A stretch of 47,373 bases of DNA from Planctomycetaceae bacterium (GTDB taxonomy: Bacteria > Planctomycetota > Planctomycetia > Pirellulales > Pirellulaceae). The position numbers were made by a program, and so were the translations under genes. The stretch lies in NCBI GenBank assembly GCA_005798335.1, contig SYJV01000007.1, positions 1-47,373 on the forward strand, in the 5' to 3' direction. Positions 1 to 47,373 of this stretch are shown one piece after another; the stretch's first letter is position 1, and every line of letters starts with the position of its first letter. Below the pieces are notes generated by a model. That model worked only from the letters and a program-made list of their open reading frames with translations. It was not told the DNA's origin and searched no databases.

Positions 1-2023
1 GATCGCGGAGGGCCTGGCGCTGCGAATCGTCCAAGGAGACGTGCCCCAGAGCCTGAAAAACAAACGCGTGATTGCGTTGGACATGGGAGCGATTATCGCC
101 GGTACGAAATTCCGCGGGGAATTTGAAGAGCGGCTAAAAGCGGTGCTGCGCGAAGTTAAAGATGCGGGAGGAAACGTTGTGCTGTTTATCGACGAACTGC
201 ACACGGTAGTGGGTGCGGGTGCCGCCGAGGGAGGCAGCGACGCTGCAAATTTACTCAAGCCCGAACTAGCCCGCGGTCAACTGCGTTGTATCGGTGCCAC
301 GACGCTGGACGAATACCGCAAACATATCGAGAAAGATGCTGCTCTCGAAAGGAGGTTTCAACCCGTTTTCGTGGGAGAACCCAGTGTCGATGATACGGTG
401 ACCATCTTGCGTGGACTCAAGCCACGCTATGAATCGCATCATGGCGTCAAGATTCGCGACTCGGCCTTGGTCGCGGCTGCCAGCCTATCGAATCGCTACA
501 TTACGGACCGGTTTCTACCCGACAAAGCGATTGACTTGGTCGACGAAGCGGCCAGCAAACTAGCGATGGAACGCGAGAGCGTGCCGACAGAGATCGACGA
601 AGTTCAGCGTCGATTGCGTCAATTGGAACTTGCTCAGCGCCAGTTGTCGGAAGAGTCAGACGAATCCACCGACCAACAACTCCATGAGATCGAGCACGAA
701 ATGCGAATGTCGCAGCGAGAACTGGCCAGCTTGCGCGAACAGTGGGAAGCCGAAAAACTAGGCATGAGCGACGTGCAATCCGTGCGCAAGCAACTGGACC
801 ATGCCGATTCGCTGTTCAAGCAGCTCGAAGTATCGATCAAGGACAAACAGTCGACTGGTCAGAACGTGCCCGAAACGGATTATCAAAAGCTGTTTGAGCT
901 GGACAAGCAACGCCATCATTTGCGACAACAGATCGAACAAGAAGAGCCAGCTCCGACTGCGCAAGCTAACGAACGAAAACTGCTGCGTACCGAAGTAACC
1001 GCGGACGAAATCGCGGCGGTGGTCAGTCAATGGACAGGTGTTCCGGTAAGCCGCATGTTAGAATCGGAACGCGCAAAATTGCTGGTACTGGAAGAACGCT
1101 TGCATCAACGCGTGGTTGGACAAGTCACTGCCGTAGAAGCAGTCTCGAATGCTGTTCGCCGCAGTCGCTCGGGATTGCAGGATCCCAATCGGCCGATTGG
1201 TTCGTTTCTGTTCCTGGGGCCAACTGGAGTGGGCAAGACAGAACTGTGCAAGGCATTGGCGGAAGTCATGTTTGATGACGAACATGCTATGGTGCGGTTG
1301 GACATGAGTGAATTCATGGAACGGCATACTGTCAGTCGATTGATCGGCGCGCCACCGGGCTATGTGGGCTACGAAGAGGGTGGCAAACTGACCGAAGCGG
1401 TGCGGCGCCGTCCCTATGCTGTGATACTGCTGGACGAAATCGAAAAGGCCCACGGCGACGTTTTCAACGTACTGCTACAAGTTCTGGATGATGGGCGATT
1501 GACGGATGGTCATGGCCGAACGGTTGATTTTACAAACACCGTGGTAGTGATGACCAGCAACATCGGTAGCCAGATCATCCAAAAACTGACCGAAGAGAAT
1601 GCTGACGAACAGGAGATTCAATCCGCCTTGAAAGAAGCTCTCCAGGCCAAGTTTCTGCCAGAATTCTTGAACCGGATCGATGAGACAATCCTGTTCGAAC
1701 CATTGGGACGCAAACAAATTCGCGAGATCGTCGCGTTGCAGTTAAAACGCCTGGAGAAACAACTTGACGCGAATCAGATACGCATGGAAATAACGGCAGC
1801 GGCGATCAACGAAATCGCCATTCAAGGTTACGACATTGCGTACGGGGCACGGCCGTTGAAGCGAGTCATTCAGCGACAGATTCAGAATCCGCTGGCAAGC
1901 GAATTGCTGAAGGGCAGCATTGGCGAGGGAACCGGTGTACGCATCGATTTCCGCGATGAGCAGTTTGTATTCGAGCGATTGCCTAGCATTCCAACTGCCC
2001 AACCTGAGCTGCAACGCAGTTAA
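1..2023 (+). CDS. clpB: ATP-dependent disaggregase ClpB, 3' part (5' end outside window)
   Basis: The reading frame is open from base 2, so the gene enters from the left edge. About 670 codons remain of a protein usually about 860 long, and the N-domain and first Walker A are missing. Visible in order are the end of NBD1 with Walker B (LFIDELH, near base 190) and its arginine-finger region (ERRFQPV), the coiled-coil middle domain (about bases 600-960, Glu/Gln/Leu rich), then NBD2 with Walker A (GPTGVGKT, near 1220), pore-loop YVGYEEGG, Walker B ([10 protein letters not shown]) and sensor-2 GARPLKR. The coiled-coil middle domain of this length separates ClpB from ClpA or ClpC. The family rescues aggregated proteins with DnaK in the cytoplasm. 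The internal ATG-like start at base 41 is not real because ClpB sequence continues upstream. Confidence 0.97.
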
Positions 2024-2039
2024 TCGCCCGGGTGAGTAG

Positions 2040-2075
2040 CCTGGTTCGCGAACCCGTGGTGGGGCGCGGACCAGG
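2040..2075. terminator. GC-rich hairpin just after clpB
   Basis: An 11-bp stem (2040-2050 with 2065-2075, one G-U pair) encloses a 14-nt loop, 17 bases after the clpB stop. There is no U-tract, so it could be a terminator-like or mRNA-stabilising hairpin or simply another repeat unit. It directly abuts the target site of the palindromic mobile element at 2089. Confidence 0.4.
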
Positions 2076-2088
2076 TCTCGCTTAGGCG

Positions 2089-2210
2089 CAATACCGTTCA
2101 ACGAACGTGGGATAAGCTTCCAGCTTGTCAATATCTTGTGCAAGCAATGGCGAAACTCCGCTACAGGTTGACAAGCTGGAAGCTTATCCCACGTTCGTTG
2201 AACGGTATTG
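2089..2210 (-). mobile_element. Palindromic MITE-like element, copy 1
   Basis: A 122-bp element has 43-bp perfectly inverted arms (begins CAATACCGTTC, ends with the reverse complement) and a 36-nt centre. The identical 10-bp sequence CGCTTAGGCG flanks it at 2079-2088 and 2211-2220, a target-site duplication. The centre is in the opposite orientation to copies at 6946 and 44090, hence the minus strand here. It has no coding capacity. Insertion is in the clpB/DUF481-gene intergenic region at the edge of another repeat (2214-2323). Confidence 0.9.
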
Positions 2211-2213
2211 CGC

Positions 2214-2323
2214 TTAGGCGACCGGTAGATGGGTTCTTACCAATACCGCCCGAGGCGCAAGCGAGTGCGTGCCAGGTTTTACGTACTCGCTTGCGCTTCG
2301 GGCTTGTATCCGCTCAATCGCTA
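2214..2323. repeat. REP-like palindrome, GAAGCGCAAGCGAGTG family, copy 1
   Basis: Left arm around 2246-2268 (CCCGAGGCGCAAGCGAGTG) pairs with the inverted right arm around 2284-2311 (ACTCGCTTGCGCTTCGGG). The outer left end TTAGGCGACCGGTAGAT resembles the TTAGCGAGCGGCAG ends of the copies at 19463 and 35671. The right edge runs into the stop codon of the DUF481 gene at 2321. Confidence 0.75.
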
Positions 2324-3355
2324 GAATTTGTACAACAGCAGTGCCGTGTAATTGAGGTCATTGGGCTTCCGACCATTAGGCGTACTATCGTAGCGATCCA
2401 TCGCTCCCAACTTGAGCGACATGTTGCCCGATTCGTCCAAGAGAATTTCCCACGCCAGGTCGGAAATGAAACGAAAGTTGTCAAAGTCCGTCCACTCAGG
2501 GAAATAATCTAGCTTGGCGATGACTTTGTTGCGTTTGTTCACTTGGTGTTCGTAGTCAGCGCCAAACAGTGCTTCTGGAACCCAGCGGTTATCAGGACCT
2601 CCAAATTCTCTCGAGGTACCCGCACCAAACCGACCCTTAAGCTGGAGGTCTTTCGTATTGAACAATCGATAACCGATACCAGCGTTAATGTTGTAGCGCA
2701 GGTCGAACGCTTTGAATTCGTCGTACTCTAAACCGTTCTTGAGAAAACCGGTCCATGGCGAGTCGCCAAAGAATCGTTCATAGTCCGCATAGAGGAGCGC
2801 ATTGTTTTGCGTCTCGTTGCTGGCAGCACTAGTGCGATTGTGGGTCAGGCGAAGGTCCATCAAGTTGATATCGGTCTTGCGTTTAAATCTAGCTCCGGCT
2901 TGAAAGCTGAACGACTCGGCATTTCCCGTCGAGCCGTTGATGCCGAGCTCCGCGCTGTTAACCCAACCGTCCCACGGTAACCAATTGAGCGCGCTGTACC
3001 AAGCTGAATCACTGTCTCGGACGTCAATCTGTTGAGTTGGCTGTTGATTGTCGAAAACAGTTGGAATGTCTTGGGGTACCAGCGGCGGCGGCGGCTCCAA
3101 CAGCCCTTGGTCGTTCTGAGGAACTATTGGAATGGGCGCGCCCGACGGCATTTCCATTGCGGCAGCTTGCTGAACGGACGATGTTGGACCAGCGGCTGTC
3201 GTTTTGTTAGGTGGCCGTTGCACTGACGGCTGGGTAGCAGTCACTGAAGGCACCAGTGATTTGTCGGTCAACCATTGCTGGCCATAGACGGTGCTGGTAT
3301 TGACCAGCAGTGCCACGAGCACACAACAAAACAGATTCGTGGTGATTCGCAGCAT
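2321..3355 (-). CDS. DUF481-family outer-membrane beta-barrel protein
   Basis: 344 residues. The start at 3355 is chosen because the protein then opens with a signal peptide (MLRITTNLFCCVLVALLV, cleavage near VYGQ). The longer frame to 3430 would translate the palindromic repeat at 3368-3491. After a Pro/Gln/Thr-rich linker (about residues 25-100) comes a barrel of about 220 residues with alternating aromatic strands, ending in Phe as outer-membrane barrels do. The pattern (SAELGINGSTGNAES, LKGRFGAGTSREFG, AKLDYFPEW, ISDLAWEI) matches DUF481/YdiY-like proteins, called salt-induced outer-membrane proteins in enterobacteria. Function is not known. It stands alone, with repeats on both sides. 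Confidence 0.82.
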   Translation of the reverse strand: MLRITTNLFCCVLVALLVNTSTVYGQQWLTDKSLVPSVTATQPSVQRPPNKTTAAGPTSSVQQAAAMEMPSGAPIPIVPQNDQGLLEPPPPLVPQDIPTVFDNQQPTQQIDVRDSDSAWYSALNWLPWDGWVNSAELGINGSTGNAESFSFQAGARFKRKTDINLMDLRLTHNRTSAASNETQNNALLYADYERFFGDSPWTGFLKNGLEYDEFKAFDLRYNINAGIGYRLFNTKDLQLKGRFGAGTSREFGGPDNRWVPEALFGADYEHQVNKRNKVIAKLDYFPEWTDFDNFRFISDLAWEILLDESGNMSLKLGAMDRYDSTPNGRKPNDLNYTALLLYKF

Positions 3356-3367
3356 GCCAATAACCCT

Positions 3368-3491
3368 GAGAGTAGAACGATTGTCCTCAATCGTTTTTCC
3401 AAGCAATTTGATCGTCTTTCCCCAATTCATGGACTACTTCCAATCAAATCAAGCATTCTTCCGAGCAATTGAGGACAATCGCTCTAGTCTC
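3368..3491. repeat. Paired palindrome repeat, GATTGTCCTCAATC family, copy 1
   Basis: GAGAGTAGAACGATTGTCC (from 3368) is repeated in inverted orientation as GAGGACAATCGCTCTAGTCTC (to 3491). Each half is itself a short palindrome (CGATTG-TCC-TCAATCG type). The same units occur at 10711-10740 and 10892-10920. The element lies directly upstream of the DUF481 gene and probably contains or displaces its promoter. Confidence 0.75.
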
Positions 3492-3931
3492 ATACCCAAC
3501 GTTTTTGGCGTAGACGATGTACCAATCAAGTTTTAGACAATTTTTCATCGTCATCGCAAGAGCGATTGGATGCAATTGAACTTGCAGATCTCGCCGCAAA
3601 GGCCCTCCTGAACTTGTCTGCTGGTTACCTGTGACCACTCAGCGAGCTCGATCAATATTGGACGTCCCGACCAAAGAGAATTGCCAGCAATCGCATTTGT
3701 ATCCTACCGAACAAACCGTGTCGTAATTATTTCTGAAAACTACGTACCACATCCTGCACCCACGCAAGGCAGCATTGGCGCTTCGGAGGACACGAGATCG
3801 GATTGTTGACCATACTGCGAAGTACCTTGCTCCTGACGTAATCGGTGTCATTGAAAAATGGTTCGGGATGCGATCGATTGTCCAATGCCAACAGTGCCAG
3901 ACCTGAAGGATACCTATTGTTTGGCGATCGA
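3492..3931. other. Intergenic stretch without a recognisable gene
   Basis: About 440 bases between the start side of the DUF481 gene and the 3' end of the oxidoreductase gene. Short frames here have no start signal or family resemblance. No RNA gene or clear terminator was recognised. Confidence 0.5.
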
Positions 3932-4990
3932 TTAATCGGCGTAACTGGGCCCGAGCAGTGGCAATGTTACTGCTTGGCCAGTTCTTGCGGAAATGAGACA
4001 AGCTTCGCAGATCTCGACTGCCGCACGCCCCTCGCTGCCGCCGACTACGGGCGCTCTGTTGTCCAAAATGCTATCGACGAATTCTTGGATCACGCCGATG
4101 TGCGGGAATAAACGAATCGGCGACTTGGGTTCCTTGAGATAGTCGAATCGCTCGGGCGTATAGATGCGCTCCCACTTGTCGCCTTTGCCGAGATCCAAGT
4201 ATTCAAAATTCTCCAAGTCCAACATAGCGTCGCGCCCGATGATTTGAAATCGCACCTCGCTGCTGGGAATACTTGGATCGGGCAACTCGGCAGTGATCCA
4301 CATGTGCGCCATCAGACCACCCTCAAAAACAATCTGGGCCATCACTGACAAGTTGCTCGATGGCAAATCGCTATAGGTTGTTGCCTGGGCAAAAACGTGC
4401 GTGGCGTTACGTCCGGTCAACCATCGCAAAAAATCGGCGTTATGCGTCGCCATTCCCATAAACAATCCACCACTGCGCGGATCTAACATCCACTTGCGGT
4501 CGTTGCATAATTGCTTGGTCAGCGAACTTGGAAACGCGGAGACGGTGCGCAGCATGCGCACCGGTCCAAGTTCGCCCGCATCGATCAGTTCTTTGGCTTT
4601 GCGAGTGATCTTGCGAAAACGCTCGGTCTTAACAACTGCAAGATGCACATTTCCGGCTCGGCAAGCCTCGATCATGGCATCGCATTGTGCGATCGAAGGG
4701 GCCATCGGCTTTTCCGCCAATACATGCTTGCCATGCGCCGCCGCCAGTTGAGTTAATTCCAGTCGATCTTGATCGGGCGTCGCTAGGACAACTGCTTGAA
4801 TATCGGGACGAGCGACCAGCGCGTTTGCCGACGGTTCGTGCGCCACGCCATACTCAGCCGCAAGGTGCGCTGCGCGACTACCGCCTGAAATCGCCACCAG
4901 TCGACAACCACGCGCGTGTCGAGCAACGACTTCGCTGTAGGTCAGCCCCATAAAACCCGCTCCGATCACGCCAATTCCAATCGATTGCAT
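3932..4990 (-). CDS. Gfo/Idh/MocA family NAD(P)-dependent oxidoreductase
   Basis: 352 residues. The start at 4990 has GGAG six bases upstream and puts the Rossmann motif at the very N-terminus (GVIGAGFMG, GxGxxG at residues 10-15). The frame extending to 5143 adds 51 unrelated residues. The family EKP motif (AEKPM) lies near residue 95, and the central substrate-domain motif MGMATHNADFLRW carries the conserved His. Members oxidise or reduce sugars, inositols or their derivatives with NAD(P). There is no signal peptide, so it acts in the cytoplasm. Substrate cannot be told. It is monocistronic, transcribed away from the pseudopilin gene at 5329. Confidence 0.9.
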   Translation of the reverse strand: MQSIGIGVIGAGFMGLTYSEVVARHARGCRLVAISGGSRAAHLAAEYGVAHEPSANALVARPDIQAVVLATPDQDRLELTQLAAAHGKHVLAEKPMAPSIAQCDAMIEACRAGNVHLAVVKTERFRKITRKAKELIDAGELGPVRMLRTVSAFPSSLTKQLCNDRKWMLDPRSGGLFMGMATHNADFLRWLTGRNATHVFAQATTYSDLPSSNLSVMAQIVFEGGLMAHMWITAELPDPSIPSSEVRFQIIGRDAMLDLENFEYLDLGKGDKWERIYTPERFDYLKEPKSPIRLFPHIGVIQEFVDSILDNRAPVVGGSEGRAAVEICEACLISARTGQAVTLPLLGPSYAD

Positions 4991-5328
4991 AGTCACTCCG
5001 ATTATTTTCCAGGATTTCCAAAGGCACGCGAAAATCAACCTTCGGCCCTCGTTGGTAAATGAAACAAACTTCCAACTACTGCCAAAGAGTGTGCCGAGTT
5101 CTTTCACTCGACTCAACCCCCTCATAGTTTCTTCGCGAACCAACGCAATTCATTACCTTGCAATCGCTGGTTCGCACAACGAATCACGACTTATGACTCC
5201 CCGCTGCAGCTCCGACAACCGATATCGCGTCAACATTGACATCAAAATCGGATCTCCTAAACTTAATGTATTGTTATCTCTCGTTGTTCTTGGACTACGC
5301 ATTTGCAAATTTAGTGGGAGTTTTGATT
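4991..5328. other. Divergent intergenic region
   Basis: About 340 bases separating the oxidoreductase (leftward) and DUF1559 pseudopilin (rightward) genes, so it must hold both promoters. The Shine-Dalgarno GGGAG at 5316-5320 serves the pseudopilin. I see no repeat or small gene. Confidence 0.5.
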
Positions 5329-6333
5329 ATGGGAAACTCGATTCGAAATCGGACCGGATTCACGTTGGTGGAGTTGTTGGTGGTAATCGCAATTATTGGC
5401 GTGCTGGTAGGGTTACTGTTACCAGCCGTTCAATCGGCGCGCGAAGCGGCGCGGCGAATGCAGTGCAGCAACAATCTGAAGCAGATAGGATTGGCGATTC
5501 ATAACTATGAAAATGCGAACAAGAGAATTCCACCTGGCGCGGTTTGGAATGGTGGAACTGTAGATATTACCGTCGGTAGGTTTGTCGGGCCGATTAACGA
5601 ACGTGGATCTTCGTTAGCTTTCATACTACCATACCTTGAACAACAGGCACTGTACGATCAATTCGACTTTGCATTGCCAATTAACCACGCTAGGTTTCCG
5701 GCCAACGTATTTGGCGGAATGTTCCTCAAGGGAGCGCGCGTGGCCGCCTACATCTGCCCCTCCGATCTCAATGATCCGATCTCGCCGGGTGTAAATCAGA
5801 TTCAACCTTCGAATTATACCTTTAACATGGGGCCATCGTCCGCGCTGTCGAATAACGGCAATTGTTCGTGTCCTTTGTACTCGACGTTTCAGAGATTCAA
5901 TATTGCGAACACTCCACAAACAACTCCCGCGGGACCATTTACTCGACAGGGTTGGGCGTACACGGGCAAGTTCGGAGATGTCAGCGATGGCTTATCGAAC
6001 ACAATATTCTTCGGCGAAATACGCGCCGACTCGTCCAACCATGCTCGTCAAGGATGGTGCCATTCGAACAAATGGGGAATTTTCACGCAGATTCCGATTA
6101 ACTTTGATTCGTCCGAGCCCGATGTTCCTACCGCGCTGGCCAAAGGGAAGACCGCCTGCAACGCGCGTTGCACTTGGAACACCGAGGTTGGCTTCAAATC
6201 TCGTCACACTGGCGGAGCACAAGTCGTCATGGGAGACGGCTCGGTTCATTTTCTCTCGCAGACCATTGACATGGTGATGTACCAGAACTTGGGTGGCAAA
6301 TCCGACGGTCAAACCGCATCGGTCACTCAGTAG
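5329..6333 (+). CDS. DUF1559 type II secretion/pilin-like major pseudopilin
   Basis: 334 residues. The start at 5329 follows GGGAG with 8-base spacing and places the type IV prepilin signal near the N-terminus (RTGFTLVELLVVIAIIGVL), where prepilin peptidase cuts before the Phe. Next come the planctomycete-typical REAARRMQCSNNLKQIGLA helix, the DUF1559 (SBP_bac_10) domain and the C-terminal H-X9-DG signature (RHTGGAQVVMGDGSVHF). The protein is thought to form pseudopilus-like fibres or to be anchored by its N-terminal helix on the outside of the inner membrane. Planctomycetes carry dozens of paralogues. It is followed 117 bases later by a small lipoprotein, a common pairing. Confidence 0.95.
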   Translation: MGNSIRNRTGFTLVELLVVIAIIGVLVGLLLPAVQSAREAARRMQCSNNLKQIGLAIHNYENANKRIPPGAVWNGGTVDITVGRFVGPINERGSSLAFILPYLEQQALYDQFDFALPINHARFPANVFGGMFLKGARVAAYICPSDLNDPISPGVNQIQPSNYTFNMGPSSALSNNGNCSCPLYSTFQRFNIANTPQTTPAGPFTRQGWAYTGKFGDVSDGLSNTIFFGEIRADSSNHARQGWCHSNKWGIFTQIPINFDSSEPDVPTALAKGKTACNARCTWNTEVGFKSRHTGGAQVVMGDGSVHFLSQTIDMVMYQNLGGKSDGQTASVTQ

Positions 6334-6450
6334 GCTCGCAATTCGCGCGATGGTAAATAACATCTCGGCAACTCATTCCGCTTTGGTGGCGAGATGCGAA
6401 ACGTTAATCGCTAGATTTCCACGTCGGGTTACCAATAAGGAATTGAATCA

Positions 6451-6906
6451 ATGTTCGCAAGAACAAGTGTGTGGTTGGTTATTGGAATTGCAGGTATCCA
6501 GTTGCTGAACGGCTGTGGCGGTGGCGCCGATGGTCGAGTTGAAGTTTCAGGTACGGTCGAAGCAGACGGCAAACCACTCGCTGGTGCCAACGTCGCTTTC
6601 ATTGGCGGTGGTGGTGGAGCGCTGGCAACAGCCTCGACAGACAAGGATGGCAAGTTCCGAATTCGAGTTGCTACCGGTGAAAATAAAGTGTCGATCAGCA
6701 AGGTTGACGAAAGAGCTCAGGCCGCCATGAAACCGCAAAGCGAAGCTGACTCACTGATGGGGACCGAAGCACAGGCCAAAGCCTCGATGGCCAGCGCTCC
6801 CAAAGCAGTTATTGCGGAACGCTACGCCGATCCAGAAACATCGGGACTGAAGTTTGATATCCAAAGTGGCATGGCTCCAATTTCAATCAGCATCTCTTCG
6901 AAGTAA
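6451..6906 (+). CDS. Small lipoprotein with carboxypeptidase-regulatory-like fold
   Basis: 151 residues. AAGGAATTG precedes the ATG. The signal peptide ends in a lipobox (LLNGC, Cys22), followed by a Gly-rich stretch and a transthyretin/CarboxypepD_reg-like beta domain (VSGTVEADGKPLAGANVAF and DKDGKFRIRVATGENKVSI). The last third is Ala/Ser-rich. Such proteins commonly follow DUF1559 genes in planctomycetes, so cotranscription with the pseudopilin upstream is likely. Role is unknown, perhaps a surface or periplasmic adhesion module. Confidence 0.85.
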   Translation: MFARTSVWLVIGIAGIQLLNGCGGGADGRVEVSGTVEADGKPLAGANVAFIGGGGGALATASTDKDGKFRIRVATGENKVSISKVDERAQAAMKPQSEADSLMGTEAQAKASMASAPKAVIAERYADPETSGLKFDIQSGMAPISISISSK

Positions 6907-6945
6907 TGGAAATCGCGAATCGTACTGAAGAGCGCCGATTAGAAG

Positions 6946-7076
6946 CAATACCGTTCAACGAACGTGGGATAAGCTTCCAGCGCTTCCAGCTTGTCAACCT
7001 GTAGCGGAGTTTCGCCATTGCTTGCACAAGATATTGACAAGCTGGAAGCTTATCCCACGTTCGTTGAACGGTATTG
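6946..7076 (+). mobile_element. Palindromic MITE-like element, copy 2
   Basis: Same 43-bp arms and 36-nt centre as the copies at 2089 and 44090, plus a 9-bp partial duplication in the left arm (CGCTTCCAG), giving 131 bp. Flanked by the 10-bp direct repeat CGATTAGAAG at 6936-6945 and 7077-7086. The right copy of this target duplication contains the stop codon of the porin gene at 7080, so insertion happened exactly at the gene end and left the reading frame intact. Confidence 0.92.
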
Positions 7077-7079
7077 CGA

Positions 7080-8774
7080 TTAGAAGTCAAAAGCCATGCG
7101 AGTTCCAAAACCGTGAATCCAACCGCTGCCCGCTGGAAATGAGAGGGTGTCGCTAACGTCACGGTGAGTGGCATGATAGTTGAATTGCAGTTTCATGTTA
7201 GGGTTCCAGAACCAATTCAAACCAGTGGTCAGGTTGTGGAGAATGCCACCGTTGAGCCCATCGTCATTCAAGTCTAAGAAGTTATAGCGAGCTCCCATCT
7301 GCCAAGCGCCTCGACCGTAGTGGCTGCCGCAATGTCGTTGGCGAACGATTGAAAACGTTTCTTGCGGCAACACACGATCGAATACACCTGTGTGGCGATT
7401 GTAGTGCTCGTGATCGCCCGGAGTGAGAAAGCGAAATAACTGAATATAGCCGCCGTGGTAAATGGCAGTGGCTCCAGTTGGAGCAGCCGAATTGGCTCGC
7501 GCGTCTTGCAAACCATTTACCAGGTATTCGCCCTGCAACGTCCATGGTCCAAAGACTCCCGCAATTTCGGCGTTGATCGTCTGGGAATCGTCGCCGAACA
7601 AAGTGATGCCCGCCGGGACCGGCCAATCTTGAGCTAGTCCCGCTCGAATGGCATCGCGAGTCCGAAAGACCTGAAACCGCGAGGCAATACCCTGATTCCC
7701 GGTCGCAGTGGCTTGCCTTGCTGAGAGGCCCAAGTGCAACAGGTTCGCTCCTTCGTTTTCGTACCACAGTAATCGTGTCAGCCTCGCAATAACGGAATAG
7801 TCGCTGTCACCGACGCTGTATCCGAACACGTTGTTTACGGGCTTAAAGATGCCTCCCGATATCACCCCATCTTCATTGTTGCCATAGTTGCGAAAGAACT
7901 GCAAACCTGGCGAAAAGCCGTTAAACGTACCTCCATAGAAAGTATCCTGATTGAACGACCTTTCCATCAGCGGTTGAAAGCGACTGCTCACAATATGCTC
8001 GAAACCGATTTGTTCTTTTTGGTTGCCCAGCCTCACGATGCCGAATATTGGCAGCTCTTTGGTTTGAACCCACAGATCCGTTGGTGCTGTCATGGCGATT
8101 TCTGAGAACCCAGGTGCGGTGCTACTGGTAGGCTGATTGCGCACTAGCACTGCATTAACGAAATCGAATTCGGCGGCCCAATCCATCGTTTGATAGAGCG
8201 TACCGTCCATTCGAAAGCGGGCTCGACGAAAATCAAAGCCATCATGGTATGGAAAGCTGATGTTGTCTTGCACGTTTTGTGGAACACTGTACCAACTGGA
8301 GTCAAATTGGAATCTGCCGCCTATGTGAACGCGAAAATCCTTGTTCTTGGATGTCAGTTCCAGTCCATGATTCCATTTTGCGTCCATATTCAGTTCGCTG
8401 CCCGATGACGCTGGTGTGCTGTCTGTCTGCAATTCGGCAGCAACTGATTTCTTCTCATCGAGCTCGTTCAGATACTCGTCGACTAATCTGCGAATCTGTT
8501 CTTGATCAACGATTGTTGCGGACGATGGGCTCGCATCAGGGCGGTCGGTTGCGACGTCTGAGGATGCGCGGTCCTGCGCCGCGGCCGGCGGTTGGACGTT
8601 GGATCTCGAGGAATCGCCATCGGATGCCGACGAAGCACTATGAAACGCGACCGGCGTTGCAAAATGCACAGACGGCTCTTGCGCCATTGAAACTCGCAAT
8701 AGGATTAGCGCGCATCCTCCGACGATTGCCCAGAGTCTCAGCCAACGACAAAATGAATTGCGTATGTTTAGCAT
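7080..8774 (-). CDS. Phosphate-selective-type porin (OprP/OprO family)
   Basis: 564 residues. Signal peptide with hydrophobic core LWAIVGGCALILL and cleavage near SMAQEP, then a low-complexity linker, a short coiled coil (QEQIRRLVDEYLNELDEKK, about residues 90-110) and a barrel. The barrel opens with VHIGGRFQFDSSWY and ends with RMAFDF, terminal Phe. Motifs such as ARFRMDGTLYQTMDWAAEFDFVNA, LGNQKEQIGFE and QGEYLVNGLQDA are typical of the porin O/P family (PF07396). These trimeric outer-membrane channels pass phosphate or other anions, but substrate here is unproven. Start 8774 has no strong ribosome site but is the only Met placing the signal peptide correctly. Confidence 0.9.
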   Translation of the reverse strand: MLNIRNSFCRWLRLWAIVGGCALILLRVSMAQEPSVHFATPVAFHSASSASDGDSSRSNVQPPAAAQDRASSDVATDRPDASPSSATIVDQEQIRRLVDEYLNELDEKKSVAAELQTDSTPASSGSELNMDAKWNHGLELTSKNKDFRVHIGGRFQFDSSWYSVPQNVQDNISFPYHDGFDFRRARFRMDGTLYQTMDWAAEFDFVNAVLVRNQPTSSTAPGFSEIAMTAPTDLWVQTKELPIFGIVRLGNQKEQIGFEHIVSSRFQPLMERSFNQDTFYGGTFNGFSPGLQFFRNYGNNEDGVISGGIFKPVNNVFGYSVGDSDYSVIARLTRLLWYENEGANLLHLGLSARQATATGNQGIASRFQVFRTRDAIRAGLAQDWPVPAGITLFGDDSQTINAEIAGVFGPWTLQGEYLVNGLQDARANSAAPTGATAIYHGGYIQLFRFLTPGDHEHYNRHTGVFDRVLPQETFSIVRQRHCGSHYGRGAWQMGARYNFLDLNDDGLNGGILHNLTTGLNWFWNPNMKLQFNYHATHRDVSDTLSFPAGSGWIHGFGTRMAFDF

Positions 8775-9119
8775 GCATTCAACTATGAAGATTGTCGATT
8801 TTTAGCAACTTGCTCTCAATTTCTGATCAATGGATGCAGTTCGAGTAATTGGATCGGCCTGAAGATTCCCTAGAATCGTTTCTTCCGTAACCGAGTTCGA
8901 GAATCTCGCACACGGCGCGCTCAACGTATCTGATAGGCAATCTTTAACGGAATCGAGCGTTATGCTATCGTTGCAAGCAAGCTTGGAATTGCAGCAATGT
9001 TGCCACTCGCTGGATGGATACAGATTGTATAGCTAGCGGTCGAAACGTATGAATTAGCAGCAAAAAAATGCTGACTGCGAACTCCCTATACCAGCCCGGG
9101 AAATAAACCATCGAAACCA
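8775..9119. other. Divergent intergenic region
   Basis: About 345 bases between the porin (leftward) and methyltransferase (rightward). AT-richer than the flanking genes, as expected for promoters. No repeat, RNA or small gene recognised. Confidence 0.5.
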
Positions 9120-9899
9120 GTGAGTGACCAAAGCGTGGAAGCACTCGAGTACGAAACTCTGTCGGCAGTAGAACAATCGCACTGGTGGTTTCAGGCGTTT
9201 CGCGATCTCTTGCGACAATGTTTCAACCAGCCTCGCTTCCGTTTACCAATTGGTGCATCGGTGTTGGATGCAGGTTGTGGAACAGGCGCGAACCTGAGCT
9301 TTCTTAGGTCAATGCTAGAGCCAGAGTACCTAGGTGGCTTTGATATCACTCCTCAAGCTGTTCAGTGGGCGGCGCAAAAATGCCCGTCTGCGGACGTGTA
9401 TCTCAGCGATATTTGCAATCCAATGTTACATCGAGGTCAGTATGACTTGATCCTTTCATGCGATGTAATCTACATTCCTGGCATCGCCGCATCGATCGAT
9501 GGATTGAAACGCATGACGCAACATCTCGCGCCGGGTGGTCTGTTCGTGCTGAATGTACCAGCCTATCAATGGCTGTACAGCGATCATGATCGAGCCGTGC
9601 ATACCCGCGAGCGCTTTCATCGCCAGCAGATCGTGGCTTTGCTGGTCGAGCTAGGGCTCGACTGCGAGTTAGTCACGTATCGATTGTGCGGATTATTTCC
9701 ACTGCTGGTTGCGCGGCGGCTGCCGTCGATCTTACGAATCGCCAAGAAGTCCAGCACCACTTCAGAATTGGATTTACCACATCCGCTGCTCAACAGTTTG
9801 TACCTGCAAGTGATGCGGTTAGAAAATTCCACGATCGCCAAAAACTTGCGATTTCCCTTCGGCAGTTCCATCTTTGCGGTAGGCCGCAAAGTACTCTAA
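9120..9899 (+). CDS. Class I SAM-dependent methyltransferase
   Basis: 259 residues from a GTG start. The fold begins with the SAM-binding motif I VLDAGCGTGANL (residues 48-59), followed by the acidic end of beta-2 (GGFDIT), motif II region YDLILSCDVIYI and the post-motif HLAPGGLFVLNVPAY. The N-terminal EQSHWWFQAFRDLL and the RFHRQQIVALL segment are typical of methyltransferases acting on lipids, quinones or glycans in cell-surface clusters. No substrate-specific neighbour is present. The start is uncertain; another GTG lies 15 bases downstream. Confidence 0.85.
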   Translation: MSDQSVEALEYETLSAVEQSHWWFQAFRDLLRQCFNQPRFRLPIGASVLDAGCGTGANLSFLRSMLEPEYLGGFDITPQAVQWAAQKCPSADVYLSDICNPMLHRGQYDLILSCDVIYIPGIAASIDGLKRMTQHLAPGGLFVLNVPAYQWLYSDHDRAVHTRERFHRQQIVALLVELGLDCELVTYRLCGLFPLLVARRLPSILRIAKKSSTTSELDLPHPLLNSLYLQVMRLENSTIAKNLRFPFGSSIFAVGRKVL

Positions 9900-10068
9900 A
9901 TCCCAGTTATAACGAACCAAGTCCTGGAAATTCTGCTTCTTGCGATAGATTGGGTCTTGTCTGGCTGAATTACCAATTATTCTGGTGTTTGTCCCCCATG
10001 CCGCTTCATGGTTGACCCCCAGTTCGAAATTCGCGATTTTCCAGTAGGTAAGGTTCTGAGAGATCAAC

Positions 10069-10692
10069 ATGCACAAGTTTTTACACTTAATCGTGGCCTT
10101 AGCGGTTGTATCCGGTGCTTCAAACTTGGGCTTCCTTTGTGCGCAAGAGGAAGCCATCGCGGAAGCGAAACCAGCCACAGCCTTGGACAACGCTGCCCAG
10201 GCACCAACGAAGTTGCGTCCGCTAACGATCAGCGTTCAGTTAACTGGCGAAACCAAGATCGTGGGAACTTTGACCGATTCCACTCAAATTCAAATTAAGA
10301 CCGCATTTGGCGAAGCCACGATTCCGCTCAGCGAAGTCGCTGGCGTGCGACTAGCCACTGGCGAGGAAACCAGTACTTCGATCGTCATGCTGAACGGCGA
10401 TTCCATCACAGGCGCTACTGACCTCAAGGTTGTGACAGTGGAAACTGAATGGGGAACTGCCAAGATCAATGGCTCGAGCATCATGCACATGCTGTTTGTT
10501 CCTGGTTTGCAATGGCAGCAGGTCGCGGGAATCGGTGGCAAACGCTGGAATCTAACCGAAGCACGCCAGGAAGTATCACAAGCGTCAGCCACTGGAAACG
10601 TACAATCTCCGATTCGCAACCAGCCGTTGCAAGTGCCCGGCTCGATCAATAATCCTCAGTTCCTGCCGAATCCCAACAGCTTCCCACGCTAG
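10069..10692 (+). CDS. Exported protein of unknown function
   Basis: 207 residues with a Sec signal peptide (LHLIVALAVVSGASNLGFLCAQEE). The mature part has two similar beta-rich repeats, each pairing a hydrophobic strand with a turn: LTGETKIVGTLTDSTQIQIK then FGEATIPLSEVAGVRL, and LNGDSITGATDLKVVTVETE then WGTAKINGSSIMHMLF. They recall a small Sm-like or barrel repeat seen in other planctomycete exported proteins. The last 45 residues are Gln/Asn/Pro-rich and probably disordered. I do not recognise a named family. It is convergent with the sulfatase, separated by a palindrome cluster. Confidence 0.75.
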   Translation: MHKFLHLIVALAVVSGASNLGFLCAQEEAIAEAKPATALDNAAQAPTKLRPLTISVQLTGETKIVGTLTDSTQIQIKTAFGEATIPLSEVAGVRLATGEETSTSIVMLNGDSITGATDLKVVTVETEWGTAKINGSSIMHMLFVPGLQWQQVAGIGGKRWNLTEARQEVSQASATGNVQSPIRNQPLQVPGSINNPQFLPNPNSFPR

Positions 10693-10710
10693 GGAAGTGA
10701 GCAGAGCAAT

Positions 10711-10920
10711 TAGAGAGTAGAGCAATTGTCCCCAATTGCTCAAATACTGCGATCTGGCAGATTGCACGATCGCAATCAGTACAGTTAGGACCGGCGCAGA
10801 AATAATTGTCCGAATTGTCGCCTTTCGCTCCGCGAAAGGACGCACTTTCGCGGAGCGAAAGGCGACACTTATTTCTGCGCCGATCCTTAGCAAACGATTG
10901 AGGACAATCGTTCTACTCTC
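10711..10920. repeat. Nested palindrome cluster between convergent genes
   Basis: Three nested inverted pairs. Outer pair: the GATTGTCCTCAATC-family units at 10712-10740 and 10892-10920. Middle pair: GGACCGGCGCAGAAATAA (10788-10805) with TTATTTCTGCGCCGATCC (10869-10886). Inner hairpin: 22-bp perfect stem 10817-10838 with 10845-10866 and a 6-nt loop. TTAG occurs at 10710-10713, 10785-10788 and 10887-10890. The right edge contains the sulfatase stop codon (10919-10921). The inner hairpin could act as a bidirectional terminator, though it lacks a long U-tract. Confidence 0.85.
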
Positions 10921-12403
10921 ACAGTTTGAGACGTGGGGCGGAATCGCCTTGCAGTTGCAGCCATGTGTTTAGAGCTCGTGCAAGATCTTGCTTTCGCCGG
11001 ACGTGTGCAGAGTCTTGGCTCAAGTCATTCAGCTCCCAAGGATCGCTCGGCGTGTGAAATAACTGAGTACGTGCGACCTTGGGATACCAGATCAGTTTCC
11101 AGCCGTCTTCACTGCGGATCATACGCTGCGTATCGGTGAAGTAACCGTAGACAAATGGATGCACCTGGGAAGCGTGGCCATTGATCAGCCGTTGCAAGCT
11201 CTTGCCTTGTACGGAATGTGGAATCGGTACACCGGCTAGTTCGCAGCAAGTAGGATAGAGGTCCCTCAAAGCACAATTCGTGTTAAGTCGTCGGTTGGTG
11301 GGGATGCCTTTGCCGGCGATGATCAACGGCGGATTGGCGGTGTGTTCATATTGGTTTTGTTTGCCCATCAACCCGTGGCTGCCCAACGACAGCCCTTGGT
11401 CACTAGTGAATATGATCAACCATTGCCCGCCATTGCGGTCGATCGTTTCCAAGATCATGCCAACTTGTTTATCCAAATTGGCCACCAGCCCATAGTAGAT
11501 GGCTCGTTCTGCTTGGACGGCTGCGCGCGATCGCGGAGCGGGCACGACGATCTCATCGCGACCGACGATATTGCCGTGATCAAATGGATGGCTGTCTCGG
11601 AAATTTTCAGGCAATGTGATCGACTGCGCTGAATAGCTGTTCTCCATGCCGGAAGGCCAAAACAGTGGGTCGTGGGGAGCGGTAAAATTGACGTGCAGGA
11701 ACAGCGGTCGGTTGCTACGATGGTTGATCGCTGCGACGGCACCCTGTGTGATGATTGCGTCCGTAGTTGGCGTCAAACCAATTCCGTGTTCGAGCAGTGG
11801 CTTGTCGTCTGCACCTTTGAATGTCCAACCCGTGTAACCCGTGACGGCAAGTCCAGTGGGTGTCCGCGGAAAGCTCAACGGTTTGCCTGCCGAGCCGCCA
11901 CCGCTGTACAGTGCCGAGGTGGCTGAGTAACCGCGCGAATTGGGTGTACCTTGGACGTGCCACTTGCCGGAGTAAACTGTGTGCCAACCAGCTTGTCGCA
12001 TGCACGCAGGCCAAGTTGTCCAAGTCGGATCGAAGGCTATCGTTTTTCCGGAACTCGCCTCTGCTACAAGAGATCGCCCGGTAACTATCTCGGTGCGACT
12101 GACATGGCAGATAGGGTATCCGCACGAGGCACGCGTAAACAGACAACCGCGCGCGGCAAGTTTCTCCAAGTTTGGCGTGGCGACGGGCCCGCCGTAAACC
12201 GACATCACGTCCGCTCGCAAGTCGTCTGCGACCAGCAGCACTACGTTGACTCGCTCGGCAGACGCCTCACCCGATTGTGCAATGCCGGACACAGTGTGCA
12301 TCGCAACGGTAGCGAGCAGAATCAACTTAATTGCAAAACGCAACGAAATTATTTCGCAATACGTCGAGTGGTTCATCATTAGGGAATAATTCCAACGATT
12401 CAT
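10919..12403 (-). CDS. Secreted sulfatase-family hydrolase with atypical active-site signature
   Basis: 494 residues. The ATG overlaps the stop of the upstream SGNH gene (ATGA at 12400-12403), which supports this start and translational coupling. Signal region IKLILLATVAMHTVSGIAQ. Sulfatase fold: metal-binding VVLLVADDLRADV (DD at residues 60-61), active-site segment CGYPICHVSRTEIVTGR, then FTAPHDPLFWP and IIFTSDQGLSLGSHGLMGK (second metal site). Type I sulfatases need C/S-x-P/A-x-R for formylglycine. Here it is C99-H-V-S-R103, with Val in place of Pro. It resembles iduronate-2-sulfatase-like planctomycete proteins. Whether it is maturated is open. Confidence 0.9.
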   Translation of the reverse strand: MNRWNYSLMMNHSTYCEIISLRFAIKLILLATVAMHTVSGIAQSGEASAERVNVVLLVADDLRADVMSVYGGPVATPNLEKLAARGCLFTRASCGYPICHVSRTEIVTGRSLVAEASSGKTIAFDPTWTTWPACMRQAGWHTVYSGKWHVQGTPNSRGYSATSALYSGGGSAGKPLSFPRTPTGLAVTGYTGWTFKGADDKPLLEHGIGLTPTTDAIITQGAVAAINHRSNRPLFLHVNFTAPHDPLFWPSGMENSYSAQSITLPENFRDSHPFDHGNIVGRDEIVVPAPRSRAAVQAERAIYYGLVANLDKQVGMILETIDRNGGQWLIIFTSDQGLSLGSHGLMGKQNQYEHTANPPLIIAGKGIPTNRRLNTNCALRDLYPTCCELAGVPIPHSVQGKSLQRLINGHASQVHPFVYGYFTDTQRMIRSEDGWKLIWYPKVARTQLFHTPSDPWELNDLSQDSAHVRRKQDLARALNTWLQLQGDSAPRLKL

Positions 12404-13374
12404 GGTTCTTGCAAAATGCTGTGCATGGAGAGATTCAGCGTTTCAGACTTTGCGACTGCTTCGTCTAAAGGCAAGCCAGCTTTCATCGGGCGCAAGTGTC
12501 CAGTTTTGGTCAGCCAGGCGTCGGTTAGGATTCGCTGGCGCTGGTGAATTAATTTGAATAACCGACCACGCTTGGATTTCTCGTCGTTATATCCTGGTTG
12601 AATTGCCGAGAGAGTTGCAGAAGAAATTTCCAAGCCATTCAGCAGCGCGATAGCCATGACGAAGTGACCGTCGAGGTTTGGATGGACGCCATCAGGTGAA
12701 AAGGTAAACTCGGGCTGAGATTTGCGATGATCAATCAGCGATTCCTGTACGCGCGTGTGGAGGTCGATGACTTGCCAACCATCAGCTCGTTTTGAGACAA
12801 GCCATCGGGAGTATTCCGTCAAGACTTCGTCATAATTCTGGTACGGATTGCCAGCGGTTACTTTGTCTGCCGGGGCAACTCGCGCGCGTATGGGGACGGG
12901 ATCGAAAACGGCGGGAGTGACATGGATAATCTGCGCAGGAACTTTGGCGACTTTATCGCGGAGCAATTGAATACCGTCGCGATAAGCGGTAAAGCGAGTT
13001 TCGGCCAGGGGTAAGTAAATGCCATCGTTCATTCCGTAACACGCCACGACTAGATCGGGCTTGAGCTGTGCGAGCACTCGATCCAAGCGTTCGTGCAAAG
13101 AGGGGCGCGGAAATTGGCCGCCGGCGTGTCCATCTTCCGAAAGTCCAGAGACTGTTTCGCTGGGCAAACCGATATCGATTATTTCGAATTGTCGCTTTGG
13201 ATCTCGTAGACGAAGCTCCGTTTCAACAATCGCTATGTATTTTCCATCGTAGGTAATCGAGTCGCCCAAGAAAACGATGCGTTTGGCTTGTTCTATCGGC
13301 GACTGAGCCAAAAGCGTCGTATGCGCGGCGACGGCCAGGAACAGGATCAGGCCAAAACGCGAAATGCTTTTCAT
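12400..13374 (-). CDS. Secreted SGNH/GDSL hydrolase
   Basis: 324 residues with a Sec signal peptide (MKSISRFGLILFLAVAAHTTLLAQ). Block I FLGDSITYDG holds the catalytic Ser39. Block III is CYGMNDG (oxyanion Asn). Block V is DGVHPN, about residues 227-232, with catalytic Asp and His. SGNH enzymes deacylate carbohydrates or lipids. Its stop codon overlaps the ATG of the downstream sulfatase, so both are made from one message. A sulfated and acylated polysaccharide is a plausible shared target (inference). Divergent from the PQQ-type propeller gene, 174 bases away. Confidence 0.9.
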   Translation of the reverse strand: MKSISRFGLILFLAVAAHTTLLAQSPIEQAKRIVFLGDSITYDGKYIAIVETELRLRDPKRQFEIIDIGLPSETVSGLSEDGHAGGQFPRPSLHERLDRVLAQLKPDLVVACYGMNDGIYLPLAETRFTAYRDGIQLLRDKVAKVPAQIIHVTPAVFDPVPIRARVAPADKVTAGNPYQNYDEVLTEYSRWLVSKRADGWQVIDLHTRVQESLIDHRKSQPEFTFSPDGVHPNLDGHFVMAIALLNGLEISSATLSAIQPGYNDEKSKRGRLFKLIHQRQRILTDAWLTKTGHLRPMKAGLPLDEAVAKSETLNLSMHSILQEP

Positions 13375-13548
13375 GAGTTAACTCTTGCTCACAGTACTGG
13401 TGTTGCGATGAAGCTCAAAATCGCCAATGGCTCGTAATTATTGCTGCAAGTTGATTTGGGTTACCAGCCATCGACGCACAAATTTCAGTTATATTATTTG
13501 GCGAGTTTTCGCGACAGATGCTTCGTGATCGTGACGGGAGTGCACAAG

Positions 13549-16212
13549 ATGATAGTCGGTAGATTCAAGTTGCTGTTCGTTTTACCTGCGCTAGTCACGA
13601 TCTTGGCTGGCGTTTTACCAGCCAACGAGATTTGGAATCAAACTCAGGGTAACGCCCTTCGATCAGGCAACATGCCGACAGCAGAAGTGCCCTCTGATTT
13701 GGGATTGCTTGGGGCGGTCGCGCTCAGTGATGGCGCTTACACATCGCCAGCCATTGCGGACGGCGTGGTCTACATGATCGATGGATCGGGAGTCGTGTTC
13801 GCGATCGATGCGAACACTCTACAAGTGAAATGGAAGTATGCGACTCGCGGAGGACCTGGAAACTGCAATAACGTCTCTTCTCCGGCAATCGTGGGCAAAT
13901 ACTTGCATGTCGGAACGATGGCCGGTTATTACTATGTGCTGGATCGAGCTAGCGGAACTGTGGTCAAAGAGATCGATTGCAAAGAAGCCATCTTTTCGAG
14001 TCCTGCGGTGGGCAACGATCGCGCTTATTTCGCCACGCTTGGCGCTCAAGTGTATGCGGTTTCTGCTGAAGGAAACATTCATTGGACATGGGACTTCGTC
14101 AAAGAAGTTGTCAAGTTCGACGGCAATCGTTGGAGCGGCGAAGATTGGCTGCGCATTCGTAAAGAACGTGTAACATGGCGCGATCATTTCGTCTGTTCGC
14201 GCGACATCTGTTTAGTTGGCAAGACGGTGGTCATGCCTGCCGGCGGCCGCACCGTTTTTATCGAGGACGCCGGGAACCAACCGAAACTGAAGCTGGTCGG
14301 TGAAATCCCAGCCTTTGCTGGTCAGGAATTTCCGGCTACGTTTGGACAAAGCGCTGATGAACAGGGAAACGTCTATGTCCAGTGGCATCGACGCGATAAC
14401 GCTGGCCGAGTGGAAATTCTGCGCGAAGAAAACGGGCAACTAAGAGCGGACTTTGTGAAGGGTACGCAAACTGCCATCGAATTGCCAGGACTACTGAGCT
14501 TTTCCAGCGTCAGCGTGCGAGACGCGGCCGTCTATCGAGTTAAACCAGAAGCTGGGCTGGGACTGTGCCGCTTTCTGCCAGGCCAAGAATCTCCCGAAGT
14601 ACTTTCCGCAGCACCTGCAATTTCTCCGCCGATCATTGCGGCGAAACATGTGCTGTACGGAGGCTTGGATGGCAAGCTGTACGTGGTGAGCCTCGATGGT
14701 AAAGAATCGCGGTCTTTCGCGACTGGTTTTGGCGCGCCGATATCGGCTCCGATTGCACTGGCTAACAAACGAGTTTTTGTTCCGTGCGAGGACGGATATC
14801 TGTACGTCTATGGTGAGAAAGGGAACGCCCCGAATCCTAAGCGAGAATTGAGTGTACGTTCGATTCGCAGTCCACTGACCGGGCCGCTGGCGGACGCCAA
14901 ATACGATTGGTACACCAACTACGGAGACTTCGGTTGCACTAACGCGAATATCCAGCAACTCAATCCACCGCTGCGCATGCGCTGGGCGCGACGACTGGAG
15001 GGCACGGTAAAGCACTTGCCGGTTTGTGGTGGCGGACGCATGTATACTCACACCGCTGAAGGCCAAGTAATCGCGGTTGAGCAGGATACTGGTCGCTTAC
15101 TTTGGCGTAGGCATTGGCCAGACGTTTACCTGTCATTTACGTCGCCACTCTATATCGATGGCAAACTGTTGATTCCGCAAGCTGGCCTGAAACGGTCGGT
15201 GGTTCGCTGTTTGGATGCGGCCAACGGTGCAATGCTGTGGGAAACTCCGTTCACGGGATCACCGAGTTGGAGTCGACAATTCCCGCCAGTCGTTCATGGA
15301 AACATCGCAATCTACGCCTCAGGATCGGGCGAGTACACGTACCAAGGAACCGAAAAGCCGTTTACGTTTAAAGGTACTCCTCAACCTGCGGACGGTGGTC
15401 GCGAAGTGATGAGCTGGATTTATTCGAACGATAACCCCTACTATCCCAAAGACAATCGGCCCCTGCTGTGGGCGTGGGACATAAACACTGGCAAGTTGTT
15501 GTGGCAAAAAGATTTTTCAGAATTTGGTCGCGGCGGCAACGATTGTGGGCTATGTCTGCTGGACGGCAAATTATTCTATTCGACGTTTTTTGGCTATTCT
15601 GCCAGTCAACGTGCGCGCCGGGGACTGCCACCCGAGAATAATGGCCTCACTGCCTGCCTCGAACCCAACACAGGAAACGTTGTCTGGCACACCAACAAGT
15701 ATTATGTCACCGCCAAGTGCACGTTGTCGGCTCGCGATGGCCGATTGTATATCGGTGGCAATAACCAAGCCGTCGAGTCGACCAAAGATCGATTCGTGTG
15801 GTGCTTGGATGCGAAAGATGGTTCGCTGATTTGGCAATCCGATGCTATAACATCCGCGCTGAATGTCGTTACTGTCGGCAAACAGTTTATCTTCTCCAAC
15901 GCATTGCGCGGACGTGGCAACGTATTTGACAGAACCAGCGGTAATGTTGTCGGAGGAGTGGATCACAACTATGCTTGCTGTCGGTTCACGATGTCCGAGC
16001 CATTTATTCTGGGCGCGAATATGGACATGATCGACCTATCGCAGGACAGCAAGCTGGTTTCGACGGGACCCGCCATCGATTCTCGCGAATGCCTGGGGGC
16101 AGTCGTCTCCAATGGACGGATTTTCTACATTTCTCAAGCGAGTGGTTTTGTGGTTTCGCAGACTTATGGCGAAGCATCCAAACAACTGCCAGCGGTTTGG
16201 GAACGACCGTAA
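13549..16212 (+). CDS. Secreted PQQ-type beta-propeller protein
   Basis: 887 residues. ATG at 13549 follows GACGGGAG at the right spacing and begins a signal peptide (FKLLFVLPALVTILAGVLPANE). The frame extending to 13441 uses TTG with no ribosome site. The sequence consists of propeller blades with the PQQ-repeat pattern G.VY..D..G.V.A.D..T..V.WK, for example GVVYMIDGSGVVFAIDANTLQVKW, RLLWRRHWP and DGSLIWQSDA, suggesting two propellers. N-terminal NQTQGNALRSGN is typical of planctomycete PQQ-binding-like proteins. A quinoprotein dehydrogenase or scaffold role are both possible, and no CxxCH heme site is present. Confidence 0.88.
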   Translation: MIVGRFKLLFVLPALVTILAGVLPANEIWNQTQGNALRSGNMPTAEVPSDLGLLGAVALSDGAYTSPAIADGVVYMIDGSGVVFAIDANTLQVKWKYATRGGPGNCNNVSSPAIVGKYLHVGTMAGYYYVLDRASGTVVKEIDCKEAIFSSPAVGNDRAYFATLGAQVYAVSAEGNIHWTWDFVKEVVKFDGNRWSGEDWLRIRKERVTWRDHFVCSRDICLVGKTVVMPAGGRTVFIEDAGNQPKLKLVGEIPAFAGQEFPATFGQSADEQGNVYVQWHRRDNAGRVEILREENGQLRADFVKGTQTAIELPGLLSFSSVSVRDAAVYRVKPEAGLGLCRFLPGQESPEVLSAAPAISPPIIAAKHVLYGGLDGKLYVVSLDGKESRSFATGFGAPISAPIALANKRVFVPCEDGYLYVYGEKGNAPNPKRELSVRSIRSPLTGPLADAKYDWYTNYGDFGCTNANIQQLNPPLRMRWARRLEGTVKHLPVCGGGRMYTHTAEGQVIAVEQDTGRLLWRRHWPDVYLSFTSPLYIDGKLLIPQAGLKRSVVRCLDAANGAMLWETPFTGSPSWSRQFPPVVHGNIAIYASGSGEYTYQGTEKPFTFKGTPQPADGGREVMSWIYSNDNPYYPKDNRPLLWAWDINTGKLLWQKDFSEFGRGGNDCGLCLLDGKLFYSTFFGYSASQRARRGLPPENNGLTACLEPNTGNVVWHTNKYYVTAKCTLSARDGRLYIGGNNQAVESTKDRFVWCLDAKDGSLIWQSDAITSALNVVTVGKQFIFSNALRGRGNVFDRTSGNVVGGVDHNYACCRFTMSEPFILGANMDMIDLSQDSKLVSTGPAIDSRECLGAVVSNGRIFYISQASGFVVSQTYGEASKQLPAVWERP

Positions 16213-16551
16213 AATTGGTTCCTTGTCCACGACTGATCGGCGATTCACTGAATTGTCCTAGCGCAATCGGTGGTGCTGTAGGATTCGCGCGTTCAAAATC
16301 AACTTTCGCTGATCACTGCCGTCGTTTCGGCGGTGTGTCTGGCGCTATTAATTCCCAGCCAACAACGTTTGACCAATTGGACTAAGTCGCTATTGCAAGA
16401 TTAGTCATCGCAACATTTCCTGGTTCGAAAATCGATCGCGCCACCTTTCCCATCGCTGACGCATCGGGTTACGATGATACAAACTTGGCCATGACAGATT
16501 CTGCTTCCCTGAGTCGTTTCACTACAAAGCGCTAGTGGCAGTGAGAGAACC
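16213..16551. other. Intergenic region upstream of the sigma factor, with a repeat relic
   Basis: About 340 bases without a gene. Bases 16281-16303 (GGATTCGCGCGTTCAAAATC...) match one arm of the palindrome at 22995-23086, so they look like a decayed half copy. The promoter of the sigma factor/kinase operon should be here. Confidence 0.5.
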
Positions 16552-17208
16552 ATGCAAACAAAGGTCGATAACCGACCCATGTCTGAAGAAACTTTACTGA
16601 TTCAACGTTGTCTTGATCAATTGAACGCCGGCGATTCATCGGTGCGCGGTGAATTATTGCAAGTTGCTTGTCATCGACTGCATCGACTGACAGCGAAAAT
16701 GAAACGCAGTTTCGAACGAGTTGGTCGCTGGGAACAAACCGAGGATGTGCTACAGAACGCTTCATTGCGACTGTATCAATCGATGAAGGACGTACATATC
16801 GCGGATGTACGCCATTTTTTTCGGCTGGCGGCAATGCAAATCCGTCGCGAGTTGATCGACCTCAGCCGGCACTATCATGGACCGCAAGGCATCGGTGCGA
16901 ACCACGCGTCGCATCCGGCTGGCGGCTGCGCATCGGATAGCCAGGGGCAGGAGGTCGCCAGATTCGAGCCCGCCGCCGAATCGCTGGATGAATTTCAGAT
17001 GCAACAGTGGGGTGACTTTCATCGTTGCGTTAGCGAGTTACCCGATAAAGAACGGGAAGTGTTCGAGCTGCTTTGGTATCATGAGATGAATCAAGAGGAG
17101 GCTGCAGAACTGTTGAAGATCTCCACGCGTACCATCAAGCGGATTTGGCGTTCGGCGCGGTTGATCTTGCACGGACGCCTCAGTGAACAGACGCGAACTA
17201 GTTTTTAG
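16552..17208 (+). CDS. ECF-type RNA polymerase sigma factor
   Basis: 218 residues, with GAGAG just upstream of the ATG; a second Met at residue 10 is a possible start. Sigma region 2 spans about residues 30-100 (EDVLQNASLRLYQSM, FFRLAAMQIRRELIDLSRHY, core-binding and -10 recognition helices). A Gly/Ser-rich linker follows, then region 4 at about 150-210 (LPDKEREVFELLWYHEMNQEEAAELLKISTRTIKRIWRSARLIL, helix-turn-helix for -35). The kinase gene starts 14 bases downstream, so one operon. Planctomycetes have several ECF groups linked to Ser/Thr kinases instead of anti-sigma factors, so control by phosphorylation is likely (inference). Confidence 0.93.
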   Translation: MQTKVDNRPMSEETLLIQRCLDQLNAGDSSVRGELLQVACHRLHRLTAKMKRSFERVGRWEQTEDVLQNASLRLYQSMKDVHIADVRHFFRLAAMQIRRELIDLSRHYHGPQGIGANHASHPAGGCASDSQGQEVARFEPAAESLDEFQMQQWGDFHRCVSELPDKEREVFELLWYHEMNQEEAAELLKISTRTIKRIWRSARLILHGRLSEQTRTSF

Positions 17209-17222
17209 AATGTCGTAGTGTC

Positions 17223-19466
17223 ATGCAGGATGACCATCCGCGGCCCAATGTGCTCAGCCCCGCTGATCGTGAAGTCATGGAAGATTTGCTTGACCAGTGG
17301 GAATCGGCCTGCGAGGCCGGTCACACGGTAACGCTGGCAAATCTATGCGCCGACCATCCTCACTTGGAACCGGCAGTACGACAACGCGTCGACGCGCTGC
17401 AAGCCATGGATCGTCGATTGGGTGACGAAGCGCCCGCGCCGCCCGCATGTGAAACGCTGCGCTTGACGACCGAAATTGAGAGCTTGCAATTCGTCGCCAA
17501 AGGCGGCTTGGGATCAGTCTACGTTGGCCAGGACAGCCGGGTACATCGACGCGTGGCCATCAAATTCATGCACGATCACTTGGCAGCCAATGTTCTGTAT
17601 CGCCAGCGATTCGCGCTGGAATCCGAAGTAACTGGACGCCTCGAGCATCCCGGCGTTATCCCACTATATGGAATTGGCCAGACCAATTCAGGAGCTCCAT
17701 TCTATGCTATGCGGTTTATCGACGGCGTTTCGATGGACAAAGCGATCCATGGATATTTTCATCCCAGTCTGAATGCAGACGTCGATCCGGCACAAATCGA
17801 ACAGCAGCGAGCTCTGGAATTTCGCAGAATATTGACGAGCTTCGTTTCTGTATGCAAGACGATCGCTTACGCTCATAATCGCGGCATCGTCCACCGCGAT
17901 ATCAAGCCCGCCAATATCATGCTCGGCCGCTACGGCGAAACCATCGTCGTCGATTGGGGGCTGGCGTCCACCGTACAACGCGACGCACGATTCAAACAGA
18001 GTGGCGAGAAGACATTGTTGCCATCCAGTAATGACACCAGCGGCTCGTCGGGGCACGGTGGCGGAACACCGGCGTACATGAGCCCCGAGCAAGCCTCGGA
18101 GTTGGCACCGACGCCGGCCAGCGACATTTACAGTCTCGGAGCCACGCTGTTCAAAGTCATATGCGGTAAGCCACCGGTCGAAGGTGTATCGCTCGAGGAC
18201 GTGAAACAGAAGATAATCCAGGGCCGACTAGTGGATGCGATTAAAATTCAGCCTTCGGCCGATCGATCGTTAGTGGCAATCTGTCGCAAAGCCATGGCGC
18301 TTCAACCGTCCCAGCGCTATGAAACAGCGCTCGATTTAGCTGACGACGTCGAACGTTTTCTCGCCGACGAACCAGTATCCGCGTTTCATGAACCGGTCAC
18401 TGCCAAACTTGCGAGATTGGCGCGGCATCATCGATTGGCCGCCCAAGCGGCGCTGCTGGGGCTGCTGAGTTGCTTGATTATTGCAGGCGTAGCCACGGTC
18501 TGGCTGAGCGCCTACGCCTCGCGCGAGCGAACTGCACGGCATGATGCACAGGAACTTCAGCAAGTTGCCGAGAGTACGCGACGCGACAACTTGGGCATGT
18601 CCGCAAGATTTCTTGCCAAATCAATTGCCCAAGAAATTGATCTTCGCTGGCGAGTTCTCGAAACCGAAGCGAGCTCGTCGGTGCTGCGCAATCTGGTCGC
18701 TGAGTACAATCGGGAACATCAACCCGGTTCAAAGCCGACCGCCGAATCGCTGAACCAAGCGCAACAGTGGCTCGATAAGCGTTTCATCGCGCACAGTTCT
18801 GCCGTCAAAACGGCCTCATGGTTCGTCAACAGCTTGGATGGAACACAACTGGCGCGCTCGCCGGCTGGCGAAAGTATCGGTAAGAACTTCGCACACCGCG
18901 ACTATTTTAGCGGGTTGGGCAAGGACTTCGAACCATTGCGAGAAGCAGCCGCAGCCCCAATTCCGCTTGAGAATCGCATTGTGTATATGTCAGCCGCATT
19001 TGAAAGCACCAACACGCGAACGTTGATGGTCGCTTTTTCAGTACCTATTTGGAACGACGGACCTGAGAATTACCAGCGCCAGCGCATCGGCATCTTGTGC
19101 ATGACTGTTGAGTTAGGAGATTTTGCATTAGGGCAGAATTCGTGGTTAGTCGACACCCGCGAGACATCGTTTGACCAGCAGACGGGCTTGGTCTTGCATC
19201 ATCCACGCATCAAACAACTCGACAAGTCGCATGCGCTACCTAGCGTCTCGCGCGCGTTTCTCGACTCAGCCAAGCAGCTACGCGAGTCAGCGACGCAATC
19301 CAGCTCCATCGCCAATGGTCAGACGGTGTCTAGCGTTTCGCCGGTCTTGGATCCTGTCGATCAAGTTACTAAATTGGTTGCCTTTGCTCCCATCGTCATC
19401 ATGGGACGCCCCGCCAACATCGCGGACTCAGGCTGGATCGTTGTCGTGACCGAAGCAAGTCGTTAG
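17223..19466 (+). CDS. Transmembrane Ser/Thr protein kinase with C-terminal Cache-like sensor
   Basis: 747 residues. An N-terminal helical region (1-75) is typical of planctomycete ECF-linked kinases. The kinase domain spans about 85-385: glycine loop KGGLGSVYVG (93-102), Lys114 in VAIKF, Glu in ALESEV, catalytic HRDIKPAN (224-231), DWG for DFG (244-246), activation-segment GTPAYMSPEQA. One transmembrane helix (about 407-430, ALLGLLSCLIIAGVATVWL) is followed by about 315 residues outside the membrane. That region has FVNSLDGTQLARSP, FAHRDYFSGLG and a final strand WIVVVTEA, the pattern of a dCache ligand-sensing domain. It probably relays an extracytoplasmic signal to the sigma factor encoded just upstream. 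The stop codon abuts a REP-like palindrome. Confidence 0.92.
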   Translation: MQDDHPRPNVLSPADREVMEDLLDQWESACEAGHTVTLANLCADHPHLEPAVRQRVDALQAMDRRLGDEAPAPPACETLRLTTEIESLQFVAKGGLGSVYVGQDSRVHRRVAIKFMHDHLAANVLYRQRFALESEVTGRLEHPGVIPLYGIGQTNSGAPFYAMRFIDGVSMDKAIHGYFHPSLNADVDPAQIEQQRALEFRRILTSFVSVCKTIAYAHNRGIVHRDIKPANIMLGRYGETIVVDWGLASTVQRDARFKQSGEKTLLPSSNDTSGSSGHGGGTPAYMSPEQASELAPTPASDIYSLGATLFKVICGKPPVEGVSLEDVKQKIIQGRLVDAIKIQPSADRSLVAICRKAMALQPSQRYETALDLADDVERFLADEPVSAFHEPVTAKLARLARHHRLAAQAALLGLLSCLIIAGVATVWLSAYASRERTARHDAQELQQVAESTRRDNLGMSARFLAKSIAQEIDLRWRVLETEASSSVLRNLVAEYNREHQPGSKPTAESLNQAQQWLDKRFIAHSSAVKTASWFVNSLDGTQLARSPAGESIGKNFAHRDYFSGLGKDFEPLREAAAAPIPLENRIVYMSAAFESTNTRTLMVAFSVPIWNDGPENYQRQRIGILCMTVELGDFALGQNSWLVDTRETSFDQQTGLVLHHPRIKQLDKSHALPSVSRAFLDSAKQLRESATQSSSIANGQTVSSVSPVLDPVDQVTKLVAFAPIVIMGRPANIADSGWIVVVTEASR

Positions 19467-19582
19467 CCGAGCGGCAGATGAAAGCGTACCAATTGTTACC
19501 CGAAGCGTGAGCGAGGAATCAACGTGAATCACTTCGCTCACACTTCGGGTTACGGTAGACTCTCCTCTGCCCCTCGCCTTAG
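19463..19582. repeat. REP-like palindrome, GAGCGGCAG-end family, copy 2
   Basis: Begins TTAGCCGAGCGGCAGATG, in which TAG is the kinase stop codon. The arms are GTTACCCGAAGCGTGAGCGAG (19495-19515) and the imperfect inverse CTTCGCTCACACTTCGGGTTAC (19532-19553). The outer right end is CTGCCCCTCGCCTTAG. It is diverged from copies at 2214 and 35671 but has the same architecture. Confidence 0.8.
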
Positions 19583-19677
19583 TAGCCGAAGCCATTGGCA
19601 CCCTTTCATAGCCGCAACAATCACTGTAGGCTTGTCAAACCACTGATAAGTTTTTTTCCAAGTGAGTTAGTATCGCT

Positions 19678-19760
19678 CGAGAAATAAGTGTCAGGTACCT
19701 TTTGCGAGAAACTCGTCCTTCGGGTGCTGCGCACAAAAGGTACCTGACACTTATTTCTCG
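19678..19760. repeat. Perfect palindrome, AAATAAGTGTCAGGTACC family
   Basis: 27-bp perfect inverted arms (19678-19704 and 19734-19760) enclose a 29-nt centre. TTAG lies at 19667-19670, just outside the left foot. The GAAATAAGTGTC tip is shared with the middle pair at 10869-10880. The right arm ends 24 bases before the ATG of the decarboxylase gene at 19785, so any transcript starting upstream would carry this hairpin in its leader. Confidence 0.9.
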
Positions 19761-19784
19761 GCTATTCCTTAATGGAACCATCGC

Positions 19785-20264
19785 ATGATTTCTCCGGTAA
19801 ACGCGATAGCGACTCTAGAAGCGATGGGGATCTCCCACGTGGTGTGGATTCCCGATTCGCTGTTTGGCCAGTGGGAAGGCCATTTGCAGAATAGCTCATT
19901 GCGATTGATTCGTGTCTGCAGGGAGGGCGAGGCATGGCCATTGGCAGCGGGATTGTGGGCCGGTGGCGCTCAACCGCTGGTCATCATGCAAACGACGGGT
20001 CTGTTCGAGTCCGGGGACGCGTTGCGCAATGTTGGGTTCGATCTCAAGTGTCCACTATATGCTTGGATTGGTGTCAGGAATTGGCTCAATCCTAATTCGC
20101 CTGATTCGGCACGTCGATTCGCCGTGCCACAAGTCGACGCCTGGCAACTTGACCATGTATGGGTCGAAAACGATGGCGATTTTGGTCGAGTAAAGGAACA
20201 CTACGCCGATTGTCGAACTGCCGCGCGACTTGGAATTGCTCTGATTGCAGAAGGAGCGGGCTGA
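19785..20264 (+). CDS. ThDP-dependent decarboxylase, alpha (N-terminal) subunit
   Basis: 159 residues, matching the pyrimidine-binding half of ThDP enzymes such as sulfopyruvate decarboxylase ComD or the N-terminal half of phosphonopyruvate decarboxylase. GISHVVWIPDSLFG, the cofactor-activating acidic motif CREGEAWPLAAGLWAGG (Glu47/Glu49), and MQTTGLFESGDALRNVGFDLKCPLYAWIGVR are seen in the expected order. It needs the partner encoded immediately downstream to form the active site at the subunit interface. Substrate is probably a 2-oxo acid carrying a sulfonate or phosphonate, but no gene nearby makes either. Confidence 0.85.
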   Translation: MISPVNAIATLEAMGISHVVWIPDSLFGQWEGHLQNSSLRLIRVCREGEAWPLAAGLWAGGAQPLVIMQTTGLFESGDALRNVGFDLKCPLYAWIGVRNWLNPNSPDSARRFAVPQVDAWQLDHVWVENDGDFGRVKEHYADCRTAARLGIALIAEGAG

Positions 20265-20265
20265 C

Positions 20266-20910
20266 ATGTCGCGAAGAATTGACGAACTGGACGAAAGTTC
20301 ACAAGCGCGGTTGCCGTGCGAAGACGTACTACGAATTCTGGCGGAATATCGACGCGATGATGAGATCGTGGTTACCAACCAAATGTCGGCGCGAGTATGG
20401 CCCGCTTTTTCTGAGCACGAACTCGATTTCAATTATTTGTCTTCAACCATGGGAGGCGCGATTCCATTAGCGTTAGGACTAGCTCTGGCCAAACCTGAGC
20501 TGCAGGTAATCGTGCTGTCGGGCGACGGTTCGCTACTGATGAATCTGGGGTGTTTGGCAACGGTGGTTGCATCCAACATTGAGAACTTGACGGTGGTCCT
20601 ACTCGACAACGGACTGTACGAAGTCACCGGTGGCCAGCAAACCGCCGGCTCACTGGCCAAAGTGGACTTTGCTGCGATCGCCCGGGGATGTGGTATCGAA
20701 AACTCTATAGCCGTTCAAAATGCTGAACATTGGCGCGAGCTAATATCCAAGCGACGCACCAAGTGTGCTATTCAGTTCTACGCAATCAAAGTTGACCGAA
20801 TTTCTCCAGCGACTCCGCGTAATTCTACGACCAAAGTTGATGAAAAAATCAAAGCGCTGCGTGAGCGGCTAACTCAAAAATCTGTTGCCCACCGGCAACA
20901 ATCGTGCTGA
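20266..20910 (+). CDS. ThDP-dependent decarboxylase, beta (C-terminal) subunit
   Basis: 214 residues. The ATG at 20266 lies one base after the alpha-subunit stop, with AAGGAG inside the alpha gene at 20251-20256, a good site that overrules the earlier in-frame TTG at 20245. The diphosphate/Mg-binding motif runs from GDGSLL (residues 86-91) to LLDN (Asn115), the classical GDG-x26-N spacing. STMGGAIPLALGLALAKP before it and EVTGGQQTAG after it are typical of ComE/phosphonopyruvate decarboxylase C-terminal halves. The pair is translationally coupled. The last 25 residues are basic and poorly conserved. Confidence 0.88.
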   Translation: MSRRIDELDESSQARLPCEDVLRILAEYRRDDEIVVTNQMSARVWPAFSEHELDFNYLSSTMGGAIPLALGLALAKPELQVIVLSGDGSLLMNLGCLATVVASNIENLTVVLLDNGLYEVTGGQQTAGSLAKVDFAAIARGCGIENSIAVQNAEHWRELISKRRTKCAIQFYAIKVDRISPATPRNSTTKVDEKIKALRERLTQKSVAHRQQSC

Positions 20911-21187
20911 AAAAAACACTTCAGATCGCTTTGCGTTGATATTCTGCATCATGGAAGTTGTGCAAAGCGAACAAAATCTGTGTAGCGCCCTTTTCCGCAT
21001 TGGGTACGTTTGGGGAGCATTCGAATTTGCCCGCATTTTGCCAGGTTTGTCCGACTCCCAGTCATTTCATAACCTAGGTTTGAATTAAGGACCGAAGTCT
21101 CGGCGCAATCGCCAAATGAACTTTGGCGCCGATCGGCCACGAGTAGTTTTCCAAGATCAGCTCCTTCAAGAGAAGGCCCAACTCGAA

Positions 21188-21628
21188 ATGACTTGCTCAA
21201 TGACCAATTCATTTTCGCGATCTGCTGCGAAGCGCAGGTGCCAGACCCGAAATCGGAGTGGAACTGCGGCTGTGGAGACAGCCGTGACATTGCCGCTGCT
21301 CGCGGTATTAGTGTTTGGTTCTATCGAATCAGCGAACGCAATTTTTACTCGGCAGTCCCTAGAGGTTGCCGGCTACGAAGTGGCTCGCGAAGTTACGAGG
21401 CCAGGCGCTACGCCAACGCTGGCTGCCACGCGCGCTCAAGAGGTTCTGTCGGCTAGAGGAATCAACAACTACGAACTGCAAATTACGCCGACAATTACTG
21501 CAGCTACCGCCAGAGGCACCGAAGTTAGCGTACTGGTGAGGACCAATGCAACTGGCATTGGAATCGGTCCGTTACGATTCTTTAAAGACAAGACACTCGA
21601 AGCGCAGACCTTTATGGTGCGATTGTAA
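21188..21628 (+). CDS. TadE-like pseudopilin
   Basis: 146 residues. The start at 21188 (or 21200) is preferred to a longer frame from 21116 because AGAGAAGG lies upstream and the protein then begins with a short basic leader. The TadE signature is clear: RNRSGTAAVETAVTLPLLAVLVFGSIE, a transmembrane helix preceded by the invariant Gly-T-A-A-V-E prepilin-like site, where cleavage before the Glu region is expected. The remainder is a small alpha/beta domain. TadE-type proteins are minor pilins of Flp/Tad pili. First of three related genes (21188-23626). Confidence 0.88.
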   Translation: MTCSMTNSFSRSAAKRRCQTRNRSGTAAVETAVTLPLLAVLVFGSIESANAIFTRQSLEVAGYEVAREVTRPGATPTLAATRAQEVLSARGINNYELQITPTITAATARGTEVSVLVRTNATGIGIGPLRFFKDKTLEAQTFMVRL

Positions 21629-21750
21629 TCGCCTCACAGTCACACTGCGGAGTACTCATCAGAATACAGTTCAATCAAGGAGAACGCCCAGGTCATTTCA
21701 AAATTCTCATCTGGCACGAATCTACTCGACTAGCATCCAGGACCTACACC

Positions 21751-22971
21751 ATGTTTTTTCATCAACGTACTATCTGTTCTAGCACCAAGACCAGCCCGCG
21801 GCGCGGAGCGGCACACATTCTGATTGCCGCCATGTTGTTTACGTTTGTTGTAACTGCGGCGCTGACGGTTGATTACTCGTATATGCAATTGATTCGAACT
21901 CAGCTTCAGTCCTCCACGGACGCTGCCGCCAAAGCGGGTGCAGAAGCCCTTTCCCGAACTGAGGATGCTACCGCAGCTCGAAATGCCGCAGTCTACTACG
22001 CTGCGAAGAACAAAGTGGCCGGAAAACCATTTACGATCCAGCCAGCAGATGTAATTATCGGGCGCGTCACTTCGGGTTCGAATGGCAAGTGGCAATTTTC
22101 GGAGAATGGAATGCCTGCCAATGCCGTGCGTATTGACGGTAAAGTGGCCGACACGGCTGCGCACAAGGCGATCCCTTTGTTTTTCGCACCAGCCCTAGGA
22201 CATTCCAAGTTCTCAACTAAAGCCCAATCCACCGCGGGACAACAAGAGGTCGAAGTTTGTTTGTGTCTGGATCGATCGGGGTCCATGCTATTCGATATGT
22301 CTGGCACGGACTGGGTCTATCCATCTGGCAATCCAAGGCTATCGACCTTTACTGCGTGGGGTACTTTGTGGCAAAATCATTTGTCACCACCTCACCCTAC
22401 CCACAGTCGCTGGGCCGTTTTGCGCGATTCTGTGGACTTGTTCCTGACCGAAGCTGCCAACTTTTCGACTCCTCCGCGCGCGGCCTTGGTGACTTGGGGC
22501 ACGAATTACAGCATGCCGATCTCTCCCTATACGTTTTATCCATCCTCTTCGACCGATTACGGCTTGCCGACAGCCTCGACGTCCAGTTCCACAAACTTTT
22601 CTGAAGTACGTAACTCGGTCCACGCGAGAAACACAATACCGATGATGGGAGGTACGAATCTGTCGGCAGGTTTGGACCGTGCGGTCGCAGTATTAAAAGG
22701 AACAAACAGCAAATCATTGTCCAGTAAAGTCATCATCCTGATGACCGACGGTCAGTGGAACGATGGGCGCCATCCGTCGCTGGCAGCCATGGATGCTCGC
22801 GCAGCCGGGATCACGGTTCACACGGTTTCGATGTTAACCGCCTCACAACCGGATCTACAACAAGTCGCCAACATTACTGGCGGAAAATACTACTGGACTA
22901 CAAACCAAGATCAACTGCGCGCTGCGTTTCGAGACTTAGCAAGGCAATTGCCAGTTGTGCTTACCGATTAA
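21751..22971 (+). CDS. TadG-like protein with von Willebrand A domain
   Basis: 406 residues. The N-terminal PRRGAAHILIAAMLFTFVVTAALTVDYSYMQLIRTQLQSSTDAAAKAGA segment is the TadG/Tad N-terminal helix. About residues 166-400 form a vWA domain with an intact MIDAS: DRSGSM (174-179), the Thr of GGTNLSAG and Asp of LMTDGQW. The two Cys residues before it (CLCLD) are unusual. TadG proteins sit at the base or tip of Tad pili and may act in adhesion. It lies 122 bases after the TadE-like gene and 247 before the second one. Confidence 0.9.
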   Translation: MFFHQRTICSSTKTSPRRGAAHILIAAMLFTFVVTAALTVDYSYMQLIRTQLQSSTDAAAKAGAEALSRTEDATAARNAAVYYAAKNKVAGKPFTIQPADVIIGRVTSGSNGKWQFSENGMPANAVRIDGKVADTAAHKAIPLFFAPALGHSKFSTKAQSTAGQQEVEVCLCLDRSGSMLFDMSGTDWVYPSGNPRLSTFTAWGTLWQNHLSPPHPTHSRWAVLRDSVDLFLTEAANFSTPPRAALVTWGTNYSMPISPYTFYPSSSTDYGLPTASTSSSTNFSEVRNSVHARNTIPMMGGTNLSAGLDRAVAVLKGTNSKSLSSKVIILMTDGQWNDGRHPSLAAMDARAAGITVHTVSMLTASQPDLQQVANITGGKYYWTTNQDQLRAAFRDLARQLPVVLTD

Positions 22972-22994
22972 CCCAATGGAGCAAAGCGTTTGCC

Positions 22995-23086
22995 TTAGGG
23001 GTCGCGCGTTCCAAAATCAAAATTGGCGGGGAAACATTTTGCGAAAGATATTGTGTAACCCCCGCCAATTTTGAACGCGCGACCCC
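22995..23086. repeat. Palindrome, GGGTCGCGCGTTC family
   Basis: Left arm 22998-23031 (GGGGTCGCGCGTTCCAAAAT...) and right arm 23059-23086 (...TTTTGAACGCGCGACCCCC) are inverted with a small insertion in the left arm. TTAG occupies 22995-22998 at the left foot. It separates the TadG-like and second TadE-like genes. A decayed half copy is at 16281-16303. Confidence 0.85.
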
Positions 23087-23218
23087 CATCGCCTCGCCTC
23101 GCAAGCCACCTGGACGATCGTCCGTGGATTCAGTGCGTTCCCCAGGAAAAACAGTCGCGCAAATGCAATCACCCTTCAAGATCAGATTCTCAACACTCCA
23201 ACTGTCGAAAGTAGATTC

Positions 23219-23626
23219 ATGAAATTGCGCAGAAAGGCATTGAATCGGCGCGCAAGAAAAGGAACGGTTACCGTCGAGTTTGCGCTTGTTGCTCCGCTGC
23301 TATTTATGCTGTTTCTGGGCTCGATCGAGATCACTCGTTTGAATTTCATTCGGCAAACGGCCAGCAATGCCGCTTATGAAGCAGCGCGCAAAGCAATTGT
23401 CCCGGGAGGTACGTCCGCGGATGCAACTGCGGCGGCAACAAACTTACTCAACGCCGTCAAATGCGGAGCTGGCGTGACTGTGACGATCACAGAAACAGCT
23501 AGCAATGTAACGGCCTCTGTGAGAATACCAGTCAATCAGAACTCGTGGGGAATCGGCAGGTTCTCTTACGGAATGAACGTCCAGCAATCATGCACTTTGT
23601 CCCGCGAGTCGGTCCAGGGGACATAA
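23219..23626 (+). CDS. Second TadE/TadF-like pseudopilin
   Basis: 135 residues. Basic leader MKLRRKALNRRARKGTVTVEFALVAPLLFMLFLGSIEITRLNF carries the TadE/F prepilin-type helix with the conserved Glu after Gly (KGTVTVEF). The rest is a small domain rich in Ala, Thr and Val with two Cys (residues 81 and 129), which could form a disulfide. It completes a TadE-TadG-TadE set. No Tad ATPase, secretin or prepilin peptidase lies in the window, so assembly genes must be elsewhere. Confidence 0.9.
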   Translation: MKLRRKALNRRARKGTVTVEFALVAPLLFMLFLGSIEITRLNFIRQTASNAAYEAARKAIVPGGTSADATAAATNLLNAVKCGAGVTVTITETASNVTASVRIPVNQNSWGIGRFSYGMNVQQSCTLSRESVQGT

Positions 23627-23668
23627 TCGTGAGAACATGCGCATAACGCAGCGCGCTGGGCTCTAAGA

Positions 23669-25210
23669 TTAATTCACTTCTGGGATTGAAACTGGAAAAA
23701 TCTTGTTTCCAGAAGTCTCTCGACGTAAAATTTCGATGGCCTGTTGGACGAGGTACTGTCGACTTGCAGCCAGGTCATGCTGTTCGCCATGATCGTTGCT
23801 CAAATCGTATACTTCCCAAGGGCCGGGCGATTTTGAATTTAGCTGCTGCCGAATCACTTTGAAATCACCGATGCGCACTGCAACTTGTCCGCCGTATTCT
23901 GGGAACACCCAGACCATTGGCTTGCCTGAGTGTGATTTGTCGGCGCCGAGTAGTCCGGTCATAGTGGGCCATAGTGTCTCGCCATCACAGTCTGGTGGCT
24001 GAGAAAGTCCAGCGGCATCGCACAGCGTCGGTAGCCAATCGGCGAAGTAACCGGGCGTATTATTAACGCTCCCTGGCGCTATATTTCCTGGCCAACGCAC
24101 AATCATCGGCACGCGAATGCCCCCTTCGTACAAACTCCCTTTATAACCGCGAAGGCCCGCGGTGCTGTTGAAGAATTGCGGATCAGCGCCGCCGATATGG
24201 AAATGCGTATTAGGTTGCCCGGGATGTGTGGTGCCATTGTCGCTAGTGAATACAAACAGAGTTTGACGAGTCAGCCCAAGTCGCTCCACAACGGCCATGA
24301 CCTGCCCTACGTATCCATCCAAATCGGAGATCATCGCTGCGTAGGACGCGCGCGGACGAGCGTTGGGAAGATAGCCACATTGACCACGATAGGCCTCTGT
24401 ATCCCACTCGCGCGGATATCGATCGACTGATTCTTTGGGCGGATGCATTGCCACATGCGATTCGATAAACGGCAAGTACAAGAAGAATGGACGATCACGG
24501 TTGTGTTCCACAAACTTGACCGCTTCGGATATCATCAGCTTGGGAGCGTACGCCTGTCCGAGCCAGTCCTCTTGCCGCACTTCCCCGTCGGGCTGCTGGC
24601 TGTGCCCGGGAATCGGTTTGGGATTGATGGCAACTTTGTCTGTGTTTCTCCATAGGTGAGGCGGGTAGTAACTATGCGCCACACCTTGGCAGTTGTATCC
24701 ATAGAACAGCTCAAATCCTTTGCGATTCGGTTCACCAGTGCTGCCTACCGGTCCGAGGCCCCACTTGCCCATCGCACCGGTGGTATAGCCGGCTCGCTGA
24801 AATAACATGGCCACAGTAACCGCTCCTTCGCTGAGCGGATATTGGCCTTCGTCGTATTCGGGCAACAGCGTCTTGGCTTGGCGATTTCCACGAATTTCGG
24901 CATGTCCCAAATGCTTGCCGGTCATCAAGACACACCGCGAGGGCGCACATACAGGTGCACCGGAGTAATGGCGAGTGAATCGCATGCCCTCGGCCGCCAG
25001 TCGATCGATGTTGGGCGTGAGAATTTTCTGTTGACCGTAACAGCCCGTTTCGCCCCACCCTAGATCGTCAGCAATGATCAAGACGACATTCAGCTTTTGC
25101 GACAACTGGCCGCTTGGCCTTGTGGACTGGGGCTGCTCGGCCTGACTTTGGCCGACAATAGCGATGGCTGCAACCGTTGCCACCAACATGATTCGCAAGG
25201 AAAACAACAT
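23669..25210 (-). CDS. Secreted arylsulfatase
   Basis: 513 residues. Signal peptide LRIMLVATVAAIAIVGQSQAEQ. Canonical formylglycine motif C88-A-P-S-R92 followed by CVLMTGKHLG. Metal-binding VVLIIADDLGWGETGCYG (DD at residues 48-49), TGAMGKWGLG, PFFLYLPFIESHVAMHPP and FVFTSDNGTT complete the sulfatase A-type site. The enzyme hydrolyses sulfate esters outside the cytoplasmic membrane after maturation by a formylglycine-generating or anaerobic sulfatase-maturating enzyme (not in this window). The LamG gene lies 51 bases upstream on the same strand, so they are likely cotranscribed. Convergent with the second TadE-like gene. Confidence 0.95.
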   Translation of the reverse strand: MLFSLRIMLVATVAAIAIVGQSQAEQPQSTRPSGQLSQKLNVVLIIADDLGWGETGCYGQQKILTPNIDRLAAEGMRFTRHYSGAPVCAPSRCVLMTGKHLGHAEIRGNRQAKTLLPEYDEGQYPLSEGAVTVAMLFQRAGYTTGAMGKWGLGPVGSTGEPNRKGFELFYGYNCQGVAHSYYPPHLWRNTDKVAINPKPIPGHSQQPDGEVRQEDWLGQAYAPKLMISEAVKFVEHNRDRPFFLYLPFIESHVAMHPPKESVDRYPREWDTEAYRGQCGYLPNARPRASYAAMISDLDGYVGQVMAVVERLGLTRQTLFVFTSDNGTTHPGQPNTHFHIGGADPQFFNSTAGLRGYKGSLYEGGIRVPMIVRWPGNIAPGSVNNTPGYFADWLPTLCDAAGLSQPPDCDGETLWPTMTGLLGADKSHSGKPMVWVFPEYGGQVAVRIGDFKVIRQQLNSKSPGPWEVYDLSNDHGEQHDLAASRQYLVQQAIEILRRETSGNKIFPVSIPEVN

Positions 25211-25261
25211 GGGAGTTCCCGATTGGGAGAGTGACGTCCGCCCTCGGCGCCAATCATTCCA

Positions 25262-26140
25262 TTACTTCGACTGCAAACTGCCGACTCCACTAGGCAGTTC
25301 ATAAATTGCCTTGGCTTCTGCTGCGGTTAGTGCGCGATTGAACACTGCCAAGTCATCGAGATCGCCTGTGTAGTAGATGCCAATCATGAGAGCCACTTTT
25401 TCGAGGTCCCAATGAAACTGCATCGGGCGCCGCACTGAACCGCGCGGTGCACCATCGATGTATAAGGTCGCCGCAGCATCCTTGCCAGCGGCGGAATTGA
25501 TGTCTTCAAAAGTAAATAGGACGTGCGTCCATTTGTTCGACGAGAAAGGAGGATTCTTGACGGTTACCATCGGCCGTTGATCGAGCGGTAATTTTTCCCA
25601 AGCAATGTTGGTCGGGTTCCAAAACTTGAAATCCGCAAACACTCCCAAGCGAAAGTCGCGGGGCAAATCTTTGTCGAAGTCTACAAAAAATGCCGCATCG
25701 TTCCAGGTCTTGTCGGTGATCTGAATTGGATCGCAATAACCCGGCGCTAAATCACGGTTGGGGTCCAATCTCATCCACACCGAAACCGTCCCCGACCAAT
25801 CTGCGTTGCGATAATGTACCGCGGTTCCGGGATAATACAACACGCTATCGTGTTTCTTTAAAAATCGTATCGCGTCGCCATATCGACCAGCGGCTGGCGC
25901 GATCTGCGCAAAGCCGCCATGGTTGCCGACTCGCACCGATTTTCGCGCTGGCGAATCCGCAGTATGAACCTGTAATCGCCCGCCCGGAACCGTCGCATCT
26001 TCACTGCCATCGAAAGCAGCATGAAACACCAGTGCAGTCGACAGCGTCGAAGGGACTTGAGCTTTACAGCAAGTGATCGCCAGTTGCCAACACAAAACAC
26101 AGCTAACCAAACTCAAGCACATCTGACGCATCACACCCAT
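25262..26140 (-). CDS. Exported LamG/concanavalin-like domain protein
   Basis: 292 residues. The start at 26140 has GGAGAG six bases upstream; the track-like extension to 26155 has none. A signal peptide (MCLSLVSCVLCWQLAITCCKAQ) is followed by a jelly-roll of the LamG type: ALVFHAAFDGSEDA, GTVSVWMRLDPN, WTHVLFTFEDIN, ATLYIDGAPRGSV and the C-terminal GDLDDLAVFNRALTAAEAKAIYEL, which is diagnostic of LamG_3 proteins. It probably binds glycans and may help target the sulfatase encoded next to it (inference from operon position). Confidence 0.88.
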   Translation of the reverse strand: MGVMRQMCLSLVSCVLCWQLAITCCKAQVPSTLSTALVFHAAFDGSEDATVPGGRLQVHTADSPARKSVRVGNHGGFAQIAPAAGRYGDAIRFLKKHDSVLYYPGTAVHYRNADWSGTVSVWMRLDPNRDLAPGYCDPIQITDKTWNDAAFFVDFDKDLPRDFRLGVFADFKFWNPTNIAWEKLPLDQRPMVTVKNPPFSSNKWTHVLFTFEDINSAAGKDAAATLYIDGAPRGSVRRPMQFHWDLEKVALMIGIYYTGDLDDLAVFNRALTAAEAKAIYELPSGVGSLQSK

Positions 26141-26244
26141 GGTGTCTCTCCACAATGTTCTCGTTGCGCGCGGTGACTAAGTCGCGTACTCAGTTCTGGT
26201 CGCGCCTGCGCAGCGATACGTTGTAGTGAGTCGCGCGCGTACTT

Positions 26245-26874
26245 TCAAGTACCGAACTGTTTTCGATAAATCGCTTGGATCAGACTCTCGGTGTCCTTGA
26301 ACTTAGTACCCGATGCGAGCGCTTGGTCAATCAATTGACGCGCATCGGATTCCGTGTGGCCGAGCGCTAGCAGTGCACGATAAGTTTCCTCGACGACACC
26401 GTCGGATATTTCTTGGCCGCTAGGTGTTTCGCGCCGAACGAGCAATGCGAACTTAGGCATCTTGCGTCGAAGCTTGGCAATGATGCGCTCCGCAGTTGCT
26501 GGCCCAACGCCCGGTAGAGCCGACAGCGCCTTGGCGTCCTGTTGCTCAATCACTACAGCGATATCTTGAACCGGTTGAGTCATCGCTCGCAGAGCCTTCT
26601 TTACTCCGACTCCGTCGACGGAACAAAATAGTTCAAAGAACTCACGTTCGACCGTCGTCAAGAATCCGACCAAGCGCGGCATTAGTTTGCCACCCGTGGC
26701 AGCATTGCCTTCCAAGTAGTGAATCGTATGCAGCACAACTTCGCGATTTACCTGCGACTGCATATGCCGGCGAGTGTACTCGGCAATTAACACTTCGTAT
26801 TCCATGGGAGGAATACTGAGGGTCGCAATTTCTTCTTCCAACGAAACAAGTTTGCCTGAGATCTTGGTGATCAT
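26245..26874 (-). CDS. ruvA: Holliday junction branch migration protein RuvA
   Basis: 209 residues, the usual length. Domain I (OB fold) opens MITKISGKLVSLEEE. Domain II has the two helix-hairpin-helix motifs DGVGVKKALRAM and LPGVGPATAERIIAKL that grip junction DNA. After an acidic/basic linker comes domain III (VVEETYRALLALGHTESDARQLIDQAL), which contacts RuvB. RuvA tetramers hold the four-way junction during recombination repair. It follows ruvC by 49 bases. No ruvB lies in the window. Confidence 0.96.
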   Translation of the reverse strand: MITKISGKLVSLEEEIATLSIPPMEYEVLIAEYTRRHMQSQVNREVVLHTIHYLEGNAATGGKLMPRLVGFLTTVEREFFELFCSVDGVGVKKALRAMTQPVQDIAVVIEQQDAKALSALPGVGPATAERIIAKLRRKMPKFALLVRRETPSGQEISDGVVEETYRALLALGHTESDARQLIDQALASGTKFKDTESLIQAIYRKQFGT

Positions 26875-26923
26875 CGATCGAAAGTTTCCTGACGTTGTTG
26901 AAACGCTACTTCTGGTGGATGCG

Positions 26924-27439
26924 CTAACCCACGAATCGCTGAGTGATGATGGCGGGCAATTTCAAGTAATGGTAATGGCACAGGGCGATCGCCAATGCAT
27001 CCGCAATGTCGGCTGGTTCGATGGGCTTTGGCAATCTCAATTGCTGCTGAACCGCCAATTGCATTTGGCTCTTAGGTGCACGACCGTTGCCCGTCAGCAT
27101 CTTCTTGACTTTGGTTGCAGGGTAAGAGATCACGCACAAGTTGGCTTGTGCCGCAGCAAGGCAGATAACTCCCCGCGCGTGCCCCATCAAAATTGCCGTC
27201 GTCGGCCGATCGTAATGCGAATAAAGCTGCTCCACAGCGAAATGCGCTGGCTTGTGTAACGCGATGACTTCCGTGGTCCCTTCGTGCAGTTCTTTTAATC
27301 GGTCCTCAATTGGCCTGCCCGGTCGGCAGCGAATTGCTCCCGCATCCACCAACTGCACGCCAGTCTTAGTAATTCGCAAAATACCGTAGCCGGTAGTGCC
27401 CAGCGCGGGATCGATCCCCAATATCAATTGCCCATCCAT
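26924..27439 (-). CDS. ruvC: Crossover junction endodeoxyribonuclease RuvC
   Basis: 171 residues, full length. RNase H-like fold with catalytic acids in LGIDPALGTTGYG (first Asp), FAVEQLY (Glu) and the C-terminal EPADIADALAIALCH pair. The basic TKVKKMLTGNGRAPKSQM segment contacts DNA. RuvC cuts Holliday junctions symmetrically in the complex with RuvAB. It lies 65 bases after cysS and 49 before ruvA on the same strand, probably one transcript. Confidence 0.96.
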   Translation of the reverse strand: MDGQLILGIDPALGTTGYGILRITKTGVQLVDAGAIRCRPGRPIEDRLKELHEGTTEVIALHKPAHFAVEQLYSHYDRPTTAILMGHARGVICLAAAQANLCVISYPATKVKKMLTGNGRAPKSQMQLAVQQQLRLPKPIEPADIADALAIALCHYHYLKLPAIITQRFVG

Positions 27440-27504
27440 GTTATTGCCCTTCTCTATCCAATTCGGGTCGGTCGCATTCTAAGTCGATCGCATTGCACGA
27501 TCCA

Positions 27505-29157
27505 TCAAGCCTTTTCCCAAATCGTGCCTTCTTTCAAGTCTTGCAAGGAGATCCCCAGTTTGGTCAGTCCATTGCGAATAGCATCAGCGGTCGCAAAATT
27601 CTTAGTCGTTCGCGCGTCGGCTCGCAACTGAATCAACAACTGCATCAGTTGATCGACCAGTTTAACAGAGTCGTCGTTCGCTCCTTTGCGCGGCTGCTTG
27701 ATAAACAACCCCAGTACCGCTCCCAATTCGCGCAGGACGGACATCGCACTAGCAAATTGGGTCAGATTCTCGTTAGTCCTTTTCTTCGCGTCCTCTAAAC
27801 CGGATTGATCGACAAACCGATTGATTGCCCGAGCCATATCGAACAAATCCGAGACCGCGCCGCCAGTATTGAAGTCGTCGTACATTTTCTCGAGGTACGA
27901 AGTGCGCAGTCGCCCAACTTCGGCCATCAATTCACCCTGGCCATGTTCGCGGATAAAATGATTTCCTGCAGTTCGCGTGGTCGCGTAATGCAGTTCCCGA
28001 GACGACTCCCCGGCCTTGCTAGACGAATCATAAAAGGGTTCACCGGAAATGCGTTCAAACCGCTGAATCAATCGATAGAAAGCGGTCAATGCTTGGCCAG
28101 CCTCTTCCAAGCCCTCATCGCCAAATACGATGGTCGAACGATAGTGCGAGCGCAGCAAGAAGAAACGCATTCGCTCGCCGGTGTATTGCTCGATTTGCTT
28201 GGCCAAGCCACCTGCTCCCTTGCTGCGACTGATCTTGGCCGAAACATCTGCTTGGGGTGCTTCCGTCGCATCACTCTCTGAGTCGCGCTCGCTGCGGCCA
28301 CCCACCTTCCCAGCGCTGGTCGCCGCTCGCATCAAACCATTATGCATCCAGTAGCGAACCATCGGCACTCCGTGGCAACATCGGCTCTGTGCCAATTCGT
28401 TCTCGTGATGCGGAAAAATCAAGTCGAGCCCACCACCGTGGATATCAAACGTTTTTCCAAGAATCCGGCGGCTCATTGCAGAACATTCGATATGCCAGCC
28501 TGGTCGACCTTGGCCCCATGGGCTATCCCAGGCCGGTTCACCTGGTTTGGCCGACTTCCAGAGTGCGAAGTCGCTGGACGATCGCTTGCGCGAGGCCGCT
28601 TCGCCGCCTTCGCCTTGTTGGCTTTCCGCGGTCCGATTGCTCAACTGACCATAGTCGGTATCGCGAGTCACATCGAAAAAGACATCGCCGCCGCTGGCGT
28701 ACGCGTAATTGCGCTGGATCAGTTCTTCGATGAAGCGAATGATCTCGTCAATGTTATCCGTCGCGCGAGGCAGGTGATCGATCTGGTTAACGCCCAGCGA
28801 CTGCAGATTCGCCAGATAATCCATAGTCATCTCGGTCGCCACCTGGGACATCGTGATTCCACGCTTGGTGCTGGACGCGATCAATTTGTCATCGACATCG
28901 GTGATGTTGACGACCCAGGTAACTTCAAAGCCGCAGTAAACTAGAAATCGTTTGATCGTGTCGAAGATAACGGGACCGACCATGTGTCCGATGTGAGCTT
29001 CTGCGTACACAGTGGGTCCACACAGATACATGCCAACCTTTCCCGGTTGGACAGTTCGAAATGGTTCTTTCTGCCGCGTAAGGGTGTTGTAAATGCGAAT
29101 ATTGCAAGTATCTTTTTCGGTTGCCGAATCGGTGGATGTTATCGTAGCGGTTGCCAC
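27505..29157 (-). CDS. cysS: Cysteinyl-tRNA synthetase
   Basis: 550 residues from a GTG start at 29157, chosen because AAGGAAG lies 7-8 bases upstream; the longer frame to 29229 begins with TTG and lacks one. Zinc/Cys-binding [14 protein letters not shown] (HIGH motif), WHIECSAM and [10 protein letters not shown] (zinc ligands) are intact. The KMSKS loop reads [10 protein letters not shown] and is preceded by an extra charged segment of about 30 residues after WMHNGLM. The C-terminal anticodon-binding region contains [21 protein letters not shown]-like sequence (here [21 protein letters not shown]). It charges tRNA-Cys in the cytoplasm. Confidence 0.96.
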
Positions 29158-29359
29158 AGGAGACTTCCTTTGCTGTGCAGATTGCTCGTCATAAAGCGAC
29201 CGAACAAAGTAGCAATTAATACTGTACAAGCGACATTTGCTAGCAAATTCAGTAGCTTGTCGCGCCTCAAGATCGGCGATTATACGGAGTTAACGCGACT
29301 TGTGCATGGCCAATCCCGCAGCTCACCAGCGTCAAATCGTTTCGGCGGAGGACTGTGAA

Positions 29360-30595
29360 CTACTGAGTCTTTCCTAAGATCGCACAAACAGCTTGAGAAC
29401 ATGCCGGTTGAATTTCTTTGAGCGCTGCGAGCAAGATTTGTCTCGCGGATTGCCAATCAAGATTCACTCGGTGAGCAAAGCGTGTGCGAACGGTAAATAC
29501 CGGTTGCTCAGGCAAGAAGACTTGATCAACGTGTGGAATGTCCGCGATGTCAGCTTCAACTTCGTATCGATGGCAAGTCGGGTCTTGCTTCAGCCGCGTC
29601 ATAGCATGCCGGATAAATTCAGCTTTGGAATCAAACCAAAAACGCAGTTCGTGCGGAGCATAGAAGATCGCTTTTGCTGCCCAGTGGCTATGGTTTTTCA
29701 AGGATTCCAATGAGGTAGTGCTATCGAACCGAATCGCTTGCAAATGCAACCTCGCCATATTGGTCAGCTCGGCGATTCGCAAAATTTCCATACCCGCTGT
29801 CCAGCGAGGATTGATTTCCAGCAGATACAACTGCGCATCAGTAGTTTCAACCAAGTCCATCTGCAACCAACCGCGATAGTTAGTGGAACTATAGATTCGC
29901 ATGGCCAATTCCGTCAGGTCCGAGACGTAGGATTCCGGCAAATCGATCGGCCCCAGCGAACCTCGGTAGATCATCGGTTTCGGGCCTGGCCAGTCCTCAC
30001 CTGAGAGCGACTCAGTTGCTCCACAGTACTGTGGGCCGTCGGGAAAAATAACAAAATAGACGCCGATGCTGCTGCCCTGAATAAATTTCTGCCAATAGCC
30101 GAACGGATTATCTGAGGTATCAACGGCGCTGCGAATTCCCAATCCGCCGCTGGATGCGTACGGCTTCCAAATCCATTTTGCAGGATCGACCCGGGGTTTG
30201 CAGTCGCGTGATTCTGGAAAATTGATACCAGTTCCGTGGACTAATTGTCGTAGAGATTCAATGGATCGGCACGCCAACAGCGATGTGCGATCCATCCCTT
30301 GCAGCAGGCCACGATCACAGAGGCTGCTGACCAGCTCAGGCAGATTTTCCATTCCACCTGCTAGCAACACGGTGTCGATCGCGTTTCGCTGAATAACCTC
30401 ATCGATACCCTGTGGCCAATTTGGAATCGATACACATTGTGCGACTAGGCTGGTATCTTGGTCATTAAAGTGGTCGATAGCGAGAACTTCGTAGCCCAAA
30501 TCAGAAACAGCTTCGGCCAGCGATCGGACGGAGTAACCTAAAACCGCGACCCGACGCGATTTCTTTGGGCTTACGTTGTCGTGAGGTAGCGGCAT
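29360..30595 (-). CDS. ATP-grasp family ligase
   Basis: 411 residues, no signal peptide. N-terminal Rossmann-like pre-ATP-grasp domain (RRVAVLGYSVRSLAEAVSDLGYEVLAID). ATP-grasp core: WIWKPYASSGGLGIR (Lys and Gly-rich phosphate loop), YWQKFIQGSSIGVYFV, and the Mg-binding YLLEINPRWTAGMEIL. It resembles predicted carboligases of the COG2232 type, some of which occur with tetrahydromethanopterin-linked C1 genes in methylotrophs and planctomycetes. No other C1 gene is visible here, so that link is weak. It is divergent from the metal-binding lipoprotein at 30695. Confidence 0.85.
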   Translation of the reverse strand: MPLPHDNVSPKKSRRVAVLGYSVRSLAEAVSDLGYEVLAIDHFNDQDTSLVAQCVSIPNWPQGIDEVIQRNAIDTVLLAGGMENLPELVSSLCDRGLLQGMDRTSLLACRSIESLRQLVHGTGINFPESRDCKPRVDPAKWIWKPYASSGGLGIRSAVDTSDNPFGYWQKFIQGSSIGVYFVIFPDGPQYCGATESLSGEDWPGPKPMIYRGSLGPIDLPESYVSDLTELAMRIYSSTNYRGWLQMDLVETTDAQLYLLEINPRWTAGMEILRIAELTNMARLHLQAIRFDSTTSLESLKNHSHWAAKAIFYAPHELRFWFDSKAEFIRHAMTRLKQDPTCHRYEVEADIADIPHVDQVFLPEQPVFTVRTRFAHRVNLDWQSARQILLAALKEIQPACSQAVCAILGKTQ

Positions 30596-30694
30596 AGGTC
30601 ATTGAAAAGGAATCTGAGTGAACCTAGAATGACACACTATACGTACTTGGCGATTCCCAGAAGTGAAAACTAACAAATTCGGAGAGAGATAACC

Positions 30695-31225
30695 ATGCGA
30701 ATGCTAATACCCAGTTTGATTCTTGCTGTGGCAATGTGTGTTGGTTGCGAAAAACCAGCAGATAGCTTCCCGACGCCAGCCGCTCCGGGTGGCAGCAGCG
30801 GAACCAGCGACGCAGCTCCTGAAGCGGCCGCACCACCGGCTGCCGATGCAACTCCCGCAGCAGCCGATGCCCCCAAAGCTGACGCACCTGCGGCCGACGC
30901 TCCCAAAGCTGAAGAAGCCGCTAAACCCGCCGATGCGCCTCCAAAAGCCGCTGGTGCTGCGATCGTTCCCAGCGGTTCGATCAAGCTCGTAAGCAAGACG
31001 TTGAAAGTGCCCACGATGAGCTGCCCGCACGGCTGCTGGCCAGCCGTCAAGGAAACCTTGGAAAAGCAACCCGGAGTCGCATCTGTCGAACTCGCCAAAC
31101 AAGCCAACGAAACCGAGATCAGTAATCCGCAGGTTACCGTCAAACTGAACAACAGTTTCGACTTGAATGCCGCTATCGCTGCATTGGCTGCCGCCGGTTT
31201 TGAAAACGCTATCGAAGTGAACTAG
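30695..31225 (+). CDS. Lipoprotein with Ala/Pro linker and HMA-like metal-binding domain
   Basis: 176 residues, preceded by GGAGAGAG at 6-base spacing. Signal peptide ending at Cys18 (MCVGC). Residues 20-90 form an Ala/Pro/Asp/Lys linker with imperfect ADAPKADAPAADAPKA repeats. The C-terminal 75 residues have the ferredoxin-like HMA pattern: LKVPTMSCPHGCWPAVKETLEKQPGVASVEL then VTVKLNNSFDLNAAIAALAAAGF. The metal motif is Cys110-P-H-G-Cys114, a CxxxC spacing, where classical HMA domains have CxxC. Copper or other soft-metal binding on the cell surface is likely but unproven. A strong terminator follows. Confidence 0.85.
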   Translation: MRMLIPSLILAVAMCVGCEKPADSFPTPAAPGGSSGTSDAAPEAAAPPAADATPAAADAPKADAPAADAPKAEEAAKPADAPPKAAGAAIVPSGSIKLVSKTLKVPTMSCPHGCWPAVKETLEKQPGVASVELAKQANETEISNPQVTVKLNNSFDLNAAIAALAAAGFENAIEVN

Positions 31226-31299
31226 TATCGATCTCGAATTCGATTTGTATAGTGGCGATTTTTCGAAGCGCCACGATTGCAACTGAACGACCCCAGTGA

Positions 31300-31336
31300 A
31301 ACCGGTGCGACATCCCGCAGTCGCACCGGTTTTTTT
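31300..31336 (+). terminator. Rho-independent terminator after the metal-binding lipoprotein gene
   Basis: An 11-bp perfect stem (31301-31311 with 31320-31330, ACCGGTGCGAC) and 8-nt loop are followed by TTTTTT (31331-31336). Located 75 bases after the stop codon at 31225. Confidence 0.93.
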
Positions 31337-31626
31337 CGTTTGCCTCCAGCCATTGCAGATGAGGGAAGTGGCAGGCGTGAAACCTTCTACGCAGCAGTAT
31401 CAGCGCTGAGGAATTCTTGCGATTGCCTTGGGGAACGGTGGCGGGCGATTTGTATCGTCCTGATGGAATCTCAGTGCGTCGTCAAGACCAGTAAAAGCAA
31501 ATTCAAAAGTGATCTACTTGGGTCAATGAAGAGATTGAGCGCGTAGCAAGCGGATTTCAATGGCCTTCTGGATGGAATTGCTAGATAGCCGATAAGGCGA
31601 CTTTGCCCGCGAAGCGGGCGCGCGTC

Positions 31627-31742
31627 AGTCCCAACGGGACGGTCCTACAATAGCCTAGGGTGGAGCGTAGCGGCAACGCCGCGTAGCGCAACCCTAGGAG
31701 CGGGACGCCAAAATCCACATTAGTCCCAACGGGACGGTCCTA
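31627..31742. repeat. Left REP array of the Y1-transposase module
   Basis: Contains two AGTCCCAACGGGACGGTCCT units (31627-31646 and 31722-31741) around a 45-bp imperfect hairpin (31654-31698, ends CCTAGGGT and ACCCTAGG). A small perfect hairpin GCCCGC-GAA-GCGGGC lies just outside at 31605-31619. The whole array recurs in inverted orientation at 32267-32387. The stretch from 31337 to 31604 holds no recognisable gene. Confidence 0.9.
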
Positions 31743-31804
31743 TCGTTCGCATCGATAATCGATTCAACATTCATCCCGCAAACACAGACCAACCTTGGAA
31801 AACG

Positions 31805-32266
31805 ATGATGCCCCAATCGCTCGCACAGATCTATGTACACCTCGTATTTAGTACCAAGGAGCGCAGACGTTGGCTCGACACCGACGAATTGCGAACGGAA
31901 TTGTACGCCTACATGGCAGCAATCCTGCGCGACAATGTCGATTCGCCTGCGGTGCTAATCGGTGGTGTCGAAGACCATGTGCATGTGTTGATGTCGATGA
32001 GCCGCAAATTCGCGTTGATGGATATCGTTCAACAGGCCAAGGCGGAAACTTCCAAATGGATTAAAAGAAGCAAGGGATCTGGTGACAATTTCGCGTGGCA
32101 AGCGGGCTACGGAGCATTCTCGGTGAGCGCATCGCAGGTCGAAACCGTAAAAGGTTACATAGCGCGTCAGGCCGAACATCACCACCGTCAATCATTTCAG
32201 GATGAGTTTCGTGTATTGTGTGCCCGCCATGAATTGCCATTGGATGAACGTTACGCGTGGGATTAG
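31805..32266 (+). CDS. IS200/IS605-like (REP-associated) Y1 transposase
   Basis: 153 residues (ATG at 31805 or 31808). Y1_Tnp fold: N-terminal strand AQIYVHLVFSTKERRRWL, the HUH motif EDHVHVLMSM (His58 and His60), AKAETSKWIKR, the family signature FAWQAGYGAFSVSASQ, and the nucleophile Tyr118 in VETVKGYIARQAEHH. All catalytic residues are present, so it is probably functional. Single-strand transposases of this family recognise hairpins next to short guide sequences. There is no TnpB or other cargo gene. It sits between inverted REP arrays and its stop codon touches the right one, the arrangement called a REPtron in enterobacteria. Confidence 0.93.
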   Translation: MMPQSLAQIYVHLVFSTKERRRWLDTDELRTELYAYMAAILRDNVDSPAVLIGGVEDHVHVLMSMSRKFALMDIVQQAKAETSKWIKRSKGSGDNFAWQAGYGAFSVSASQVETVKGYIARQAEHHHRQSFQDEFRVLCARHELPLDERYAWD

Positions 32267-32387
32267 GGCCGTCCCGTTGGGACTAATGTGGAACTCTCGT
32301 GATCCGTTTCCTAGGGTTACGCTACGCGGCGTTGCCGCTACGCTCCACCCTAGGCTATTGTAGGACCGTCCCGTTGGGACTAATGTG
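32267..32387. repeat. Right REP array of the Y1-transposase module
   Basis: Two GTCCCGTTGGGACTAATGTG units (32271-32290 and 32368-32387) flank a 45-bp hairpin at 32310-32354. That hairpin is the reverse complement of the one at 31654-31698 with a single mismatch. CTAATG (reverse of CATTAG) ends each unit. It begins immediately after the transposase stop codon. Confidence 0.9.
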
Positions 32388-32420
32388 AGCGATTGGCAAC
32401 TTCCAAGTCACAACTTTGGT

Positions 32421-32438
32421 CTGCCGCTCGCCTAAAGG
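32421..32438 (-). repeat. Solitary end of a GAGCGGCAG-family REP
   Basis: CTGCCGCTCGCCTAAAGG is the reverse complement of the TTAGGCGAGCGGCAG end seen at 19463 and 35848. No partner arm is visible nearby, so this is a fragment. The surrounding 32388-32529 holds no gene. Confidence 0.6.
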
Positions 32439-32529
32439 TAATTCGGAATGCGGTTCGTAGCTGCCAATTGTGGCTCCACTGGGACAAGCCCAGATGGAAG
32501 CCATCAATCGCAATAAACAATTAGCAGAC

Positions 32530-33429
32530 TTATCCGATCAACTTTTTCAGTTGTGCGATATATCTCGGAATGGCGATCTTAGGTTCTTCCTCAGATTCGT
32601 ATTCCAGGGCAACCCAGCCGCTGTAGCCTACGTCGCGCAGAATTTGAAGGATCTTGGCTAGGTCGGCAGGTTCGTCTGTGTTGCCGCGATGAATCTCTAC
32701 TTTGATTTGCGCATTGACCGCGTAGGGAGCAATCTTCGCGAGTTCGGCATATGGGTCGGCTGATGAGCGAAAGTTGCCGGAATCAAAGTTGATGCCAATT
32801 GCAGGTGAGTCAACCTGCTGAACGATTTGCAGCAAGTCCTTGGCATGCTCGGTAACGCCACCATGGTTTTCCAGCGCTAGCATCACGCCTTGCCGAACAG
32901 CATGTTGGCAAGCGATTTGACAATGTTGGGCACATCTCTTCAAAGTCACGGCCAAGTCTTCACCTTTGGGCTGCCGACCCGCGAAAATGCGAATGGCTGG
33001 GGCACCCAGCTTGGCATAGTGATCGATCCAAGTACGAGTGTGTTCCAAATCGTCAGCCAGTTTGACCGTATCCAGTTGGCAATAATCATTGCTTATTGCT
33101 CCGCCGGAAATCGTAATCCCGCGCATATGGCAATGCCGCTTTAACTTCATCAAATAACTGTCGTCAACTTTTTCTGGGAAATAGTACGACGTTAGTTCGG
33201 CACCGGGAATGCAATTGTCAAAACAGAAATCGACGAACTGAAACAGGTCCATCGACGGAGGCGTGCCAGCGCGCGATTTTCCCAAGTACTTGCGCATCGA
33301 ATAGGCTGCCAGGCTCAGTCTCAATTGGCCTGGCTTGGGACGCTCGATCGGATCGATTGCCAGTACCCGTTGCCCAATTCCGACTGTCAACAAACCCGAG
33401 CAAGTAGCCACGAAATCGCGACGTTTCAT
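32530..33429 (-). CDS. Tat-exported sugar phosphate isomerase/epimerase-like TIM barrel
   Basis: 299 residues. ATG at 33429 is chosen over the adjacent upstream GTG. The twin-arginine leader (KRRDFVATCSGLLTVGIG) precedes an AP endonuclease-2/xylose isomerase-like barrel. Predicted metal-site segments are GAELTSYYF, MLALENHGG (Glu), IGINFDSGNF (Asp), AQIKVEI and WVALEYESEEEP (Glu). Planctomycetes have many such exported barrels, possibly epimerising or cleaving sugars. The gene lies 30 bases downstream of sppA on the same strand and is probably cotranscribed. Confidence 0.87.
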   Translation of the reverse strand: MKRRDFVATCSGLLTVGIGQRVLAIDPIERPKPGQLRLSLAAYSMRKYLGKSRAGTPPSMDLFQFVDFCFDNCIPGAELTSYYFPEKVDDSYLMKLKRHCHMRGITISGGAISNDYCQLDTVKLADDLEHTRTWIDHYAKLGAPAIRIFAGRQPKGEDLAVTLKRCAQHCQIACQHAVRQGVMLALENHGGVTEHAKDLLQIVQQVDSPAIGINFDSGNFRSSADPYAELAKIAPYAVNAQIKVEIHRGNTDEPADLAKILQILRDVGYSGWVALEYESEEEPKIAIPRYIAQLKKLIG

Positions 33430-33459
33430 CACAGAGGTCTCCTCGAAGTACCATCCAAA

Positions 33460-35571
33460 CTACCGAAAACTCATTTCCAATGGTACCAAAGCCCAAACCG
33501 TAGTACGACCCCGCCGAGGCAACAATGAATCGCGAATCATCAGGTCGATCGATGTCAGTTTGAATCCGCGCTCGCGCAGCAATTGGATACCTTCCTGGTT
33601 CAGTTGTTGAGCGAAACGAAAGTTGCCTGAATTCGCCAGCCCGGCCGCCAATCCCGATCCCATGCCCAACAAGTTGCCGCTCATGCCAGCCAGGCTGATA
33701 TCGCTTTCGTCGTCCTCGCCCAGCAGTTCAAACAAACTGAGCCCCGATGACGGTTCGGGCCGATGGACCACTTTGTAATTTTCTAACTTAGCGCGCTTGG
33801 CGGCAGCGACCAACGAATCGTCCAGACCGCCGAGTTCGTCGATCAGTCCATTCTGCTTGGCTTGTTCGCCCGTCCAAACTCGGCCACCGGCTAGCGATTT
33901 CAGCTTTTCCACGGGGATCTTGCGCGACGTACCAGCCAATTCCAAAAAGCGATCGTAAACTTCATCGATGAACCGCTGCAGATTCTTGCTATCGCTTTCA
34001 TTCCATTCTCGATCGATCGCATCGGCAGCCGCAGATTCGTCCAGCGCAACCGACTCGACATGAATTCCGACGCGCCGGAGCAACGATCCGAGGCTGAGTT
34101 TCATTGCGAACACACCGATCGAACCGGTGATTGTGCCTTTCTCTGCGTAGATTGGCTGACCGATGCAGGTCACCCAGTAGCCACCCGACGCGGCCATTTC
34201 GCCCATTGAAAATACTACCGGCTTGGCCTTCGCGAGCGATTCGAGCGCCATGCGCACCGCTTCGCTGGCCGTGGCGCTGCCGCCGGGCGAATTCACTCTC
34301 ACGACCACGGCCTTGACCTTTTCGTCCTTGGTTAATTCGTCGATTGCCTTCACCGTGGGACCGGAGACGATCGAACCAGGCGACGCTCGTTTTCCATCGA
34401 CAATCGCACCGCTGAGGTGCAGAACGACGATCGAATCCTCGCGAATGCGCGAGGACGAGCGCCGGGGACCGGCCATAATGTTCCCCATCAAATCAAAGAA
34501 ATTCATTTCTCGCTTTGGTTTGGCTTTGGGTGTGGTCCATTCCAGTTCAGCGTCAGTCAGCTTCGAGATGGTCGCTTTCATGGAGCCGTAGGGAGCCAAG
34601 TGATCGACGAGCCCTTTCGCCAACGCTTCTTTAGGAAGCAACATGCGCTGTTGCTGCAGTTCTCGCACGGCCGCCGAGGTCATTCCACGCCCCTTGGCGA
34701 TTCGAGAGACTTGCGCGTCGTTAATTGATTTCAGCATATCTCGATAGTGCTCGCGCAGATGCTCACTCATCATGGGATTCATGAACGGTTCCACAGCTCC
34801 CTTGAAATCGCCGGCGCGAACTACTGAAGCTTTGACACCCACCAAATCCATCGCGTCGCGATAGAACATCGATTCCATCGCGGTCGAGGGCATATCGATA
34901 CCGCCAAAGTCTGCCATCACAATTTTGTCGCAAGTTGTCGCTATGGCCAGTTGCACATTCGAGGCATTCTCCACCCAAGCAATCGTCTTTTTTCCGGCTC
35001 CTTTGAGTTTCTCCATGCGCCGTGCCAATTCGTCTAACTGCGCCGAGTTCATGGCCAGCACAAGGTCCGACAAATCGAAAACCACATGCGTGACTAATTC
35101 TTCCTTGCTCAATTCGTCTAAATACTCGCACAGTCGAAAGAATGACTTGGGTTTGACAAAGTCGCCACCGAGCAGCAGCGTACCGGCGTCCAACTGCAAT
35201 GGCTCCAAAAAGTCTTGATATATTCCCGACAGAGCAATCAGCCTGATTTGCTTTTTGGGAGCGGGTTTTGTGGACGCTTTCGCGGTACTCTTGCTCTTGT
35301 CGGGATTGGACTTTTTCGCCTTGGTGTTCGAAGAAATGTCGGGCTTAGACGAAGCATCCGACTTAGTTGAGTCTTGCGATTCTTTCTTAGCTTCGTCGCC
35401 TTTTTTCTCGGAGGTGGGAGCAGGTTCTTTGGCAGTATTTGAGTTCGAATCCGCCCCAGCAGACTTGGCAGGCTCCTGACCCGATTCAGCCGCCTGACGC
35501 TGGGCAAACACCGGCTGAGCAAACAAGACGACCAAGGTCAACAACGCGATACCTGAAAACCGGCGAGCCAT
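33460..35571 (-). CDS. sppA: Signal peptide peptidase SppA, long (tandem S49) type
   Basis: 703 residues. The start at 35571 has GGAG six bases upstream; a Met four codons earlier (35583) has no site. Signal/anchor FSGIALLTLVVLFAQPVFAQ, then about 80 residues of Lys/Ser/Glu/Pro low complexity. Two S49 domains follow: the N-terminal one has the base Lys257 (AGDFKGAVEPF), and the C-terminal one has nucleophile Ser462 in GEMAASGGYWV plus VNSPGGSATASE and GTITGSIGVF. Lys and Ser in separate halves is the arrangement of E. coli SppA. It cleaves leftover signal peptides at the membrane. C-terminal residues beyond about 610 are Gly/Ser-rich and unlike E. coli. Confidence 0.93.
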   Translation of the reverse strand: MARRFSGIALLTLVVLFAQPVFAQRQAAESGQEPAKSAGADSNSNTAKEPAPTSEKKGDEAKKESQDSTKSDASSKPDISSNTKAKKSNPDKSKSTAKASTKPAPKKQIRLIALSGIYQDFLEPLQLDAGTLLLGGDFVKPKSFFRLCEYLDELSKEELVTHVVFDLSDLVLAMNSAQLDELARRMEKLKGAGKKTIAWVENASNVQLAIATTCDKIVMADFGGIDMPSTAMESMFYRDAMDLVGVKASVVRAGDFKGAVEPFMNPMMSEHLREHYRDMLKSINDAQVSRIAKGRGMTSAAVRELQQQRMLLPKEALAKGLVDHLAPYGSMKATISKLTDAELEWTTPKAKPKREMNFFDLMGNIMAGPRRSSSRIREDSIVVLHLSGAIVDGKRASPGSIVSGPTVKAIDELTKDEKVKAVVVRVNSPGGSATASEAVRMALESLAKAKPVVFSMGEMAASGGYWVTCIGQPIYAEKGTITGSIGVFAMKLSLGSLLRRVGIHVESVALDESAAADAIDREWNESDSKNLQRFIDEVYDRFLELAGTSRKIPVEKLKSLAGGRVWTGEQAKQNGLIDELGGLDDSLVAAAKRAKLENYKVVHRPEPSSGLSLFELLGEDDESDISLAGMSGNLLGMGSGLAAGLANSGNFRFAQQLNQEGIQLLRERGFKLTSIDLMIRDSLLPRRGRTTVWALVPLEMSFR

Positions 35572-35670
35572 ACGATTCTCCATCCAACGTGCTTTACCTG
35601 GGAAATTTGAGCCTAACGCTAGATTGTAGCTTACTTTAAGCTATGCGAAACATGGAAAATATTCTGAAAA

Positions 35671-35848
35671 GGCGAGCGGCAGATAGGAATTTACCAATAC
35701 AAGCCCGAAGCGCAAGCGAGTGCCTACAAGCCCGAAGCGCAAGCGAGTGCCTACAAGCCCGAAGCGCAAGCGAGTGCCGAAACCACGCACGAGTCAATCC
35801 TGGCTCACACTCGCTTGCGCTTCGGGCTTGTACTGCCGCTCGCTAAAG
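35671..35848. repeat. REP-like element with three tandem 27-bp units, copy 3
   Basis: Three perfect, directly adjacent 27-bp repeats (35698-35724, 35725-35751, 35752-35778; TACAAGCCCGAAGCGCAAGC...) face one inverted unit at 35808-35832. Outer ends are GGCGAGCGGCAGAT (35671-35684) and CTGCCGCTCGCTAAAG (35833-35848). The right edge lies 4 bases from the stop codon of the PD40 gene. A reading frame through it (QARSASEC repeated) is a translation artefact. Confidence 0.92.
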
Positions 35849-35851
35849 TCG

Positions 35852-37048
35852 TTAATTGTTCTTCCGCGCACTGGTCGGTTGCCAATGGCCGTGCATGGCA
35901 CAGTGCCCTTGGGGCACGGATGTGACCGGTCGAGCATCCTGGCCTTCAGCTCCAGAGACATACAACTGCATGCTGCCACTGCGATCAGACCCAAACAACA
36001 GCCAATTTCCATCAGGTGAAACTGCAGGATGGTAGTGGCGCGTCCGAGGCGCTGAACGCGAAAGTTGTTCAATTTCGCCTGATCGTGAAACTCGCATCAA
36101 TTCGACGCTCTCTCCAACCCTAGCTGTGTAGTAGATCCACTTGCCGTCGCGGGACCAAGTTGGCGTGTCGCTGCTCTCGCTGTGAAAGTCGGGGAATTTC
36201 AGACGTTCAACCACACCTCGGTATCCGCCGCGGTCGGCCAACTTGCGCAATTCAGTTCCGTCAAAGCGCGCAATATGAGGATGGCAGTTGTAGTGCTCTC
36301 CCGACAAAAATAGCAACCATTGACCATCCGGAGACCACTGCGGAGCGAAATTAAATGCTTTGCCCGATTCGATGCAAAGTTTGTTGGCGCCATCCGCGTC
36401 AGACACGTAGACTTGATAGTTCTCGTGGTAGCTTATGTGACGACCGTTTGGTGACGCTGAATATCCGTACGCGAATCCATTTCCTTGCCCGGATACGTCT
36501 CGTTTATTTCGACCGTCTAGGTCCATCACGAAAGGCTTGGAGATCCCATCGATCAACGGCGTAAAACCAAAGCCACTGCCATCGGGTAAATAAAATAGTC
36601 CCGTGTTGTAGATACTTACACGCCCTGTCTCCGTTAGATTGACAATCGCACCAGAATCCAGATTCAAAACACAAGCGTCCGCAAGCCAACCTTGGGTCAT
36701 GCGAAAGGTTTTGTGCTGGCGCTCCCAAGCCGCATTTTCCGGGCTCTCCCAAAACGAACCAATGATGGCGGTTGCCCCATCAGGCGACCAACCAGCAAAC
36801 TGCGTCCACGCGTGCTGCTTGCGAGTAAGCTCGCCCGCCAATTCGCGTCGCTCAGTTCCATCGGCGCGCACCACGCAAGCTCGGTTGGTAACCCAATTTA
36901 CAAACTGGCCACCAGGAAGATCGTTTCTCCCTTCGGTGTATCCGATGAGCTGTCGCGGACGATCAAGGTGCTGGGCCATCGTTATCCGATTAACAATGCT
37001 CAAGATCAATACAATCGAGATCCGTATCGCCCAGAGTCTTAGGATCAT
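35852..37048 (-). CDS. Secreted TolB/PD40-type beta-propeller protein
   Basis: 398 residues. ATG at 37048 follows AGAGG at 5-6 bases; a GTG at 37063 lacks a site. Signal peptide LWAIRISIVLILSIVNRITMAQ. The blades carry PD40/WD40-like repeats: FAGWSPDGATAIIGS, YLPDGSGFGFTP, YSASPNGRHISYH, FAPQWSPDGQWLLFLS, PTWSRDGKWIYYT, PAVSPDGNWLLFGS. Such six-bladed propellers occur in TolB and oligogalacturonate lyase-like proteins. The HisTyr-containing segments (SYHENYQVY, RTRHYHPAV) are suggestive of the latter's metal site but not conclusive. Role is unknown. Confidence 0.88.
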   Translation of the reverse strand: MILRLWAIRISIVLILSIVNRITMAQHLDRPRQLIGYTEGRNDLPGGQFVNWVTNRACVVRADGTERRELAGELTRKQHAWTQFAGWSPDGATAIIGSFWESPENAAWERQHKTFRMTQGWLADACVLNLDSGAIVNLTETGRVSIYNTGLFYLPDGSGFGFTPLIDGISKPFVMDLDGRNKRDVSGQGNGFAYGYSASPNGRHISYHENYQVYVSDADGANKLCIESGKAFNFAPQWSPDGQWLLFLSGEHYNCHPHIARFDGTELRKLADRGGYRGVVERLKFPDFHSESSDTPTWSRDGKWIYYTARVGESVELMRVSRSGEIEQLSRSAPRTRHYHPAVSPDGNWLLFGSDRSGSMQLYVSGAEGQDARPVTSVPQGHCAMHGHWQPTSARKNN

Positions 37049-37269
37049 GGGAGGCCTCTTCACTTGCGGCGCGAAAGTTGTTTTCTCGAACGACTTGGCA
37101 GTTCACTACCCAGTACCATTGATATCCGTTGAATTTTGATAGATAGTCTACACTCGATGAAGAGAGTCCGGGGCGAAATCGCTTGATTACTTTCGGCCAG
37201 GACTCCCTGAGCGATCGCGCGCGACGCAGGATACGTAACACTTCTTGAGTTCTACAGTGGGGTCACAAC

Positions 37270-39426
37270 ATGACTGCGAATTATCGACCAAACCAGCCAG
37301 CAATTCCCGCAGATCTCCGACCCGAGTTGCTTTCAAACAACCTTCGCTCAAGGAGATCGTTTCTCAACTACTCAGTTGCCTGCGCGGGGGCTTCGATGTT
37401 GGCGAGCAGTTCCTTGATTGGGACACATGGCGGTCGACTGTTTGGTCAGAGTGCCGACAAAGCGGGCCTCTTGCCACTGAACCGCTTTTCACGCATGGTT
37501 CAAGAGTGGTTTGTGGATCAAGTGCGCCAGATCGAAGCGAAGGAGAATGCCAAGCGGTCGTCGCTCAAAACGAAAGCTGATGCCCAAGCCTACGTCAGCT
37601 CGGTCCAGGATCGAATTCGGCAAGCTTTTGGTCCCGAGCCAGAACGAACTCCTCTCAATCCAGAGATCACTGGAGTGGTCGAACGCGAGAATTACAAAAT
37701 TGAAAAAGTCGTTTTCCAGAGCAGGCCGAATTTCTATGTGACTGCCAATCTATACATTCCCAAGAACCGCCAGTTTCCACTGCCAGGTGTCGTGGGCAGT
37801 TGCGGTCATTCAACCAACGGCAAAGCCGCAGAAGCTTATCAGAGCTTTGCGCAGGGTTTGGCGCGACAAGGATACGTCGTACTGATTTTCGATCCGATCG
37901 GACAAGGCGAGCGGCTGCAATATACGGACGCTCAATTCAAGCCACGTCGCGGCGTGGGCACATCCGAACATCTGTATGCTGGTAATCAGCAGTTTTTGGT
38001 CGGCGAGTTCTTCGGCAGTTGGCGCGCATGGGACGGCATTCGAGCGCTCGACTATTTGCTGACGCGCTCGGAGGTCGATCCCCAGCATGTCGGTATCACC
38101 GGCAACTCCGGAGGCGGAACGATGTCCACTTGGTTGTGCGGACTGGAACGCCGCTGGACGATGGCTGCGCCCGCTTGTTTTGTCACTACGTTTCGTCGCA
38201 ATCTCGAAAACGAACTGCCTGCAGACACCGAACAATGTCCACCGCGAGCGATCGGTTTGGGGCTAGATCACGCTGATTTTCTGGCGGCGATGGCGCCCAA
38301 GCCCGTGATCATCTTGGCCAAAGAGCGCGACTACTTCGACGTTCGCGGTGCCACGGAAGCTTACTTGCGACTAAAGCACTTGTATACGTTGCTTGGCGTA
38401 CCGGACAACATTGCGCTGCACGTTGGTCCAACCGAGCACGGATACTCGCAGGAAAACCGCGAAGCCATGTACCGCTGGTTCAATCGTGCGACGAAAATCT
38501 CCGATGCGCAAGCCGAGCCGATGCTGACGATCGAACAAGACAAAACTATCGAGTGCCTGCCGACCGGCCAAGTGGCAGAGCGCAAGTCGACTACCGTTTT
38601 CGAATTTACCCAACAAAAGGCCGATGCGCTCAAGTCCGCGCGGCGGCCGTTGAACTTGAGTGAGCTGAAGTCTGCGGTGCGCGCGGTTCTGAAACTAGGT
38701 GATATACCGTCCGAAGTGCCCGACTACCGCATTCTTAGGCCCGGTAGATCGCGGCGCTATCCCAAAGCGTTTTCGACGACGTATGCCGTGCAAACTGAGT
38801 CAGGCATATTTGCGCTGGTGACTAGGCTGAGCGACCAATCGCATATGTCGCGTCCATCTCAAATTCCGCGTCCTGCAATCCTCTACTTGGCGCATCATTC
38901 TGCCGACGACGAGTTGCGTCAGGAACCGCTCATCGCAGAGTTGCTCAAGTCGGATAGCGAAGCCACTCTCTATGCATGCGACGTGCGCGGTGTGGGTGAG
39001 TCACGTCCCGATACTTGCGGCAGCGATCAGTTCTTGGCGCCGTACGGCAGCGACTATTTCTATGCCGCTCATTCATTGATGCTCGACAAACCTTATGTCG
39101 GCCGAAAGACCTTTGATGCTTTGCAAGTGTTGCAGTGGATGGCCGCCAACGGACACTCGCGAATTCACTTGGTGGGCAAGGGCTGGGGAGCGATCCCCGC
39201 CGCGCTGGCCGCGCTCTTGTCGGAACACGTCGCACGCGTGACGCTCAAGCAAGGACTCGCGTCGTACGCTTCGATCGCCCAGAGCGAAGAATATTCGTGG
39301 CCGTTATCGTCATTCGCGCCTGGCATACTGGAGTATTTCGATTTGCCGGACATTTATGCTTTCCTGCAGGCACAGAAACAACTCGTACAAATCCAAATGC
39401 AGGGACCGGTCGCCAAATTTAGTTAA
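37270..39426 (+). CDS. Tat-exported tandem alpha/beta hydrolase (acetylxylan esterase-like)
   Basis: 718 residues. Twin-arginine leader SRRSFLNYSVACAGASMLASSS (residues 27-48). First hydrolase domain (about 100-410): oxyanion-side GSCGHSTNGK, nucleophile elbow GNSGGG (Ser280), Asp in KERDYFD (354-357) and His390 in EHGYS. This resembles acetylxylan esterase/abhydrolase_7 proteins. A second, weaker hydrolase-like domain follows (about 490-700): ILYLAHHSADDE, LYACDVRGVGES, QVLQWMAANG. Its elbow is GKGWG (636-640), with Gly where Ser should be, so it is probably inactive. The pentaheme protein gene begins 90 bases downstream on the same strand. Confidence 0.88.
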   Translation: MTANYRPNQPAIPADLRPELLSNNLRSRRSFLNYSVACAGASMLASSSLIGTHGGRLFGQSADKAGLLPLNRFSRMVQEWFVDQVRQIEAKENAKRSSLKTKADAQAYVSSVQDRIRQAFGPEPERTPLNPEITGVVERENYKIEKVVFQSRPNFYVTANLYIPKNRQFPLPGVVGSCGHSTNGKAAEAYQSFAQGLARQGYVVLIFDPIGQGERLQYTDAQFKPRRGVGTSEHLYAGNQQFLVGEFFGSWRAWDGIRALDYLLTRSEVDPQHVGITGNSGGGTMSTWLCGLERRWTMAAPACFVTTFRRNLENELPADTEQCPPRAIGLGLDHADFLAAMAPKPVIILAKERDYFDVRGATEAYLRLKHLYTLLGVPDNIALHVGPTEHGYSQENREAMYRWFNRATKISDAQAEPMLTIEQDKTIECLPTGQVAERKSTTVFEFTQQKADALKSARRPLNLSELKSAVRAVLKLGDIPSEVPDYRILRPGRSRRYPKAFSTTYAVQTESGIFALVTRLSDQSHMSRPSQIPRPAILYLAHHSADDELRQEPLIAELLKSDSEATLYACDVRGVGESRPDTCGSDQFLAPYGSDYFYAAHSLMLDKPYVGRKTFDALQVLQWMAANGHSRIHLVGKGWGAIPAALAALLSEHVARVTLKQGLASYASIAQSEEYSWPLSSFAPGILEYFDLPDIYAFLQAQKQLVQIQMQGPVAKFS

Positions 39427-39516
39427 CCAAGTCGAGCATGTCAGGTGTTGTGGTTGGATTACAATAGGCGTCACTTTGAATTTAACTCGATCATGAATGT
39501 GCGAAGAGATCGGTCC

Positions 39517-42500
39517 ATGAGAGTTTTTGTGTTGCTTGTTATGTCGGTGATGACACCTTTCGTGTGTGGCCAAGAGCCCGACGAAGACTTGCCACGCTCC
39601 GGACTGTCTGCGACATTTTCTGACTCGCATGGCAACCGATGCGAACGCATCGATGCCGACATTTCTGCTGTGTGGGGAGCTGGCGTTCCAGATCCGCGTA
39701 TCGGGCTCGGCAATTTCATTGCCAAATGGTCAGGAAAAGTCCTTGTGCGAGGTTCTGGCGAGTACCAATTTAGCGCTTTCGTTGCAGGACGAGTAACTCT
39801 CGCGCTCGATGGTGCAGCGGTCCTCAATGGTACGGCAGATCGTCCTCAGTGGATTAAAAGCAAAGCGATCAAGCTTAGTGCCGGATTCCGGACATTGGAT
39901 GTCACGTATGAAAAAACCAATGAGCACGCGCAAGTAGCTGTATATTGGTCGGGACCGGGTTTTGGACTGGAGCCGCTTAATAGCTCGCACCTGTTCCACG
40001 AAGCGCCGTCCGATTCTGATGCATCGTTCCAGCGAGGTAGGCAATTGGTGCGAACGTTGCGCTGCACGAATTGCCATCGTATCCCAACAGCATCGTCACC
40101 AATGTCGGCTCCGGCGCTAGCGACGATGGGCGACAGTCTCCGGGCAAGCTGGATTGTAGCGAGATTAACGAGCGATTCCGAGGAAGCGCCGGAACTACGT
40201 CAGATGCCTCACTTGGCGATGACGACGGATGAAGCGCGCGCCATTGCCGCGTATTTGACTCGACAAGGTACTGCAATCGAACCCGCATTTAAATCACTGA
40301 ACGTGATCGTACCTCGTTCGACCAATGAACTCATCGACCAAAAAAAGAAACAGGCAACCGGTAAATCTGCGGTCAGTTCTGCAGCAAAGAAAAAGGCTAC
40401 GAAGGAGAAAGCCAAACATCGACCTAGCGTGCAAGGTGGTCATCGGCTGTTTGTATCTCTAGGCTGCTTGGCATGTCATAGCGCCAATAATGAAGGCAGC
40501 AGCAATTTGTTTGGCGGCGGCGACCTATCTCGAGTTGGCGACAAGTGGCTGCCCGGCTTCTTCGCGCGCTGGCTGAAGGATCCCAGTCAAGTGAACGCTC
40601 ATCATCGAATGCCGCAATTCGACTTGTCGGCTGACGAAATAAGTGACCTAGAGATGTTTCTTGAGTCGCGAGTATCACCAGAGACCCGTCAGCGCCCCAT
40701 TCAGTTTGGTACCGATCGCGACCAACTGATGGCCGAAGGCAAACGTTTGGTTGCGGCATTCCGCTGTGACGCTTGTCACGAATTGGAAAATACTCCTGCG
40801 AATGCCAGCCAGCCGCAAACGCTCACCAGCTTCACGTCGGCAACCGACTGGAATGACGGTTGCCTGGCCGCCCCCAGCCACGCGGCGATGAGGATACACC
40901 GACCTTGGTATCGCCTGCCGCAATCCGACGTGAATGATATCACTGGTTACTTGCAGCAGATGCTGGCCGTAAAACAACCTGCGCGCAACGTTGCCCAGGG
41001 CGAACAACTGCTCGAAAGCAACAACTGCCTCGCGTGCCATCCGCGCGGACTTGGCCGAGGTATCAATGACGTGGCTGGTCCCATCGCTGTGCGATATGCC
41101 GACGTTTTTGAACACGTAGCAACACTGGTTCCACCGTCACTGAACAGCATTGGTGATAAGTTGCACCAGACCGCGCTGCAGAGCGCAATCACTCGTCGCT
41201 CGACAGCTTTGCGAACGTGGCTGAACGTGCGCATGCCCAAGTTTCCACTCAGCGACGAACAAGCTCGTGCGCTAACGAGTCATTTTGTCGACAGCGATCG
41301 GATGCCCGAACAAACACAACCAGATCACCCACGCTTGGACGAACAACAATTGCGAACCGTCGGCGCGCGGTTAGTTACCAGCGACGGTTTCGGCTGTACC
41401 AGTTGCCATGCCGTGAACGATATTTCTCACGGTTCGTCGCCAGTCAATGCTCGTGGCCCAAATCTTGGCATGTTGGGGCAGCGTGTTCGCCCGGAGTGGT
41501 TTTATCGATGGGTTGCCAATCCCTTGCGAGTCGTCCCACGAGTCGAAATGCCAGCGATCACGACTGCGGTGCCCGGCGTGCTCGACCATGATCTGGGTCG
41601 ACAGGTCCACGCGGTGTGGGACGTGCTGAACATGGAAGGGTTTCGACCACCGCTGCCAAATCCGGTTCGCACGGTTCGTCGATCCGGTACTCCTGAACAG
41701 AATCAGCGCGCGGTTTTATTAACGGACGTCATCAAATCCGACTCGCGTCAGTGGATCAAGCCAATGGTGGTTGGATTACCCAATCGCCATAACATTCTGT
41801 TTGACTTGGAACACTTTCGATTGGCCGGTTGGTGGATCGGTGATACCGCCCGACAGCGAACTTTGGGTAAGTCGTGGTATTGGGAAGTCGGCGGCGAAAA
41901 CTTGCTTCCCGAATCCGACGACGAGTGTGACATAGTGCTGATCACTCAGGCATCGACGAACGAGGATTCCAGGTCGCCCGAATACACCGGGCAATTTCGC
42001 ACAGAACTGGATGCTTGGGAGCACTTTGAGAACGGCGGCCTAAAAACACGACATCGGCTCAGGTTCGTACTTGGGCGAGCGCTCGATGCGCAATCAGCAG
42101 TTGTCAACGTCGAGCAACAATTCCGCTCGATATCCAATGCTGCCGATGGACGTACTGGCTTGCGCAGAACACTTCGCGTTTCACATTTGCCCGACGGTTC
42201 GCAGATCAGCATTCGACTGTTCCCGCCCAACCAGCCCCAAGCCAAGGTGACCATTGGTTCGGACAGAATGTCTCTGCTTTTCGCTGGTCGATCCGCGATG
42301 CGCGTGCAAATCTTGCCTAGTTCAACGGCTGGGCAATTGACTTTAGGTGGAACCTATGTCGGACGCCCGAGCGCGAATCACGACTTCCAAGTGGATATCG
42401 AATATTCGACGACTCTGCCCGTGGATACTTTTCCGGTACTACCGAATTCAGTGCTGCCCAAGACACCACCTGTGGTTCTCGATTCGGTTCCTGGGTTCAT

Positions 42501-43857
42501 CGCGACACAGTTGGATTTGCCACTCGAGATCATGCCCACAGGATTCGCCTGGGAGCCGGACGGTTCAATGATCGTAACCAGTCTGAGAGGAAATGTATGG
42601 CGCGCGCGCGACGTCGATCATGATGGCTTGGCAGATACCGCGGAGGTGATTGCCGACGAACTGGCCGCTCCATTTGGCGCTTATGCGACCGGTGACTACG
42701 TCGATGTCATCAACAAGTATGGCCTGGTTCGTTTATATGACTTGGATCGCGATGGCTTTTCGGAACGAGCGGAGACGGTCGCGAGCGGCTGGGGACATAC
42801 TGCCGATTACCACGACTGGGCTCTGGGACTGCCCAGGACCAAGACGGGAAGTTACTTGGTCACGTTATCGTGCCAGCAGGATGATCGCTCAGACGCGGCT
42901 GCATACTTGCGCGGAAAGATTCTCGAACTCAATCCGCGTCAACCAGATCGAGAAAACCCGCAACCGTTCAGTGTCGAATTATTCTCAGGCGGACACCGTT
43001 TTCCCATTGGTATCGCGATGAATCACGCGGGCGATGCTTTCGTGACCGACAATCAAGGGAACTACAATCCGTTCAACGAGCTGAATCACTTGCGGCGCGG
43101 CGCTCGCTATGGCTTTATCAACGCCAATGAAAAGAGCCCTGGATTCTCACCGCCGCTTACTCCACCAGCGATCGACATTCCTCATCCTTGGACGCGCAGC
43201 GTCAATGGGATTTGCTTCTTAGAGACTCAGCCACCTAATTCGCCTTCCGCTTTTGGTCCCTTCGAAGGCCACCTTATCGGCTGCGAATATGACACGCGCC
43301 GCTTGGTGCGCATGAGCCTCGAGAAAGTTGGCGAAACGTATCAGGGTGCGGTGTATCCGTTCAGTCTCGATCCACTGGACAGCGGTGCTTCGTTGCTCGG
43401 CCCGATCAGTTGCGGGGTTTCTCCGCAAGGCGAACTGTTTGTCGGCAATATTCGCGATAGCGGCTGGGGAGCTGGGCAAAATATCGGCAACATCGTCAAG
43501 CTGAAATTTGACCCGTCTCGGTTACCACCTGGAATATCTCAGGTCCAAGCTACCGGCGATGGCTTTCGCATAAACTTTACTCAGCCGATGCCTACAGAAC
43601 TGGCTCGCGCTGTGAACAACTATTCGATCTCATCTTTCACGCGGACATCGACGCCAGAATACGGCGGCGACGATCTGCAGCGTAGCGAAGAGAAAGTCCT
43701 CGATTTGCAGCTTGCTGACGACAATCGTTCGGTCACGCTGAGATTGAATCCGCTTAAACCAGGATTTGTCTACGAGTTTCAGCTCGATGGACTTGCAAGC
43801 CGTTCTCACCAGTTTTTCCCGGCTGAAGCGTACTATACGGTGCGAGTCCGGCCATAG
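39517..43857 (+). CDS. Exported PA14, pentaheme cytochrome c and glucose-dehydrogenase-like propeller fusion
   Basis: 1446 residues. ATG at 39517 starts directly with a signal peptide (MRVFVLLVMSVMTPFVCGQ); upstream Met and TTG give unlikely leaders. Residues about 25-160 are PA14-like (GEYQFSAFVAGRVTLALDG, VAVYWSGPGF). Five c-type heme motifs follow at about 183 (CTNCH), 317 (CLACH), 417 (CDACH), 504 (CLACH) and 627 (CTSCH), with likely Met ligands in RQMPH, HRMPQF, VRMPKF and VEMPA. A beta domain (750-990) precedes a six-blade soluble glucose dehydrogenase/PVC-type propeller with two EF-hand-like loops (DVDHDGLADTAE, DLDRDGFSERAE). A final beta domain closes it. It probably oxidises a carbohydrate or alcohol and passes electrons through its own hemes (inference). 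Confidence 0.9.
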   Translation: MRVFVLLVMSVMTPFVCGQEPDEDLPRSGLSATFSDSHGNRCERIDADISAVWGAGVPDPRIGLGNFIAKWSGKVLVRGSGEYQFSAFVAGRVTLALDGAAVLNGTADRPQWIKSKAIKLSAGFRTLDVTYEKTNEHAQVAVYWSGPGFGLEPLNSSHLFHEAPSDSDASFQRGRQLVRTLRCTNCHRIPTASSPMSAPALATMGDSLRASWIVARLTSDSEEAPELRQMPHLAMTTDEARAIAAYLTRQGTAIEPAFKSLNVIVPRSTNELIDQKKKQATGKSAVSSAAKKKATKEKAKHRPSVQGGHRLFVSLGCLACHSANNEGSSNLFGGGDLSRVGDKWLPGFFARWLKDPSQVNAHHRMPQFDLSADEISDLEMFLESRVSPETRQRPIQFGTDRDQLMAEGKRLVAAFRCDACHELENTPANASQPQTLTSFTSATDWNDGCLAAPSHAAMRIHRPWYRLPQSDVNDITGYLQQMLAVKQPARNVAQGEQLLESNNCLACHPRGLGRGINDVAGPIAVRYADVFEHVATLVPPSLNSIGDKLHQTALQSAITRRSTALRTWLNVRMPKFPLSDEQARALTSHFVDSDRMPEQTQPDHPRLDEQQLRTVGARLVTSDGFGCTSCHAVNDISHGSSPVNARGPNLGMLGQRVRPEWFYRWVANPLRVVPRVEMPAITTAVPGVLDHDLGRQVHAVWDVLNMEGFRPPLPNPVRTVRRSGTPEQNQRAVLLTDVIKSDSRQWIKPMVVGLPNRHNILFDLEHFRLAGWWIGDTARQRTLGKSWYWEVGGENLLPESDDECDIVLITQASTNEDSRSPEYTGQFRTELDAWEHFENGGLKTRHRLRFVLGRALDAQSAVVNVEQQFRSISNAADGRTGLRRTLRVSHLPDGSQISIRLFPPNQPQAKVTIGSDRMSLLFAGRSAMRVQILPSSTAGQLTLGGTYVGRPSANHDFQVDIEYSTTLPVDTFPVLPNSVLPKTPPVVLDSVPGFIATQLDLPLEIMPTGFAWEPDGSMIVTSLRGNVWRARDVDHDGLADTAEVIADELAAPFGAYATGDYVDVINKYGLVRLYDLDRDGFSERAETVASGWGHTADYHDWALGLPRTKTGSYLVTLSCQQDDRSDAAAYLRGKILELNPRQPDRENPQPFSVELFSGGHRFPIGIAMNHAGDAFVTDNQGNYNPFNELNHLRRGARYGFINANEKSPGFSPPLTPPAIDIPHPWTRSVNGICFLETQPPNSPSAFGPFEGHLIGCEYDTRRLVRMSLEKVGETYQGAVYPFSLDPLDSGASLLGPISCGVSPQGELFVGNIRDSGWGAGQNIGNIVKLKFDPSRLPPGISQVQATGDGFRINFTQPMPTELARAVNNYSISSFTRTSTPEYGGDDLQRSEEKVLDLQLADDNRSVTLRLNPLKPGFVYEFQLDGLASRSHQFFPAEAYYTVRVRP

Positions 43858-44089
43858 AGTGTTTCGCAGAGAAGTTTCGCAGAGAAGTGTTGTGCAAAAC
43901 GTCCTGCCGAGGATGAAAACTCATTCAAATCATGCAAGAGTTGAACCATCCCGCAGTTTCGAGTTGCCGAGTGCTCCGGTGTGCTATAAGATCGCTGTTG
44001 CAGTTATTGTTTATCCGCGAAATGGGAGGGAGAGGCTCCTGCCGAGCCTTGATTCCTCTCCAATTCTTTTCCGGACAGGCGTTTAGTAG

Positions 44090-44211
44090 CAATACCGTTC
44101 AACGAACGTGGGATAAGCTTCCAGCTTGTCAACCTGTAGCGGAGTTTCGCCATTGCTTGCACAAGATATTGACAAGCTGGAAGCTTATCCCACGTTCGTT
44201 GAACGGTATTG
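44090..44211 (+). mobile_element. Palindromic MITE-like element, copy 3
   Basis: 122 bp, identical in arms and centre to copy 1 except that the 36-nt centre is inverted relative to it and matches copy 2. Flanked by the 10-bp direct repeat CGTTTAGTAG at 44080-44089 and 44212-44221. It lies about 100 bases upstream of rnpB, so it may separate or replace part of the rnpB promoter. The preceding 43858-44079 holds no gene, only a short GTTTCGCAGAGAA direct repeat. Confidence 0.92.
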
Positions 44212-44311
44212 CGTTTAGTAGTGTCAAGTTGACCGGTCATGATCGGTCCACAGTTTTTCGAAATATGGTTCGCCAGATGGTCGCTGCCCAGGCTGTCGCA
44301 GCACTATAGAA

Positions 44312-44728
44312 GTGTGTTACGGCGGGTTTGGGGAGAGGAAAGTCCGGGCTTCACAGGACAGAGTGGTCGGTAACTCCGACCGGCTGAAAGGCTAGGGAAA
44401 GTGCCACAGAAATCAAACCGCCAACGCGCTTCCGTGGGCAACCACCGGCTGCGCACGGCAAGGGTGAAACGGTGAGGTAAGAGCTCACCAGCGGCCGAGG
44501 TGACTCGGTCGGCTAGGCAAACCCCACTCGAAGCAAGATCAAACAGGCTACCATTCTTTGCACCGCGTGTAACAACGCAGTTCAGGGATGCGACTCGGTC
44601 CGGGTCGTTCGGTATCCGGGTAGATCGCTCGAGGCCACGAGCAATCGCGGCCCTAGATAAATGACCGTCGTGGCCGAGAGTTCGCAAGAACTCCCGGCCA
44701 TCACAAAACCCGGCTTATCGGCGAACCA
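44312..44728 (+). ncRNA. rnpB: RNase P RNA, bacterial type A
   Basis: All conserved RNase P landmarks are present in order: GAGGAAAGTCCGGGCT (44334-44349, P4/CR-I), GACCGG helix, GGCTAGGGAAAGTGCCACAGAAA, GGGTGAAACGGTGAGGTAAGAGC (CR-II/III, about 44461), GGCAAACCCC, and AGATAAATGACCGTC near 44656 (CR-V). The 3' end is followed by TTTTTT at 44729-44734. Ends are approximate to about 10 bases. The RNA processes tRNA 5' leaders with the RnpA protein. A reading frame on the other strand across this region is a shadow. Confidence 0.97.
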
Positions 44729-44739
44729 TTTTTTGATTC

Positions 44740-45612
44740 TTAGAAATTATAAGCTGAATTCTTGCGATCGAAATCGGCATCCACTAGACCGACATTCAGC
44801 TTTACATCTTGATACGTGTATTCTTCGATCAGTTCGGCCTCGCCGCCTTCGGTCGTTGGCCACGTGTACGCGGCATAGCGCACCGGAATATTCAATTCAT
44901 CGTCGATAAAGATCTGGGCGATGTGAAAGTCAAAATAGGCTCGTGCCACCGGATGGGAGACGGTCAAAACCGTACATGCTCGCCCGCCGACTTTGGCGCC
45001 TTTGCTGAATTGGACATTGCATTCACCATGCTGCCGGTCGCGCTCGCCTTTCTCGATCAGCTTGACCACCAAGTTCTCAATTCCCATTTCTGTGATTGGA
45101 TAGCGCTGGCCACTCATCGCCAACATGCCTTTGGGGTCGAGGTCGACCGTGGGAAGAAACCTTCCCTTGAATCCTCCTTCGTGCGCAACCATATTTCCGC
45201 TGTTGCGATTTTCAACGAAGATAACTTCACGACCTTTAACGGACGCCGGTTTCAGGAAACTCAAATAGACGCTGAAGGGGGCCTTCAACTGACCGTCCTG
45301 AATTTTTCGATTGCGTATTTTGGTAAACATGAATTCATGCTCGCCAAGAGTCGATCCAATTCGCTCGCGCTTGATCATGATCGCGGTGTAATCGGTTACC
45401 GAATCGCGAATGTGCGTCAAGCTCTGACGAGCAATTTGCAGGGCGGGGTCAAGCGGATGCGAGGAGGGATTCGTCGCTAGAGTTTCATTTCTCGCGATGC
45501 GAACGGCAGGTTCACCCGCAGGCTGCTGAGCAACCGCTGTCGCGGCGGCAACCATCGAACCGCTTACCACAAATGTTTGAGCCAGAAAGCTTCGACGACT
45601 AACGCATTTCAT
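44740..45612 (-). CDS. DUF1571 family exported protein
   Basis: 290 residues. The start at 45612 is supported by GGGAGG eight to nine bases upstream and by a twin-arginine-like leader directly after it (VSRRSFLAQTFVVSGSMVAAATAVAQQ). The frame extending to 45750 adds unrelated residues. The body is DUF1571: DYTAIMIKRERIGSTLGEHEFM, PFSVYLSFLKPASVKGREVIF, NMVAHEGGFKGRFLPTVDL and LNIPVRYAAYTWPTTEGGEAELIEEYTY. The fold resembles LolA/LolB-type lipoprotein carriers (established for related families). Function is unknown. Convergent with rnpB. Confidence 0.9.
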   Translation of the reverse strand: MKCVSRRSFLAQTFVVSGSMVAAATAVAQQPAGEPAVRIARNETLATNPSSHPLDPALQIARQSLTHIRDSVTDYTAIMIKRERIGSTLGEHEFMFTKIRNRKIQDGQLKAPFSVYLSFLKPASVKGREVIFVENRNSGNMVAHEGGFKGRFLPTVDLDPKGMLAMSGQRYPITEMGIENLVVKLIEKGERDRQHGECNVQFSKGAKVGGRACTVLTVSHPVARAYFDFHIAQIFIDDELNIPVRYAAYTWPTTEGGEAELIEEYTYQDVKLNVGLVDADFDRKNSAYNF

Positions 45613-46107
45613 AGACACGTCCCTCCCTGAGAGTTCGAATGTGCGGATTCCATACCTGTGGACGCCTCCATTGGCATCCGATACGTTGGGGACGTCGCTG
45701 TCAATTCGATGCATCGCAGCACCGGGTATTGCATCTAGTTGAACGCGCATTTGTCAAGCAACGCTAACTTTTGGACTGAAACACGGGCAGTCGTCCGGGC
45801 ATGACTCAGCCAGTTTTCCCGCCTGAATATCAATATCGAACCAAACCACGTTTCGTTATGACTGCGCTTTGTCTTGAGTATCCTCAAGGAATTGAAGTCG
45901 CAATCGCCCCAGTAATCATACTTTCTCCAAGCCTAAAACTCTGTGTGCATCCTAACGAACAAATTGGCGAGTTGCTACTGCATTATTTGACAAAACCCAC
46001 CTGTTCGCGTAACAATAGTTCCGTTAGGCTGCCGGGTTCGGAATGCACACTGCATTCGAGTTGTTCTGGCAGAGTCGATGACATTAGGCAAGCAAAGGAA
46101 GTTTACA
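45613..46107. other. Intergenic region between divergent genes
   Basis: About 495 bases. A long frame from 45801 reads through here but has no ribosome site, family resemblance or transmembrane logic, and overlaps the convincing small gene at 46108 in another frame. No RNA gene or repeat recognised. Promoters for both neighbours should lie here. Confidence 0.5.
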
Positions 46108-46335
46108 ATGGTGCCGGGAATGCTGTTCGCACAGCGCAGGGGTGGCGGGTTTATCGGCGACATGATCCGCTTTTTCATCCAGATCATCATTTACCAGATC
46201 TGCTTAGAGTTCATCATGCAGATTTTTGGTGTATCGCGCTTCGTCGCCATGTTCATTTTCTTGGCGATCCTCTTAGTAATTATTTTTGGTGGTTACATGA
46301 TGCGACAGCGCTGGGCCACAGGCGCTGATGATTAG
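46108..46335 (+). CDS. Small two-helix membrane protein
   Basis: 75 residues. AAAGGAAG at 46094-46101 sits 6 bases before the ATG, a strong site that decides this start over the in-frame ATG at 46078. The protein has a basic Gly-rich N-terminus (RRGGGF), one amphipathic/hydrophobic helix (IRFFIQIIIYQICLEFIMQIF) and a second strongly hydrophobic helix (FVAMFIFLAILLVIIFGGYMM), then RQRW. It lies 46 bases before the AIM24-family gene and is probably its operon partner. I do not recognise a family. Confidence 0.75.
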   Translation: MVPGMLFAQRRGGGFIGDMIRFFIQIIIYQICLEFIMQIFGVSRFVAMFIFLAILLVIIFGGYMMRQRWATGADD

Positions 46336-46381
46336 CAAAATCGGCCGGAGCTGCGGAATTCGAATGGGGAAATGCTAGCAC

Positions 46382-47071
46382 ATGGAGTATTGCGTCAAGC
46401 ATGGTCCCGTGTTCTCAGTGCTGGAATTCAATTTCAACGAAGCGGAACTAGTTGAAGCGCAACCTGACAGTATGTTGGCCATGACCCCAGGCATCCAACT
46501 GACTGCCAAAATGGGCCGGCGCGGTGCTGGTTCGGCTTGGTGGAGTGGAATCAAGGGAATGTTAGGTGGCGAAAGCCTCTTTACCGCAGAGTTTCGCGCT
46601 AAGCGAGATAGCCAATTTCTATCACTTGCACCCGCCGCGAATGGCGACATTTTTGAAATCAAGCTGAAAGACGCAGGAGGATTCTACTTAACTCGCGGTT
46701 CCTACCTAGCAAACATTGGCACTTGCTCGATGCAAATCAAATATGGAGGCATCAAAGGAATGATGTCCAATACCGGCCTTTTCCTCCTGCATGTCGCCGG
46801 TGAAGGAACGGTGTTCTGTCAATCCTACGGTGCAGTGATCAACAAGACGTTGAGCGAAAATGAACACTTCGTGGTCGATAATCGCTACGTCGTTGCCTTC
46901 AGCGATACAATTCGCTATCAGTTGGTAAAAGCCACATCGAGTATGAAAGATGCATTCCTGTCTGGTGAAGGGCTGGTAAATCGCTTTACCGGTCCAGGCA
47001 TCTTGATCTACCAAACTCGCGCCAAACAAACAGTTGGTCTGGTCAGCCGCATGTTTGAATTGGCGAGATAG
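46382..47071 (+). CDS. AIM24 family (TIGR00266-like) protein
   Basis: 229 residues, the usual length. The protein is a beta-helix-like fold with the family pattern: ELVEAQPDSMLAMTPGIQLTAKM, GGESLFTAEFRA, GGFYLTRGSYLA, GLFLLHVAGEGTVFCQSYG and the C-terminal GEGLVNRFTGPGILIYQTR. Bacterial members are cytoplasmic or membrane-peripheral proteins of unknown role; the eukaryotic Aim24 is mitochondrial. A degenerate copy of its last 14 codons occurs at 47268-47310. Confidence 0.9.
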   Translation: MEYCVKHGPVFSVLEFNFNEAELVEAQPDSMLAMTPGIQLTAKMGRRGAGSAWWSGIKGMLGGESLFTAEFRAKRDSQFLSLAPAANGDIFEIKLKDAGGFYLTRGSYLANIGTCSMQIKYGGIKGMMSNTGLFLLHVAGEGTVFCQSYGAVINKTLSENEHFVVDNRYVVAFSDTIRYQLVKATSSMKDAFLSGEGLVNRFTGPGILIYQTRAKQTVGLVSRMFELAR

Positions 47072-47127
47072 GTCATTCGATTGTGCTCCTAAACCCGACG
47101 CGGAACTTCTCAGTGGCCTCACTGCCC

Positions 47128-47165
47128 CTGGAGCCACAGAACTACACAGAACGAGCACGGAAAAA
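47128..47165 (+). repeat. 38-bp direct repeat, unit 1
   Basis: The 38-base sequence CTGGAGCCACAGAACTACAC... ending CACGGAAAAA occurs identically at 47336-47373. Each unit follows a copy of the AIM24 gene 3' end. A diverged inverted relative lies at 47211-47243 (TTTCCGTGTGATGTCCGTGT...), and the units share a roughly 11-base periodic CACRGA core. Confidence 0.85.
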
Positions 47166-47267
47166 TACAGCGACCGCTAAAATTAAGCATATGCATTATT
47201 TCGATGCTCCTATTTCCGTGTGATGTCCGTGTTGTTCCGTGGCCTGATTGAAATCCCTGGCACTACA

Positions 47268-47310
47268 CCAAATTCGCTCCAAGCAAATCGTTGCCCTGGT
47301 CAGCCGCATG
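47268..47310 (+). pseudogene. Relic of a second AIM24-family gene 3' end
   Basis: This stretch aligns to 47011-47053 of the intact AIM24 gene with about three quarters of bases matching. In the matching frame it reads QIRSKQIVALVSRM against QTRAKQTVGLVSRM. Most base changes between the two are at third positions or conservative, as expected of a former paralogous gene. Nothing upstream (47072-47267) resembles the rest of the protein, so only the end remains. Confidence 0.6.
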
Positions 47311-47335
47311 GCATATCGCAGTGGTCTCAATGCCA

Positions 47336-47373
47336 CTGGAGCCACAGAACTACACAGAACGAGCACGGAAAAA
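47336..47373 (+). repeat. 38-bp direct repeat, unit 2 (reaches window edge)
   Basis: Identical to 47128-47165 over all 38 bases and running to the last base of the window, so the true repeat may be longer. Confidence 0.85.

Follow-up and report, generated by a model that had tools for sequence, protein, structure and literature searches.

The window analysed here, a stretch of 47,373 nucleotides that is contig C542 of an 8.46-Mb draft assembly (558 contigs, 97.5% complete), contains three copies of a short palindromic element that we interpret below as a MITE. They lie at 2089-2210 (122 bp, plus strand), 6946-7076 (131 bp, minus strand) and 44090-44211 (122 bp, minus strand), and each is enclosed by a different exact 10-bp direct repeat: CGCTTAGGCG around copy 1 (2079-2088 and 2211-2220), CGATTAGAAG around copy 2 (6936-6945 and 7077-7086) and CGTTTAGTAG around copy 3 (44080-44089 and 44212-44221). 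All three had been reported with these repeats in a first-pass annotation of the window, and all are present. The element ends in CAATACCG/CGGTATTG, the exact end also being written CAATACCGTTCAACGAAC. In copy 1, the outermost parts are 17-bp terminal inverted repeats, CAATACCGTTCAACGAA, at 2089-2105 (plus strand) and 2194-2210 (minus strand), which are the part common to IS4-type insertion sequences. Inside them are a hairpin repeat, GTGGGATAAGCTTCCAGCTTGTC, at 2107-2129 (plus strand) and its inverted copy at 2170-2192 (minus strand), on either side of a non-palindromic centre of 36 nt (2132-2167); we call the hairpin repeat REP-like for its appearance, a description that does not make it a RAYT REP. 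Copy 3 is the exact reverse complement of copy 1. The first-pass annotation described 43-bp perfect arms and a 36-nt centre in all three copies, which holds for copies 1 and 3 and fails for copy 2, where GCTTCCAGC is doubled in tandem in one arm (6973-6990), giving 131 bp in place of 122 bp and uninterrupted arms of about 36 bp (37 if one flanking base is counted).

Six matches to the element end with up to three mismatches occur in the window, compared with a mean of 1.28 and a maximum of five in 100 shuffles. In an Rfam scan of the window, RNase P alone scored above threshold, and the element matched no known RNA family. Copy 3 lies shortly before the RNase P RNA gene (44265-44733), at the place expected for the promoter of that gene, with 43 bases between the end of the right duplication and the RNase P RNA match. 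The window holds other repeats as well. A 27-nt tandem repeat, TACAAGCCCGAAGCGCAAGCGAGTGCC, is found at 35698-35835 and 2243-2315, and further parts of the window hold inverted and single copies of it; the end of the window (47010-47373) includes two diverged direct repeats of 44 and 58 nt at spacings of 257 and 208. A small palindrome beginning CGAGAAATAAGTGTCAGGTACC, with 27-nt perfect arms, is located at 19678-19760; it is probably a second MITE, because 20 of its bases recur, inverted, just behind an IS4-family transposase fragment on contig C117 (L059).

In the whole genome, the exact 19-bp end was found 161 times in forward and 151 times in reverse orientation, with no occurrence of the reversed control in either. 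Chance is excluded as the source of the end matches in the window and the genome, and from the number of exact ends the genome holds roughly 150-160 copies of the element. In a BLAST search with the element, 40 of 273 candidates were scored, every one of them 100% identical. Flanks were studied in a sample of 125 sources from the same genome (the window and fetched loci), covering 1.23 Mb with overlaps included, in which intact copies are over-represented because the loci were picked mostly by matches to the arms. After removal of duplicates by flank, these sources contained element matches at 126 places, comprising 85 full copies and 41 partial ones, the latter mostly cut by contig ends or nested insertions and a few degenerate or recombined. 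Both 10-bp flanks were readable in 80 full copies, the flank being too short in the other five. The 10-bp duplication is exact in 56 of the 80 and imperfect in 24 (one mismatch in 8, two in 5, three or more in 11), so that 64 copies have at most one mismatch and 69 at most two; no readable copy has flanks that match exactly over 11 or 12 bp. When flanks were re-paired at random, exact pairs numbered 0.8 on average and five at most, against the 56 observed. These 56 duplications represent 51 distinct sequences, and when taken in both orientations they give a palindromic target consensus of approximately CGNYTARNCG (per position C 62%, G 69%, N, T 64%/C 31%, T 93%, A 93%, A 64%/G 31%, N, C 69%, G 62%).

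Empty sites were sought by joining the two flanks of each copy with an exact duplication, minus one duplication. A match spanning the junction was obtained for 14 of the 56, several of these being trivial self-matches of one flank and others partial. The joined flanks of three copies (L093, L086 and L069) match an uninterrupted larger repeat over 119-120 bases at 97.5-100% identity: the site of L093:8961 is perfect, with 120 of 120 bases equal, and the other two are at 97.5-98%, all three within the same kind of host repeat. The exact duplications and the perfect empty site bear out the proposal of the first-pass annotation that the element moves as a defined unit with the ends given above. 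Its second proposal, recent activity, agrees with the divergence of 77 copies of 122 bp, of which 41 have exactly the sequence of copy 1 and another 31 differ from it by one base (17) or two (14), in a sample that favours good matches; copies this similar point to a recent burst. A different repeat, about 207 bp long and with TGGACAGCGCCA at its ends, was noticed at L128:195-401 and in L093; it has several copies, some of which host the 122-bp element at CGTTTAACCC.

We searched 241 genomes of the same family as the window for relatives of the element. The end CAATACCGTTCAACG is present in 18 of them, the window's own genome included; its reversed control gave six single hits, and genomes with a single hit therefore mean little alone. 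In three relatives, the exact 17-bp MITE end lies at the C-terminus of a transposase (L225 in G190, L297 in G029 and L217 in G122), and the reading frame before it ends RRNRINPRVIKR... in each. The stop codon falls inside CGTTGAACGGTATTG in L225 and L297, while the L217 gene is frameshifted. A 42-aa query from the C-terminus of L225 matched 21 of the 241 genomes at E <= 0.01, two of which belong to the same genus as the window: G004, with a best E of 3e-18, and G008, a weak match at E 0.001. Among the 30 loci fetched by this query, 10 elements could be delimited with both ends; the other 20 are fragments, lie at contig edges or were not delimited.

These ten full-length elements measure 1,448-1,476 bp and have one ORF of 455-480 aa in those read, with an internal stop in L301. 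Exact 10-bp duplications enclose five of them (L294, L298, L302, L310 and L322), for example TCGTTAAACG around the 1,475-bp element L294 and CGTTTAACGA around the 1,471-bp element L298; the duplications of the rest have one mismatch (L301 and L308), two (L317), four (L316) or five (L296). Their ends read CAATAC..., and those of L294, L296, L298 and L301 are nearest to those of the MITE, with 14 of 15 positions equal. Most ends of these four read CAATACCGTTCAATG, not ...CAACG as in the MITE, and their targets are of the CGTTTAACG type, like those of the MITE. Where an exact ...CAACG end adjoined a transposase, the gene was in every case truncated or frameshifted. The more distant elements L302, L308, L310, L316, L317 and L322 have other, mostly palindromic targets, such as GGCTTCAGCC and AGTTTCAGTT. 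One relative, G169, has both kinds of element: one end of a MITE (L224) and both ends of the full element L296 begin CAATACCGTTCAATGAAG. Beyond the 17-bp end, no similarity was seen between the MITE of the window and the full elements.

All four transposases scanned from these loci contain PF13006 (Nterm_IS4) and PF01609 (DDE_Tnp_1) and score above the cut-off of NCBIfam NF033592. Seven were compared with E. coli InsG; the alignments span 391-431 residues, with 25-28% identity and E values of 6e-38 to 1e-29, and all seven keep the catalytic D, D and E as well as the Y(2)R(3)E(6)K motif. It was thus in relatives, and not in the genome of the window, that full-length insertion sequences with matching ends were found; their IS4-family DDE transposases lend support to the earlier suggestion that a DDE-type enzyme acting in trans is the more likely driver. 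De Palmenaer et al. 2008 (PMC2266710) describe the IS4 subgroup as having ends of the form -AATR--------WTW, in which WTW at positions 14-16 is mostly conserved; they give lengths of 1400-1650 bp and 10-13-bp duplications, and report marked insertion specificity for some elements. AATR is present in the MITE and at all 20 ends of the ten full-length elements, whose size, like the 10-bp duplication, also fits this subgroup. WTW is found at 9 of the 20 ends and at all three ends read in G004, and the MITE has CGA at these positions. Of the 17 positions of the MITE end, the two ends of E. coli IS4, TAATGCCGATCAGTTAAGG, share 11 and 10, and the duplication of that element is 12 bp.

Taken on sequence grounds, the element is very probably a non-autonomous MITE of the IS4 family, nearest the IS4 subgroup, that is moved by an IS4-type DDE transposase, and the family that the first-pass annotation did not recognise would accordingly be named as this one. 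The subgroup label is provisional, because WTW is absent from the MITE and present at only 9 of 20 full-element ends. The features that define MITEs are found in the element: it is small (122 bp) and gene-less, with 43-bp arms, 161 + 151 ends in the genome, duplications and empty sites. Its ends are also common to an autonomous insertion sequence, the 17 bp being identical beside the truncated or frameshifted IS4-type genes of three relatives. An autonomous partner in the same genome, which is not essential to the definition, was not found in the 558-contig draft. Five loci of this genome contain PF01609, and they are at most 24% identical to the transposases of the relatives in alignments of at least 200 residues; none is close to the drivers of the relatives, and all five were rejected as candidates. 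The sole CAATACCG end in these loci is that of an interrupted MITE on contig C54. The 42-aa query gave no match in this genome (six candidates scored). There are 26 CAATACCGTT sites without the usual MITE interior, compared with 18 in the reversed control, and the three that continue CAATACCGTTCAA are MITE variants. Similarly, the 19-bp end with an unusual interior occurs at 26 places in the genome, all of which are MITE variants or copies interrupted by insertions, with no new element among them. Carriage by viruses was considered and rejected, with 0 exact matches to the 23-bp end pattern in viral contigs; a search of viral contigs with the IS4-family fragment on C117 found no relative. Because the copies are nearly identical and the burst is therefore recent, we infer that the driver was lost from the genome after the burst, was not assembled, or acts from another replicon; it may also be a collapsed repeat that is missing from the draft. 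L061:684-2193 of the same genome holds an insertion sequence of roughly 1.5 kb that apparently splits a gene; its ends, CAGCCCTGTGAAGGTG, are 16 bp long and its duplication is 11 bp.

In several MITE copies, an element with ends CCTTGTTATACC, the variant CCTTTTTATACC, or CCTCTGTATTACC is inserted at GCTTCCAGC. The only nested copy readable on both sides (L032) shows a 9-bp duplication, GCTTCCAGC. Arms could be assigned for the copies named here, the remaining interrupted copies not being assignable. Elements of the CCTTGTTATACC and CCTTTTTATACC kinds lie in the same MITE arm in seven copies (L032, L063, L065, L067, L072, L073 and L082), and those of the CCTCTGTATTACC kind in the other arm (L068 and L125). 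Because the seven share one arm and their genomic flanks differ where readable, the data suggest that MITE and nested element moved together as a composite unit. Against such a unit stands the insertion on C54: L063 is its near side, but its far side, L033, has the interruption in the opposite arm, as a rearrangement would leave it. In all six 131-bp copies, a 9-bp doubling, five times GCTTCCAGC and once a variant, is found in the arm that the seven nested copies have in common. This doubling is likely a scar of excision, in which the nested element would have left both of its 9-bp duplications, and the tandem at 6973-6990 in copy 2 is probably such a footprint of an IS50-type element.

Paired MITEs of 101-179 bp were found in seven relatives (G003, G100, G126, G169, G020, G196 and G197). 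Among 25 distinct pairs read, the 10-bp duplication is exact in 11, with one mismatch in 7, two in 3 and more in 4. The MITEs of these seven relatives (L213-L261) have the same 15-18-bp ends and different inverted hairpin fillings, several of them REP-like. As compared by eye, with some copies changed, the filling is GTGGGATAAGCTTCCAGCTTGTC in the window's own genome, GTGGCATAGGCCTCTGGCCTGTG in G169, GTAGTGGACGAGGTTACGAGTCC in G020, G196 and G197, GTAGTGGATCTTGCCAAAGATCC in G126 and GTAGGCGAGTCTCTCCGAGACTCGC in G003. REPs combine a GTRG tag with an imperfect palindrome, and these lineage-specific fillings look like them.

Two other classes of transposase have to be weighed as possible drivers. 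It is very improbable that the element is moved by the IS50/Tn5-type IS4-family elements of its own genome, such as the one encoding the 498-aa transposase on C54. Elements of this type do sit inside MITE copies of this genome and inside a MITE in G020, and the C54 protein is the only match in the genome to the G020 transposase at E <= 1e-20 (six of eight candidates scored). However, a comparison of three copies shows that the G020 element has ends of its own, CTGTCGATTACCC, and is inserted in the MITE hairpin, the nested elements described above likewise have ends that differ from CAATACCG and a duplication of 9 bp in L032, and the plausible ends in 8 of 31 loci from relatives begin CT, with best duplications of 9 to 12 bp and no match to CAATACCG. 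A 1,699-bp unit in G020 (L242:1334-3032) with perfect CAATACCG outer ends and a Tn5-like transposase was rejected as the driver because it is this nested insertion with ends CTGTCGATTACCC; a Tn5-like insertion sequence nested in a MITE mimics an autonomous element and is a trap for automatic annotation. Equally hard to credit is a REP doublet (REPIN/BIME) spread by a Y1 (RAYT) transposase, even with an inner arm, GTGGGATAAGCTTCCAGCTTGTC, that resembles a GTGG tag plus imperfect hairpin, with 17 Y1 matches in the genome, and with occurrences of the same hairpin in relatives without CAATACCG ends, in tandem in G002. None of the 17 Y1 loci of the genome contains the hairpin. Thirty Y1 loci from ten relatives (among 52 matches listed) were searched for the five MITE hairpins; a single locus has one, separated from the Y1 gene by about 1.2 kb and another ORF. 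These results do not support a link to RAYT enzymes. In loci of the window's own genome, the hairpin adjoins a CAATACCG-like end 206 times and stands without one 8 times, those 8 resembling MITEs that are truncated, degenerate or at a contig edge; in 400 kb of G020, the hairpin of that genome (up to four mismatches) was found twice near an end and five times free, at two places. Y1 enzymes are not known to make target duplications. The first-pass annotation had considered that a hairpin REP mobilised by a Y1 enzyme does not fit, and the Y1 loci give no reason to revise this. The window itself has a Y1 (RAYT-like) transposase gene at 31805-32266, flanked by inverted copies of a TAGGACCGTCCCGTTGGGACTAATGTG repeat (31618-31742 and 32264-32390).

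The least plausible alternative is that the palindrome is kept as a functional hairpin, for example a terminator, and was spread by recombination, not transposition. What speaks for it are the positions of 41 copies, all with an exact duplication and no less than 1 kb of sequence to either side, examined with a crude ORF caller: 4 of the 41 lie inside an ORF of at least 120 aa, compared with 592 of 820 random positions, and the 36 intergenic copies with ORFs on both sides include a surplus of convergent arrangements (14 convergent, 18 tandem and 4 divergent, against 105, 407 and 105 among 617 neighbouring ORF pairs). Selection against gene disruption explains this bias equally well, and recombination does not create 10-bp duplications, 51 of them distinct among the 56, or a perfect empty site. 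A role for the hairpins also enters a broader idea that we regard as possible but rather unlikely: IS4-type ends may be a common vehicle that each lineage (the window's own, G003, G020/G196/G197, G126 and G169) loads with its own inverted REP-like hairpins; hairpin repeats would then owe their spread to a DDE transposase and not to Y1 enzymes of their own, and selection may act on the fully palindromic body, for instance as a bidirectional terminator between convergent genes.

For a MITE of the IS4 family, transposition would proceed as follows. An IS4-type DDE transposase, supplied in trans, would bind the 17-bp ends CAATACCGTTCAACGAA and cut the element out, presumably by cut-and-paste chemistry; insertion with a 10-bp stagger at a palindromic target close to CGNYTARNCG would follow, and gap repair would produce the 10-bp duplication. 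The unit, its duplications, target and empty site are observed directly, as are full-length insertion sequences of relatives with the same kind of ends, the duplication and an IS4 transposase. That the IS4-type transposase of the relatives, or one very like it, moved the copies of the window is the step we infer from these sequences, together with the action in trans and the chemistry.

This assignment names the class of driver for an abundant repeat family and explains its 10-bp mark, and such repeats in this family of bacteria can be annotated as MITEs in place of unknown palindromes. It leaves the known kinds of transposon unchanged. What is odd about the family is a large, seemingly recent burst with no resident transposase detected, the species-specific palindromic fillings and the 9-bp doublings. 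The burst of near-identical copies, with no driver detected in the genome, is a testable case of a MITE that outlived or borrowed its driver, and cut-and-paste excision may have left a natural record in the nested elements and the 9-bp doublings.

A literature search found no description of the 122-bp element in the titles and abstract openings among the matches listed. In comparison with REP/BIME/REPIN systems (RAYT, Y1), the element resembles them (cf. PMC3733652) in the inverted hairpin pair with a GTGG-like tag inside it, and it differs from them in its target duplications and IS4 ends and in that no Y1 gene flanked by its hairpin was found. The similarity to the IS4 subgroup (E. coli IS4, InsG) includes the -AATR ends (CAATA here and TAATG in E. 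coli), a duplication of about one helical turn (10 bp here and 12 bp for the K-12 IS4), and drivers in relatives with Nterm_IS4, DDE and YREK; unlike members of that subgroup, the element of the window is 122 bp long without a gene, has CGA in place of WTW and uses the specific palindromic target CGNYTARNCG. Like other bacterial MITEs, it is small and gene-less, with terminal inverted repeats, target duplications, many copies and ends common to a full insertion sequence. It constitutes a new MITE family of a known kind with a mechanism of a known kind, and is set apart from other bacterial MITEs by the lack of a detected autonomous partner in its own genome, by arms that extend to 43 bp and make it a near-total palindrome, and by fillings that vary between species while the ends remain constant.
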